The notes under the pieces were generated by a model. The model ran no database searches and was not told the DNA's origin. It was given only the letters and a program-made list of their open reading frames with translations. This document shows positions 1 through 64,000 of a DNA stretch of 64,000 bases, one piece after another. Source of the DNA: Arctopsyche grandis (Eukaryota; Arthropoda; Insecta; Trichoptera; Hydropsychidae); contig NC_135365.1 of assembly GCF_051622035.1 (NCBI RefSeq), positions 16,038,001 to 16,102,000 of the forward strand, written 5' to 3'. Position 1 is the first letter of the stretch; each line of letters begins with the position of its first letter. Both the position numbers and the translations under genes were made by a program.

Positions 1-487
1 TATGGGTAATGTAGTTACAAAAATGGCATATCAATTTTTTAAATAAATTCAACAAAACTTATCACATAATTTTTAAATTTGGAAATTTCAAGAAAGTTCA
101 TTTTTGGTTCTCATTTTATTTATGATGAATAAAAACTATAAAGATCATCAGAATGTATTCTGATTACCAAACCATTAAAAATATCAAAACCGCATGCACA
201 TTTCTTATTTACATCCCCCATCAATAAATCTAAAAAATTTGAAATAAAAATTCATTTACTGTGTATATTATTTATCACCAAAATAAAACATAATTAGACC
301 TTTTTTGTACATATGTACTTATCTATAATATGTATATATGTATGTACATACTTGGACATTAATATCAAACTAATTTTTGATTTTTAAAGCTTTTCATTAA
401 ATAATATTTTACTGGCCATCTTGTTGGCTGAAAACTGATTTACAAAATTACCGACATTAATTAAAATACTGGCCATTTGAATATTTA
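1..487. other. AT-rich sequence, no gene seen
   Basis: Low-complexity AT-rich DNA with short TATG/TACA microsatellite runs near 310-350. No coding region or recognisable element was found. Confidence 0.6.
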
Positions 488-893
488 CAAGCATGGCTGG
501 GCTTTTGTCTAGCTTCGAGAGGCGGCGGGATTGATCCCGTGAGTTGATCTCGATTGAAAAGAATTTATTTTGAGTATATATGTAATGCTGCTGGTCAGAC
601 TTGGATATTTGTGACCCCAGGTCAATCGTTTCCTATCAAAGTTTGCCAATTTTTCTGATTTCATTGTTGAAACGGTTCCTCTATTAAATTGGCTAAAAAC
701 CATGCCACCTACTATGTCACGACTATTTGAGTATGATTAATGTATAATAAAAAATTATATACAAGTTTAAAATTCATAGATGTCTCATTAATTGCGAGTT
801 TTTCAGTATCCCGTAATTCAGCGAATTGTGTAATCAAGATGTTGCATTGTTTATAATTGGCCAGCAAGGCGCATTGGGGTTTACTTGTAACTT
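488..893 (+). repeat. tRNA-derived SINE, head type 1
   Basis: This is a copy of the commonest dispersed repeat in the window. A worn tRNA-like head (the cttcgagaggcg and attgatcccg portions remain) is followed by the family body (GTTTCCTATC, AGTTTGCCAATTT, TGAAACGGTTCC) and a tail around ggccagcaaggcgcattggg. The full family is listed under findings. Ends are approximate because no target duplication was identified. Confidence 0.7.
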
Positions 894-1038
894 TTTTGTT
901 TTTTTTTGTACGTTCTTTTGAAGTCAGTTTGCTCTTGGTTGCCGTTGAATAAGTACGTCAATATTGGTATTATTTTGAAGCTCCGTTTATCTTGTTTCGG
1001 TTTTCATTTCATTTCTTTTATTTTCACCCATAGAAAAA

Positions 1039-1334
1039 ATGTCACGACCGGAGATCGACGAGATGCAATTGCGGCGTGTTTTGTTGTTTTTGTTTGATAA
1101 GGGTTTAAAATCCAAAGAAATCACTAATAGCGTTTGTGAAACTTACGGGGTTTTTTTGAAAGTTTGTAAATGTCAACGTTGGTTCAAGCAATTTAAAAAT
1201 GATGAAAGAAATTTAAAAGACATGCCGAAATCAGGCAGACCTCAAAAAGTCCATAACGAAGTGTTGAAATCACTAGTGGAATCAGATCTACGAAAAACAA
1301 TTAAGGAATTATCTCTAGACATTAGCTGTCCTTG
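1039..1334 (+). pseudogene. mariner transposase, N-terminal fragment
   Basis: The frame reads as the helix-turn-helix DNA-binding half of a mariner transposase. Recognisable blocks are LLFLFDKGLKSKEI, CQRWFKQFKNDERNLKD and SGRPQKVHNEVLKSL. After about 98 residues the frame runs into another element whose end (CAGGGACGTCATTT) starts at 1335, and the tail SCPCRDVI is not mariner. The matching C-terminal part lies at 1651-1813. The DDD catalytic core in between is missing, so the copy is dead. The assignment rests on the characteristic mariner/SETMAR N-terminal pattern. Confidence 0.85.
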
Positions 1335-1580
1335 CAGGGACGTCATTTGAGGGGGGAATGGGGGGGACACTCGCCCCCCCCCCTAAATTTAGGAATAGTG
1401 TGCATTTAGAAAATAGTATGAATTTAATGATAAATAAAATTTAAAATTTAAATAGATCTATGAATGATACATTTATGTATGTCTTATGTTACTTTTGGGT
1501 AACTTAGTGGCCAATAAAATAATCGCTGCAATAAGCTACTTTTTGAATGGTATGCCGTGGGTCAATGAGTGACCATATTT
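1335..1580 (-). mobile_element. truncated hAT-like element inserted in mariner
   Basis: The sequence from CAGGGACGTCATTT, through a G-rich/C-rich run, to GGTATGCCGTGGGT matches the reverse complement of the right end of the complete element at 26878-28222. Shared stretches include GTTACTTTTGGGTAACT and AAAATAATCGCTGC. Only about 240 bases of the approximately 1.35 kb element remain. The right border is approximate. Confidence 0.7.
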
Positions 1581-1650
1581 TCTTTATTACTGAGCAGGTA
1601 TGAACCCGATCCGTTTTTAAGAAGAATTGTTACTGGGGTTGAGAAATAGA

Positions 1651-1813
1651 CCCTTTGCACCATCGGATTATCATTTGTTTCGAAGTATAGAACATTTGCT
1701 TCGATATAAAAAAATCGTCTCCGAAAACACCTAGATGCCTTTTTTAAATCATATGAACTAAATTTTTATAAAAAAGGCATCGAAAAGTTGGCCAAATTGT
1801 GGAAAGATATATA
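1651..1813 (+). pseudogene. mariner transposase, C-terminal fragment
   Basis: The translation gives PFAPSDYHLFRSIEHLL and, after frame damage, FYKKGIEKLAKLWKDI and a stop. APSDYHLF carries the third catalytic aspartate of mariner transposases and the C-terminal block is typical of the family. Stop codons and a frame shift separate the two blocks. It is probably the other half of the copy starting at 1039, split by the hAT-like insertion and internal deletion. Confidence 0.8.
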
Positions 1814-2031
1814 AATATATAATTTCGAAAGATACTTTGTATGTATGTAAGTATGTATATATTTTTGGTTGGGAATATGACAACGATTCGAATATTTTTT
1901 CGGTTTAAAAAAATTTAATAAAAAAACAAATAAATATTTACTATTAGATTCACCATGTTTAAGCTGTTTATATTACAAATACTGAGCGAAGCCGGGTAAA
2001 ACAACCAGTTATTAATAATAATGGGAATCAC

Positions 2032-3040
2032 CAGTGCCAGTTTTAGGGGGGGCTGGGTCGGTGGCGCCCGAGGGCGCCAAATAAGTTGAGGCGCCGCTCA
2101 ATGCACCAAAGGCGCTTTAAAATTAAAACTATTATAGATTAGAGCGCCAAAGGCGCCTCTACTTTCTAAACTCAAACATTTTTACTCGGCAAATTCTATT
2201 AATTGGGTGAAGGCGTATTCCCTTCTGTATTATAACTAACGTTTCCCTGTGGCAGCCACAATTTAAATCTTGTGCTATAGGACGCTGCGAAATTTTCTGT
2301 AACATCGCAAGCTTTTTTCGATATTCTCCAAAGATTGTTTACACTATTTTCAGCTTCAATATATCGCTGGAAGATTCTAAATGATTACGTGCAATTATAT
2401 TCCTCAAAAAATTATCTTAGATTCGAACAGTTAACGAATATTCTAAGATGTGGGGTTTTTTGTATATTGTAAACAATCTACTGGAAAGAGCCGATCTTCA
2501 AATTAAGCTCACCGGGAATTCAAAATCTCATATGCAATGAACTTATCAATTTAAAAGCCATTCTTTCAAATAAAGTTCAAGGTTAAATTAATCCAATTAT
2601 TGTATTAAATTTTATAAAACAGTATAATTTATAAGAATTATATCCAAACATTTGGGTTGCTATGCTTTTACTGACACTGCCTGAAACTGTAGCAAGGTCC
2701 CAAACCGGAAAAAAAGTAGGATGGTAATCAGTGGCGGCTCGTGAGAATTCATAGAGGGGGGGGGGCTGCAGAGATTAATCGGGTTGTATTAGCTCGTTGA
2801 CCATACCGGTGATCAAATACAGACAAAAATAGCATGCATATGTACTATACTAGGAGGTCTGCAGCCCTGCAGCCCATATGGACGGCAAAAATAGCATGCA
2901 TTTGTACCATACTGGGAGGACTATAGCCCCGCAGCCCATATAGACGAGCTGCCACTGATGGTAATCCATTTTTATAAATTTTTTTTAAGGGTTTTAGAAA
3001 AAATTGCCCGAGGGCGCCATTGGGTGTAAGGCCGGCACTG
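2032..3040. mobile_element. hAT-like element (1,009 bp) with perfect 8-bp TSD
   Basis: The terminal inverted repeats begin CAGTGCC and end GGCACTG, each continuing into GC-rich GGCGCC-containing sequence. The element is flanked on both sides by GGAATCAC (2024-2031 and 3041-3048), an 8-bp duplication typical of hAT transposition. No transposase is visible, so it is non-autonomous. It carries a second, smaller hAT-type element at 2729-2957. Confidence 0.85.
2729..2957. mobile_element. hAT MITE (229 bp) nested in the 2032-3040 element
   Basis: The ends are CAGTGGCGGCTCGT and ACGAGCTGCCACTG, with the perfect 8-bp duplication ATGGTAAT at 2721-2728 and 2958-2965. Internally a unit of about 62 bp beginning CAAAAATAGCATGCAT is present twice in tandem. 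Its presence inside another hAT-like element shows it arrived later. Confidence 0.9.
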
Positions 3041-3060
3041 GGAATCACTCATCTCAATAA

Positions 3061-3658
3061 AGGTCTGTTCATACCTATCCAGCACGACCCGTATCCTGCA
3101 GGTGTCATGCAAGTGCGGATAGTATTATTTGGTACATTATATTTCACACTCCTTTGGCTAGAGCTGTGGCATTTAGTTATTCTCCCATTCCTCGCGGCCT
3201 CCGTTTCTTAAATTCATTGGATGGTGCCATTGACATTTGTCACGTCTCTCTTCATTATCTGCACCACTTCCTAAGTTATGGAGGTCGCGACCATTTAGAA
3301 AGGTTGAGTTAATGTTTTTAATTATGATTTTATTATGATTTCATGTTTTATTTAGTTATCCTTTCCTTATTTAATTTGTATATTTGTATATATAATTTGT
3401 TTATTTAACTTGTATTTTTTCCTTTTGTACTTCTTAATATTTTTAGCACACTCGTCACCTTGGAGCAATCTGTTAGACGAGTGTGCTTGATTAATTGATT
3501 ATGTAAAATAAAATAAAATATGGATGTATTCATACGTCATTCGCGCATGCGCATTTACGCATTCATGCGCGTCCATATAGAATGTACCAAATAATACTAT
3601 CCGCGCTTGCATGACACCTGCAGGATACGAGTCGTGCTGAACAAGTATGAACAGACCT
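3061..3658. mobile_element. Harbinger-like inverted-repeat element (598 bp)
   Basis: Inverted repeats of about 85 bp begin AGGTCTGTTCATACCT and are mirrored at the right end. The flanks are TAA on both sides (3058-3060, 3659-3661), the 3-bp target typical of PIF/Harbinger elements. A compact 219-bp relative lies at 26035-26253. The interior holds a 12-bp stem (AGCACACTCGTC at 3445-3456, complement at 3476-3487). Confidence 0.75.
3445..3487. other. hairpin, 12-bp stem and 19-base loop
   Basis: AGCACACTCGTC and its exact reverse complement are separated by 19 bases. The stretch resembles 32624-32683, where a related CACTCGTC hairpin also occurs, so it is probably a structured repeat end rather than a terminator. 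Confidence 0.5.
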
Positions 3659-4120
3659 TAACCTTTCCACCGCGTACGACTACTACATATACATGTCCCC
3701 TAGCGAACATACCCTCAGCGCGTGAGACACGCATAGATGTCTTGGAAGTTCCAACCAGTATAAGAGCCGTCTATTGTGTTAAAATTGTATAACTTGGTTG
3801 AAAATATTACTAAATGTATACTTTACCAAATTCAATAGATGGCAGTAGTCAAAAAAAATTCAATATAGGCTAAAATAATTTATAAAATATTACAACCTAT
3901 ATTTATAGTCGAAAACGCGATAACAAAATCCGCAAAAAAGCAGCCGCGTACAGGGCATGTTCGCTAAATTTGGTGACGTGGGCAAAGGGTTAAATAGAAT
4001 GCGATTTTTTTGGAAATAAATTTTTTGTTTAGTATTAAGCAAAAACACTATTTATTTTCACTTTACCTAATATATATGTATGTATGTATATAATAAAATA
4101 AAAAAAATATATATATATAT

Positions 4121-4625
4121 CAATGTTCGCGTGTGGCGCGAATGCATTGTTGACGAATGTGTTGTTGGCATTGCGAGGTTGGCAGGAGTGCGCGCCAACC
4201 GCCAACCGCCGCCTTCGTTCGCAGGCAGAGACGCGTTTGAAGTTTGAATCGGCAGCGGCGCCACTCGAGCACCCCGGGCTCCGCCCCTCGCGCCGTCGCT
4301 CCGTCGCCCCCCGGCAGGTGAGCCTCCGCCCCCCCCCCCCCCGCCCCCGCCCCGACCCCTCGCCCCGCCCGAGACCCCCGCAGCGCCCGAAGGCTGTCGA
4401 GCGTTGCCGATTACCGATGCCAATAGCGATACCGTTACTGCTACCACTACCACTACCACTACCACTACCACTACCACTACCTATGACACCACCTATGCTT
4501 GATCTTTGTTTTCAATTTTTTCCAAATATGGCGACCTCTGGCAGCACGTCAACTCGTTTCGTCATCGCTGACATTACTATCTGTCACTTGCGCCTCGCAT
4601 AACCCTCACGGATCGTCGACTCGGC
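4121..4625 (+). promoter_or_regulatory. CpG-rich island: probable promoter and non-coding first exon of the Ki-67-like gene
   Basis: An abrupt GC- and CpG-rich block sits in AT-rich DNA. It holds two E2F-like sites on the reverse strand: GGCGCGAA at 4135-4142 (reads TTCGCGCC) and GCGCGCCAA at 4190-4198 (reads TTGGCGCGC). A strong splice donor CAG|GTGAGC lies at 4317/4318. The next good acceptor on this strand that leads to a gene is TTTCAG|GAAAGC at 7894/7895, six bases before the Ki-67-like ATG. I infer a 5' untranslated exon spliced across about 3.6 kb. The long reading frames on both strands here (poly-Val, poly-Pro) are composition artefacts. Confidence 0.5.
4436..4484. repeat. (CTACCA)n microsatellite
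   Basis: About seven copies of a six-base CTACCA unit end the CpG island. It generates a false poly-valine frame on the reverse strand. Confidence 0.9.
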
Positions 4626-4838
4626 TCCGCTGCTATATTTACCGTTAACCTATAAACACTTGGCTTTTGTTAGTACTGCATACATACATAAATGATCGGC
4701 GTCAGGCAAACTTTGCAACTTCCAACTATGATCCTTTGGAATACGCAATTTTCATCGGTCTAAAAAATAACAAGTCCCCACTGCTAAGCTTAACGAAATG
4801 AGGTTATGTTGTTGTGTTCTAGTTTGCTTACATGTACA

Positions 4839-5005
4839 GTAAAACCTCTAATTATCCAGATTGTTAAAAACAAATGCAATGCATAAAATTTCGAAAATAT
4901 TTTCTTTTGTTTTGTCTTTTCTGTCATATGACATTTGTTTCTTGAAAATTTGATCGCGATTTAAATATTTATTTTTTTAACATCACCAATATGGAAAAGA
5001 AAACG
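4839..5005 (+). mobile_element. pogo-like element, 5' fragment
   Basis: It starts ACAGTAAAACCTCTAATTATCC and continues to an ATGGAAAAGAAAA start like the larger copy at 5806-7146. The rest of the element is lost. The retained part is the inverted repeat plus leader. Confidence 0.6.
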
Positions 5006-5114
5006 TGTTGTATATTATTTTTTTTTCAATTTATAGCAGGAAGCCCTAACGAGTAACACAAATACGCCTTTTGGCCAGAAACATTATACATTTTGATACC
5101 AATATTATTAGTAC

Positions 5115-5501
5115 TGTTGCGTAGGGGTGGGTGGAGGATCCAAGTAAAAGGCCAAAGTCGTTTCACAGCATTTATTGATGATTAAGGAGATACACACACT
5201 GGCAGTGCTCAGTCCAGAATGACTTGATATCGCCTTATAAGGGATAGATCTCTCAGGACATCTTCAATGTCTAATTTGTTTGCCTATTGTTATGGTCACG
5301 TACGGATATGTCTCCCACGGTACAGGTCAATTCTGAGAAAGGAGCAATAACAGCCAACTCGGTCGCCATTGTTTAGCCTACGTGCACTTATGGTCTAGAT
5401 ATAATCCTCGAAACCAATTATAACGTTCACATAGTCTCTGGAATGCTACCCGGCCTAATCCGATTGCCACTACTCGGCGGCTCTTTTTAGTATACGTAAC
5501 A
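5115..5501 (+). mobile_element. solo LTR (Gypsy-like), TSD GTAC
   Basis: The sequence begins TGTTGCGTAGGGGTGG and ends TATACGTAACA, with the TG...CA borders of an LTR. It is flanked by GTAC at 5111-5114 and 5502-5505. No internal retroelement sequence or second LTR is adjacent, so it is a recombination scar. A close copy lies at 42605-43005; related ones are at 16661-17001 and 17114-17473. Confidence 0.85.
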
Positions 5502-5515
5502 GTACTATAAAAAGT

Positions 5516-5795
5516 ACATAAATACATATCAATTAATATCCACAGAGACATTTTATGGTCAAATTTGTAAATTTGCAGCATATTATACAATGCAGCGAAA
5601 TTCGAAATTATACGAGAAAATGGGTTAGGTTGCCAATTTGTTGGAACCGTTTCAATGAAAATCAGATAAATTGGTGAACTCTGATAGGAAACGATCGACC
5701 TGGAGTCGCAAATCCAATGTCTGGCCAACAGAAAGCAGTGGAATTTGAACTTGTGACCACTCTGTTCAAAGCATTATATGCTACTTGTCTATTCT
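5516..5795 (-). repeat. tRNA-derived SINE, head type 2, reverse orientation
   Basis: It holds the shared SINE body in reverse (GGAACCGTTTCAATGAAAAT, GGAAACGATCGACCTGGAGT). It is followed by the complement of a tRNA-like head with an imperfect box B and the AGCATATAATGCTTTG head segment seen also at 17.8, 32.2 and 36.1 kb. Confidence 0.75.
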
Positions 5796-5983
5796 GTTGG
5801 TTATACAGTAGAACCTCGATTATCCTGATTATTAAAAACCAACACAAATTTTACGATTTTGCTGCTTTCAAATGCATAATATAACATTTCGAAAATAAGA
5901 CTCAGAAATGAGTCAGTTGTCTTCAAAATTCAATACTCATAGGACGTTTGTTTCTTGAATATTTTATATTTAATATCACCAAT

Positions 5984-6963
5984 ATGGAAAAGAAAAGAAA
6001 AACAAAACAGTTTTGTATTATCATTTAAAGACAAATTAGATATAATCAATGCTTTATCTCTTTGAATGCTGACCAGTGCCGATCGGGGTTTTGCCAAGAA
6101 GTCCATGGGCCTGAAAAACGCCAATAGGCATCGTATTTGGAGCATGTAAAATGTAAACAAGACTGCTACCCGCTAAGCCTTTCCAGGTTGCATTGAACAT
6201 GGATCGTGTAATCCGTGTCGTTCATTTGTCAACGTTTATAAAGATTCGTTTACACCAGAATGTCTGAATTTATAACCATAGCAGAATTACCCGATGGAAA
6301 TCCCTAACTGATGAGTATTTTAGATTGTGGGCTTGGCATTTAGATTGTGAGCATTACATTATAACAACAATGAAGAAGATAGAACTGGTTTTGGAAAAAT
6401 ACATTCATTAATAGACTTATTTTGTTTATTTTATATTGTTGCAAGATATGTTAGAGAGTCTAAACACACCTTTACAAAAATCGAAATCCTTGGCGGTAGT
6501 GATCTAGGGTTTGTTTGGATTAGCTACAATTTTTATACCTGCTTTCTATTAGATTTCTAAATAATTCTAGTTGGAAATGTTGTCGAAATTCTCAGTGTGG
6601 CGGCTTTTAACAGAAAAAACGTCAGCACTCAAAGGGTTATAAATAACATATCTCAAGAAACTTTTTAAATACAAATCTCGGTTACACTGTGAATGGCCAT
6701 AATGAAAGACACATCTGTTAATACTTAAATTCAGCAAGGGTTAAAAGCAGTGTATTAGGACGATCAACGATCTCGGATATTAAAAAAAGGGATAAAAATA
6801 CACAGAAGAGGCTTGTAATTATGAAGTTTACTGATTCTTTAATGTTAGAAGACGGAATGAAGAAGTCGAAAAGTGTATTTTTATGTGGTTCATTCAAAGA
6901 CGATCGTCTGGACAGCCAATATCTGATCCATTGTTGTATGAAAAGTATTCGCGATTTGGCTAA
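5984..6963 (+). pseudogene. pogo-type transposase, broken N-terminal DNA-binding region
   Basis: An ATG opens MEKKRKTK and continues FKDKLDIINALS, the first helix-turn-helix of pogo/CENP-B proteins. It is then cut by the inserted piggyBac-type element. Downstream, in one open stretch (6845-6960), RRRNEEVEKCIFMWFIQRRS followed by SGQPISDPLLYEK is the second, CENP-B-type, helix-turn-helix, closed by a stop at 6961. STISDIKKR is also readable in another frame between them. The catalytic DDE domain is absent. The gene is dead and the element would have depended on a relative for movement. Confidence 0.75.
6058..6636. mobile_element. piggyBac-like MITE nested in the pogo remnant
   Basis: It is homologous to the clean copy at 23602-24211. 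The left end is worn (CTCTTTGAATGCTGACC) and the right end is GTCAGCACTCAAAGGG. The flanks are TTAT on both sides rather than TTAA. The adjoining 6637-6725 is also shared, inverted, with 14037-14131, so both loci descend from one composite. Confidence 0.7.
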
Positions 6964-7149
6964 AAAGAACAGCTAACTTTAAGCTGAAATCCATAATTGA
7001 ATTTCTCAATAAAGAATAATTTAATATTGATCTTCATGTTATTAAGTATATATGTATATGTAGACAAATAAAAATTATTCAGACTGAATTTACATTTTCC
7101 GGACTACCTTCATCCCCAATTAGTCTGGACAATCGTGGTTCTACTGTAT

Positions 7150-7645
7150 TTTATACGCTTCGATGGAATGTGATGTCTTCATATTGAATATAAATTGTAT
7201 CTCATATCGTGTTGGCTTCATGTTTTTGTAAGAAATGTTGTTGTTTGAGTATTTAATGCGTTACCTTTTATATCAATGTCAATATTTGTTTTCGATAAAT
7301 AGCGACACGATCAAATAAATATCATATTTTATATGTAAATGTACGAGTCGTTTGTGATTCATAAAAAACTATAATGGAATCATTATTTATATGAAATCAT
7401 TATTTTAATTGTACGTGTATTTCGTTTGATTTGGTTCAGGCTTGTGAAATTGATTCTAATAATTATGCTGTAGCAGAATTATTTTGTAATATTAGTTTGC
7501 TTTTAGTACATGTATATTTATATATTTATTATTAACAAAAAAACGGTCCATTGGCTGTGCCGCTTTTTCCAACTATTCTTAAATAATAATAAAAAAAATA
7601 CACGGCAAATAGGTCCTTCCTTCCTGAAATTTATGTATTAAAAAC
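7150..7645. other. AT-rich spacer, nothing recognised
   Basis: AT-rich sequence without coding potential or a repeat I can identify. Confidence 0.5.
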
Positions 7646-7649
7646 GCTG

Positions 7650-7735
7650 TATTGTTTGTGAGTAATTGTCCAGGAAGGCGCATTGGGGTCTTCCTTTCAA
7701 GCCTTCCTGGTATATATCTATGTAAAAATAAAATT
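7650..7735 (+). repeat. SINE 3' tail fragment
   Basis: Only the family's hairpin tail remains: CCAGGAAGGCGCATTGGGG, then GCCTTCCTGG. Confidence 0.7.
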
Positions 7736-7900
7736 TATAATCCAAGTTTTAAACTCTGAACTAAAAATTAATAGGAATCAAAAAAGTAGTAAACCGGTAC
7801 ATTTGGGCGTCCCGAAAGTTATGTTCGAAACACTAGACTGATAATTCTGTTTAATCTTTGAATTTCTAAAAAAAATTAATGACGAATATTTCAGGAAAGC

Positions 7901-10900
7901 ATGGCATTGTCAGGAAGCGGTCGGATCGTCATTATAAAACGTGACGGCCATCCGGGATCGAGCTATCCCGTGGAGACTGGCAGTCTCACTGTCGGCAGTG
8001 GCAAGGACTGTGACATAATTACTTCCAAGCTACTTCCACCGAAGCAGTGCAGAATCACTGTTCACCCTACAGAGGTCTGTTTTCGATTTATCTTCTACCT
8101 TACGATATAATATTGTTCAAATGAATAATCCATTCGGTGATTTCACACAGGCTATTATCAAAAATCTCACCCTTGAGCATCCCACTTATTTGAATGGCAA
8201 AACTTTCACCACAAAAGCGCTGAAACACTCCGATAGTATCACATTCGGTATTGCAAAGTTTAGATGGGACTATGACGGTCAACTTAGCACCCCTCATTCT
8301 TCGGCAAAGAAAGCCTCCGGTATGTTTATTTTCATATTCGTGTGTGTGTATTTCAAAAATACAAAATGCTTTTCATGATAAAGTGGTGATTTTTTGTTGT
8401 AGATAAAAAGGTATCCGTTGTTGTTAAACGTACAAGGAATAATATTAGTAAACGAAGAAGTGAGCCTGTAAGTCTGAGGAAAAAAATCGAACCGCTCGAA
8501 ACCAGAACAAGAAATAGTGTTGGAGCATTACAAGGTTTGTTTTGTTGCCTACTTACATGATATATCGAAATTTGTATGTGCCTAAATAATAATGTTGATA
8601 TTAAATGTGATTTTATTTTAGGTGCACATTCTTCGAAAACCCGTCAGATTGCTGTTGTTATGCCGCAAAGGCGAAGCTTAGTTGCTTTCGAGAATACAAA
8701 TCCCATATCTGCAACGCCTGATCATTCTCAGAGTACAGTTCGTAGTGAAAGTTACAATTCGACAGGTTAATTTCTCAATTATCGATTAAAACAATCACCA
8801 ATTTCCGATTAGGAATTGATTTTGTTAGATCTGTATTTGTAATATTGATACGGAATGTTTTTTAGTTAAGATGCGCATTAGAAAAATAAGTAATCCGTTA
8901 TACGACAATGAATCGAGGCATACACTATCCAACGGAAAGAGAAGAAGAGTCGAAAAAGTGGAAAAACTCGATACTCCTGTTGTATTAGGTTGGAATTTTG
9001 TATGATAAATTAAAATTTATGATATTTTTTAACTAAATTAATTGACAATGTGATATTTTTAGATAAAAATAAAAGGGCAGCACTGATGTTACTTACCAGA
9101 AGGAGTTTGTCGTCGAAGAAATTGAGCATTTCGAATTCGCTTAATAATTCTAAGGAAACTCCCAACTCTTCAAAAACGCTGCTGTCGAATGGCTCAAAGT
9201 CATTACCGGCGAAAATTTCAGCTGCGAGGCAACTGTTAGATGATCAGATGTCTAAAACTACTAAGATTTCATCTCGTCAATTGTTGGATCGCAAAAAAGG
9301 GTCTATCGTGTTGAAATATACATTAGAACAGCACAATGTGAGTGGAGTCGAGCCCATTGTTGGTGAATCGCCAAAGCATCCGATTGAAAATTCAGCGTCC
9401 AAAACTCCCAAAACATCAGCGTCTCCTAAAACCGTAATGGAAAAAGATAGTGTTAAGAAATCGACTGTTCCGAAAAGATCAAGATCCACTCCGTGTCCAA
9501 TGCCGGGTAATTATTTTTCATAAACAATATTGGCAGTGTTTAAATAAAGTTGTAAAAAATGATTTTTGGTGATGCTGACTTTACAGATTCGACGAAAAAG
9601 AAAATGCTCATGAAAGCTAAGGTTTCAACGCCTAAATCTTCAGCGAAAGATAAGTCATCGTTGTTGTTGTTGTCGTCGAAGTCTCTTAGAACACGATCGT
9701 TCACCCCAAAAACACCCGTAAGAGCTTTGTATCTATGATAGTATTGAAATAATACAATTATCCTTATTAATAACTTACTTGTTTTAGGCTTTGTCTGGTG
9801 GAAAAAAGGCTACGCCATTCACTAATCGAAAATTGAAAAACAAGATATTGGAGTCCGTCGAAAATTCTGTTACCGGATCGAATAAAAGCGCGTCAACGGA
9901 AAATGATGTTTCGTCATTCATATTATATCTAACTAACGCTTTGAATATTATGAATAATCCTGAAATCGATCTCGAATCTGTAACTAAAACGCCCGAATTC
10001 AAAGCTATCAGCGACAAGATCAAATCGGTGGAAAAATTGATGACTCCGATCGTTAACACACCCAGTCCACAACTTTTGGAGATTGGAAGACCCCCGAGAT
10101 TATCAAAAAGAAAGTCTGTCTCGTTAATTTCAAAAGCTTATTTAAGCCAAAGCAATAAAACTACGCCTAGAGCGGTAATCGCACAATCGCCGATTATTTC
10201 GCCAAAACACAGTTCACCGAAAACAGACGCTGATTTGACAAATTTTATCGATATCAATACTCCTAATTTAAGTACCTTGTTTGAGTTGAAGTCTTCCACC
10301 CCAAACGACGTCGACAGAAACATGGGTAATGTTGTTGATATCTCTCCAAAAACAAGATCTAGAAAATTGGGAGTGTTGAATTTGAGACGCTCGCAAATTT
10401 TGATAACCAAGTCTAAAACTGAACCCAAAAGAAAAACTAATCTTAAGAACGATCGAAAATCTTCTCCGATCCTTCCAAGTAAACGCAGTAGTAGATCAGC
10501 TGGCTTGGAACACGTTTCTGATAGCTCAAATATAACCGATCCGAATGTTTCCAGAAATGAGGATGAACTAGTTATTACACCTAAAAGTAGTTTAAAACCA
10601 CCCCAAGAAGTCCTCAAAGAAAAGCATTCTACTGCCAAGAAACCTGTTTCCAAAAAGAATATTATAGACCATCTGGTTAGATCGCCAGAAGTAGTCAAAG
10701 AGCTGTTTAAAAGTCCCGTGAAAAGGATATTGTCTCAGAGCATCCGACAGTATGGTGATTCGCATGTATTTGATGACGAACAAGATGGAGACTCGTCCTT
10801 CGAGCTTTTGACCCGATCTAGAAGAATGGGCAAAAGTATTGTCAATTCTAGCATTGAGCCAACTACAAATCAAGCCGTGAAGGTAAATTCAAGTGACAAG

Positions 10901-13900
10901 AAAAGCAAATCTCCTTCAAATAACATCAGTTCTAGACGATTACTGAGGACTCCAAAATCCCCTAAAAACGACCTCAGACACATAATAGGTGTTAAGAAAA
11001 TGTTCAAAACACCGAAGGCACAAAACTCGCCTCTCAATGATTTACGAAATGTGAAAGGACTACGTAGGATCTTTAGATCGCCGGTAAAGTCTCCTTTGAA
11101 CAATCTGAGTGATTTTGAAGGTATTCAAAATTTACTCTCACCCAATACCACCAAATCGCCTGACAATTCAGGAGACTTGAATAAAATCAAAAGATTGTTT
11201 GTATCAATAGAAGAATGTCCTAAAGTCTTTGTAAGTCCAAATGTGTCTAAAAAATCACCCAATGTTTCCAAAACGGCTAATTCGCCGAAAAATATACAAG
11301 GGCTTAAAAAATCACCAGAAACACGTACAAAAACTGTTACAAGTAAATTGAACGATTCAAATAATCTTGGAGGAGTTGGAAGACTACTCAGAACTCCGAG
11401 TATTAAAAGGTCTCCCAAAAATGATTTACGCGACATTAGAGGGGTTAAAAAATTACTCAAGACTCCGAATACCCAGAAGTCACCCGAAAATGATCTCAGT
11501 GACGTTAAAGGTGTTAAGAGATTACTCAAGACACCAAACGCCAAAAAATCGCCCAAAAATGACTTGAGAGACGTTAAAGGAGTACAAAGATTACTGAAGA
11601 CTCCAAAACCAAAGAAATCGCCCAAAAATGATCTAAGGGACGTCAAAGGTGTCAAACGATTATTGCAAACACCAAAACATACAATGAAATCGGCTCAAAA
11701 CACGCCGGATTTATCAGGACTGAGCAAGTTGTTTGAACCGTCCAAAAGCGAGAGTGTAAAAGTCAATGAAGAGAATACCTCGTCGGCTTCAAATCATGAA
11801 ATGTATAACTATTCATTAGGAAGATCACCGTTGAAAAATTACTCCAGAGATCATATTGTTTCTCGTGGTAGCGTACTTGAGAATGTCGGCCTCATTCCAA
11901 ACAAAGTCTACCATGCCCTTAAATCAGGAGAATGCTCCATGGATATTAAAAATAATATCACTCCGAATAGATCTCTTCGTCGGGGTACAATTGATAAGAC
12001 CAATTATTCTTTGGAGATCTCTAAAGTCAATTCGTGCATCAAACAAAGTTCAGACCATGCCGATAACTCCAATATTTCTATGTGTCACTCGACGCCTGCT
12101 GCCGGAAAGTCCAAAATTGGAAAAAGTGAAATCGACGTCAAACAAATTTCTCCTATTATTTCAAAATCAAGAGTTCGAGGAAGAGAATTACGGTTTGATT
12201 TTTTTTTTACTATTATTGCTGCTATATTATGTTTTAATTCTAATTGATTTCTTTTTCTTTTTAGGCAAAAGAATTTACTTGATAAAAAATCACCCAAAAA
12301 GACTAGGGCTAAATTAAGCAAATTGAAGGTAGAAGTCGTTGATGTGAAGAACGAGGATCAGATCCCTGATGAAGTGAGTGGTGCAACTTCAACTAAAACT
12401 AGAACCCGTTCCAGAGTAGTGCATACAAAAAAAATTGAAGAGGTAGCAAACACTATCAAGCTCGAGGTTGACGTTAAAGATTCGAAGAAATCGGCCAAAG
12501 TAGAAATCCATAATTTATGTTTATGCAAGTAGTGATCAGTATTATTGTATTTTTTAATGGTTTTTGTTTTTTTTTTCAGGTATCTAATGCTGTTAAAAAT
12601 CAAGTCAATAAAAAGAAAGTTACATTCGCTCTAAGCGCTGAGAAAAGTGTAGACGTACCGAAATCTACCAAAACTACAAGGTCTTCGAGGGCCAAAACAG
12701 GTAAATTTTATGCTCGTTACCTACATATTGATGAAATGTTTATATAGCCAGTAGTATAGCTCGGTGGTTGCGTTCATGCCAACCGCCGAGAGGTACAAGG
12801 CTCGAACTCTGATTTAACCATGGTTGAAAAGAATTTATTTCAAGTATTATCTTTATTGCTGCTGGTCAGACTTGGATATTTGTGACCTTCAGTTGATCCT
12901 TTCCTATCAAAGTTTGCCAATTTATCTGATTTCATTGTTGAAACGGTTCCTGCATCAAATTGGCTAAAAACGATTCTACCCACAATGTCACCACTATTTG
13001 AATATGATTTATGTACAAGTGTAAATCTATAGATTATCTTGAAATTCAGCGATTTATGTAATAAAAAAATGCTGCAATGTTTGTAATTGTCCAGGAAGGC
13101 GCATCGGGGTTTACCTGTTAGGCCTTCCTGGTATATATGTATGTAAAATTAAAATAAAAAAATCCGCAGTGCCGCTTGTCAGACTGGGATATTTAACTCC
13201 AAGTCGATTGTTTCCTATCGGAGTTTGCCGATTTATTTGATTTCATTGATGAAACGGTTCCTCGTCAAATTGGCAAAAATCATACTACCTAATATTTGTC
13301 ACCACTATTTGAATATAACTTCAAATTTATATATGTACAAGTTTAAAACCATATGTGTCGCTTTGGGGTAACCTTTAATGACATTAGTAAATTTATAGAA
13401 ATTTTAATTATAATATTAATTTTTAAAAAATTTGTGATATTTTATAGATAGTGTTGTAATTACGAAAATTACAAGGAAATCAACTTCAACTGTTAAACAA
13501 GTCAGTGTGACTGGTAAAGAAAAAGTAGGAAAGATTTCCAAACCTAAAGCTGCTGTGTCTGTCAAAGTTTCGCCTAAACGAAAAGGTTGGTTTTCTTTTC
13601 TTTACAATATTAGTGAATATTTGATTATTTTTTTTTAATAATATTGTTTTTTAGTGGTCAAAAGCAACGTTTTGAAAGTAAAATTACCCACTAAAAGCAA
13701 AACAGAAACAACGTCCACAAAAAGCTTAACATCGACTAAAAGTAAATTACCTGCAAAAAAATCAAAGGAAACTACAGAAGAGAAAACTACGAGTGAAGTA
13801 AAGAAAATTACAAAAATAGTCTCCAAGGTTGAAAAATCGTCCGTTAAAAAGTAAGCTACATATGTATTTGATCGATTCTTAACTGATGTTCAGCAGAACA

Positions 13901-14776
13901 TTTAAGTTCTGCGAGCTTGCTTTAAATGCTCCACACGATGAAGAATGTTTTTTTTTTTACCAATGATATTAAGAGAAAAAAATACCAATAAAATTCTTGA
14001 CATATCAAAGATTTCGTCTGAAACGAATGAGTCAGGAATTTAAGTATTATCAGATGTGTCTTTCATTATGGCCATTCACAGTGTAACCGAGATTTGTATT
14101 TAAAAAGTTTCTTGAGATATGTTATTTATAACCCTTTGAGTGCTGACGTTTTGAAGCCCGCCACACTGAAAATTTCGCCAACTTTTCAACTAGAATTATT
14201 TAGAAATCCAATAGAAAGCAGGTATAAAAGTTGTAACTAATCCAAACAAACCCTAGATAACTACCACTGAAGATTTCAAGTTTTGTAAAGGTTTGCTTAG
14301 ATTCTCTAATATATCTTGCAACAATATAAAATAAACAGAAGAAGTCTATTAATGAATGTATTTTTCCAAAACTAGTTCCATCTTCTTCTTCTTTGTTGTT
14401 AAAATGTAATGCTCACAATCTATAGGTAAATTCCAAGCCACTATCTAAAATACTCAGCAGTTAGGTATTTCCATCGGGAAATTCTGCTATGGTTATAAAT
14501 TCAGAAATGCCGGTGTAAACCAGTCTGTATGAACATTGACATGGAATGCACGACCCATGTTCAATGCTATCTGGAAAGGCTTAGCGAGTAGTATTCTTGG
14601 CAAAACGCCAGCATTCAAAGGGTTTAACTAATATGAATTGGAATCTGCAAATATTTCACTGTTAAAATGCACTAACAAACATTACTATTAGATTTCGTTT
14701 AAAATTCTGTATTTTTTTTAGGTCTCCAATCGCACGAAGAAGTACAAGATCGACAGCATTAGCGAAAAAAAACTAA
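7901..14776 (+). CDS. MKI67-like: Ki-67-like protein: FHA domain, 23-aa repeats, PP1-docking motif (about 1,488 aa)
   Basis: Thirteen exons with GT/AG borders and compatible phases: 7901-8074, 8151-8319, 8403-8534, 8622-8765, 8866-8988, 9063-9506, 9587-9717, 9788-12192, 12265-12499, 12580-12700, 13448-13585, 13655-13850, 14722-14776 (4,467 nt). Residues 7-96 form an FHA domain beginning GRIVIIKRDGHPGSSYPVE, with CDI, KQCRITVH and LNG blocks placed as in vertebrate Ki-67. Exon 8 encodes two tandem blocks of 23-aa units (residues about 820-910 and 968-1090) with cores such as GVKRLLKTP and many S/T-P-x-K sites of CDK type. KKVTF (residues 1331-1335) is an RVxF docking site for protein phosphatase 1. 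The C-terminus is Lys/Ser/Thr-rich. Vertebrate Ki-67 coats mitotic chromosomes and recruits PP1; the same role is inferred here. Odd: canonical phosphothreonine-binding residues of the FHA domain are replaced. The donor after residue 1319 (AAA|GTAGAA) is the least certain junction. Confidence 0.82.
10930..11740 (+). repeat. coding tandem repeats (69-bp unit) of the Ki-67-like protein
   Basis: About eleven units in two blocks, 10930-11200 (diverged) and 11371-11740 (regular, five units of exactly 23 aa plus a worn one). The pattern per unit is G-V-K-x-L-L-K-T-P, a short linker, K-S-P-K-N-D-L-R-D-V-K. Indels keep the frame, and third-position differences outnumber changes in the core, which suggests selection on the protein. 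Confidence 0.9.
12613..12627 (+). other. RVxF-type PP1-docking motif (KKVTF)
   Basis: Residues 1331-1335 read K-K-V-T-F, preceded by basic residues (NK), matching the [KR]-x-V-x-F docking pattern of PP1 regulatory subunits. In vertebrate Ki-67 the motif lies between the FHA domain and the repeats; here it lies after the repeats. Confidence 0.6.
12748..13157 (+). repeat. tRNA-derived SINE, head type 1, in intron 10
   Basis: A full-length copy with a clear tRNA-like head: TAGCTCGGTGGTTGCG (box A region) and AGGCTCGAACTC (box B region). The shared body follows, then the tail hairpin CCAGGAAGGC/GCCTTCCTGG. Confidence 0.85.
13165..13375 (+). repeat. SINE body fragment
   Basis: A headless and tailless copy of the SINE body, directly behind the full copy and in the same orientation (TTGTTTCCTATCGGAGTTTG, GATGAAACGGTTCC). 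Confidence 0.75.
14037..14622 (-). mobile_element. piggyBac-like MITE with pogo-locus flank, in the last intron of the Ki-67-like gene
   Basis: The element proper runs from CCCTTTGAGTGCTGACG at 14132 to CATTCAAAGGG at 14622, in reverse relative to 6058-6636. The adjoining 14037-14131 matches 6637-6725, so this copy carries sequence beyond the element's border. Confidence 0.7.
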
Positions 14777-15450
14777 ACAAGTCAATTACTAGTTCTTCGT
14801 TTAAATTGAATTTTAATTTATTTATGTCGGTGTATAATGCAATAGAAACGTAATGCAATTTAATTGATTTAAAATATAAAGTACAAAAGATATTAATTTT
14901 AATTGATTACTTTTTGCTGTCTGGTATTCTCTAATACCGCTATAAATTTAAAATGACTTATTATATACATATAAGTTTGAGTTTCTATTATAGTAAAATT
15001 TTCTTAAATTTATTTAACAAAGGATATCTTTTGTTTGAGTTTGCTTTAATTTTTGTTTTGGCTTGTTTTTGTGTGTTTTTAAGCTCTTTTTTTTATGAAT
15101 CTTGATTTTTAATTTTTCAAATCGCTACCATGCGATTATTTATTTTGAATTATGGCTTAAAGGAATAATTATAGATGTATATTTTTTTGAAACACAACTT
15201 AAACAATTTGTTGAAGTACATTGACTCAATAGTGATGTTAATTTACCTGGAGAAATAAAGATTAATTATATTAGATACATTTATGGGAGACAGTGAATAA
15301 TATAGTAACATTTATAGTAATCTAATAAAAAATATGAATAACTAACTACATGCTGAGTGGGGGACGACACAATTAGAGATTATATATATTTATATACATA
15401 TTTTATGGATTTTATATTTTGTAATGAAATTTTAAATAAATAAGAAAAAT
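14777..15450 (+). other. probable 3' untranslated region of the Ki-67-like gene
   Basis: AT-rich sequence after the stop codon. Candidate polyadenylation signals include AATATAAAG near 14873 and AAATAAATAAG near 15434. The end is not determined. Confidence 0.4.
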
Positions 15451-15459
15451 GTGGCATCT

Positions 15460-16650
15460 TTTTTCTCATTCAATAATTGGCGTTTTGTCTTGAATCTTAA
15501 TTCTTCCTTTTAATTTAAATCTAGCCTTATAGAAAGACGCTATCATATTACAAAGTGCTCATTGTTCTTATTTTGATTTTGTTTGGATTAGATTTGATAA
15601 AGTATCATTAAATGTAACAATATTTATATGAAAATTGAGTGAGTACAACCTTACAATAAAAAATTTTGATATAATTTTAATACAAAGTACAATTAATATT
15701 AAATTTTATTTAAGAATCATAATTTGGTTGTGTACATACTTTAATGGAAAATCTTACCATATATTTTTATAAAATGTATAATATAAACTTTATATTATTA
15801 TGAAGGCATGATTTCATCGTCAATAATTTACCATTTATGAGTATCGGATCTTCTAAGTATAAATTATATGGCATAAAAATCTAGAAGGAAATACTTACCC
15901 AGCCATTAATGATCCTCATACATATTATACGTAGATGGATATATTTTTGGATTGAAATTTAGTGAAATTTTATATAAGGAATAATTATAATAGTATTTTT
16001 AACTGGAATAAATAAAATTGCTCATCAGGATACAATTAGAGTTATTATTATAGTTTCTATACTGTCGCTGGAATTTCGTCACACAGCTCAAACGAAATGC
16101 CAATTCAATTATCGAATATTGTGCTATTATTACATATTATTTTGAATTTGAACTTTACTATATTCATTTAAATTGTCTTTTACTTCACATTTTATATTGT
16201 AAAAACTGAGAAATGTGCCTTATCTAATGTTTAATGAACAATATGATCGTTTGTGGATTAGCAATAATACATATACATATATATACACTTTGAATTTGTA
16301 AGATTTGCGTAATTTAGGTTTTTTCAAATGTGCTAGTATATAAATGATGCATTTGCTGAAAAATAACTAATAAATAATTTTATATGGCTACTTTATGTTT
16401 TTATTGCTGAATTCTGCTTATTATTTTTTTGTATATAGACTCTTCTGTTTCTATTCCTTTATCCTTTATTATAAGAAGTAGAAGTTATTTGTTGAACTTT
16501 CAGGAATTTATTTTCGATATGAGTCGTGAACATATATACTATATTTTTTTAATAAAACTTAATTCAACGGCCATCATTACAGCGTGTTTTAGATCCTCCA
16601 AACTTCATAAAAAAAAGTATTTTTTAAATGATTTAGTTTTAAACTTCCAT
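15460..16650. other. AT-rich intergenic sequence, nothing recognised
   Basis: Very AT-rich spacer between two tail-to-tail genes. No gene or defined repeat is seen. Confidence 0.5.
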
Positions 16651-16660
16651 TCATAGATAT

Positions 16661-17001
16661 TGTAGCGTAGGCGGTTAATTGCATTCGGGGATCATACGTC
16701 TAAAGTACATTCGAAAGTGGACAATGGAGACCCCTGGATTAGTCCAAGCGGCATCTCCGCTAGTTTCCAGAATCCGGACGAAAGCATGACACTGCGTGCC
16801 CGAGACTACGTTCCTAAACAATAGATAAACGGGTCGAGGACTCTATAGTGAGCAACCTGCCCTTTAAAAGGAAGTACACTTGGCATGAGGGATTATTCTG
16901 GAACGAGCGCTAGCTGCGCGTGGACCTCCTTAATCAGTCAATAAATGCTGTGAAGCGACTTTGGCCTTTCATTTGGATCCTCCATCTACCCCTACGCAAC
17001 A
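16661..17001 (-). mobile_element. solo LTR (Gypsy-like), TSD ATAT, reverse
   Basis: On the reverse strand it starts TGTTGCGTAGGGGTAG and ends CGCCTACGCTACA. ATAT lies on both sides (16657-16660 and 17002-17005). It shares GGAGGATCCAA and AAAGGCCAAAGTCG with the other LTRs but differs in the middle. Confidence 0.85.
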
Positions 17002-17113
17002 ATATCATACCAGCAATCTTTATCCAAAATATCGATTAATCAGTAAAACATATATTTATATTTCAATGATTTAAAGCGAGACTTTTTTCCAAGGAATTGA
17101 TCGATAATAATAA

Positions 17114-17473
17114 TGTTGCATAGGGATGGGTTCAGGATCCAAATGAAAGGCCAATGTCGCTTTACAGCATATATTTGACGATTCAGGAGGTCCACGTGGA
17201 TCCAGCGCTCACTCCAGAATAATCTGCTCTACCGTGTGTACCTTCTTATAAAATCTAAGTTGCCCATCACAGCTTCCCCGATCCATAAATGTGTCTATTG
17301 TGTAGGCACGTAGGTGTACCCTGGCGGGTAACACGCACCTACCCCGGTTCTGAGAATCTTAGTGGGCACTTACTGAGTCCCGTTTAGCCTAATCCGGGGG
17401 TCTCTATTGTTCACCCCCGGGGTCTCTATTGCATTCAGACGGCGGATACTCTCTCCCGTGTTCCCACGTTACA
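17114..17473 (+). mobile_element. solo LTR (Gypsy-like), TSD ATAA
   Basis: It begins TGTTGCATAGGGATGG and ends CCCACGTTACA, flanked by ATAA (17110-17113 and 17474-17477). It lies 112 bp from the LTR at 16661-17001 and in the opposite orientation. GGGTCTCTATTG occurs twice internally (17397 and 17420). Confidence 0.85.
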
Positions 17474-17797
17474 ATAATTTTCCAAAGATTTCCGATCCCC
17501 AGATATTAAATTTTACTATTTTTTTCTCTTTGTAGCATACATATGTACATATTTCTCAATTTTAATATTTTATTCAAATGAAGAACTTAATAATCTATAA
17601 GATGGATAGCGTTTATTACCTGAAAATATATTGAAATGTACATAAAATTGAATACAGCTATCAACAGTTTGAGAAATACTGATATGATAATTTATATGGT
17701 CGAAGACAACTGTAAAGAAGCTGTATTCCAATTTTTAATTTTGATAAAGGTTTAGGAGGTATGCTTAATTTACAAAATCTATTATCTTATTAACCAC

Positions 17798-18180
17798 CAA
17801 AATAGACTAGTGGTGAGCATACAATGCTTTGAGTGGTCACGGGTTCATATCTCGCTGGTTTCTGCTGACCAGACCTTAGATTTGTGACTCCAGGTAGTTC
17901 GTTTCCTATCAGAGTTTGCCAATTTATCTGATTTTCATTGAAACGGTTCCAAAAAATTGGCAACCTTACCCATTTTCTCGCAAAAACCTCGAGTTTTCAG
18001 CAATCTCGAATTTCGCTGAATTGTATGAAATGCTGCAAATTTACAAATTTGACAGTAGATGTCTCTGTGGATATAAATTGATATGTATTTAGGTACTTTG
18101 TATAATATTTGTATCAAATGTACAATGTTTCTGGCCAGGAAGGCGCATTGGGATTACCTGTTAGGCCTTCCTGGTATAAA
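17798..18180 (+). repeat. tRNA-derived SINE, head type 2
   Basis: The head contains GACTAGTGGTGAGCATACAATG and GTGGTCACGGGTTCATATC (box B slightly damaged). The shared body and the perfect 10-bp tail stem CCAGGAAGGC (18135-18144)/GCCTTCCTGG (18165-18174) follow. Confidence 0.85.
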
Positions 18181-18546
18181 TTTAACATAAAAAAAACTAT
18201 TACACGCTGACTATTCGGGCGGTCCATAGTGAGTTAATAGAGCAGTATTTTTGTTTCTGGATTAATTGAAATGGAAACTTATCTCAATTGAAATTGGGTG
18301 TTTTCGGAGTATCCAAATATTCACTGAGATTAAAAATGATTTATTATATCAATTGGCTTTTTATAAAATTACAATAATAATTGATACATACGTGTACATA
18401 ATATATACATGTTTTAAACATGTACGTATAATAGTAAAAAAATATATATATATATTATTTCTAATTAAAAAAATGCGAATTGTGTATTTGATTTTGATCA
18501 TGAATCAGTTGAATATAACATGTCATACATAAAGTTAAAAATGCAA

Positions 18547-21500
18547 TTATTTCAAAATGTTATACAGTTGAGCCAGGGCCAACATCGGAGAAGCTGTTGG
18601 TTCTTTCGGTGCAATACCGGCACTGCCGGCCATATCGATATGCGAAAACTTGATATTCTCCTCTTCCAAACCAGACGCTATCAAAATAAAAGCAGCTGGA
18701 CCCTGAAACGAAGAAATTATTCACACATTGTAGTCTAAATATTGTTATATTTGACTTATTAACATATACAAAAGTCACTGACTTGATGTCCTCGTTCGTT
18801 GGCGACAGAAGCCTCACATTTGGATTGCAGCACGTCGTCACCTTCGAAGGTACCCCTGTGCGTAGCCAAGTCTTCGCGTCTCAACGATGATATTTCAAAC
18901 ACATCCCCCATAATCTCTCCACTTTCCTGAAGTCGCTTTCCGTGATTCTGTTCCCTGGCTACATAGTTGTCCATGACGGCAGCATAACCTTCGCCGAAAG
19001 CCTTAATAACGTGACCGGTCAAAGTCGCAATGGTGTATATGTGCGGGTTGATTTCATTCTTTGCTTTGTCTTTCATCTGAAATTTTTTTAAATGCAATGA
19101 ATGATTTGTCAATTAAAACAGCAACTGTAATTTTAAAAACTAACTTTAACTTTCAAAAGTATTAACTTTCATTTTTACAAGAAGTCTTATACTATGACAT
19201 ACATATGTAGATCCACTTCAACTTTGGGTATTTTTTTGTTACTTTATCTTTGTATGTAATAACAATAGATAAAGTTTTGTGATCGTTCGAAAATTCGAAC
19301 TCCGAATCGATCACTGATCACGTTTTCATGATCTAGAAAAAGTGTGTGTGTATCTGTGAATTTTGGGGATTTTTTAAACACCGTTAGTCCTATTGAACTG
19401 ATAGGACGTGAATTTTTTTCAAATTTTAAGTTGACCGGAAATGGTACCTCCCCTTATAGGTGTCCCCCTTTTTTGAGTTTTTTAATTCAAACCGCTAATA
19501 GAATCAGACTAAAATTGTTTTACATATAATAGAAATTATAAATTTATTACCTTTATATGTATGTATATTTTAAATATATTTACTCCAGAGAATCGAGTTT
19601 TTTTTATGTTTTTCTAAAAAACCTTTTGGCTAATTGAATTGAAATTTCATATCTAGAAGTTTAAGTCTAATACTAAGTTATATATAAAATTTGGTGAGCA
19701 TCCGTCAACCGGAAGTGGCAGTTTACTCTTGTTCGATTTTACTTCCACGATTTTTTTCGACCCCTTAATCACGAAAAAATTCAAGTATAATTATTGTATC
19801 AATGTGATGAAAACAAAAAAAAAACCACTAAATTTAATAAACCAGAAGTGGGATTTTTCCTCTTAGAAAAGTCAAAAATGTTGTAACCACACGATTTTTT
19901 TCCACACCCCTCAACGTATCAAGATGAAAAATTATATTTTTGGTATTCTTCATTTTTTTAACAATATTTCATTATTTTATTTTGACCTTTTAAATTATTT
20001 TTATCTTCTTGATATTTAATGTGTATAATATTTATGTATAGTGATTTTAAGTATTAAAAAAAATTTGAACAAAATCCAAAAACTGGAAGTAAAACTTACA
20101 TACATACATATGTCTTGTATAAGTTTCAATTTTTTAAACATTCCAATGTTACCGATTGTATAGTTAATAAAATGGGGTCAATGAATGAACCATTACCATG
20201 CAAACTAAATCGGCCATAACCATTCTTCCTTCAGCATCTGTGTTACCAATTCTAACGAGCATGTTACTACGTGACATAATTAATTCGTCAGACACGTAGC
20301 AGTTTTCGCCGACGGAATTACGCACCATCGACATTATTCCGAATACTTTCACATTCAATGGCTTGAGGATGGCACAAGTCTATAACAAAAAAAAAAAACA
20401 ACATCATCATATATGATATCGCTCCAAGGAACAATATAAGATGATATTTTAAATACTTTTAGAAATCCAGCAACGGCTCCAGCACCAGATTTATCACGCG
20501 ACATTCCAGCCATGTGACCTCCAGCTTTGATATCAGCACCACCGGTGTCGTAAGTGACACCTTTACCGACAAGAATCATGGTGTCGGTAACCTGGGTGGT
20601 TTCACTGGGAGTGTACGTCAAGAATATAATACGGCCTGAAAATAAACAAGCATTTATGTTAGTATTTATCAATGTTAAAGTTGCATAGCATTTAAAAATA
20701 TTTTACCTCGGTGCCTTTCAATTTCATTTGCCGCACGGTTAACAGCAGCAAACAGAGGAAACTCTTTTTCGATCGTCTTCAAGTCTGAAATAACCTCAAT
20801 TTTTATGTTGCTGTCATTTTTGAACTGCTCTTTCACGTAAGTTTCCACATTCGGAGGACACATTCTTTCGGGATCACCGCCAGCGACATCCCTTGCAATA
20901 ATTCTGTAATATAATGACACTTAATCGTTTATTGACTTTGATCGTCATAATTTTCAGTCATTCACTGTTTTCAATCATCAATCTCATTATATATAATTCT
21001 CAATATAAATATATTTTTATTTATGTATTTATATTTACATACATATATACCAGGAAGGCCTAACAGGTAAACCCTAATGCCCCTTTCTAGCCAATTACAA
21101 TTACAATATTTTTTGAAACAAAATAATTAATTCTTTTAACAATGCAAAATAGAGACATTCATGGATAAATTTTTGATAAACTTACATTTTTGGAGCATTT
21201 TTATATATACGTAAATCGTCAAATTTCGAAATAATGAAAAACTCGTAATTTGCGAGACATTTATGGACAAATTTGCAGCATTTTTATACGAATCAGCGAA
21301 ATTCAAGATGCTGAAAACTCGAAAATTGCGAGAAATGGGTAAAGGTTGCCAATTCGTTGGGACCTTTTCAATGAAAATCAGCTAAATTGACAAACTCTGA
21401 TAGGAAACGGTCGACTTGGAGTCACAAATATCCAAATATAACCAGCAGCACTACAGATAGTACTCAGAATTGATTATTTTCGATCGAGGTCAACCCACGG

Positions 21501-22559
21501 GATCGAACCCGGCAACCTCTCGGTGGTTAGCATCAATGCAACCACCAAATTTTAAAACAGCATTCATTCCCTCAAATACACCCCATCCATATTTCCGGAG
21601 ACGTTAATGGCTTGTCCTTAAAAACTAATATTGTAATGATAAAATAATAAGGATACCTTCCATGTTCAAGTGCAAGAGCATTTTGTACAACAGCATCCAA
21701 GTTATCGGGCATATTTTCACCGTATATTCCAATTCGGTTGAATTTAATCTTTTTTGCTAGAACACTTTCCCGAACTTGCACTGGCTGTAAACACAAATTA
21801 ATAAATTAAATAATTCAATAAATGACAAGAATTAAAAATAAATAAAAAAAAAACGAACCACATATAGAGCTTCAAAAGCTCCTAACAATAATACAAGTGC
21901 GTTTTGTTTGAATTTAGGAACATTTTGTATTACTATTATTGGGCTGCGTATTCCTGCTTTTAAAGCTCGCTCGATTCCTCTCTTAGCAGCTTCACCGACA
22001 GATCTACATAAAATAATAATAAAACGTTATAATCGTACGTACATTTTGAACAGTCAACATTAAAATCATATTAACCAAATAAGTATGTCTAAAAATTAAA
22101 TTTTTTTATATAAAATGACGCAACTTGTAAGCAGACGACGACTTAGGGAAATATACTAGATACATAATTTAGTACTAGTGGCATATTCGGAAGACTTGGA
22201 TCATGCTGAAACTTACCTGACATCATCGTATGGAGAAATTGGACCAGTTGGAGAAATGACAAGTCTCGATCCTGCAACGTCGGGACAATTTATAACAGCC
22301 ACACTCTGAAAATTCAACAGATCAAGTCTATAAAACATCACAGTTGTGCATTGTGAGAAGATTTTAAAATACATACCGAGTTGAGAGCTTTGTCCAATGC
22401 CAAAGCATTTTCAACAGTAGCTTGAAGATCTTTCGGTGCTCTCACGTTGAAATTTTGAGGGTATGTGATAAGTAACACTCCATCGTACGAGCTCGATTTG
22501 AGACTCTTCTCGACGAAAACTGAACCGCCCAACTTCAAGAAGTCCGTTTGTACTGCCAT
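18547..22559 (-). CDS. M17 leucyl aminopeptidase, W07G4.4-like (517 aa)
   Basis: Nine coding exons read on the reverse strand: 22559-22377, 22305-22217, 22003-21859, 21784-21657, 20903-20707, 20635-20457, 20379-20197, 19076-18783, 18702-18547 (1,554 nt). All phases agree and borders are GT/AG. The product is a cytosolic metallo-exopeptidase that removes N-terminal residues, normally as a hexamer with two metal ions. The core reads LVGKGVTYDTGG, then GMSRDKSGAGAV and NTDAEGRM. Metal ligands correspond to K272, D277, D295, D355 and E357; catalytic K284 and R359 are present. Length fits the W07G4.4 branch, which has GGADIKAGG instead of the classic leucine aminopeptidase sequence. The N-terminal 200 residues are the weaker, non-catalytic half. 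The start ATG sits one base after a splice acceptor, and a 5' untranslated exon is likely at 25.2 kb. I see no damage, so it should be active. Confidence 0.93.
19200..20110. repeat. dispersed repeat in aminopeptidase intron 7
   Basis: It shares stretches with the interior of the hAT-like element at 26878-28222 (GATCACTGATCACGTTT, GTGACAGTTTACTC-like, ACCAGAAGTGG) and with 45770-45860. It is probably an old, truncated relative. Borders are approximate. Confidence 0.6.
21050..21550 (-). repeat. tRNA-derived SINE, head type 1, reverse, in aminopeptidase intron 4
   Basis: The tail (CCAGGAAGGC) comes first on the + strand, then the body in reverse. The head's complement follows: GGGATCGAACCCGG is the reverse of an intact box B, and CCTCTCGGTGGTTAGCAT the reverse of the D-arm region. 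Confidence 0.8.
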
Positions 22560-22909
22560 ACTGTGAAGATATATTTGGATGGGTTATATTTACAATATTT
22601 CAATACTATTATACCTATACATATGTACATAGATGTGATACTCCAAATTTAATATACAGAGTCGGGCACAAACAATTAGACGATTATCATTTTGAAAACT
22701 AGCACTTTGATTACAATGTAAATATAATATATACTAGGTAAAAAAAAACAACTAGATAAGATGACATTATACCACAAAGTATTTTTTTAAATACAATGCC
22801 ACTGTTTTGTTCGAGAAACTGGTGAATAATGTATGATGTCTGACGGAATTCGCTTGAATGACTTTATTTGAAAAAAAAATAATTTATGGCATAATATTGT
22901 ACTATAGAG

Positions 22910-23406
22910 CAGGCGTCGGCAATCTTTTTTGGCTGCGGATCAAAATCAACCAATATGTGATTATTAAGAAGATGTGTCGGGTCACTGGATATTTTAATTT
23001 TAAAACAGTCTTTTAGTGAATAATTATCTAACGTAGAGATTAGATCGACCGCCAATTTACTTGTACTGATCATCTGATCTTAGCGTATAAACGAGCCGTA
23101 TACAACAACCAATAAGGGCTCGCGATCCATCGACCAATGATCTCTCTGTGTTGTGAGTATAAATATTGGGCGGTTTTAGACCGTGGTTCATTCGGAGCTA
23201 GATCGTCGTCGAAAGAACATTAAACTACCTCTACCATACTGCTGCGTCTTTCACTCCGATCTTGTAAACTCCTCTACACGTCCACGCTACATTGGTGTCC
23301 AGACAATTTAAGTCTTAACCGGTTTACTCAAGTGGGTCACTTGAAATTGTCAAATGAGTAGTATACGTATATAAATAACCCACGGGTCATAGGTTGCCGA
23401 TGCCTG
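22910..23406. mobile_element. hAT-like element with perfect TSD and an embedded LTR-like segment
   Basis: The ends are CAGGCGTCGGCAATC and GTTGCCGATGCCTG, with CTATAGAG duplicated exactly on both sides (22902-22909 and 23407-23414). The middle (about 23090-23300) looks like part of a retroviral-type LTR: AGTATAAATATTGGG (TATA region), then an AACATTAAAC stretch, ending CACGCTACA followed by TTGGTGTCC. It has no transposase and lies in the first intron of the aminopeptidase gene. Confidence 0.8.
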
Positions 23407-23601
23407 CTATAGAGCTTGCTTTTATTCGTCAGGTGAATATTTACTATTCAGTTAGAATGTGTATTATTCAAATAACTAATCGTATTATTATTTCTGACAC
23501 ATCTTTATGCAAAAATTAGCATTATTCATTGAAAAGCTATAAACTTTCTTTTTGTCTTCAATACATACACAAACACTAACAAAAAAGAAATCTCATCTTA
23601 A

Positions 23602-24211
23602 CCCTTTGAATGCTGACCAACGCCGATCAGCGTTTTGTTGACGAGTCCATGGGCCTGAAAAACGCTGATAGGCGTTGTATATTGAGCATGTGCAAAGAAC
23701 AAGAATACTACCTGATAAGCCTTTAAAGGTAACATTGAAAAAAAATGGATTGAACATGGATCATGTAATCCGTGTCATTTATTTGTCAACGTTTATTAAG
23801 ACTCATTTACACCAGAATTTCTGTGAATTTATAACCATAGCAGAATTACCCAATGGAAGCTGCTGAGTATTTTAGATTGTGGCTTGGAATTTAGATTGTG
23901 AACATTACATTTTAACAACAATGAAGAAGATGGAACTACATAATTTTGGAAAAATACATTCATTCTTTTATTAGACTTCTTTTGTTTGTTTTATATTGTT
24001 GCAAGATATATTAGAGAGTCTAAGCACACCTTAACAAAACTCGAAATCCTCGGTAGTAGTTATCTAGGGTAGTGATCTAGGGTTTGTTTGGATTAGCTAC
24101 AATTTTTATACCTGCTTTCTATTGGATTTCTAAATAATTCTCATTGGAAATGTTGGCAAAATTTTCAGCGTGGCGGGCATTCAACACAAAAAAATGTCAG
24201 CACTCGAGGGG
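23602..24211. mobile_element. piggyBac-like non-autonomous element with TTAA target
   Basis: The left end is CCCTTTGAATGCTGACC and the right end GTCAGCACTCGAGGGG. TTAA flanks both sides (23598-23601, 24212-24215), the diagnostic piggyBac target. About 610 bp, without a recognisable transposase. It is the cleanest of three copies. Confidence 0.85.
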
Positions 24212-24302
24212 TTAATCAAGAATATTTTATACATATAGAAACATTTCAAAAGATCATTCATTAATAATGCTACCGGAGCAATTCGGTTATTTGCAAACCC
24301 AA

Positions 24303-24600
24303 ATTACTCAATATGTATCATCATCATTTACAGCCATTCTCCATCCACTACTGGATGAAGGTCTCTCCATTTCCTTTCGTCTCTATTTTGAACAATCCTC
24401 AAATATTAACGACCCATTTCGTTGCACCATTTTAAATTCTCTCGGGTACCATTCGAGCACTTCTATTATCCACTACATATATGACCCACTTATTGCCATT
24501 CCATTTGATTTCACCCACTCCACTAAATCTACTACCCTTGTCATACTTCTCACCCACATATGCCGAGCATACAACGTTCCATACATTGTGCAACATTTAA
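24303..24600 (-). pseudogene. LINE fragment (reverse-transcriptase ORF C-terminal end), decayed
   Basis: The reverse strand matches, at DNA level, the 3' part of the LINE copy at 34205-34695 (shared: CCATCCACT-CTGGATGAA and GACCCAC-ATTGCCATT). Frames are broken. Confidence 0.6.
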
Positions 24601-25192
24601 AATTTAAAAAACCTCATACATGTATGTAAATAAAAATTGTAATAAAATTAATTTATCTAAAAATAGCCAATCAATAAATTTAATAAATTGGTAATAAAAA
24701 CAAGGAAAAGTCTTTTAATTATACGGAAATTTTTATACGAATGCGTTTCATTGAGTAGTTAATAAAATTCATATATAATTGAGTGATTCAATAAAATGAG
24801 TCACTATATATCTGTAATCAAATATAAACCGCGATTAAATGCAAACAGCGGTTTTTAAGAGTGAACTTTTTAATATGTATCATAAAATTTTCATACAGTA
24901 ATTATTCTCAATTGATGAAAATATATGCATGCATTATCACCTCAATTGTTTCGAATAGTAAATTGCCATATTAAAAAAATAAAATAATAACACATTAAAC
25001 AGGTGTGGCAATTATGTATGTTTCACGATTCTTTTGTTAATTATGCACATAACCTTTAAACCCGTGAAAGTACAACCGGTAACTGCAATGGCAGTTTGAT
25101 AATTTTACGTTGAGGCACTTTTTTTTTTAGTCTAGTGACAGTTTTGGGATCGTTTCGATGAGCTTAAGTCGAAAGAGAATATTTTGACTTAC

Positions 25193-25310
25193 TTCAGGAT
25201 GACTTCCAGAATTTGACAGGAGACGTCAGCATTCGGCCACAACACACACCACTCCAACACTCACCGAACGACTGGCGATTAATTTCATATCACGAAACAT
25301 TCACTGTTAT
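25193..25310 (-). promoter_or_regulatory. probable non-coding first exon and promoter of the aminopeptidase gene
   Basis: On the reverse strand a consensus donor CTGAA|GTAAGT sits at 25193/25192, facing the acceptor TTCACAG at 22561 just before the aminopeptidase ATG. The segment is less AT-rich than its surroundings. It contains one short upstream reading frame (ATG at 25232, stop at 25194) of 12 codons, ending just before the donor. The transcription start is not determined. Confidence 0.5.
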
Positions 25311-25590
25311 TTGATAAAAAAATATATCGAGTTACAGAGTTACGCCGATAAAATCATTGAACTGTTGTTATAGTTTCAAATTGTGTCAATGTTGAAATAT
25401 AAAATTTTAAAAAAATGATAAATTTTATTTCGAGTATTTTCCTCCCCCTTTTCAGCTAAAATATTTAAAAATTGACTAATAATAATTTAGTGTGCGCTTT
25501 GAATCTGATTAGTTTGTTTTAGAAGTCCTTCAGTAAATGACGTCACACATTCATAGGGCTTAACATTAATAGTAAATGACGTCATTAATA

Positions 25591-25860
25591 GAGGTAGGAT
25601 AGTCACAGTGCTATCCATTGTTCCATTGTTGTAAATCCATTGTAAAAAAGGTTCGGCAAACCTTTAACAATGCATTTACAACCTTTGAACAATACGCGGC
25701 ACCTTCTGGGTCCGGTGACTAGTCATTAATAGTCACCGGACCCAGAAGGTGCCGCGTATTGTTCAAAGGTTGTAAATGCATTGTTAAAGGTTTGCCGAAC
25801 CTTTTTTACAAAGGATTTACAACAATGGAACAATGGATAACACTGTGACTATCCTACCTC
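25591..25860. repeat. near-perfect 270-bp palindrome (two 130-bp arms, 10-bp spacer)
   Basis: The left arm 25591-25720 and right arm 25731-25860 are reverse complements at 128 of 130 positions by hand count, with spacer AGTCATTAAT. A shorter, diverged copy of the right arm follows at 25870-25950. It is probably a foldback MITE; a transcript would form a long double-stranded hairpin. Confidence 0.9.
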
Positions 25861-26034
25861 TAGTCATTAATAACTAGTGGCCGGATCCACAGCGCGCCGT
25901 TTATTGTTCAATTGTTGTAAAAGGTTCGCCCAACCTTTTTTTTTGTTGTACTCTAGCTTTGTAAATAGAGCCAAACTGCCCCAATTCCTGGAAAAAGCAC
26001 GTTTTCTATCCGCAGTCTATTAATAACACATTAA

Positions 26035-26253
26035 AGGTCTGTTCATACCTATCCAGCACGACCCGTATCCTGCAGGTGTCCTGCAAGTGCGGATAGTATT
26101 CTTTGGTACATTATATGGACGTATTCATACTCCATTCGCGCATGCGCATTTACGCATTCATGCGCGTCCATGTAGAATGTACTAAAGAATATTGTTCGTA
26201 ATTGCAGAATACTTGCAGGATTCGGGTCGTGCTGGATAGGTATGAACAGACCT
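26035..26253. mobile_element. Harbinger-like MITE (219 bp)
   Basis: A compact relative of 3061-3658 with the same inverted ends AGGTCTGTTCATACCTATCC. The centre holds CATGCGCATTTACGCATTCATGCG. The flanks are TAA on the left and AAA on the right, so the target duplication is damaged. Confidence 0.8.
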
Positions 26254-26564
26254 AAATAGAGCAAATGACGTTACACATTAATTGATTCTGATTTCTGTGA
26301 CTAGTGGCCTGGTGCACACATTTGTGCACTTGATAAAAAGTGAATTTTTGAAATTCATCAAGAGAAAATATCATTCACCCCAAGCTAATTATCGTACTCG
26401 AGTGCTGCCACTGCCTTTTCTTATTTCATCTCTGAAGAATGAAGATATGTAAATGCGAACTTAAACTCGCAAAATACAGAAACGAAACGTACACAAAATA
26501 GGGCATGCGTATTGTCTGTCAGTGTGGGTAATGAATTAAGCCTTTTACATATATTATATGTATG

Positions 26565-28535
26565 CAGTGGCGGACTGGGACTGAAATTAGTGCATGCCAG
26601 GAGTTAAAGGGGGCCCCCCCAGGGTTAAAAAAATTTGTCCCCCCCCCCCCATATAACAAAATTTTCTTCTTTCCATCACGCTAAAAATCAAGGGTAAAAA
26701 ATAAATAAAATTTTCAAAAATGGGAATAAACAAATTTAGGTACAATAAAAACGGCAAAAGCAAAATAGATCCATAAATTACATTGTATATTTCGTTTTAA
26801 CCCTTGTCCTAGGTAAATAGAATGCATCATAAAATAATGCGGCATAAAACCGGCTTTTACTTTCGGTAGAAAACAATCAGGGACGTCATTTCAGCTTTTT
26901 CTTGGGGAGGGCAGGCAAAGATTTGTCAAATTGAATTTTTTTTCAAAAAATATTTTTTATATCGGAATAAAAATGGAAAATATTCTTTGCATACACCTTA
27001 TTGAGTTATAAATATGAAAAAAATAAGTTTATTTTTGAAAAAATATTATGTAAAGTGAAAAAAGCGCCGCAGGCGAAAATTTTTTTCCAAAAATCTTCAC
27101 ATAATCGATCACTGATCACGTTTACATAATATAAAAAAATGTGTGCGGCTCTGTTTGTCTGAGTGTGTTTCTGTGTGTCTTTTTATTATTTTTACTATTT
27201 TATATATAGATATGTATGTAAATAAAAAATTATTTTTATCTCAACCAGAAGTAGTACTTTTACCCTATAAGATCGAGGTATTTTTATTTTTTTCTCGGAA
27301 ACTTTTGTTTCGACGTATTGAACTGACATTTCATATCTATAATTATAAACCTAATGCCAAGTTATATATAAAATTTCGTGAACACCCGTTAACCGAAAGT
27401 GACAGTTTACTCCTGTTGGCAGTTTACCGGATTTTTCTTCCACTATTTTAATCGACCCTTTAAATATGTCTGCTCTTCACGATTTTATGTATAATTCCTT
27501 GTATCAATGTGATGAAAATATAATTAAAAAAAATCGTCAAATTTTATTAACCAGAAGTGGAATTTTTTCCTCTTAAAAAAGTCAAAAAATTTTTTTAGCT
27601 CACCCCTGAACGTATCAAGCTGAAAATTTATATTTGTATTCTTTATGTACTAAATTTGATAAGGTTTTGGTCAGAAAGCAATTTTATTAAATAACTAAAA
27701 CTTTTTTTGGACCGAATCTGTTACACATGAAGTTTAAATTCATCTCATTCGTTGTTTCGTGAGAGAATGGACGTCTGCAAATACATAAAATAAAAATACG
27801 ACAAAAAATAAAATCAATTGTGATTGAACCGATTCAGTAAAATATTAATTTAAAATCTTTCTTGAAAACAAAAAATATATAAACTTTCGAAAAAATAAAC
27901 GTTACACATCTGTTTTTGAGGCGAAATAAAGTAAAGGGGACCTTTCTATAGAATGAACAATTTCTAAGAATTTTACCCACGGCATACCACTTAAAAACCA
28001 AAATATACTTGCTTTGAAATAATTTTTTTTTTCAAAGCACATAGCAGCGATTATTTTATTAGTTACCCAAAAGTAACATACATAAGAAATAAACGTAGCA
28101 TTCATAGATCCATAGAATCTCATTAATCATTAAATTCATAATATTTTCTAAATTCACACTATTCCTTAACTTAGGGGGGTGAGTGCCCTCCTATGCCCCC
28201 CCCCCCCCAAATTACGTCCCTGAAAAAAATGCATAATATTTTCAATTAATGTTAATCGAAAATCGGGATTTTGGGGAGGGGGCCCCTATCCTATATTTCT
28301 ATATACATGGATGTGTGGATTGAAACTGTTTAAAATTGTGTATTTAAATCTTACTATATCGTCGAAGTATAATCAAATGTTATTTTTAAAGTATGAACTT
28401 AATTTAAATCGCTGGTTGATGATGAGTTAATTTAATAAAAAGTTATTTAATTTTACTGAGGGCCCATATTTTCTAACAGATAGTGGGGCCCACATGCCAT
28501 CGGGCATGTTCGCTTGTATGGCCAGTCCGCTACTG
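26565..28535. mobile_element. outer hAT-like element with perfect 8-bp TSD
   Basis: The ends are CAGTGGCGGACTGG and CCAGTCCGCTACTG, flanked by TATGTATG on both sides (26557-26564, 28536-28543). Without the nested element at 26878-28222 its own length is about 0.63 kb. It contains a poly-C tract near 26640 and no transposase. Confidence 0.85.
26878..28222. mobile_element. inner hAT-like element (1,345 bp) nested in 26565-28535
   Basis: The ends are CAGGGACGTCATTT and AAATTACGTCCCTG. The flanks AAAACAAT and AAAAAAAT differ at one of eight bases. A truncated copy interrupts the mariner at 1335. Reading frames inside are short and unrelated to known transposases. Confidence 0.8.
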
Positions 28536-28546
28536 TATGTATGTAC

Positions 28547-28707
28547 CAGTGGCGTGCGTTGAAATGCTCTCTCCTTTTGTCGTACAGCCTTACTTAATGT
28601 GCGCGAGCAGGATACAAGAGGAACAGGGTGTTCCCCTTGTATCCTGCTCGCGCACATTAAGTAAAGCTGTACGACAAAAAGAGAGAGAATTTCTCCGCAC
28701 GCCACTG
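28547..28707. mobile_element. hAT foldback MITE (161 bp) with perfect 8-bp TSD
   Basis: The ends are CAGTGGCGTGCG and CGCACGCCACTG, with GTATGTAC on both sides (28539-28546, 28708-28715). Almost the whole length is an inverted repeat centred on AACAGGGTGTTCC. The false reading frames on both strands of this segment read almost the same for that reason. Confidence 0.9.
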
Positions 28708-28739
28708 GTATGTACATATGTAGATGAACGGGATTGAAC

Positions 28740-29595
28740 ATGTGACGTCACAAAATCAACAAACCTTTTTCTGGTAATAAAATATTTCATGTCATTTATT
28801 ATTAAAATCGATCATTTACATATATGTATGTAGATTGAATGTAAAAAAACACATATGTATAATGTAGACAAGGACGTATAATATTTTGGTGGAGGAAGGT
28901 CAAAGAAAAATCAAAATCATTTGATATAATTTATGGACCTCCGTGTAAAATGATACATTGATGACTCATAGATTTTTTGCATCAGACCTTTATCTTCTAG
29001 AAAAGAAAAAAAATATATTTAAACGGAAATGTCAATCATTCCAGGCACATATGTCACAGGTCTCTAATAGCGGCCCAAATGACGATACTGGCAACACTAG
29101 CACCAACAATTCATAACACGTAACATTTTTCATTTTACATTTTTCGAATTGCCCAATATAAAGAAGATTTGCCCAATATTTTCTTTCCCATAAATGTTTT
29201 CGAGATATACTTCAACTTCATTAACCGGTTTGAATAACGTCTCAACAACAATACTTGGCAACAATACATTTTATACATATGATGGTTATCGATTGTTTTT
29301 GCCCGATTGATTTATAATACTCTGTTATGTATTTAATCAGAACAACTTTATTGTCATGCATATAAAATAATATATGTATAAACAAGAGCGTAAGTTGAGA
29401 TACGTCTGTAGATAATTACTATCTTTATTAGGGGTTATTGACATTTTAGCGTATTATTTTCAGTGTAAAATTTCCATTGTTTGCTTTATAAAATTATTTT
29501 GCACCAATTTAACGTACCCATTAAAAGTTACAAAATAAATCCCTTAAAATAATTTATAATACACCCATATATACTAACCTGAAAAAACTGCATGC
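28740..29595. other. AT-rich intergenic sequence, nothing recognised
   Basis: No gene, RNA or defined repeat was identified in this stretch. Confidence 0.5.
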
Positions 29596-29602
29596 TATAT
29601 AT

Positions 29603-30028
29603 AATATTCCGTTTGTTACAGACATTACTAACAAACTAACCAGTAGATTCTATGAAAGAATCACTAATAACCATACTAACACACTTGTGAAGAGTCTCGG
29701 TGATTACAACAAAATGTCTATACCCTTCAGGTATAAACACAGATTACCTAAACACAATCTGCTTTAGGTCATCGACTTTAGATAGTCTTTAATTAATATT
29801 ATGTATTAGATGTATTATGAACATTTATAAGGATTGTAAATAGGTTTTTGAGCTCTTTTTCCTATTATGCTTTAGATTAACATTAGAATAATATAATACT
29901 GTGATTACTAACCAAATTAAATTAAAATTGTAAAATAGAAAATGATCAGTAGATCAGTAGCTATTAAAATAGATATAAGATGTATTGTGAACATAATTTC
30001 GTAATAATAAAAAGCATTTAAAAATCAA
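29603..30028 (+). pseudogene. Jockey-like LINE 3' end (C-terminus and 3' UTR)
   Basis: An open stretch 29603-29767 reads TDITNKLTSRFYERITNNH and ends RYKHRLPKHNLL and stop, the typical C-terminal end of a Jockey-type non-LTR retrotransposon. A 260-base 3' UTR follows, closing with TAATAATAAAAAGCATTTAA. 5' truncation is normal for such copies. Two further copies of the 3' UTR lie at 40885-41610 and, reversed, at 42541-43130. Confidence 0.75.
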
Positions 30029-30029
30029 A

Positions 30030-31499
30030 ATCAAATTAAAAGTTACAATCGCCAAAACAGCCGTTTTTTTTTATTATTTATAACTATATATGTACATACT
30101 TAGTAGGTACATATAGAGTTTATTTTACATTATGATTTATGATCCAATTACTGATATTAGATGAGCTTAACTTTTGATTACATCGATTAAAAAAAGATTA
30201 GAAACTCAAGTTGAAAAAATTGATAGAACATAAGTACCCAATTGATCAACCGTAATCTTATCTTTTTAATAACGAAACATAGCTACACATATAAAAAAGA
30301 GTGTACTTGATTTCGTCAATAAAACATTTTTATTGAATATCGATTGTACGTGTACATAAAAACACTTAGAAATATTGTATATGAAAAGAAGTTGTTTAAA
30401 TTTTTCAATTTCACAAAATAGCCATCGCTTTCAGCAGGATTCTGTGAACAAAGTCGAAAGCTTTTTAGAGTTTTTGACAGTTTTAATCCCTTGTCAGTCA
30501 CAGGGGTTGGTCGATTCAAAGGGAGGCTTCATTGTTCCTGAGGGGAGAGTCGCTCTGTCCTGGTATTTAATTGAACCTAAAACTTCTCAGTTTGACTTTA
30601 TAAACACTCACATAAATAAATGAATAGGCTAATGCGCTGACAGAGTTTATATGCCTACGAATATGTACGTATTAGGTATTGAAAATTACCCCATAATAAA
30701 TTATTTTATCGACGAGAGAAGTCGTCATACTATTATACATATAGAGTATAGAGGACTTGCTCTGATTTTTAATCAACAACTTAAAGTATGAGATGTATAT
30801 GTATAGTATAACTATTAAAAATACTTGATATTTACTTACACATGTATGTAAGTCTGAATGTTACTAAGAAAACAGTATTCATAGGAAGTAATATTTTGTT
30901 ACTAAATGAAATATTGTACAAAGTGAATTAAGCAGACACACGATTATTGACGTTTTCGTATACTTAAATGGCGAACTATGATAAGTCGATGTCGATATGA
31001 TCGAAATGATCATTACGTGGTCGGACATGCCTATCGGAATACACAAAAATGTACAGTTACAACAATCGTTGTAGTTGCTATGATGCAGTATCGTTGGTAA
31101 TAACAACAATCATCGTTCAGTCGAATTATCGTTCGAGATTAGGTTCGTGCTCTCAATTACAGAGCAAACTTCAATCGTCGTGTAAGCACGTTAAATTCCT
31201 CAAATTAAGTACATAAGTTCAAAACGGAAAATACCTACTATTCAAGACTTTCTCTATTTAAAATATAAATATTAGAAAAAACATATGTATGTTTATTTCA
31301 GAAAACATTGATTGACGTTATGTAAAAAGGAGGAATGATATTTGGGACACTTTATGTATATGAAGCAATTTTAAAAAGTTAATCATACGGAACTGCAAAG
31401 ATGAATATGATTAATTCAAGACAATTGTATGGTGGTGGCAGAAGCCCAAAATGATCCAATGATTGTGTGGTTATACTGATGAACTATCTACTATGTAAT
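30030..31499. other. AT-rich intergenic sequence, nothing supported
   Basis: An 82-codon open frame at 30375-30623 has no recognisable similarity and no supporting signals. The remainder is AT-rich. Confidence 0.5.
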
Positions 31500-31935
31500 T
31501 AGCAGCAAAGTTAGTTTCTGCTTAGCTTCGAGAGGCGCCAGGTTTGATCCCATAAGCTGATCTCGATTGAAAAGAATTTTTCTGAGTATATCTGTAGTGC
31601 TGCTGGTCAGACTTGGATATTTGTGACTCCAGGTCGGTCGTTTCCTATCAGAGTTGGCCAATTTTCTCTGATTTCATTGTTGAAACGGTTCCCGGTAAAA
31701 TTGGCTAAATATCCTTCCTACATACGATGTCACCACTATTTGAGATTGATTAATGTACAATAAAATGGATGCACAATTCATAGATGTCTCGTTAATTTGG
31801 GAGTTTTTCAGTGTCTCGTAATTCAGCGACTTGTATCTATAATAAAAAAAAAATGCTGCAATGTTTGTAATTGGCCTGGAAGGCGCATTGGGGTTACCTG
31901 TAAGGCCTGGTATATGTATATGTACGTAAAAAATA
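31500..31935 (+). repeat. tRNA-derived SINE, head type 1
   Basis: Head CTTCGAGAGGCGCCAGGTTTGA, full body, and a tail with CTGGAAGGCGCATTGGGG. The final hairpin arm is shortened to AGGCCTGG. Confidence 0.8.
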
Positions 31936-32213
31936 AATAATGATACACAATATGAAAACCCAAAAATCAGGTATATCTGACTGTCATCTCAAGAGGATAT
32001 TCTCAATATAGTTTTATAATATCATCTTAATAATATATGTAGGTACATAACTTCTATGAAGTTTTTAACGTATACATTTTCTTTGCATGGTCTTTAGGAA
32101 CGCTGTATAAAATCTTTCTTTTGAAAGAATATATAAATTTAATTTTAAATCATCCGGGTGGGGCTAGTAAGAGAACAACTCACAAAAAATTAGGATAAAA
32201 TAACTATTCAGAT

Positions 32214-32520
32214 TAACCAGCAGCGTGGACTAGTGGTTAGCATATAATGCTTTCAAACAAAGTGGTCACGGGTTCGATTCCCACCAGTTGTTGCTGGCCA
32301 GACCTCAGGTATGTGACTCTAGGTCGATATTTTCCTATCAAAGTTTGCCAATTTATCTGATTTTCATTTAAAATTGGATTTATTCAACATCTCGATTTTT
32401 CGCTGATTTCTACATATAAATGCTGCAAATATCTCTATAGTTGTCTCTGTGGATGTTGATTGTATTTACTTTGTATATGTAATTTTTACAATGCTTCTGT
32501 ACAATGTTTGACTATAGATG
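32214..32520 (+). repeat. tRNA-derived SINE with intact box A and box B, head type 2
   Basis: The head TGGACTAGTGGTTAGCATA gives a box A and GGTTCGATTCC is a perfect box B, so the internal RNA polymerase III promoter looks functional. The body is shortened and the tail hairpin is missing. It is not a tRNA gene: the anticodon arm and acceptor stem cannot be formed. Confidence 0.8.
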
Positions 32521-32571
32521 TCGTATTTAATGTAAAAATATATAATAATTAAGTAGTTATAATTTATATTT

Positions 32572-32660
32572 CTTGATCTGTATACAGATGTACAAATCAA
32601 TCTGTATACAGATCAAGATATAAGATGCGACGAATGTAATTGTAGTACACTCGTCGCATC
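32572..32660. other. two adjacent hairpins
   Basis: An 18-bp perfect stem (CTTGATCTGTATACAGAT at 32572-32589, complement at 32600-32617) has a 10-base loop, and the arm itself contains the palindrome CTGTATACAG. It is followed by a 10-bp stem GATGCGACGA/TCGTCGCATC. The second hairpin resembles that at 3445-3487. Confidence 0.6.
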
Positions 32661-32954
32661 GGAGAGATCTATTATGACGATTAAAAAAAATAATATAAAA
32701 ACTAGTTTTATAAATTTAAATAAAATAAGACAGAAACTTTAATGTATTACAGTTGAAATGAATTGAAACTATCATTCAATTTAAAATTAACTTAATTGCA
32801 ATCAGTACAATTTATTTATATCATCAATGACCTATGTTTACATATTATATGTTTACATATTATATCGGTATGCTTATTTATTGTTTAAATTTTTTTATTT
32901 TATATCTACTATGCGATATTCGTTTTTTTTTTACTATATTTCTGTTGTAATGGG

Positions 32955-33220
32955 CGTTATAATAACTTAGGAATAAAACCGTTTTGCATCGATCGTATAT
33001 GTTGAATTGATTTTGGAATTGGAAGAGCGGCATTTGTCAGCGTGTCTTGGCCACAAAGCGGCCCATTATGCGGCCATCTAATTTTGTTACAAATGACCGG
33101 CCAGACCGCATCCATTTCAATTGTCTCGCATTGGCCGTCATTATATCTGATGATGGCAGCAGTGCACCTTTGTGTCAAGAAGACAACTCCAGGGTTGAGA
33201 TACATGTTATAATACAATAA
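32955..33220. promoter_or_regulatory. GC-enriched non-coding island
   Basis: Higher GC than its surroundings, with GGCCACAAAGCGGCCC and ACCGGCCAGACCGC. The reverse-strand frame across it shows no known domain. I infer a candidate conserved regulatory element. Confidence 0.3.
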
Positions 33221-33639
33221 GGAAATTTTCCCAATAGTTTTGCATAAATACGTTTTTTTTCACAAGTGTACGACAAAGTATTTTCTGACCTATATACGAC
33301 AAAGAATTTTCAATAAATTTTGAGTAAATGTTATTAATAAATAAATCACCGATAATTTCATATCATGAAACAGAGTTCGATTTGAAAAGAAAACAATGAT
33401 GAAACGATCGGACTATATTGCAAGCACATGGCAGTATGATTCAAATTTAATTGAGAATACAAAGTTGAGAGAATGATAGGGATATATTTTGAGATAAATT
33501 ATACGGTATTATCACATAAATTTATCAAGTAGCTACATACAAATATAAAAAAATCCTTAATATTTGTTTCCTTACATATGTATGTATCTATTATTTTTAT
33601 ACTCCCCGTGATATCACGACATCTATGGTATTAAACTTG

Positions 33640-33905
33640 TACATATATAAATTTATAGATTATTCATTTTAAAATCATATTCAAATAGTGGTGACATTAT
33701 GGGTGTAATGGTTTTTGCCAATTTGATGGAGGAACCGTTTCAACAATGAAAACAGATAAATTCGCAAACTCTGGTAGGAAACGATCGACTTGGAGTCACA
33801 AATAGCTGAGTCTAACCAGTAGCATTATAGATTATACTCATACTATAGGTCAGCTCACAGGATCGAACCTCTCGGTGATTAGTATAAAAGCAACCAGTGC
33901 TGGCT
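33640..33905 (-). repeat. tRNA-derived SINE, head type 1, reverse
   Basis: The body in reverse (GAGGAACCGTTTCAACAATG, GGAAACGATCGACTTGGAGT) is followed by the complement of the head (CAGGATCGAACCTCTCGGTG). Confidence 0.8.
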
Positions 33906-34204
33906 TAATTATACTATAATTTTTCATTTTATAATACATATTTTTGAGTGAGACAATAACCATTTCGCTAAATTCCAAATCACATGACAAATTGTTATCA
34001 TACGATTACATTTTGCTTACCATTTATTTATATACATAAATACCATTTATATATGTACATACATGCAATTCATATTAATTACCAAAAGGTTATCACAGAT
34101 TTGATATAAACACACTATCGACAACTATTTTTTATTGACCAAGGAAGCGTATTGAGAGACTAATAAAATAAAAATAAGCTTCACTGCAGTTTATTGATTT
34201 GTAA

Positions 34205-34695
34205 ATCAATTACAACCATTCGCCATCCACTGCTGGATGAAAGCCTCTCCAATACGCTTCCATTCGTCTCCGTTTTGGGCAACTCTCATCCATCTCATCC
34301 TACAAATTTTTCTGATTTCATCCACTATTCTCCCTCGTGGCCTTCCTTGCACCCATTTACATTATCTCTACTACATACCATTCGTGTACTCCTTTCGTCC
34401 ATCCATCGTTCCGTTCCGTTCTTCTAGCTACGTGACCCACCAATTGCCATTTCAATATTTTTACTCTCACCATTATATCAACAACCAAATATGCCATTCT
34501 TCTCACCCACTAATTCCGTTTTCTACCTCTCCTCGTTATCCCAAGCATACTATTTTAATGTACTGGACTTTATGCAGCATTCTGGCGTTCAGTGCCCAAG
34601 CTTCGCATCCATATGTCAAGTCACATTGATCGAAGATTCTTTTCTTCAGCACAGTGGCATTTTAGATCTGAAAACGGCATCCACTCTATCCTAAC
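34205..34695 (-). pseudogene. LINE reverse-transcriptase C-terminal end, decayed
   Basis: The reverse strand reads KWVQGRPRGRIVDEIRKI and then WMRVAQNGDEWKRIGEAFIQ, the characteristic end of many insect LINE ORF2 proteins. Upstream NGNWWVT and further pieces are broken by stops. Frames on the forward strand here are shadows. Confidence 0.75.
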
Positions 34696-34779
34696 TTCTA
34701 TTACCGGGCATTTCATTGATTTGATTTATATATACTAACATATTACATATGTATGTATATATTTTATATTGTTCGACTA

Positions 34780-35060
34780 GCCCTGAATTGTATTCGACTC
34801 AATCGAGAGGGAGTGGGGGAGTGGCGCGTATAAAAAGCAACAATTTTCCTTCGCTAAATTGTAACTAAATATTTCATAAAGGTTTCACGTTTAAGCCGTG
34901 TAATTTGTGAAGTTTAATATGTATGGAATGGCCGCGCACCAACAAATTACCGATTGTATCTTTTATCTCCACTTCACCTAAATTATAAAAGGGTTTGTGC
35001 TGCGCTGTGATACGTTGCGTTCACTTTATTCGAATCGACAAATGTCAAACTTTGCCTCGC
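34780..35060. promoter_or_regulatory. GC-enriched non-coding island with TATA-like motif
   Basis: It contains GGCGCGTATAAAAAGC, GGCCGCGCACCAACAAATTA and a purine-rich run. No reading frame fits a gene. Candidate enhancer or promoter. Confidence 0.3.
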
Positions 35061-35459
35061 GCCCAATTCAATTTATAAATATTGTTATTAACAACATGCT
35101 ATACATCGTATATGGGACAGTATTCTGAGGCAAAGAACAATTTTGTTAACAGAACAGTTGTTTGACAGTTAAAAAATTAATGCGACACCTTGTGAGTCTA
35201 TTAAAGATTTTTGTTTATTAATTTAATTCAATCAATCATGTACTTCACTCGTCTTAAAGATCGCTCCAATGCAAAGATAATACTATACAGATCAAGAAAT
35301 AAATGACATAAATGTATATATGAATGGACATGATTAATGTAAGGACGCGTCAACCAGTATGGAAATTTAAAAAAAAATCTAATTTTAGAATGCCAGGAGT
35401 ATATGTTGCGCCTAGAGATATTTAATAAAACAAATACATGCAAAAGAGGCGCACAACTA

Positions 35460-35770
35460 ATCAGCGTGAAGTGGTCCACGTGGATGGAAACGCTTGACCA
35501 ATTAGAGCAACGACGATACATTCTGACCAATGGGTGCATTTTAAGCATCCGCTACAGGGATGTGGCGTGACGACCGATCGTGTTGAAGAGACGCGGGGAA
35601 GCGGGATAGCGGTGAATAAGGGGGGTGTGGAGCGTCTGACATGTGCTCCTGATATTGAACAACTGACTTGGAACGGGTGATGTGAGCGTCTGCACGGAAG
35701 CTTACATACATACACACATCCACGAAGACACACACGGTGAACGGGTTGGATCGGTGACCGTGTAATGCAC
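35460..35770. promoter_or_regulatory. GC-enriched non-coding island with CCAAT boxes
   Basis: It holds GACCAATTAGAG and GACCAATGGG 50 bases apart, a palindromic GGTCCACGTGGA and a G-rich stretch. Three overlapping reverse-strand frames are compositional. Confidence 0.3.
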
Positions 35771-35869
35771 GCACTCAATATTTTACTATTAATACGTGCG
35801 TGTGCTTATAAATTACCTTACATTATATTTATATATAACATATACATATGTAAGTCAAACATTGTACGT

Positions 35870-36150
35870 AAGTAAAATTTACATTTACACAAAGCAAATA
35901 CGATAAAAATAGCGAAACATCGAGATGCTGAGATGCTGAGAAGGCGAAACATCGAGATGCTGATAAGGACGGGAATGCCAATTTTGTAGGAACCGCAATG
36001 AAAATCAGATAAATTGGCAAACTCTGATAGGAAACGATCGACCTGGAGTCACAAACTTAGGTCTGGCCAGCTGCAACCAGTGGGACTCGAGCCCGTGACC
36101 ACTTTGTTCTAAAGCATTATATGCTGACCGCTAGTCCATGCTGCTGCCCA
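35870..36150 (-). repeat. tRNA-derived SINE, head type 2, reverse
   Basis: The body in reverse ends with the complement of the type 2 head (GGGACTCGAGCCCGTGACCAC, AGCATTATATGCTGACCGCT). A TCGAGATGCTGA stretch is repeated two to three times near 35920-35960. Confidence 0.75.
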
Positions 36151-37244
36151 GCATACGTACATATATGATAGCTTTTGAATGTTAGCACATAAAATAAAAC
36201 CAATATTTTGTGTATAAACAAACTAGTACGTTCATGAACTAACCGGAGACACTTGAACTGTAACATATATATACTATTTGACGGTTAATATGCTGGAATA
36301 ATTGTAATGAGACGAATGTGTGAATATGTATTTTGAATTAGAAAAAAAAACTTTGCTGTTTTTTTGTGTAAAAAATTATAACTAAAAGCCGCGTAGCCTA
36401 TTTTTTCGGTGAATTTAAAAATAAAGATTGAGATATAATTTCATTTAATCAGACAATATTTGGTTGTAACTTTAACGCACATTACGAAGCGAGTTAAATT
36501 AATCAATTATTTAATTTAATTAATTAAGTGAATTACTTTAATTTATTTATTCTCAGACATCGTTCTGCTATAATCAACCAATTATTAAATAGGCAATACC
36601 GATAAAATGTTACAGTTGAAATATTCTTCAATATAAGGATAAAGCTTGTTAAAAGAATTGATTTATGACTAAAAAGCTCTTCAAGAAATGAAAGACATAT
36701 CTACTAATACTCAATACAGTAAAAAAATTTGGATATTATCATTTTAAATTCAGAGTGTGTAGAAAAAATTAGAGCATTTCATGAATCCTATGAATGTAGG
36801 AATGTTTCAATTAAAGCGAAAAGTTTTCCTCTCAAAGAAAAATAATAAAAATACTTTGTTTTAAAAAGGATTATAACCTTGACAATAATTACCATTACTA
36901 TTTATCTTATTTTGAAAATAAATGAAGAGATATGATATTTGATTGTGGTATTGCCGATGTAATTATTCAACAGTTAAATAAAACAGCAATAGTTTACAGA
37001 TTTGGAATCGCTACATACATATGGCGATCATACAATTTAGTAAGGAATCATTATTTTTTATTTTTTTCAATGGCCGACTCATTTGCGACAATAAAAACGA
37101 TATAATTGAATACAATGGAAAAATAATTTCAATAGCCAAGTTAAATCACAACAAAAAAATTAAAAATTGTATCTGCATATACGCAAGTGAAGCTATATAA
37201 ATATTAATCGAAAATTGTATTACATTTACTAGCCAAAAATGTAA

Positions 37245-37770
37245 TCTAAATTAATTACACTTCAACTTCGATTAGTTTTCGTAGAGCGGACGATTCTCGT
37301 TTTATTTTAGTACTTGAGCAGGCACGGAATGGAACGATCGGAAATAAACTCAATAGTTTCACCAAGTTAATGACACTCTTTATGGTTTTGGCTGTAAACG
37401 AATCCCAATAGACCATAGTATATATTTCAGATTGACACATTATTACTTCGACGAATTTCTGTACGTGGATACAATATAATGATTACATTACACACACGTT
37501 CGACTGTTTCAGTCATTACGATCTGTCGTTTTTCGTGTTCAGGGACAAAATTGTGTACATGTGATGGTACGCAGCCGAAACGTGTTTATAAAGACATTAT
37601 TGAATTTAATTTCGAATCGGTCGACCATTATTTCGGTAATTATTTCGAACATGTCCCATCAGCGACAAGTGTCTGGAGTGTCTGTAAAATTACACGTCGA
37701 TCCAGAGATGAGCGAGACGGAGAGAAAAAGAGCCGCTCGGCTTAACACAGGATGTATCAAATCAAAATAA
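37245..37770. other. less AT-rich segment with a short open frame, function unknown
   Basis: Composition is closer to coding than the flanks. A 39-codon frame starting ATG at 37651 reads MSHQRQVSGVSVKLHVDPEM and ends at a TAA at 37768. No family is recognised. It may be a short exon or a conserved non-coding element. Confidence 0.2.
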
Positions 37771-38264
37771 TGTTATACCTCTGCGTACCTACCTACGAAA
37801 AAAAGGAAAATAGCCCCGCCACTTCTGACAGTAATTGTAGTTGAGCCTGTATCACAACGTCGACAATTTTCTCGAAATATCAAAAAATATATAGGTATAA
37901 AAGACTCACTTTGACTGTCTGTCATACGATGGAAATAGTGTGAAAATATTTTCACAATGATTTTTTTATATGACTAGTGATTATACCACTCAATCTTACT
38001 GACTAAAGACCTCTTTGTTTTTTAAATCCAATAATGAGTTCAAAATCAATGGTGGATGTATAAAAGAATGAAAACAATTTAATTGTATTATATTTACATA
38101 CATATATTGGAAGGGCAAATGATTTTTAGCCAAAAAAAAAACATTGCTTAATTTGAAAGCTCCAGAATTTCAATTTAAATTAAAAAATGGATGAATACGT
38201 AATCTGAATTGATGAATATTATTAGAAAGCTGAAAATTTTCCAGACTATTTTAATATCCAATAT

Positions 38265-38529
38265 ATGAGCCGTTATATTTGTAAGAGCGGAAGTCCAATT
38301 TTCAGTTCCAAAAACACTATTTCTGTTTGACTTAATTCACAAATCGTTAAAACTTATTTTAATTCGATATATCCAGAATCTTGGAAAAGCAGAATAAACG
38401 TATACAGGCCACCAGTATTTTTAAATATTGTTAAACGCAAAACATTATACCTATTTAATGCTTAGCGAGATATTCCTCAAAACGAATAAAAGTGGACTTA
38501 TGGATTATTATAATATAAAGGCCGATATA
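38265..38529. mobile_element. MITE, ATGAGCCGTTATA family, copy 1
   Basis: The left end is TATGAGCCGTTATATTTG; the right end is worn. The interior carries AACGCAAAACATTAT and GTCCACTTTT-type segments shared with three further copies. Confidence 0.7.
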
Positions 38530-40880
38530 TTGATATGAATACATAGATATGAATATATTTTCCAGACTGAATTTTTTTTCATATTAAACTTACTTATTAT
38601 CAGGAAAATAGGTAAATATTTCAAATATATTATAATATATGACAGCTTTATATGAAATTACTATCATCATGATAGATTTGTGCCCGTGACAGTCATATTT
38701 TATTGTACTGTTTATACATATATAATAAGATGTGTATAAAAAGTATTAAAGAATAATACATAGTTGAAAAAAAATGAGATCAAAAATTGTTGCATTGAAA
38801 ATAAATACATAAATGATAGCCGTTGCAAATTGATTTTTTTTTTCATCATTGCAATTAATAATAATGTAAATGTCCAATTTATGCGACAGTCGTTTGTCCG
38901 TATTCATGTATATCGATCTATCACCTGTCCTTTGTGTGGTTGAATTTTACGTTCACACAAAACCGCAAATCGTTTTCGGCTCACAATGAAAACAAATATC
39001 CGAATATACATATACATATACGTATGTATATCTAGATATCGTATTATATTTTATCCGCACGATTGAATTGTTGGTCGAACGATAGCGGATAATTGCAGGG
39101 TCGAATTCGATCGAAAAAAATATAATTTGGTTTAAAACGATTTCAATGACGAAATGGCCATCTACATTATTTTTTTCCTTTAATGTTAAAAGCGATTTAC
39201 GATGTACCAAAAATTGTCGACGCTTTACGAAAAGAAATAAATACATTCGTAGACATCATTCAATTACGTCCCATCCTGTTGTAAATTGTTTGCGTGCAGA
39301 TTGTATTTGTAGAAACGGCCAATTACAATTCTAATGGAAATGATGTATACGCCATAAAATGCCAGATATCATCACAAATCTATACTTCCAATGGATACCT
39401 GTAGCGAAATACCTACGCGTTACCTCTATCGACTCGGCAAGTTTGCATACAAGTAGTTTTCAATTTTTAAATAGTCCATTGAACTTTCAACGGGAAAAAA
39501 GCATTGGATTTTAATTCAACATTTATTTAGAGACGGGTAGTAAAACTGTGTAATCAATAGTGCTTTCAAGCCAACTTTGTCCCTCCTATTTCAAGCATCA
39601 TCCCCAGAGACAGCACTTTTCTCTACTGTGAAAATTAAATCTCTCACCTTCGCTTGGGGCATACCGCCTACCTACTCATACTTATATGCAAGGCTACTGA
39701 GTTGATACGAAATAAAATTTTATTTTTAAATTATATTAATATTAATTATTTAATATCACATTTTATCTATTTAAATGTACGTATGGAAAAATGTTATAAA
39801 AAGTCTAATTAAAAAAACACCGACTATAGATATTTTACATTATATAAAACAGTTTTCTGTTTATACAAGGTTTTTATTTAATTATTTGTTGGATATATTG
39901 AGTACATTTTTGGATTTTTTTTTTTGACGTGAACTTGGCAGGTCAAGATGAAGACCGGGAGTCAGCAGAAAAATCGTACTTTATACCATATAAAAAAGTT
40001 GTTTTTTTAAACTAAAAGCTTTGTATGTATAATATGTACCTATGTATAAGTAGAATAATGTTCAAAATTGAACTAAACTTATGTAGGTACTGTCATTAAA
40101 CATACGAGTCTAATCGACACTAATTTATAGCATTTGTAGATTTTTTTATTTATTTAATATTCCATGTAATTAAATATAATATATTTGCGGTTCTTCAACT
40201 ACGAAGAAAATGATGAAAGGAAAATGTAGATTACATAAAATTCGCTTGGAAAAATTACAAAAAAAAAATAAACCACAAAAATATACTTAAATCACAAAAG
40301 GCATTAATCAGAAGTGCGATCTTGACTACTTCCAAATAATTTTTGATTATTCTGAATTTGTCGAAACTTCTTTCAGTCAGTGGCATTGTCAGAAGTATGT
40401 GTAGAGCTTGTATACTACTTGTATATATAACAGTCTTGTAAATCTCACTCGCTCAGTACATTCAAAATTTCCATAGATATGATAAATAGTGCTCGGATCT
40501 TTATTTTCCAATAAAAAAATGATCAGCATGAATGGATACCCACTAACCACTAACCAACTTTTAAATCTAAGCTTTTAAATGAAACCTTAATAAAAGTTTT
40601 GCTCCACGTTCCAAGAGCCCTCCAGATTTTTGCGCCCTTGGCAAATGTCCCGTTGCCAATACCTTGGTACGGTTCGGACTGTAATATATGTACGTATATA
40701 TAATTTAAAGCGAACGAGCGAATTTGTTAGCTTGCAAGGACAATTTTGTAATAGAAAATGTTTTTTTTTTTTACTTTTTTTATGGTTTTTAAATTTTAAA
40801 ATTTTCTTTTCCTTTATTTTTTTTTAATTTTACTTTACTGTTATGTATGTTTATATACATATGTATACTGCGGTTTATTT
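38530..40880. other. AT-rich intergenic sequence, few signals
   Basis: Microsatellite TATACATATACATATACG near 39005 and slightly richer sequence near 39130-39430. No gene found. Confidence 0.4.
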
Positions 40881-40884
40881 TAAA

Positions 40885-41610
40885 TAGCTTTTTACTGTAT
40901 ATTAACATTAGAAGAATATAATACTATGATTATTAACAAAATTAAATTAAAAATGTAAAATAGAAAATTATCAGTAGATCAGTAGCTATTAAAGTAGATA
41001 TAAGGTGTATTGGAGTTTGCTGCAAATGATTGCAAACCACCCGGCTGCATACTCATTTCAATTGCATTTTAACTGTTTGAATTTTAACATGTACGAAAGA
41101 CGAGATATTCATGGGGTTGCGCAGATGGGGTCTACCTCACGGGCTGGAATGTGAAATTACCGAAAACGCAAATATCGGAAGGCAAAGATCGAAAATCGAA
41201 AGATCTTAAGTCGAAAGATCAAAAAAAAAAATGCATGGTAAACGGTACATACTCACGTACATACTCATTTAATTTAATTGCATTTTACTCTGCGCGCGCA
41301 CATTAATACGGGAGGAAAAGCCTGTTCCTCTTGTTCCTGTTGTATCCTGCTCGCGCAAATTAAATGAGTATGTACCGTTTACCATGCACCCTTTTTTTTT
41401 TTGATCTTTCGACTTAAGATCTTTCGATTTTCGATCTTTCGATGTACATTGATGATTGGCAATTCTTAAAATTGAGTTGGATCTTTCTGGCAAGTTTAAA
41501 ATGGCAAAAGCCGAAACAAAAGTATGAAATGAGTTTGCAATCGTTTGCAGCGCAGGGGATGTATTGTGAACATAATTTAGTAATAATAAAAAGCATTTAA
41601 AAATCAAAAT
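40885..41610 (+). mobile_element. Jockey-like LINE 3' UTR interrupted by a 546-bp foldback element
   Basis: The LINE sequence runs 40885-41011 and resumes at 41558-41610. The insertion point repeats GGTGTATT/GATGTATT, seven of eight bases. Confidence 0.7.
41012..41557. mobile_element. foldback element inserted in LINE tail
   Basis: The outer inverted repeats contain GATTGCAAAC and its complement. Inner arms of about 70 bp (41185-41254 and 41365-41440) hold GTAAACGGTACATACTCA and its complement. The core (GCGCGCGCACATTAATACG, TGTATCCTGCTCGCGC) is related to the MITE at 28547-28707. Confidence 0.75.
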
Positions 41611-41999
41611 ACTGCGGTTTTTCCTTTTTAATAGAACAGTGATGTGCGGTTGTTCTACTGCTATTGCCGGACAATCGGCTCGTTCTCCGACGAAAGGGTC
41701 TCTCAGACTGTATTCGTTGGAGGGGTAATGGTCTCATGTTTATTTGGCTTTATTGGTTGACTTCATTGACCTCTAAAGTGGGCTTATACATACATTGGAA
41801 AATGTAAGACATTCAATGGCGGAACAGATAAAAAATGCAGCTTAATATAATATGACGAATATATTTTTCGCGGAAACAGATATAGATAAAATTTAATGGC
41901 TCTTAACGAAAATGTATATTTAAAGTGAACGAGCGAATTCGGCGCGTCTCCTATTCCATTTTAAATTAATAATCACATTAATTTGGGGCGACTTAATCT

Positions 42000-42330
42000 C
42001 GCTTGGTCGCTCAAAGGTGGAATTGAATGAACGGCCCCGCCAGCCGGAAAATTAATAGCGGCTCGGGGGGGTGAAAGAAGGACGATCGCAGGCTGTCGAG
42101 ACGGCCAATCAGAGAGCCGCTCGCCGGGCGCAGGGTGTGGCCTCGTCCCCATTGGCCGACGGGCCGCTGCCATGGCGACGCGCGGCTCACCCCCACCCTC
42201 GCACGTGCTGCTGTCAACTCCGCTCTGATTACAAGTCAGGATTTGAATGTGCGCAATTTGTTAGCCTGAGCGCTCGAGATTTGGCACTCCGCCGCCGGAG
42301 AACTACTGCTGCCTTTTCCCCCCCCCGCAT
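42000..42330. promoter_or_regulatory. CpG-rich island with CCAAT and X-box-like motifs
   Basis: It has GCCAATCAGAG at about 42103 and an inverted CCATTGGCC at about 42150, plus the palindromic CTGCCATGGCGACGCG, which resembles an RFX X-box. It lies 4.2 kb upstream of the homeobox gene start and on balance is regulatory. Open frames across it on both strands are composition artefacts. Confidence 0.4.
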
Positions 42331-42540
42331 GCTGCGAACATTTTCGATATTTAATTTTCGAGACACCTTTTTTAAATCTGCCTGCTTTTTTTTGGAAATT
42401 GAATTTTCTTTGGAAAGTTAGCTCCAAGTACACACATAATTTTAAATATGTAGTACGACGGTGTTCGCCAAGTGAGCTGTTTTTGGGCGTAGTTTATATT
42501 CCGTTTTTTTGAAAGGAAATAGCCTCAATGAATACTTTAA

Positions 42541-43130
42541 TTTTGATTTTAAAATACTTTTTATTATTACTTAATTATATATGTTCACAATACATCTTAT
42601 ATATTGTTGGGTAGGGGTGGGTGGAGGATCCAAGAAAAATGCCTTAGTCGTTTCACAGCATTTATTGATGATTAAGGAGATACACGCACTGGCAGTGCTC
42701 AGTCCAGAATGACATGATATCGCCCAAGTATCGCCTTATAAGGGATAGATCTCTCAGGACATATTTGTTTACCTATTGTTATGGTCACGTATGGATATGT
42801 CTTCCCACGACATTCGTTCCCACGGTACAGGTCAATTCTGAGAAAGGACCAATAACAGCCAGCTCGGTTTTCCATTGTTTAGCTTACTTGCACTTAGCTG
42901 TCGCTAATCTTTGAAACCATTTATACCGGTAACACGGTCTCTCAGGACGCTACCCGGCCTAATCCGATCGCAATTACTCGGCGGCTCTTTTTAGTATACG
43001 TAATAATATATTTTAAAAGCTACTGATCTACTGATCATTTTCTATTTTTCAATTTAATCATAGTATTATATTATTCTAATGTACAGCATAATAGGAAAAA
43101 TAGCTCAAAAACCTATTTCCAATTCTGAAA
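42541..43130 (-). mobile_element. Jockey-like LINE 3' end, reverse, split by a solo LTR
   Basis: The reverse complement matches 29830-30028. The LTR at 42605-43005 is inserted in it. Confidence 0.7.
42605..43005 (+). mobile_element. solo LTR (Gypsy-like), TSD ATAT
   Basis: A close copy of 5115-5501, beginning TGTTGGGTAGGGGTGG and ending TATACGTAATA (the final CA mutated). ATAT lies on both sides (42601-42604, 43006-43009). A segment GATATCGCCCAAGTATCGCC is slightly longer than in the other copy. Confidence 0.85.
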
Positions 43131-43150
43131 TGAATACTTATGGTATTTTA

Positions 43151-43401
43151 CGGTTCCCGGGAAGATGCACTAAGTTACACTGAATAGTAGCGCAGTTTCG
43201 AGTAGTTCTAACTTTCAAAGGCGCTCAAAAAGACCTTGCGCAATAGAATTTCATAAAAAAAGGTTAGCATCCTCGGATAGCATACAACTACCCCTTGACG
43301 CTTTTTTGTGAAATTCTATTGCGTTAGTTCTACTTGAGCATCTTTGAAAGTTTGGATGTCTCGAGAGTGCAACTATCTCGAGTGCATTTTTCCGGTCACC
43401 G
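43151..43401. mobile_element. foldback MITE (251 bp), TSD TATTTTA
   Basis: The ends CGGTTCCCGG and CCGGTCACCG are imperfect inverted repeats that continue to ATGCACT/AGTGCATT. Inner arms TTGCGCAATAGAATTTCA and TGAAATTCTATTGCG pair. TATTTTA flanks both sides. Confidence 0.75.
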
Positions 43402-43409
43402 TATTTTAC

Positions 43410-44765
43410 ATAGTACCTGCTCTACCCGTTCATTGAGGCTATTTTTATTGTATGAAATTACTGTTTCTAAATACTTTTTTCTCTAAATGAGACATTATTT
43501 AGCTGCCCGCAGGATGTTCATTTTATTACTAACCTCTTCTTATTTCAAAATAATACCCTCGAAGAAACCGAATAGTTAAAAACAGGAAATAATGTTTTTA
43601 CGGACTGGACAATAAAAAAAAAAAAGGAAATAATGTTTATTGCGGATGTCGTTAAATGTACATAAGTGCAAGCCTAAATACAAAAGTAGATATAAACCTC
43701 TCCCTACAAAGAGAAAAGGGAAACAACGGATCTTATATAAAATATTTATCACGAAAATATTTAAATTGTTATTGATTTATTTTATTACAATACTTAGTAG
43801 TTGCTAATTTATTTTATTATGCTTTATTGTATTAAAATAAATATTATATTTTATATTGAAAACTCCTATCAACTGCATTTATAGAAAAGAACTACGCCCA
43901 AATATAGCTGGAAAAATGAACTGAATATTATAATTGACATGAATTGAGTAACCTTAATTTACTTATAATAATAATTTTTAGTATTCATTTAATTAATTCA
44001 TTGTCCTTTTTAGTTTCACTGACTGTGGGCTCAGCCCAAAAAAAAATGTGAGCTGATTTTGAGCCACTTCCACTCTTCTGATCGCTTTGATATTTTACCA
44101 ACATTAAATGTCTGCGATATAGCGCTAGTGGAATTCAATCATTAAAATTTCATCAGAATCGTCTGTCAGATCGACGTGATGACTGCTGACAGATCGTGAA
44201 AGCTTTTTCGCCACCCACTTACATTCAATTTCAATTGTTTCATACTTGAATAGTCATAACCAAAGATTAGCGCTGGGAAAAAATGGTTCACTATTGTCAA
44301 TCATGCTTTTTTGCTCTCTGAATTTGTAAATTAATGGGGCGGTCTATTTTTATTTAAAAAGCACCAAGCCAACACCATAAACGTGAACTCGAACAACAAA
44401 CTATCTAATATGGTAGCGTTGAAGAGAATTACAAAAACAAATAAAATTGTCAGAGTGCGTGACAGTAACATTTTTATAGAACCTACACTGGGAGAAATGT
44501 TTTTAATTTAATATATTATTATTATACTTCTATATGTCTTCCATAAAAATAAAATGTGTTTTTGTATTGAATCACAATTTTCAACATAATAATTTTTTTT
44601 AAATTGTATCGCACCAATACCCATGTACATACATATACATATGTATTTTCTTTTCCGAAACATTCTTTTTTTATATAATTAATATAATTTTTAATCGAAG
44701 TTTTGAAAATAATAAATAATCTAAAAATATTAAATAAGCAATTGTCCTATGTCCAACCTCTTTAT
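43410..44765. other. AT-rich intergenic sequence, nothing recognised
   Basis: No gene or defined repeat could be supported. Confidence 0.4.
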
Positions 44766-44770
44766 GTTCA

Positions 44771-45195
44771 ATGACAGCATTAATTTCAAACTCTCTCAGA
44801 CTCCTAAAAGAAAAATCGAACAAATTAATTAGAGATTTCTTCTTTTCAAACAAAGTGGTTAATGTAAGAAATAGTCTTCCCAACTATGTAGTAATTTATG
44901 AAAACCTTAATATTTTTAAAAACAAGCTTGATTTATTTCTTAAACTTTCCTATATCTTAATTTCTTCCTATATTTTCGTTTTCTTTGAGGTATCATTTTA
45001 CTGTTCTATTCTTTTATCTTTTTGTATTTTCTTTTATTCGTTATTTCTTTTTCCTCTCTTATTTTTTTGTATTATCGTTATCTTGAATTTTTATTTTTAT
45101 TCATATTCTCATTTAATTTATACATATGTACATACATATGTGTAAATATCTATAAGTCAAACTTCTTCCCAAGTAAGTTAAATAAATAAATAATA
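44771..45195 (+). pseudogene. CR1-like LINE 3' end
   Basis: The frame reads RDFFFSNKVVNVRNSLPNYV and then NIFKNKLDLFL, the typical final block of CR1-group reverse transcriptase ORFs. An AT-rich tail ends in AAATAAATAAATAA. The usual tryptophan before N-S-L-P is replaced by arginine. Confidence 0.7.
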
Positions 45196-45769
45196 CAAAC
45201 TCACCCTAACATCCATTTATATATGTATGTAGATTAAGTTAATACCTTTTTATAAAGCAAAATCTAATTTACTCACCAAATAGATAAATCTAATCTGAAC
45301 AGTAGTTTAATAGACATGGTTATCAGAAAAAATAATGAATTAATCACTGATTTCTCTTATTTAAACCGTAACAGTTTTTGAAATATATCGGAGCCCGGAT
45401 ACAAAAAAGCTTCCATATAAACTTTTCTATAAAAGTTTAATTTTTACATTAATTTAAACTTTCATCAGTGTTTGTACTACACTACATATGTTTATAAAAA
45501 AATAAGCATTATTTTCTTTTAACATACATAAATAAATAATACTAATTATAACAAATTTCAACGTTACCCAGACTTCATAATATGGGAAACGAATTTAGAC
45601 AATTTGATTATTTTGATATTAGTAAACAAAATTTAAAAAAAATGTTACATTATCGCTTTTCCAATTTATACAAATGCTAAATGCATTTTATTTTATTGTT
45701 TTCATTTCATTTATTTTTTTACTCCGTGTAACTTTATTGTTTATTGTTTTAAAACTCCTATTTTTACTT

Positions 45770-45860
45770 TATCTATGTACGTAGTAACAATAGATGAAGT
45801 TTTGTACTGAATCAATTACTGATCACGTTTTCATGATCTAGTTTTTTCTTTTCTTTTCTT
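45770..45860 (+). repeat. short copy of the ACTGATCACGTTT repeat
   Basis: It matches 19255-19340 (AACAATAGAT-AAGTTTTG, ACTGATCACGTTTTCATGATC). Confidence 0.6.
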
Positions 45861-46084
45861 ATATTAATATTGTTTTTTTTTTTTAATGTTCTATTGTATT
45901 ATGGTTCAATGGTTCAAAAATAAAATAAAAATAAATAAATCAAATAAATACATACAGCGTGTAAGAATAGTGCCATTGGTATGTATGGGTGTTTTTAATG
46001 AGGATTGAATTTAAGCTATCGCAATAAAATAAAAATTTTGAAAACAAAGAAAGTTTTGCATTCGAAATGGTTGGAAAAAATCAA

Positions 46085-46500
46085 GTGGCAGCGCTAATTC
46101 GCACAAGGAAGGGTAATCGCACGTATCCTTTTGGTTAGCACAACAGCCTTTTGGTGGTGTTGATTGTGGCGATAGGCGTTCCGAAATGGAGACAAGTGGG
46201 GGAGAGGGGGAGAGGGGGCTCCATGGGATGAACGGGGGCGGAGTCGTCGGCTTTTCACGGTGGGGGCGACAAGGGGAGAGAGGGGGAGGGATCGCGAGCC
46301 CCGCGGCCGCCAGTTGACAGCAGCTGGCCGACCGCGACTCATTCGAGTGGCGCGCTACCCCGCACAAACACACACACTCACAACACCTGTCACTATCAAT
46401 TTTACACGGTTCTTTTTACACCGATGTGTCGTGTCGTGAAGTTACAAAAAGATATGGTGCGACCGCTCTGTGATCGAGTTTAACTATCCGCACTGCCAAC
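46085..46500 (+). promoter_or_regulatory. CpG-rich promoter/5' UTR of the C15-like homeobox gene
   Basis: An abrupt GC-rich block with long purine runs and GCCCCGCGGCCGCCAG lies directly before the start codon. The last bases before the ATG are CTGCCAAC, a good insect translation start context. No TATA box is evident. Confidence 0.55.
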
Positions 46501-47224
46501 ATGTCTTCCCTGCATTCGGACGAGGACCAGGAAGAGATAAACGTGGACACTGACAGCAGACTATCGGCAGGATGTGACCAATCAGATAGGGAATCGGACC
46601 GAGAGCGTTCCGAGTCGTACAGTCCTCGGATGAGGCACGATGGACATTCGATGTCGCCGGATTTGCACAGGAATCACCTGACCAATTCCCAGACGCATCC
46701 CACGCAAATTTCGCTGCCTTTCAGCATCTCGAGACTTCTAGGGAAATCTTTCGATGATGAAAAGGGACTTGTTAGTGTGGCGAGGCGCGGTGTTAATGAT
46801 CTGATCGACAGGATACAGAGGAGGGATTCCAATGAGGATACGACGGATGAGGAGGGAAGGTTGAGGAGCGATAACGATAATGATAACGAGTCTGATGGTG
46901 CTCGGGAGGAGTATAGAAGAGTCAGGTTTAGTGTGGACAATGAGGGTGATCCGGAAGGGACCAGGGACGAATATAGGAAGTTGAGGGAGAGCGCTGGTGG
47001 ATGTTTGGGTGCTAATTCTGGAGGTGGGAACTTGGGTTATGGTGTCGCAGGAGCAGGACTCGGTGGTGGTGTGTTGCGTGTGCCGGCTCAGCGTGCTTTG
47101 GGAGCTTTGGGAGGATTAGGAGCTTTGGGTCCATTGGGACCTTTACCTTGGGGTTTGCCATTGGATCCTCGCCATGCTGCAGCCGCCGCTTTCGCTCACC
47201 ACGTTGTCAAGGATCGTTTGAATG
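46501..47224 (+). CDS. C15: NK-like homeobox protein, first coding exon, probably C15/clawless (TLX family); partial
   Basis: The exon gives 241 codons plus one base and ends at the donor AATG|GTAATT. The N-terminus is acidic (MSSLHSDEDQEEINVDTDS). LPFSISRLLGK (about residues 75-85) is an engrailed-homology-1 motif, which binds the Groucho co-repressor. An acidic, charged middle region, a Gly/Leu/Pro-rich stretch and poly-Ala follow. The exon closes with VVKDRLNG, which resembles the conserved KDR segment just before the homeodomain in TLX proteins, and the exon break fits. C15 acts in insect distal-leg patterning. The homeodomain itself is not in the window, so the family call rests on these flanking motifs; another NK-cluster member remains possible. 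Kozak context and the upstream CpG island support this ATG. Confidence 0.68.
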
Positions 47225-47992
47225 GTAATTATTTCTATGTAGTTAAATTCACTATGAGATTTTTTTTTAAATAATTTTACATAAAAATTTATATAAGCCG
47301 GTTGTTTTGTTTTTATTTTTATTTTTAGTTGTTAAAACGAAATATTTCATAGAGTAAAGTCAGCAATCAAAAAACTGCATTGCAACTTTTGAACGTGATA
47401 TTTAAAATATATTAACATACATACATAAAACTCGGTTATGCTTCAGATTAGTTTTCAAAAATATTCAATTTAGAAAAGATCTAATTTTATGTATATATAC
47501 AAATATACAGATATGTATATTTAATTAAGGATATTTGATAGTAGAATTTTTAATTCGAAATACTTTTTATTATTATTTACGGTATATGCACATAAGTTTA
47601 ATTGAATCATTTACTTCCATCCGTATTTAATTCAATATGATAAGGATAAGAACAGGTTAATGATATTATTCCAAAACGTATACTATATCTATGTTAGACA
47701 AATTCTTATTAGAATCTCATAAGATGTATCGGAAAAATGAAAGAATAGCATGATTTTCTTTATGTGTACAGCTCTTTATATGTAGTATATACCTACATAG
47801 TGGAATACATTTTTTGTCGATTTAAAAATACTTGTGAAAGGCTGCATAGCCGATGGACGCAAAAGTTTTAATTGTGGCGATGCAAATTTTCCGTCGGAAA
47901 TATGTGTTGATATTATATTTTTATTCAACTATTCAAGTTTCATAAAAATATTTTTAATTAGTTTAAAAATTGATAGACATTAAAAATATACA

Positions 47993-48242
47993 TATGAGCC
48001 GTTATATTTGAAAGTATCATAAGTCCACTTTTCTTCATTTCGAAAAAGATTTCGCAAAACGTTAAATATAATGTTTTGCGTTTAACAATATTTAAAAATA
48101 CTGGTAGACTGTGATACGTTTATTCTGCTTATCCGAGATTCTGGACATATCGAAATAAAAAAAATTATGAAATAAGTCAAACAGAAGGAGTGTTTTGGAA
48201 CTGAAATTGGAATTCCGCCACTTTCAAGTATAACGGCTCATA
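47993..48242. mobile_element. MITE, ATGAGCCGTTATA family, copy 2
   Basis: The best-preserved ends: ATATGAGCCGTTATATTTGA on the left and CAAGTATAACGGCTCATATA on the right. No transposase. Confidence 0.8.
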
Positions 48243-49029
48243 TACATATCTATGTACATATGTAGAAATATATATTACTTTAGAATCCGAAACATGTAGG
48301 TGCTTATAAATTATGCCAAATGTTTCAGTGCTTCAGATTGTTTTATAATTTCAGCTTTTGTACATTTAATGTTTGAAATGAAAAAATAGATACGTATAAT
48401 ATTTATAAATGTATGGTATGAGATATACGAAACGATTAAGCATTAAAAAATATATACAAATACATAAGCAGGAACAATGACGATGTAGTGATGTGTAATC
48501 AAATTTAATGACAGGGATCTGTTTAGTCGTGATTGCCATCGTATCGTGTAATCAATAGTTAATAACGATTCCAATAATAAGCAATTGACGAGTGAAGCTT
48601 TTCAGCTTTAATTTCAAAACGTTTTAACGTTTTGAAATTGCAGTATTATGAGGTTGAGATTGCAATATTATGTATATTTCCGCTTCCTGAAAGTCCAAAA
48701 AAATGATGTTCGTTTCAAATAAATCATAAATAACAAACACAATTTAGAAAAACGTGTTTTTATATAAAGGCATTCCCGTTAAATACTCCGACACATTTTT
48801 TATAGGCAATCTCACGCATAACAGTCAATTAAGATCGGTTTCGAATCATTCACCAAACCTTGACCTTTGAAAAATCGAATTTAACATCATCAATGTTAAA
48901 TTCGATATTAGGTGTGTGATTATATTGAAAATGCAAAAGGTCGACTCGTGATCAAAAAGGCTTCTTAGCCGTTTATACTCATGTATAAATAAATCGCAAT
49001 TTTCTTCGGAGAATGAAGTCAAAATAACT

Positions 49030-49300
49030 TTCATTTACGATGCGTCCTATCGGTTACGGTTACGTTGATGGGGGTGGGTGAGGGAGGATGAGACTTGCGT
49101 GGGGTGGATGGAATGGGGTGGGTAGGTATCACTTTTGAACCACACACCGTCGGCAGTTTAGGGGGACCCATGTGGCTTAATATTTTTTTATGTTGTCGGG
49201 AGTCTGGAGTGGGTGTTAACGTGATGAGAACCACCACCCATCTCTTGTACGGACGGACGGATGGATGAATCGATAAAAAGCGCGCTTCTCTGCTCACTTA
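49030..49300. promoter_or_regulatory. GC-enriched intronic island
   Basis: GGTTACGGTTACGTTGATGG, a G-rich stretch of GGGTGGG repeats and CGGACGGACGGATGGATG. Reverse-strand frames are compositional. Candidate enhancer. Confidence 0.3.
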
Positions 49301-49674
49301 ACATCGCGAAATGTTAACTTTTTTTATGATTTTAAATAATGTCAGTTCTGAAATTTTTAAGGTTCACTTGATCACTAATACGAATCAAGGCACGTTTGTA
49401 ATTCTCATGAATTATATACTATTTATTTCATTCGTGCTTGTCTTTTAATGTAGTAAAGAAGTATTTTATATATACCTACATAGATATGTATGTATAATAT
49501 TATGTGTACATACACACTTAAAACTTAAGTAATTTATTAAATATTTTATCAATCTACCTTTATTTGAATTAATGCTGTTGTTGTAAAGTATGCAGGTTCT
49601 TAGTGATTTATTATTAGTGGAATACTTCTTAGCCTTTTTTTATTATTTTTTAGTAATAATAAAACAACTACCTA

Positions 49675-49921
49675 TATGAGCCGTTGTATTTGTAAGTAGT
49701 GGAATTCCAATTTTCAGTTCCAAAACACTATACTTCATTTACAAATTGTTATCACTTTTTTTCAGTCAATATGTCCAGAATCTCGGAAAAACAGAATAAA
49801 CGTATTATAGGCCACTAGTATTTTTAATTATTGTTAAACGCAAAACATTATATTTAATGTTTTGCGAAGCATTTTTCGAAATGAAGAAAAGTGGACTTTT
49901 AAATACATTTAGCGGCTCATA
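49675..49921. mobile_element. MITE, ATGAGCCGTTATA family, copy 3
   Basis: Left end TATATGAGCCGTTGTATTTG; right end AGCGGCTCATATG. In the same orientation as copy 1 by its interior. Confidence 0.75.
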
Positions 49922-50839
49922 TGTACATACATACATGTACCTATATAAATCTCAATTTATTGAAATTTTATTAAAATAGTGCTAAGAGTGCTTTTCATAA
50001 TGAAATGATTTATTGCGGTATTTATTAAATATATTTGAATGGTTTTTGCAATTTTTTCATATATTATATTTACATTTTTTTTATCTTATATTATTTTTTT
50101 TTTTTTTTGTAAAACAATTTCGAATCAAAATATATTTTTATAAACATAAATATTATGTTTATATTTTAGTCTAAATTCAATATATTATCAACGAAAACAA
50201 TTAAGAATAGCGATCAGGTAGAAAATTTTATAAATAGAGCAACGAATCCAATCTCTCTAATTCGATCACTCTAAAAGAGACATAATTAAAGATAATGAGA
50301 ATTTAAAATTAATTTGGGAAATGTTTGTCTCGTAATACAATCTCTGTTTTGATTGTCATGCATAATTCTAAATGCAATAAGAATACCTAGGAGCGAATCG
50401 ATTGATATATTTTCAATATAGCAATTATATGGAGAATAAATTACAAATATTGAATTACATATTTGTAATGATTTATATAAAATATGGAATTATTAGTAAT
50501 ATTAAATCAACAAATCATACCTGAAAGTTATTCAAATAAAGCTTCTAAAATATTCATTACGATTTTAAAGTGCTTTCTGACATGTGCGAAAAATCGAACA
50601 CAATGCACAAGCCCGCCCTTTGTTTAAAATGTAAATATATACATATAAAGAAACGCTTATTCATATTGCGACATTTGATATGCATCATGAGCGAGCCTAT
50701 TATGTCAAAAAATTTTCATTTGTCACGCCAGTAAATAAAAACAAACGTGACAAACGGAAATTTACGCAGATATCGATTCGCACTTTTTTTTTCACATTCA
50801 AGTATAAAATAAACCGACGTATAAAATAAAATTTGTACA

Positions 50840-51262
50840 AAGAGCTCATTTACACACACGATCCATGTATACGCGGCGGATCTCATATCTCGTCGGGATG
50901 AAAAGCTTTCGCGCTGGGTTTTATTTTACCCGGGTAAGTTTCCCGTGGGAGCGAGCTCGGGTTTTTCTCGGGAAACCGCGGAGAACGCACGTGCGTGTAT
51001 TTAGGCTCGCAGACGGCCAAAATAACAGCGGTTTTATTTGCAAGGCAAGTTAGACCCCCCTCCTTCTCCTTCTCCCCCTCTCCGAACCTACCTCCCCTAT
51101 TTTCGACCCCGCATCCCGACAAAATACGCGCCAAACCCCGCAGGAATACAGGGCGTCGTGCAATATTCAAAGAAAATCGCGTTTCATTTATGGACTCGCA
51201 AAATGGCGGCCGACTTTGCCAAAGAAATGCGCGGATTAATATTCATGGTGTGTGTATGTTAA
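50840..51262. promoter_or_regulatory. GC-enriched intronic island with Pho/YY1-like site
   Basis: It contains TTTTATTTTACCCGGGTAAG, GGGAAACCGCGGAGAACGCA, CAAAATGGCGGCCGAC (a Pho/YY1-type GCCAT core) and TTTTATTTGC. Frames on both strands lack any domain. This is the strongest island in the intron. Confidence 0.35.
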
Positions 51263-52439
51263 TAAAATTTACATACAAATTGCGTTGTGTGTGGATGTAT
51301 CGTTTATGGTTATTGAAAATTCTGCGGTGTAAATGTCGGTTGAGTGTTTTGATTGTTGTATGAAATTGCATAGTTTAAATGCTAATGATAATATTGTTTT
51401 GATTCATTTTTAGAAATTGAATAATGAATTTTAATTTTAAATACACAAAAACCATTAAGAAAACGATTGAAGTCCAATTTTCTTCTATTATTATCAAATA
51501 ATTACAAAAATTTTCATTACGTTATTAAAAAAATTTCATTTATATTACGTATGATTTTGTAACGATGTGTGTATTTATTGTATTTTAAAAGCTTTTATTC
51601 TTTAAAAAAAAATCTAAAAAATAAATCCTTGCACAGGGCCCATTTGCGGGTAGTTACGGCACTTGCTATAGATTCTGAATTATAAATTAGCATTAATCAA
51701 AACGAATAAAATACTGCAATCAATGCAAAAATATAGTCGTATTACAAAATAAGTCAATTGAATTTATCTTTCTCCCGTTTAAACTTATTTTACTATCAAT
51801 CTACTCATAAAAAATGGATGTCAACTTCAATATTTAAGACATAATGTGTTTTTTATATCACTAAGTGGTACGTTTACGACCTACCTGTGTTTCTTATTGC
51901 TGTCAACAATAAAACAACAAAGAAAGTCATCCATTTGGTGTGAACGCACCATAAGATACCTGCACCAAACCGTTTGAAATTCCAATAAGAAAAAATTCGC
52001 TAGAAAACATAAAGATAAACGAACATATGTACGTATGTATAAAAGTATACACCCTACTAGCCTACTGATATTTATCCAAGTAAATTTCGTTTTAGAATAC
52101 AAAGTACTCATCTTCAACACTATTATGCGATCCTATTATTATTAAGTAATGACTTTGCTATAGCTTCATGATGTCATGCGTATTATAACGTCAATTACAT
52201 TAATCTACGGTATATCATCGACGATGTTCATTATTTAGTTAATACCCATATAAGTACACAAACGTGGCTATAATATTGAGTGAAAAAGGCGTTATAGATT
52301 GGAGTCGGGTTCGAGGTTTTGAACCGCAAACAGTCGGCAATGTCGTAAAGCAAATCCGGCCCGTCCAATAAACGCTTCCAAGTTTGATATTGCTCCCAAA
52401 CTCCAAAGTACTTCCACACCGTCAGACATTTATTATGCA

Positions 52440-52960
52440 ATAGCCCTAGCTACACAAAGACGAGGGTGGAGGCTGGGTAGGGGTGGCTGAGAACGCCATA
52501 CAATTTTATATTTTATGATAATCTATAAAAGGCTCTATTCTACGGGCGTGAAAAAAAAAGAGCACCGACAACAGGCGGCTGAACAAACCGAGAGAGCACT
52601 CGACGCAAAATCGTAATTGAAATATTAAAAATTGATTATTAATATGATGGAAGTTGTGGCATTTTTCAAAAAAGGGTTTCCGTAGATCCCTTACGCCGTT
52701 CGAGTGTAGATGTGTACCTACTTGTACATATATTGGAGGGCGGAAACTTTATAAACCGCCCTGTCGTTTCGTATTAAGCAAATCGAAAAGTATGCTAGCC
52801 AAGCGGGCCAAACCCAGGAAACCCGGAGAACTTGGCCAGAAATCACTTAAGGATATTTTACGTTCCCTCGTTCCTGCGAAACGTTTTCATATTTCAAAAC
52901 GGCTTATGAAAAGTATTTCTATCATGCAGCGTTTCTTAATATTTCCCTATTTTATATTAA
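52440..52960. promoter_or_regulatory. GC-enriched intronic island
   Basis: It includes GGAGGGCGGAAACTTTATAA, ACCGCCCTGTCGTTTCG and GGGCCAAACCCAGGAAACCC. A 107-codon frame (52654-52977) crosses it without a recognisable domain. Its basic segment KSMLAKRAKPRKPGELGQKS keeps an exon possible but unsupported. Confidence 0.25.
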
Positions 52961-55900
52961 TCCATCACTTTCGGTAAAGCTAAAATTTTATTATCAAATG
53001 ATTTTTTTTCATAAAAACGCCAGATTTTTCAGTATAATAATTTATAAGGTACTTAGTATCCTCGGCATAATTTATTTATTTACAAATATATAATTATGTA
53101 TTCTGGCTCCTTAGAAAAAATTGTCTATGAACATTTCAGTACCTCAATATAAATAGAGATTTTCTTATATATGTATACGTACATAGATTCTGTACAACTC
53201 TTAAGGAAGCCATTCACTTGGAGATTTTTCTGCAAACAAAATTTGAGCGATTCCTCTGTCGTAGTGATTTCTCAGAAAGCTGATACATATTTATCAACTG
53301 TTACGGCTTTTATTCACAACAAAACTCATACAAACGATTAAATGAAACCATATACATATGTATGTAGTTGTACTAGTTAGATATAATATGTGATGACAAA
53401 GTTTAGTTTTTTGTCAATACAATTCCAAAATTTAATTTGACAAAATAATTTTTTTTCGACAAAAGATTCTCAGAAATGAAGTGAAGAGATTCATCTCTTA
53501 ATATATCCTTCATAGCGTCTGTCGTAGCATCTCTAGCTACGACAAATGTATCCAGAAAACCTACAATAGAGATATTTTTCCATAAATATATCTGCTCATA
53601 TGATCAATTATGGTTTAAATGAAAAATAATACCGATAGATGTAAATAATTGCAATAAAAGTTGCAAAATATAATCTGATAAATCCAAAAGCATTTTTGAA
53701 AAAGTGAATTTGTATTGAAGAATATTAATTTGATCAATTTCATTATACCCATATAAAAAGCTTTAAGGCTTAAGCAAACATCCCGAATACATAATTGTTT
53801 TTATTTTATTCGATGTTATAAGTACATATTTTCTATAATATAAAAACATAAAGAATATATACAAATTGAGATGCGATCTGTGTATGTACGTATGTACATA
53901 TATACATATAAATATGTATATGGAAGATTTGAATCGAGAATTGAGAAAATATTTGAGAACGTTCTCAGCGCGTAAATACATCACAGATATTGAAAACCAT
54001 AAACCGAAGAGGAAAAACAACATCCGGTGGTTTTCCGAACGGAACATTCAATATTGACGTTCGCGGAGAATTTCTCAACGTTCTTTTTAATAATGCCCAC
54101 ACTGCACTGCACGAAAGTACTGCACTTTTTATAATTTTAATTTACACTAGAAACTTAAGTGGGCACACACGAAAGTTTCAAACTACATAGTACGTCGTCG
54201 CCGACGAACAATTTAGATAAATCGCATCGATTGCGCAGACAATGTACGAATTTATATGGCGGCAATAATAATTGCCAACAATGAATTAATGCCACGAACT
54301 ATAATTGTGGTAGACAATCGCTCAACGCTAGACGCTCGTATATATTGAAGTTTCAAAAAAAAACTATAAAATTAGCGTAGTGGGAAATTTCATTACCGTT
54401 GTGAAAAAAATGTACATGGAAATGGTATCCAGTCTTAAAATTCACCTCACTTTTCTATATTAAAAAATGGCTTTCAACGAACGAATGCTTCGAGCTAAAT
54501 GCACGACGTAGTATGCAGTTTGCGTTTCCGAGAGTTTCCTACCATTATGTTGATAGCAAACTGCACAAAAGCCTCACTGTTTTGCATGCCCGCTTTTCCT
54601 TTCGAACTCTTCGCTAAAATCTTTTATACTTCACATGAAAAATAACTAAAGTGCCCAGCTCTACCCTGGATATATTTATCTATTATTATATATATTATGT
54701 ATTTAATAAATAACGTATTGTCATTATAAATAATTGAATAAATAATACATATTTTTTCAAATAAAAATAATTTTTCAAACAAAACAAAATAATGTTACTT
54801 GTAAATATCTAAAAGCATATTGATTATGTATATGTAGTCAGAAGAAAATATTTATAAGCTATTTTACGTTTTAAGTTTACTGTTTTAACCAAGAGACAGT
54901 TTTATTGACAATTTAGATGGCAAGGTTTTTCCAATAATCAAAGAAGCCAAAAAAAAAATTAAATAAATATACAAAAGAATTTGATTTAACTACTCTTCCA
55001 TACAAAAATAAATCGGAACGATTTATATATTAAATATATCATCAAATTCAAACTCAAATATTTTTGGACATTGAATTTGGATTATAGGAAGAAAAGCTGT
55101 ACAAAAATTATTTTGATATTATTGATTTCTTTTTAAAAAAGAACGAAGGTGTAAATTCATGCTTAGTTGATCATCAAACTATCAAAATAGTAAATAGTTA
55201 AATCCATTATATAAACCGGAATGTAAATCTACAGTTTTAAATTTAAAACTACCAATCTTATTGTACCCTAACTTAGACTTAAGCATTGACTACAAAATGT
55301 TCCGTTTTAATTTTTTTAAACATCTCACCTCAGCAGCGCCGAGATGTTTGCCTAAATATAAATATTTATAAATGAAAGTATGACCAATATTTACATCGAT
55401 TGAGGCCAGAACCATACCAAGGAAACGGAACATTTGCCAAGGGCTATTGTTGCTGGCAACAATCTGAAGGGCGCTCGGAGCGTGAGGCAAAATTTTCTTA
55501 TGACGAAAAATACAATATGAACAATAGTTTCATTTAAAATCTTTAGAATTAAGAGGACCGTTACCCATTCACGCAGATAATTTTTTTAAACTGTGTTGTG
55601 ATTTTGTTAACTCAAAGAGAAGCCGAATTCCGACGATTGTGATTTCAGAAAATTATAACTACTTTTTATGAGGATTAAAGCTTATTTGAATACGTTGTTT
55701 ATTGCAAAAATAAAAAATAAAAAATGGAAAGTATACATACATATGTAGTACATCGGATCACTATCATTTGGGTATTTTGAATGTACTGAGCTAGTGGGAT
55801 TTACAAGAACCTTATTCAAGTAAAACCTTAAACAAGCTATATTGCATATTTCTAACAATGCCTAGGCCGAAAGAAACTTCAGCAAATTTAGAATAATCAA

Positions 55901-56389
55901 AAATTATTTGAGATCTGTAAGGATTTGAGCCTTTTGTGAATAGAACATAAATTAGTGAGAGATTTCAAATTTGACGATAACATTTATGAGTTTGCTAATT
56001 AAAAAGCGAAAAAAATAAAACTATAGATGCCTTTTTTATTCAAATTATAAGTATGAGTAGTTGAATTAGTACCACGAATAAATATAATGTTTTATTATAA
56101 ATTTGTGTTTACATTTTTATTGTTTTAAAAAAAGCTTAATTTTGTACAACGCAATTTTAATACAATAAAAAATTTTCATTAAAATTATCTCACTATATAT
56201 ATATATGTATACAAAAAGGGAAGGGTTCTAACATATGTATTTCAAAAGACTCATATTCAACAAGTTAACTGTCAATGAACCGAATACATGAAAAAGCATC
56301 ATATAAAGGGGGTAAAACAAACCTGTGAAAATCTCAAGATAGTTTTCATTGCATGCAATTAATTTTTTAATACCAATCTGCACCGCATG

Positions 56390-56920
56390 TTTGGAAGAGC
56401 AAGTCTCATTTCACCCCTCCAGGTATCCGCATATAAATAATTCCCTCTTCGGGGACCGCGAGGCACACGACGGGGGTCGTCGATGGGGAAGAACCATTTG
56501 TTTATGTGCACCTGAAAAAAAAAACCAATATCGATGAATAAAAAAGCGTTCATTGTAGACTGGATATTTACATGTATAAAAATAATTTTCAATGAATATG
56601 TTACTATCTGAGAAATTATATTTTTAGGATACACGTGTGCGAGCTCACGAAACTGTGAGTACACCATATAAAAGGAACAAAGCCCCGTGCAAAAGTGCGG
56701 CCATGAATCATTTTGAAGTTAATCTTATTACGCGCGTAGGTGGGCCCCTCTCTGCCGCATTAATACAAATGCTTTTGCTTCTGAACAACCCCCCCTCGTC
56801 TCCTACCTATGTTCACTTACCCTCTTTTGCACGAGATGAAGACACCGGGTTCACGTACCCCCTTGTATTTTATATGGAGAAAAAAAAAGAGAAAAATAGT
56901 CGGCGGCTAAGATATGATTT
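56390..56920. promoter_or_regulatory. GC-enriched intronic segments
   Basis: Two patches (56390-56520 and 56640-56880) with CACGACGGGGGTCGTCGATG and TTATTACGCGCGTAGGTGGG. Non-coding by reading frame. Confidence 0.25.
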
Positions 56921-57639
56921 CATCAGAGTAATAAAAGTGCTCTAAGTATAGGATGGAACGAAATCATTTTTACATTTTAAAATTTGTACTCGTACGTTCA
57001 AATTAGTTTAATAATAAATTTGTATTACAGACGGAAAGGAGAAAGGTACAATTCCATTCGTAGATATAAATAACTATTTCTTAGTAATTTTGTTTATTTT
57101 TATTTCAATACCTTATTTCTCAGTAATACATTTCTAAAGGCCTGTTTTAATTTGGCCAGTAAATATGTAGATGATCAGTAAGTTATATTATCGGTCAATG
57201 AGTGCTTGATTATTTTCTGCTTCATTTTTATTTACACATATAGAACACTACTCTCACATATTTTCGTAAAAGTTACTGAATTTTAGTTTGTTGCCATTTC
57301 TAAACAGATTCTTCTCTTCATTTTCTAACGTTTCTACTAATATTGATTCATTTTAAGAATTGCACTCGTTTAAATCTTTATTATATAAACTCCTTTCTCT
57401 TTACAATTCCTGAATCTCTTTACTGTCGAAACTAATTTTACAATCAATATTTTTATAAAGCCTTTTAATACAGTTTGAATGTGTACGTATTTATTTCCTA
57501 TACATTTAAAACCTGCCGAATAGTAAAAGACGCGTCCGTGGGATAATTTTTTTTACATTCTGAATGAGATAATCTATTTGTCTTTTAAAATCAATTGAGA
57601 TATTAATAATTTAAATTTTAGAAAGCACCATCATGGGAA

Positions 57640-58180
57640 CGATTTCGCATGAAAAATAATTTCCATTTCACGTGCGCTTAGTTGTGAGATTCGTAATAAC
57701 GTTGAATGAAAATTATAAATTGAATGAACGTGTCTGAAAGACTCGAGTTAAGTTTAATTGCGCTTTTCGCCTTTGTGATTGGACGAGAGTGCGCTCTGGC
57801 GAACGGAAAAGGGGGTGGCCGAGAAGAAAAGTCGGAAAAATGGCCGTGCTCCAGCTCACGAGATCGCAGATTCTCAAGTCTAAAACACATACCACACCCG
57901 TGTGAATTTCCACCACGATTGCAAATTTGAACGATTCTCATAATTGGTGTTGTATGATTCGATAATTGAATACACTCGTGTATTTTTTTTATCATTAATT
58001 TTTAATCCGAGTCGAATACAAAGCGCAATCTGCGCGCACATTGTAATTATGAACGAATTAAATTATCAGACACAAATGTGCATGGTTCAAATTAGCGTTA
58101 TTTTTTTGGAATTTTCGACGTGTATAATTGGACGTTTTGGAATTGATATGCAGTTGTCGTTGTGCGGATTGAATTCGTTT
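57640..58180. promoter_or_regulatory. GC-enriched intronic island with inverted CCAAT box
   Basis: ATTTCACGTGCGCTTAG (E-box CACGTG), GTGATTGGACGAGAGTGCGC (inverted CCAAT) and CGAACGGAAAAGGGGGTGGC. Candidate enhancer or promoter. Confidence 0.3.
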
Positions 58181-59219
58181 GGATAAAACTTCTTAATTTG
58201 ACTTTTAAATTGTGACGTTGACGTTCGATATACCTACTTTATATACCTATTTCGAGTAAATGATATATCTGTACTCAATTATGTATACTGTTAGCTGAAT
58301 AAGGTTGACACGAATGAGATTAATGTTTTACACAATATGCACTTAAAATCGTTGCGACAAACATGATTCTTGCCTTATCGGTCGTCAATCGTAATAGTAG
58401 GAGAGTCGTTTTAACAATTAAACGATACATTTTCTATTAAACTAACAAATAAAGTTGTACGGATTTATTCACTCGCCTTTGACTATGTAATAATAGGCCA
58501 GTTTTGAAATATCTATAAAATAGTTTAAAACGACATTAAACCTATAATTTGCTTCAAATCCTTATACTATGTATTTATGTATAGTATAAATGTACATAAT
58601 ATGCATCTATGTACATAAATGTACGATTGAAGAAATTTATATAAAATTGAGCTAATCTCACGACATATTTGTCGTATTAAAAAAGTCGAGGTACTCTTTA
58701 ATTTGAAGATTTTATATATTATAAATCGATTATTAGTTCTTTTCTTAGCATAGATATGTATGTATATGCATATATGTTGTTTTTTCTTATAATGGCGTGT
58801 TCTATCTTGTTATTTGCATTAGTAAATAAAAGAGGCATATATATTTTGATTGTACTATAAAATTTCTACTATTTTATTAATGTATGTACACTTGTTTGTT
58901 TCTTATCTATAATATTTAAAAACAGTAGATGTAATTAAAATTATATCTTAATAAGATAAAAGCACTGCACTACTTTTGTAAAGCTATAGTTTCATTAGTT
59001 CGTTCAAAAATATGCATTCATTAAATGAATTTAACATCATTTATTTGTATTTTTAACATTTTATACAAAAAATATAGTGTCGTGATGTAAGTATATAGAA
59101 GAAAAAAGGAAATAACAAACGTTTCGTGGTGTTTTTGTATATAATATATTCACAGATTAAATTGAAACGTATTGTAAAATTTTGAATGACAGATATGAAT
59201 TTGAACTATTGTACATACA

Positions 59220-59480
59220 TATGAGCCGTTATATTTGAAATTGGCGTAAGTCCACTTTTCTTCCATTAAATATGATCTTAGCAAAACATTAAATATAATC
59301 TTTTGTGCTTTACAATATTTAAAAACACTGGTGGCCTGTAATACGTTTATTTTGCTTCTCCGACATTCTGGACATATCGAATAAATGATAAAAATTTGTG
59401 AATTAAGTCAAACAGAAATAGTGTTTTTGGAACTGAAAATTGGACTTCCGCCAATTTCAAACACCTAAACAGGTCATATA
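59220..59480. mobile_element. MITE, ATGAGCCGTTATA family, copy 4
   Basis: Left end CATATGAGCCGTTATATTTG; right end worn (ACAGGTCATATAG). Confidence 0.75.
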
Positions 59481-59639
59481 GTCAAATCGAATCAGCGCTT
59501 ATGATATTTTTTAAACCGTCAAATGAATCCTTTAAAGCTCCCGATTTGAATTATTTCAATTTCAGCACTATAAAGGTGTATAAAATTAAAAAGAAAAATT
59601 GCCATACAAAAACATTGAGAATCTTTGAATGCCGTGAAA

Positions 59640-60070
59640 GCGAGCAGACGAGTCGGTGTAAATTGAAACAGTGTTAAATTAGGGAGCTCTCCCCGTCCGT
59701 GTCTCTCTTCTCGCGCAGATGTAATAATGCGATAGGACGGGTAGATAAGTTCATTGAAGATTCATCCACGGGGGTGGACGAGGTGAAAAACGGTAAGAGG
59801 GGGAGGCAGGGGAAATATGCGGGTAAAAACCACCTCCTTTTACGACCGGAAACGGAAACGTGAACGGGGCAAAACTCTGAAAACGCGCGTCAGCGTTGAA
59901 TGATGCGCGCAATCGGGGCACGCAAGCGCCATATTTATAAGCGGCCGGGTAATTTGTTTCCGGCTCCGGTAAAAAAAAGCGCGAAGCAAATTAGACGATC
60001 AATTGTTAAATAAGACGCTTGGGCCGTCTAAAAATTACCTAAAAAAAAATTACCGGGGCCGAAGTGAATT
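59640..60070. promoter_or_regulatory. GC-enriched intronic island
   Basis: AAAAACCACCTCC, GACCGGAAACGGAAACGTGA, GCGCCATATTTATAAGCGGC and AAGCAAATTAGACGATCAAT. Dense CpG in an AT-rich intron; no coding frame. Confidence 0.35.
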
Positions 60071-60419
60071 CTTCCGAGGTGTTAAAACATTGCACTACAT
60101 ATGTACATATGCTCTGATTTTAAAATTTCATACTGAAAAATTAGTTGGTTTCATCGTTCTTTTGTACCTACCTAATGAAAGTCATCTGAATTAACAACAA
60201 TTTCATTCATGAGAGAACTTCATACAAAATTTCATACAATTTTTCGTACGATTTTGATGCAATACAGCAGACTGACTATTCGTCACGAGACCAACTGATC
60301 ATTGTTATTAATAAGTGAAGTAAAACTAAGAAAATCCTTGTAAAAAGTATCATTATTGCTCTAAGTATGCTAAAATAATCTCGGATAAATCTCAGAAGGA
60401 ATTAAGCCAAATGTAGAAC

Positions 60420-60475
60420 TACATACATATAGGTACATAGGTACATAAGTACATAAATACATACATATGTACATA
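60420..60475. repeat. (TACA)n-type microsatellite
   Basis: An interrupted TACATACATA/GGTACATA run. Similar short runs occur throughout the window. Confidence 0.85.
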
Positions 60476-60819
60476 AACAATACTTAAACGTTGTCTTGAA
60501 CTGCTTCTTGACCATTATTCATTGAAATTATCAATAGTTTTGTTTATTAGGACCATTTATAAGACTAATAACAACATTTCATACACTTTTGACATAATTT
60601 TGATGCAATACGGTGAAGTGATTGTAATTCACCAAGCCAACTAATGATCATTGTGACAAAGCGTCATACTTGCCATATTTCATGATATACATATGTATTT
60701 AAATATTAATTGCCATGCTAGAAAGAAAATAAAAAGAACGTATTTTCGTATCATATTAGTATAAAAAGCGTGTTCTTATGTAAAAAAAAATTCAAAACTT
60801 CATAGATTTCCTAGTAATT

Positions 60820-61110
60820 TAGTAGAACAGTTTGAATGGTAAATCAACTCGCGCAATCAAAATAAACGAATTTAAAATTAGCCGGAGCACGCGGGTGGAG
60901 TTGCCACAAATTCTTCCCCCGACTTTCCTCTTCCCTCCCACATATTCCCCCCCTTCTCTGTCGTTTCTGCCGCGTCGGGCAAAAGGGGTTAAAATTATCC
61001 GCGCTCGTTTCACTAATAGTCTAGTCGTTATTCATAAAGAGGGGTTATTGTGATCAGCGGTCTGCGTCATATCCGGCAACCCTTTCTAGTCCACTTCAGT
61101 CGCTGTAGGG
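60820..61110. promoter_or_regulatory. GC-enriched intronic island
   Basis: GCACGCGGGTGGAGTTGCCA, TGCCGCGTCGGGCAAAAGG and GGTTATTGTGATCAGCGG. Mirror-image frames on both strands suggest composition, not coding. Confidence 0.3.
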
Positions 61111-61974
61111 TTACCCGGTTAATTTGAAGGGATAATAAGAGAAATTTTCATCGTTAAGCAATTATTTTGTTAATGGAAATCAATTTGATTAATCAATCAG
61201 AATTATATAAAAAATATAAATTTCGATGTGTTAGGGTTACTTTTTTAGAAAATGTAATCGAACTGTTAAATTTTTATTTTTTTGTACATGCTGCTATCCA
61301 AAATCTCGGCAAAACTTATGTATATTTTAAATATTGAATATATTTTAGATTTTTGTGGAAAATAATTAATCCAATGGGTGTATGTAGATATTTTAAAATA
61401 TATTTTCACATTCCATTTTTACCTTCGACTTTTTTTTTTTTTTCATTTTAAACACACATTTGAATTTATTTTAGTATTGGAAGATAAGTTTTCCATCTCT
61501 GAATACTTCCCGCTTCTTAAATTTGTTCCTATTTATGCTAATTTTTTCAATTTAAATAATGGATTTTATTAATTTATCATATTGTTATTAATAATAGTAA
61601 TAGTGAATAATAGAATTTTTAATCTGAAATAAAATAATTAATCTCCATCTATGAATAAAATACTGTTCCTGTTCACTACTAGATAGCAGTATATATACAT
61701 ATATGCGTATAGGTACATAATTAAATTTGAAATAAAAATATTCTATAATGTTCTTCACGCATATTACTCCAAAATTTAAGTGTTCATACGAAACTTCTGA
61801 GAAATTTTAAATATTTAGCGTCATTAGCAAATTTTTCCTAGAAAAAAATAAATTCATATCTATATACATACGTATGTATATACTTATTTCGATTACGTAT
61901 AAGACCAAGCTCATAAAACAATAATATCGACCAAATTCGGACATTGTCGATGAAACACTTTTTAACTGTTGAAT

Positions 61975-62230
61975 AAGTAGCTACCCCAGCGAAGGCCGCA
62001 TAATGACCCTGTAATTTGGATCACGTGAGAGGGTCGTTAGGGTGCTAGTCGCCCAATGGCTAGTCGCCATTTAATGCGCTCACTTTCAACCCCCCAATCC
62101 CCCACTCTAGTATCATTACCGTACAGAGACTTCACCCTCACGTGTGTGACCTAAACTACCCCCAATACCTCAACAGTACATCCAAAATTACTTGACTGGA
62201 TATACTAACGAGTAGGAGATGCAAAGATGA
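61975..62230. promoter_or_regulatory. GC-enriched intronic island with direct repeat
   Basis: GGATCACGTGAGAGGG carries an E-box. GCTAGTCGCC occurs twice, 17 bases apart (near 62044 and 62061), the second followed by ATTTAATGCGC. A C-rich stretch follows. Confidence 0.35.
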
Positions 62231-63980
62231 ATACTTACGCGTGAAACTCAATTTTTGAAAGTCATACATTTACCAATTTATTTAATGTTTGAGAAGATGT
62301 TCATAGATTCAATGAATCTTCGTGTTTATTTACATAAGTATGTATGTACATTTATATGCCTGGATTTTGACACTTTCTAAAATTATATGCGTCAATTTGT
62401 AGTTGGTGTGAGTTTTATATAATTTCGCTACATACATAAATACATACGTACGTGTATTCAATTTAAGATTATTAGTGTCAATGTCAAATCGCTCAGTGGC
62501 CAAATTTATTTTATCCTCATGATGGATTACAAAACAATTTTATATAGGTAAATTGTGTTAATGTTGAACCTAATATTATTTTATAATTTATGTTATATTG
62601 TGTATCATGATGGGACATGATAGTTCAAACACATGTTTTCACGAAAATACGTTTTCTTAATATAAAGTAATGCAGACTTCGTATAAACAATTTCATGGTT
62701 TTGGGAGACCATAAGACCGCCCACCTACTATATTATTAGCTACTATACATAGTATATTACCTACAAAATTTTTGGTTCGAAAACATTCTTAGAGTTATCT
62801 TAATACGATACTCATTACCATCGTTCACAATACCTAACAAATATTAACGCTTTATTGATTTCTAAAGCTTTCGTAAAAATATCAGAACTGTCAAAACTAA
62901 AAATTTTCATTATATTACAACTGGGGCACATTGCTGAAAGTATTACATATTTGCGCTTGTAGAGCTGTGATTTACTAGATAAATTATATTCTAAGCGCCA
63001 GTTGAAATATATTACAACTGAAAATACACTTCGACTTTAGTAGACATACTTATGTATGTATATTGTATATATAATATATAATAAGAATTTTGAACTTATT
63101 GGTTTCTTTTCTCAAATCATGTACAATTTTATATATCCATTTTATGACCAAGAAAATGTGCTATAAACGAAATAAAGTAACGTGTTTTCCATATATGTAA
63201 ATGTAGAAACGTGACTTTTGACAATTTTTATTTTTGCATAACTCTTGCTAACATTGCACGGAGTTAATTTAGTAAAACGTGCCAATGAAAATAAATGAAA
63301 TTAGTTGATACTATACTTCATCAAAAATTCAATTAATACAGTACAATACAAATGTATATCCGTTGGAAAAAATGGCTTCATGCGTGTCTGAGATACTCAT
63401 AATAAAACTCAGTTTTGCTTTCAATGTTATTACATCGAAATTAATACCAAACCGAAATTACCAGCTCCTAAGTTTGATATCATATTAAATATTGCCGTCG
63501 TATGCCCAAATATATAACATAAGATTTTCCATTATTTTCCAATGTAAAAAAACACCGAAAAATATACAAAACCGCCACTTTGAAATATATATAAACATAT
63601 ATAGCGTGTTTTCACGAATCAAAATAATTCCGTCGAAATCAATTTCGTTACAACGTATTATTTTAATCTAACAATACCATCTCGTTTCGTATCGCACGTT
63701 AATACGGCGACCGTAAAAGGCAACTTCTTCGTTCGATGATTATCACACAACCGAAATAATAATAATAAAAAAATACTAAATAACGACATACACACACGCA
63801 TAAATGTTTATTCGCCTCTTCGTGATAATCGCGATATAACCCCTTGGAAAATTTGGAAGGAAATTAAAGTCGCTGTATCGTAATTGAGTTTTTAATACAT
63901 TAAATTGTTCAATTGTTCGGAGCATTGGGCGGTTTAATGGCAGTTGCCTAATGGCTTCCTTCTCATAATGAAAATAACAT

Positions 63981-64000
63981 AAATACACACACACACACAC
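63981..64000. repeat. (CA)n microsatellite at the window edge
   Basis: Alternating CA/AC continues to the last base. Confidence 0.85.

Follow-up and report, generated by a model that had tools for sequence, protein, structure and literature searches.

A previously unrecognised insect Ki-67-like gene at a caddisfly locus suggests a short original repeat and the loss of some binding sites in insects

Laboratories worldwide use Ki-67 to mark dividing cells, and research on it hardly considers insects. The human protein is described as having a repeat unit of about 110–120 aa (PMC8354752, PMC9106583), and the vertebrate repeat array as lying in one exon (PMC8354752). The PP1-binding domain of Ki-67 is given as an RVxF motif plus a KiR-SLiM, FDxxLP(P/A)N(T/S)PL(R/K)(R/K)G, a region reported to be the sole homology between Ki-67 and RepoMan (CDCA2) (PMC5005033). 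The original prediction held that Ki-67 is known mainly from vertebrates, but it has already been reported in Ciona, Saccoglossus, Hydra and Trichoplax (PMC4032110) and in Platynereis (PMC12669781). The authors of the last paper, published in 2025, state that to their knowledge no phylogenetically validated invertebrate orthologs had been reported beyond their annelid (PMC12669781).

The window analysed here is a 64,000 nt stretch of the Arctopsyche grandis genome (NC_135365.1, positions 16,038,001 to 16,102,000, forward strand). Between positions 7901 and 14776 of the window, 13 exons separated by 12 introns with GT/AG borders give one frame of 1488 aa. The exon borders are predicted and agree with the NCBI gene model, as the joined product is the same as "uncharacterized protein LOC143918868" (100% identity over 100% length). 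The single frame joined by hand in the original prediction thus matches the NCBI model throughout, and all the parts it described lie where it placed them. A genome search matched the gene at one place, with exons 1–12 recovered and exon 13 being below matchable length. The exons are:

7901–8074, plus strand, exon 1: residues 1–58, with the start codon and the N-terminal half of the FHA domain
8151–8319, plus strand, exon 2: remaining half of the FHA domain, ending near residue 101, then linker
8403–8534, plus strand, exon 3: basic, disordered linker
8622–8765, plus strand, exon 4: linker
8866–8988, plus strand, exon 5: linker
9063–9506, plus strand, exon 6: linker rich in Ser and Lys, carrying S/T-P-K sites
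9587–9717, plus strand, exon 7: linker
9788–12192, plus strand, exon 8: 2405 nt, containing all Ki-67-type repeats
12265–12499, plus strand, exon 9: start of the basic tail
12580–12700, plus strand, exon 10: basic tail including a KVxF motif
13448–13585, plus strand, exon 11: basic tail
13655–13850, plus strand, exon 12: Lys-rich tail
14722–14776, plus strand, exon 13: final 18 residues and stop codon, based on the joined frame and the NCBI model

Taking the explanation as a whole, we consider it likely, from sequence comparison, that this gene is the caddisfly Ki-67, with a short ancestral repeat, and that its product would act as a mitotic scaffold without the KiR-type PP1 dock. The FHA domain spans residues 7–101 (exons 1–2). 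Scanned alone, this segment scored 31.5 bits against PF00498 (cut-off 20.7) and 36.4 bits against PF16697 (cut-off 33.2), while a Pfam scan of the whole protein returned no PF00498 and placed PF16697 at 31 bits, under its cut-off. The predicted resemblance to the Ki-67 FHA domain was confirmed by a PDB search, in which human Ki-67 was the best match (8.1e-13; next protein 0.0015); a better match in an unrelated family was looked for in the PDB and none was found. A profile built from 13 arthropod FHA domains gave 2.7e-31 for Ki-67, against 3.4e-13. With a vertebrate-only Ki-67 FHA profile the caddisfly domain scored 57.8 bits, and none of eight further FHA exons from this genome exceeded 16.0. 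In a separate control, 200 residue shuffles of the domain reached no more than 7.5 bits, compared to 50.1 for the real one. Some ladybird FHA domains match the vertebrate profile no better than do unrelated FHA domains (P0031, 11.4 bits). A genome-wide FHA search of A. grandis gave 12 matches that did not include this gene, and a word-based protein search from the FHA region retrieved only the query itself, indicating a domain too diverged for word-based retrieval, so the repeat region was used instead.

All of the caddisfly repeats lie in exon 8. A tandem repeat with a 69 nt period occupies positions 11414–11678 (TRF score 270), and five consecutive cores follow one another at 23-aa steps (residues 968–1060), with two further cores 23 aa apart (840 and 863) and one isolated (741). 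The consensus of the main array is approximately SPKNDLRDVKGVKRLLKTP followed by a 4-aa basic linker. The two groups of units are:

10946–11083, plus strand: two units (residues 826–871) whose cores, GVKKMFKTP and GLRRIFRSP, have a spacing of 23 aa
11330–11674, plus strand: main tandem array of five 23-aa units, residues 954–1068

When residues 820–1092 were scanned alone, they matched KI67R (PF08065) at 33.4 bits, 1 bit above the cut-off of 32.4; the family was absent from the whole-protein scan of the caddisfly protein and from all nine other insect proteins scanned whole. An unpermuted 115-aa piece of the array gave a best phmmer score of 239 bits against 36 vertebrate proteins, whereas applying one and the same permutation of the 23 positions to all units brought the best score down to 0 bits or below in every one of 200 permutations (cases without a reported match being counted as 0 bits). 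Core spacing, the KI67R match and this control together bear out the predicted Ki-67-like repeat with its 23-aa unit.

Searches with the repeat region matched insect, crustacean and vertebrate proteins, with vertebrate Ki-67s down to 1e-44 (P0062) and 1e-48 (P0055). Among the matches listed, 71 of the 119 proteins fetched by the repeat region alone carry an N-terminal FHA domain, and independent models from locust, cricket, cockroach, termite, louse, beetles, a moth and crustaceans likewise pair the two, which speaks against their belonging to two different transcripts. The proposal of an insect Ki-67 gene was right in that an FHA domain and a Ki-67-type repeat are present in one protein. No Diptera or Hymenoptera name was seen among the matches listed (120 of 341, with 36 of the 120 lacking an organism name), which does not imply absence from these orders. 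Public databases contain these proteins for many insects; some are automatically named Ki-67-like, and many carry misleading names such as WASH complex subunit 2-like, cell wall protein DAN4, serine-rich adhesin, titin or golgin IMH1.

The Ki-67/RepoMan PP1-docking motif is present in all seven crustacean proteins (two genera) with a complete FHA domain, but in none of the 21 insect proteins with a complete FHA domain. In Daphnia and Petrolisthes the canonical PP1/KiR-SLiM directly follows the FHA domain (1e-11 to 1e-15 against a vertebrate-only profile), which ties the arthropod members to Ki-67 specifically. The caddisfly protein did not match the PP1/KiR profile (best -0.8 bits), and none was found in the six frames of positions 7000–16000 (best E 0.31; Petrolisthes control 7.8e-13). 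Since the motif is missing from all 21 insect proteins, the caddisfly gene was filed as a Ki-67 variant without the PP1 domain. The PP1-docking motif of the original prediction does exist as an RVxF-like sequence:

12613–12627, plus strand: KKVTF, residues 1331–1335, downstream of the repeats

However, it is ruled out as the Ki-67 PP1-docking domain because of its position downstream of the repeats and its lack of a KiR-SLiM. A C-terminal KVxF recurs in insects and amniotes (7/7 amniotes versus 0/6 fishes), in a post hoc survey of hand-picked, mutually related proteins (20 from the 36 named insect proteins and 13 from the 38 vertebrate ones) for a pattern chosen after an earlier result had been seen. 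It may represent an overlooked, conserved phosphatase-type dock and a second candidate site.

The residues that bind phosphothreonine in FHA domains are Gly, Arg, Ser, His and Asn (PMC4037201). In the caddisfly alignment only the Gly is kept, with S, P, Q and H at the other four positions. The Arg is missing from all aligned Holometabola (13/13) and Orthoptera (2/2), and kept in vertebrates (5/5), crustaceans (3/3), Blattodea (cockroach and termite, 2/2) and the louse. As this pocket varies among relatives that share the other parts of the architecture, it is not a requirement for Ki-67 membership.

S/T-P sites are abundant, with 57 in the whole protein compared to a mean of 20.6 and a maximum of 35 in 1000 shuffles, and outside residues 820–1100 there are still 35 (16.0 in shuffles, maximum 29). 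The CDK-type S/T-P-K sites noted originally are similarly enriched (20 versus 2.9 expected, maximum 11 in 1000 shuffles). The basic tail was also correctly recognised: the last 124 aa have a net charge of +30 and a pI of 10.9, and the tail is Lys-rich (26% K, 4% R, 4% L), unlike the C-terminal leucine/arginine-rich (LR) chromatin-binding domain of Ki-67 in composition. Computed charges of nine insect arrays are +15.0 to +19.1 per 100 aa when unphosphorylated and -7.8 to +4.3 with every S/T-P phosphorylated, and those of five vertebrate arrays are +2.1 to +10.4. Charge blocks of 30–40 aa are reported as typical (PMC9106583). A complete inability of short arrays to form charge blocks was considered and not borne out, as some small alternating 35-aa blocks appear on full phosphorylation (caddisfly 3 positive and 1 negative; Coccinella 5 and 4), counted by the published block criterion as we read it. 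In the caddisfly, full phosphorylation barely alters the spread of charge in 25-aa windows (1.7 to 1.8).

By analogy with vertebrate Ki-67, the basic tail would hold the protein on chromatin and, at mitotic entry, CDK1 would phosphorylate the two S/T-P sites of each repeat unit, bringing a strongly positive array close to neutrality. The protein would then serve as a chromosome-coating scaffold in mitosis and as a nucleolar or heterochromatin scaffold in interphase. Insect Ki-67 appears to work without KiR-type PP1 docking and, in Holometabola and Orthoptera, also without a normal phosphothreonine pocket. We tentatively suggest, as a single package and with less confidence than in the identification itself, a stripped-down Ki-67 that has lost FHA phospho-partner binding and PP1 recruitment (the PP1 domain in all sampled insects, the pocket in at least Orthoptera and Holometabola) while keeping the CDK-switchable array and basic tail. 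It could act as a bare, charge-switched polyelectrolyte coat whose array would drop in a uniform manner from about +17 per 100 aa to about 0, in contrast to the long human repeats, for which positive/negative diblocks the size of one unit have been proposed, and the long human unit might be a mammalian innovation.

The same losses would also fit a Ki-67-derived protein that took on another role in insects, such as a kinetochore or heterochromatin linker, with only the array and tail kept; the fungal protein bridgin offers a precedent, as it has an FHA domain and a basic DNA-binding region, the latter reported to be replaceable by that of human Ki67 (PMC7794384). We regard such a change of role as unlikely, however, as alignment shows the repeat core and S-P/T-P sites conserved from crustaceans to insects and vertebrates, which suggests the same CDK-regulated use.

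The original prediction contrasted its 23-aa unit with a vertebrate unit of over 100 aa, and offered either a short ancestral repeat or loss of a spacer in insects. The matches listed were retrieved with a query of 23-aa period and limited to proteins of 818–2604 aa, a sample biased towards short units and without human Ki-67. Among them the commonest spacing is 20–21 aa for 37 of the 38 vertebrate proteins, those of fish, reptiles, birds and echidna included, 24 aa in 5 of 11 crustacean proteins and 23 aa in 23 of 35 other insect proteins, the remainder mostly having no clear period. A long vertebrate unit is thus not general. Of the two options, spacer loss from an ancestral unit of over 100 aa finds a basis only in the published human unit of that length, and the vertebrate and crustacean spacings make it, and any miniaturisation in insects, very improbable. 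A repeat of roughly 20–24 aa is probably ancestral, and the human unit a later enlargement. That the frame artificially joins FHA and repeat exons of different genes, with low-complexity S/T-P-K similarity, draws on the strong composition bias and predicted borders but is scarcely credible given the identical independent NCBI model, the many independent models pairing both parts, and the permutation and shuffle controls.

A family that lacks the PP1 dock and phospho-pocket but has the array and tail amounts to separation of function carried out by evolution. With it one can test which part of Ki-67 the coat of mitotic chromosomes requires, and whether switching of charge operates with units of 20–24 aa, below the block size described as typical (PMC9106583).

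Compared with named systems, vertebrate Ki-67 (MKI67; pigeon P0002, echidna P0062) shares with the caddisfly protein an N-terminal FHA domain, a long disordered middle, a basic C-terminus and the repeat core G-[VI]-K/x-x-L-[LM]-x-T-P after a D-L-like stretch, and amniote Ki-67 also shares the C-terminal KVxF. Unlike the caddisfly protein, the vertebrate one has an intact pocket and, ahead of its repeats, the PP1 domain of RVxF plus KiR-SLiM; its spacing is 20–21 rather than 23 aa, and its arrays are less positive than those of insects. RepoMan has the PP1 domain in common with vertebrate Ki-67 (PMC5005033), and since that is its only homology with Ki-67 and the caddisfly protein lacks it, the gene is ruled out as RepoMan. 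Bridgin, a basidiomycete kinetochore protein with an FHA domain and a basic region, has been described as Ki67-like (PMC7794384). Crustacean Ki-67 (Daphnia, Petrolisthes) belongs with the caddisfly protein in one family by both repeat and FHA domain, and resembles it in basic character and in its units of about 24 aa, but retains the FHA arginine as well as the canonical PP1/KiR domain, neither of which the caddisfly has. The other insect Ki-67-like proteins (Schistocerca P0004, Periplaneta P0011, Acanthoscelides P0005, Coccinella P0031 and Galleria P0118) all have an N-terminal FHA domain and no KiR domain. The moth array is eroded, with one core found in Galleria, and repeat-region identity to the caddisfly is 44% for P0031 and 46–49% for P0004, P0005 and P0011.

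The gene at 7901-14776 lies on contig C11 of the 475.7 Mb assembly of the caddisfly Arctopsyche grandis (Trichoptera, Hydropsychidae). Its 13 exons, separated by GT/AG introns, join into a single frame of 1488 codons, and the product is identical at every residue to the NCBI model LOC143918868, labelled in the database as "uncharacterized protein". This product is a genuine member of the Ki-67 family, as the original prediction had correctly recognised from the raw sequence, and is a variant without two of the vertebrate hallmarks. A six-frame search of the whole assembly with the 1488-aa product returned 12 matches, every one within the LOC143918868 locus, and no second gene copy was seen, the 18-residue last exon being below matchable length. 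Other features of the window are:

6158-6732 and 14036-14599: inverted repeat of about 500 bp flanking the gene, with arms of 62-215 nt that are 85-99% complementary
7657-7734 (upstream of the gene) and 13078-13155 (intron 10): 78-nt direct repeat, 87% identical
46474-47274: open frame of 266 aa, acidic and then Gly/Ala-rich, with an FSISRLLG stretch

Four of the five inverted-repeat pairs belong to 6158-6732 and 14036-14599, the second arm of which is inside the last intron; they probably represent one mobile element inserted twice, in opposite orientations, and the direct repeat looks like a short interspersed element. The open frame at 46474-47274 had no Pfam match, and its FSISRLLG is reminiscent of a repressor motif of homeodomain proteins. 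No Rfam family reached its gathering score across positions 1-64000.

When residues 7-101 were compared with the PDB, the top match was the Ki-67 FHA domain (8.1e-13), and the next different protein was a bacterial GGDEF protein (0.0015). Ki-67 also came first (2.7e-31; runner-up 3.4e-13) when 13 arthropod sequences of the family, the caddisfly's among them, were made into a profile, with KIF13B, CHFR, MDC1, RAD53 and others ranking lower. A profile of 12 vertebrate Ki-67s scored the caddisfly domain at 57.8 bits, against 16.0 or less for eight other FHA exons of the same genome. Against this assignment, the Pfam FHA family (PF00498) was not reported for the caddisfly protein in a whole-protein scan, and a genome-wide PF00498 search listed 12 other places, LOC143918868 not among them. 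The signal in beetles fades with the vertebrate profile, and ladybird domains (Coccinella, 11.4 bits) score no better than unrelated FHA controls.

When words and scoring were limited to residues 820-1100, the search brought up 341 proteins with E values up to 10. The best 120 of these included insects (locusts, crickets, cockroaches, a termite, a stick insect, lice, planthoppers, many beetles, moths and a butterfly), crustaceans (Daphnia, shrimps, crabs and a lobster) and vertebrate Ki-67s. Since 71 of the 119 other proteins, all fetched by the repeat alone, have a recognisable FHA domain that begins in the first 60 residues, FHA and repeat form one architecture; the remaining 48 include incomplete models, fragments from metagenomes and some models that seem to be full-length (e.g., P0115 from Danio). 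In all 200 permutations of the repeat columns the similarity to vertebrate proteins was lost, the score falling from 239 bits to zero or below. The consensus unit is approximately KSPKNDL-x-DVRGVKKLLKTP-like in insects, approximately SPeADYTqVaGVKKLMKTP-like in Petrolisthes and KEKSEPVDDLVGVSRLLRTP in echidna. Lepidoptera are the sister group of caddisflies, and in five of their proteins (P0118, P0109, P0097, P0098 and P0099, from moths and a butterfly) the array is hardly recognisable, with 0-2 cores by pattern, although the search still retrieved them.

In this sample, biased toward short units by the 23 aa period of the query and by a retrievable length of only 818-2604 aa, which excludes human Ki-67, successive cores most often lie 20 or 21 aa apart in 37 of 38 vertebrate proteins and 38 aa apart in the remaining one, so that the premise of vertebrate units longer than 100 aa fails as a general rule. 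Among named crustacean proteins the commonest distance is 24 in 5 of 11, the other six having no distance that occurs three times; among named insect proteins, the caddisfly left out, it is 23 in 23 of 35 and 21 in one, and 11 are without one. Fixed-lag self-similarity was consistent with these distances. One paper gives the unit as about 120 aa for human and about 60 aa for chicken (PMC8354752), another as about 110 aa for human (PMC9106583). With a spacing of 20 in echidna, and in a sample without therian sequence, the long unit seems to be a development within mammals.

Eleven vertebrate proteins supplied a profile of the PP1-binding region, which matches 16 proteins from outside the vertebrates (Daphnia, Petrolisthes and two others) with E values of 3.2e-11 or better, in all of them directly C-terminal of the FHA domain at about residues 129-201. 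With this profile the region was found in every one of seven named crustacean proteins whose FHA domain is complete, from two genera only, and in none of 21 such insect proteins, caddisfly included. A six-frame search of 7000-16000 showed no unannotated exon for it (best E 0.31; control 7.8e-13). Of five conserved FHA residues listed in PMC4037201, the caddisfly retains the glycine alone. In an alignment of 29 rows, leaving uncounted a moth row (gap), a beetle-like row (T) and one further row (R), the arginine is replaced by S, G or T in Holometabola (13/13) and Orthoptera (2/2) and retained in cockroach, termite, louse, crustaceans (3/3) and vertebrates (5/5). Counted on the accepted insect relationships, this pattern requires at least two losses.

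The PP1 motif of the original prediction, misjudged as such, is KKVTF (residues 1331-1335), which lies C-terminal to the repeats. Of the proteins chosen for comparison, 11 of 20 from insects have a [KR]VxF beyond the last core (1.8 expected by shuffling), as do 7 of 13 from vertebrates (1.3 expected; all seven amniotes and none of six fishes), an enrichment that ranks as a lead because the pattern was selected after inspection and the proteins are mutually related. The motif may be a second PP1-type dock.

Ki-67 has been described outside vertebrates in Ciona, Saccoglossus, Hydra and Trichoplax (PMC4032110) and in Platynereis, where the authors remark that no validated orthologs were reported in other invertebrates (PMC12669781); one paper notes that fungal bridgin has Ki67 as its metazoan homolog (PMC7794384). 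Among the matches listed from the open literature, with subscription journals, preprints and supplements outside the scope, there was no paper on insect Ki-67. Databases already apply Ki-67 names, among the proteins listed, to Schistocerca, Ostrinia furnacalis, Daphnia carinata, Polyplax and two ladybirds, so that membership of the family is no novelty in itself; not found in print were the short unit across the family and the losses in insects. Numerous Ki-67s of insects and Daphnia are filed in databases under names that mislead (WASH complex subunit 2-like, DAN4, serine-rich adhesin, titin, golgin IMH1, SRRM2-like).

Nine insect arrays have a calculated charge of +15.0 to +19.1 per 100 aa, and of -7.8 to +4.3 with every S/T-P phosphorylated; under the same calculation the remaining caddisfly tail is still positive (+18 and +17 in the final two bins). 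Insect Ki-67 would probably be a CDK-switched scaffold coating chromosomes, with the basic tail as anchor. CDK1, by phosphorylating the repeats of human Ki-67, sets up alternating charge blocks and favours phase separation at the periphery of the chromosomes (PMC9106583). By the published block criterion, as understood here, a few small blocks of alternating charge do arise, and our reading of the insect switch is one of neutralisation, not of unit-sized diblocks.
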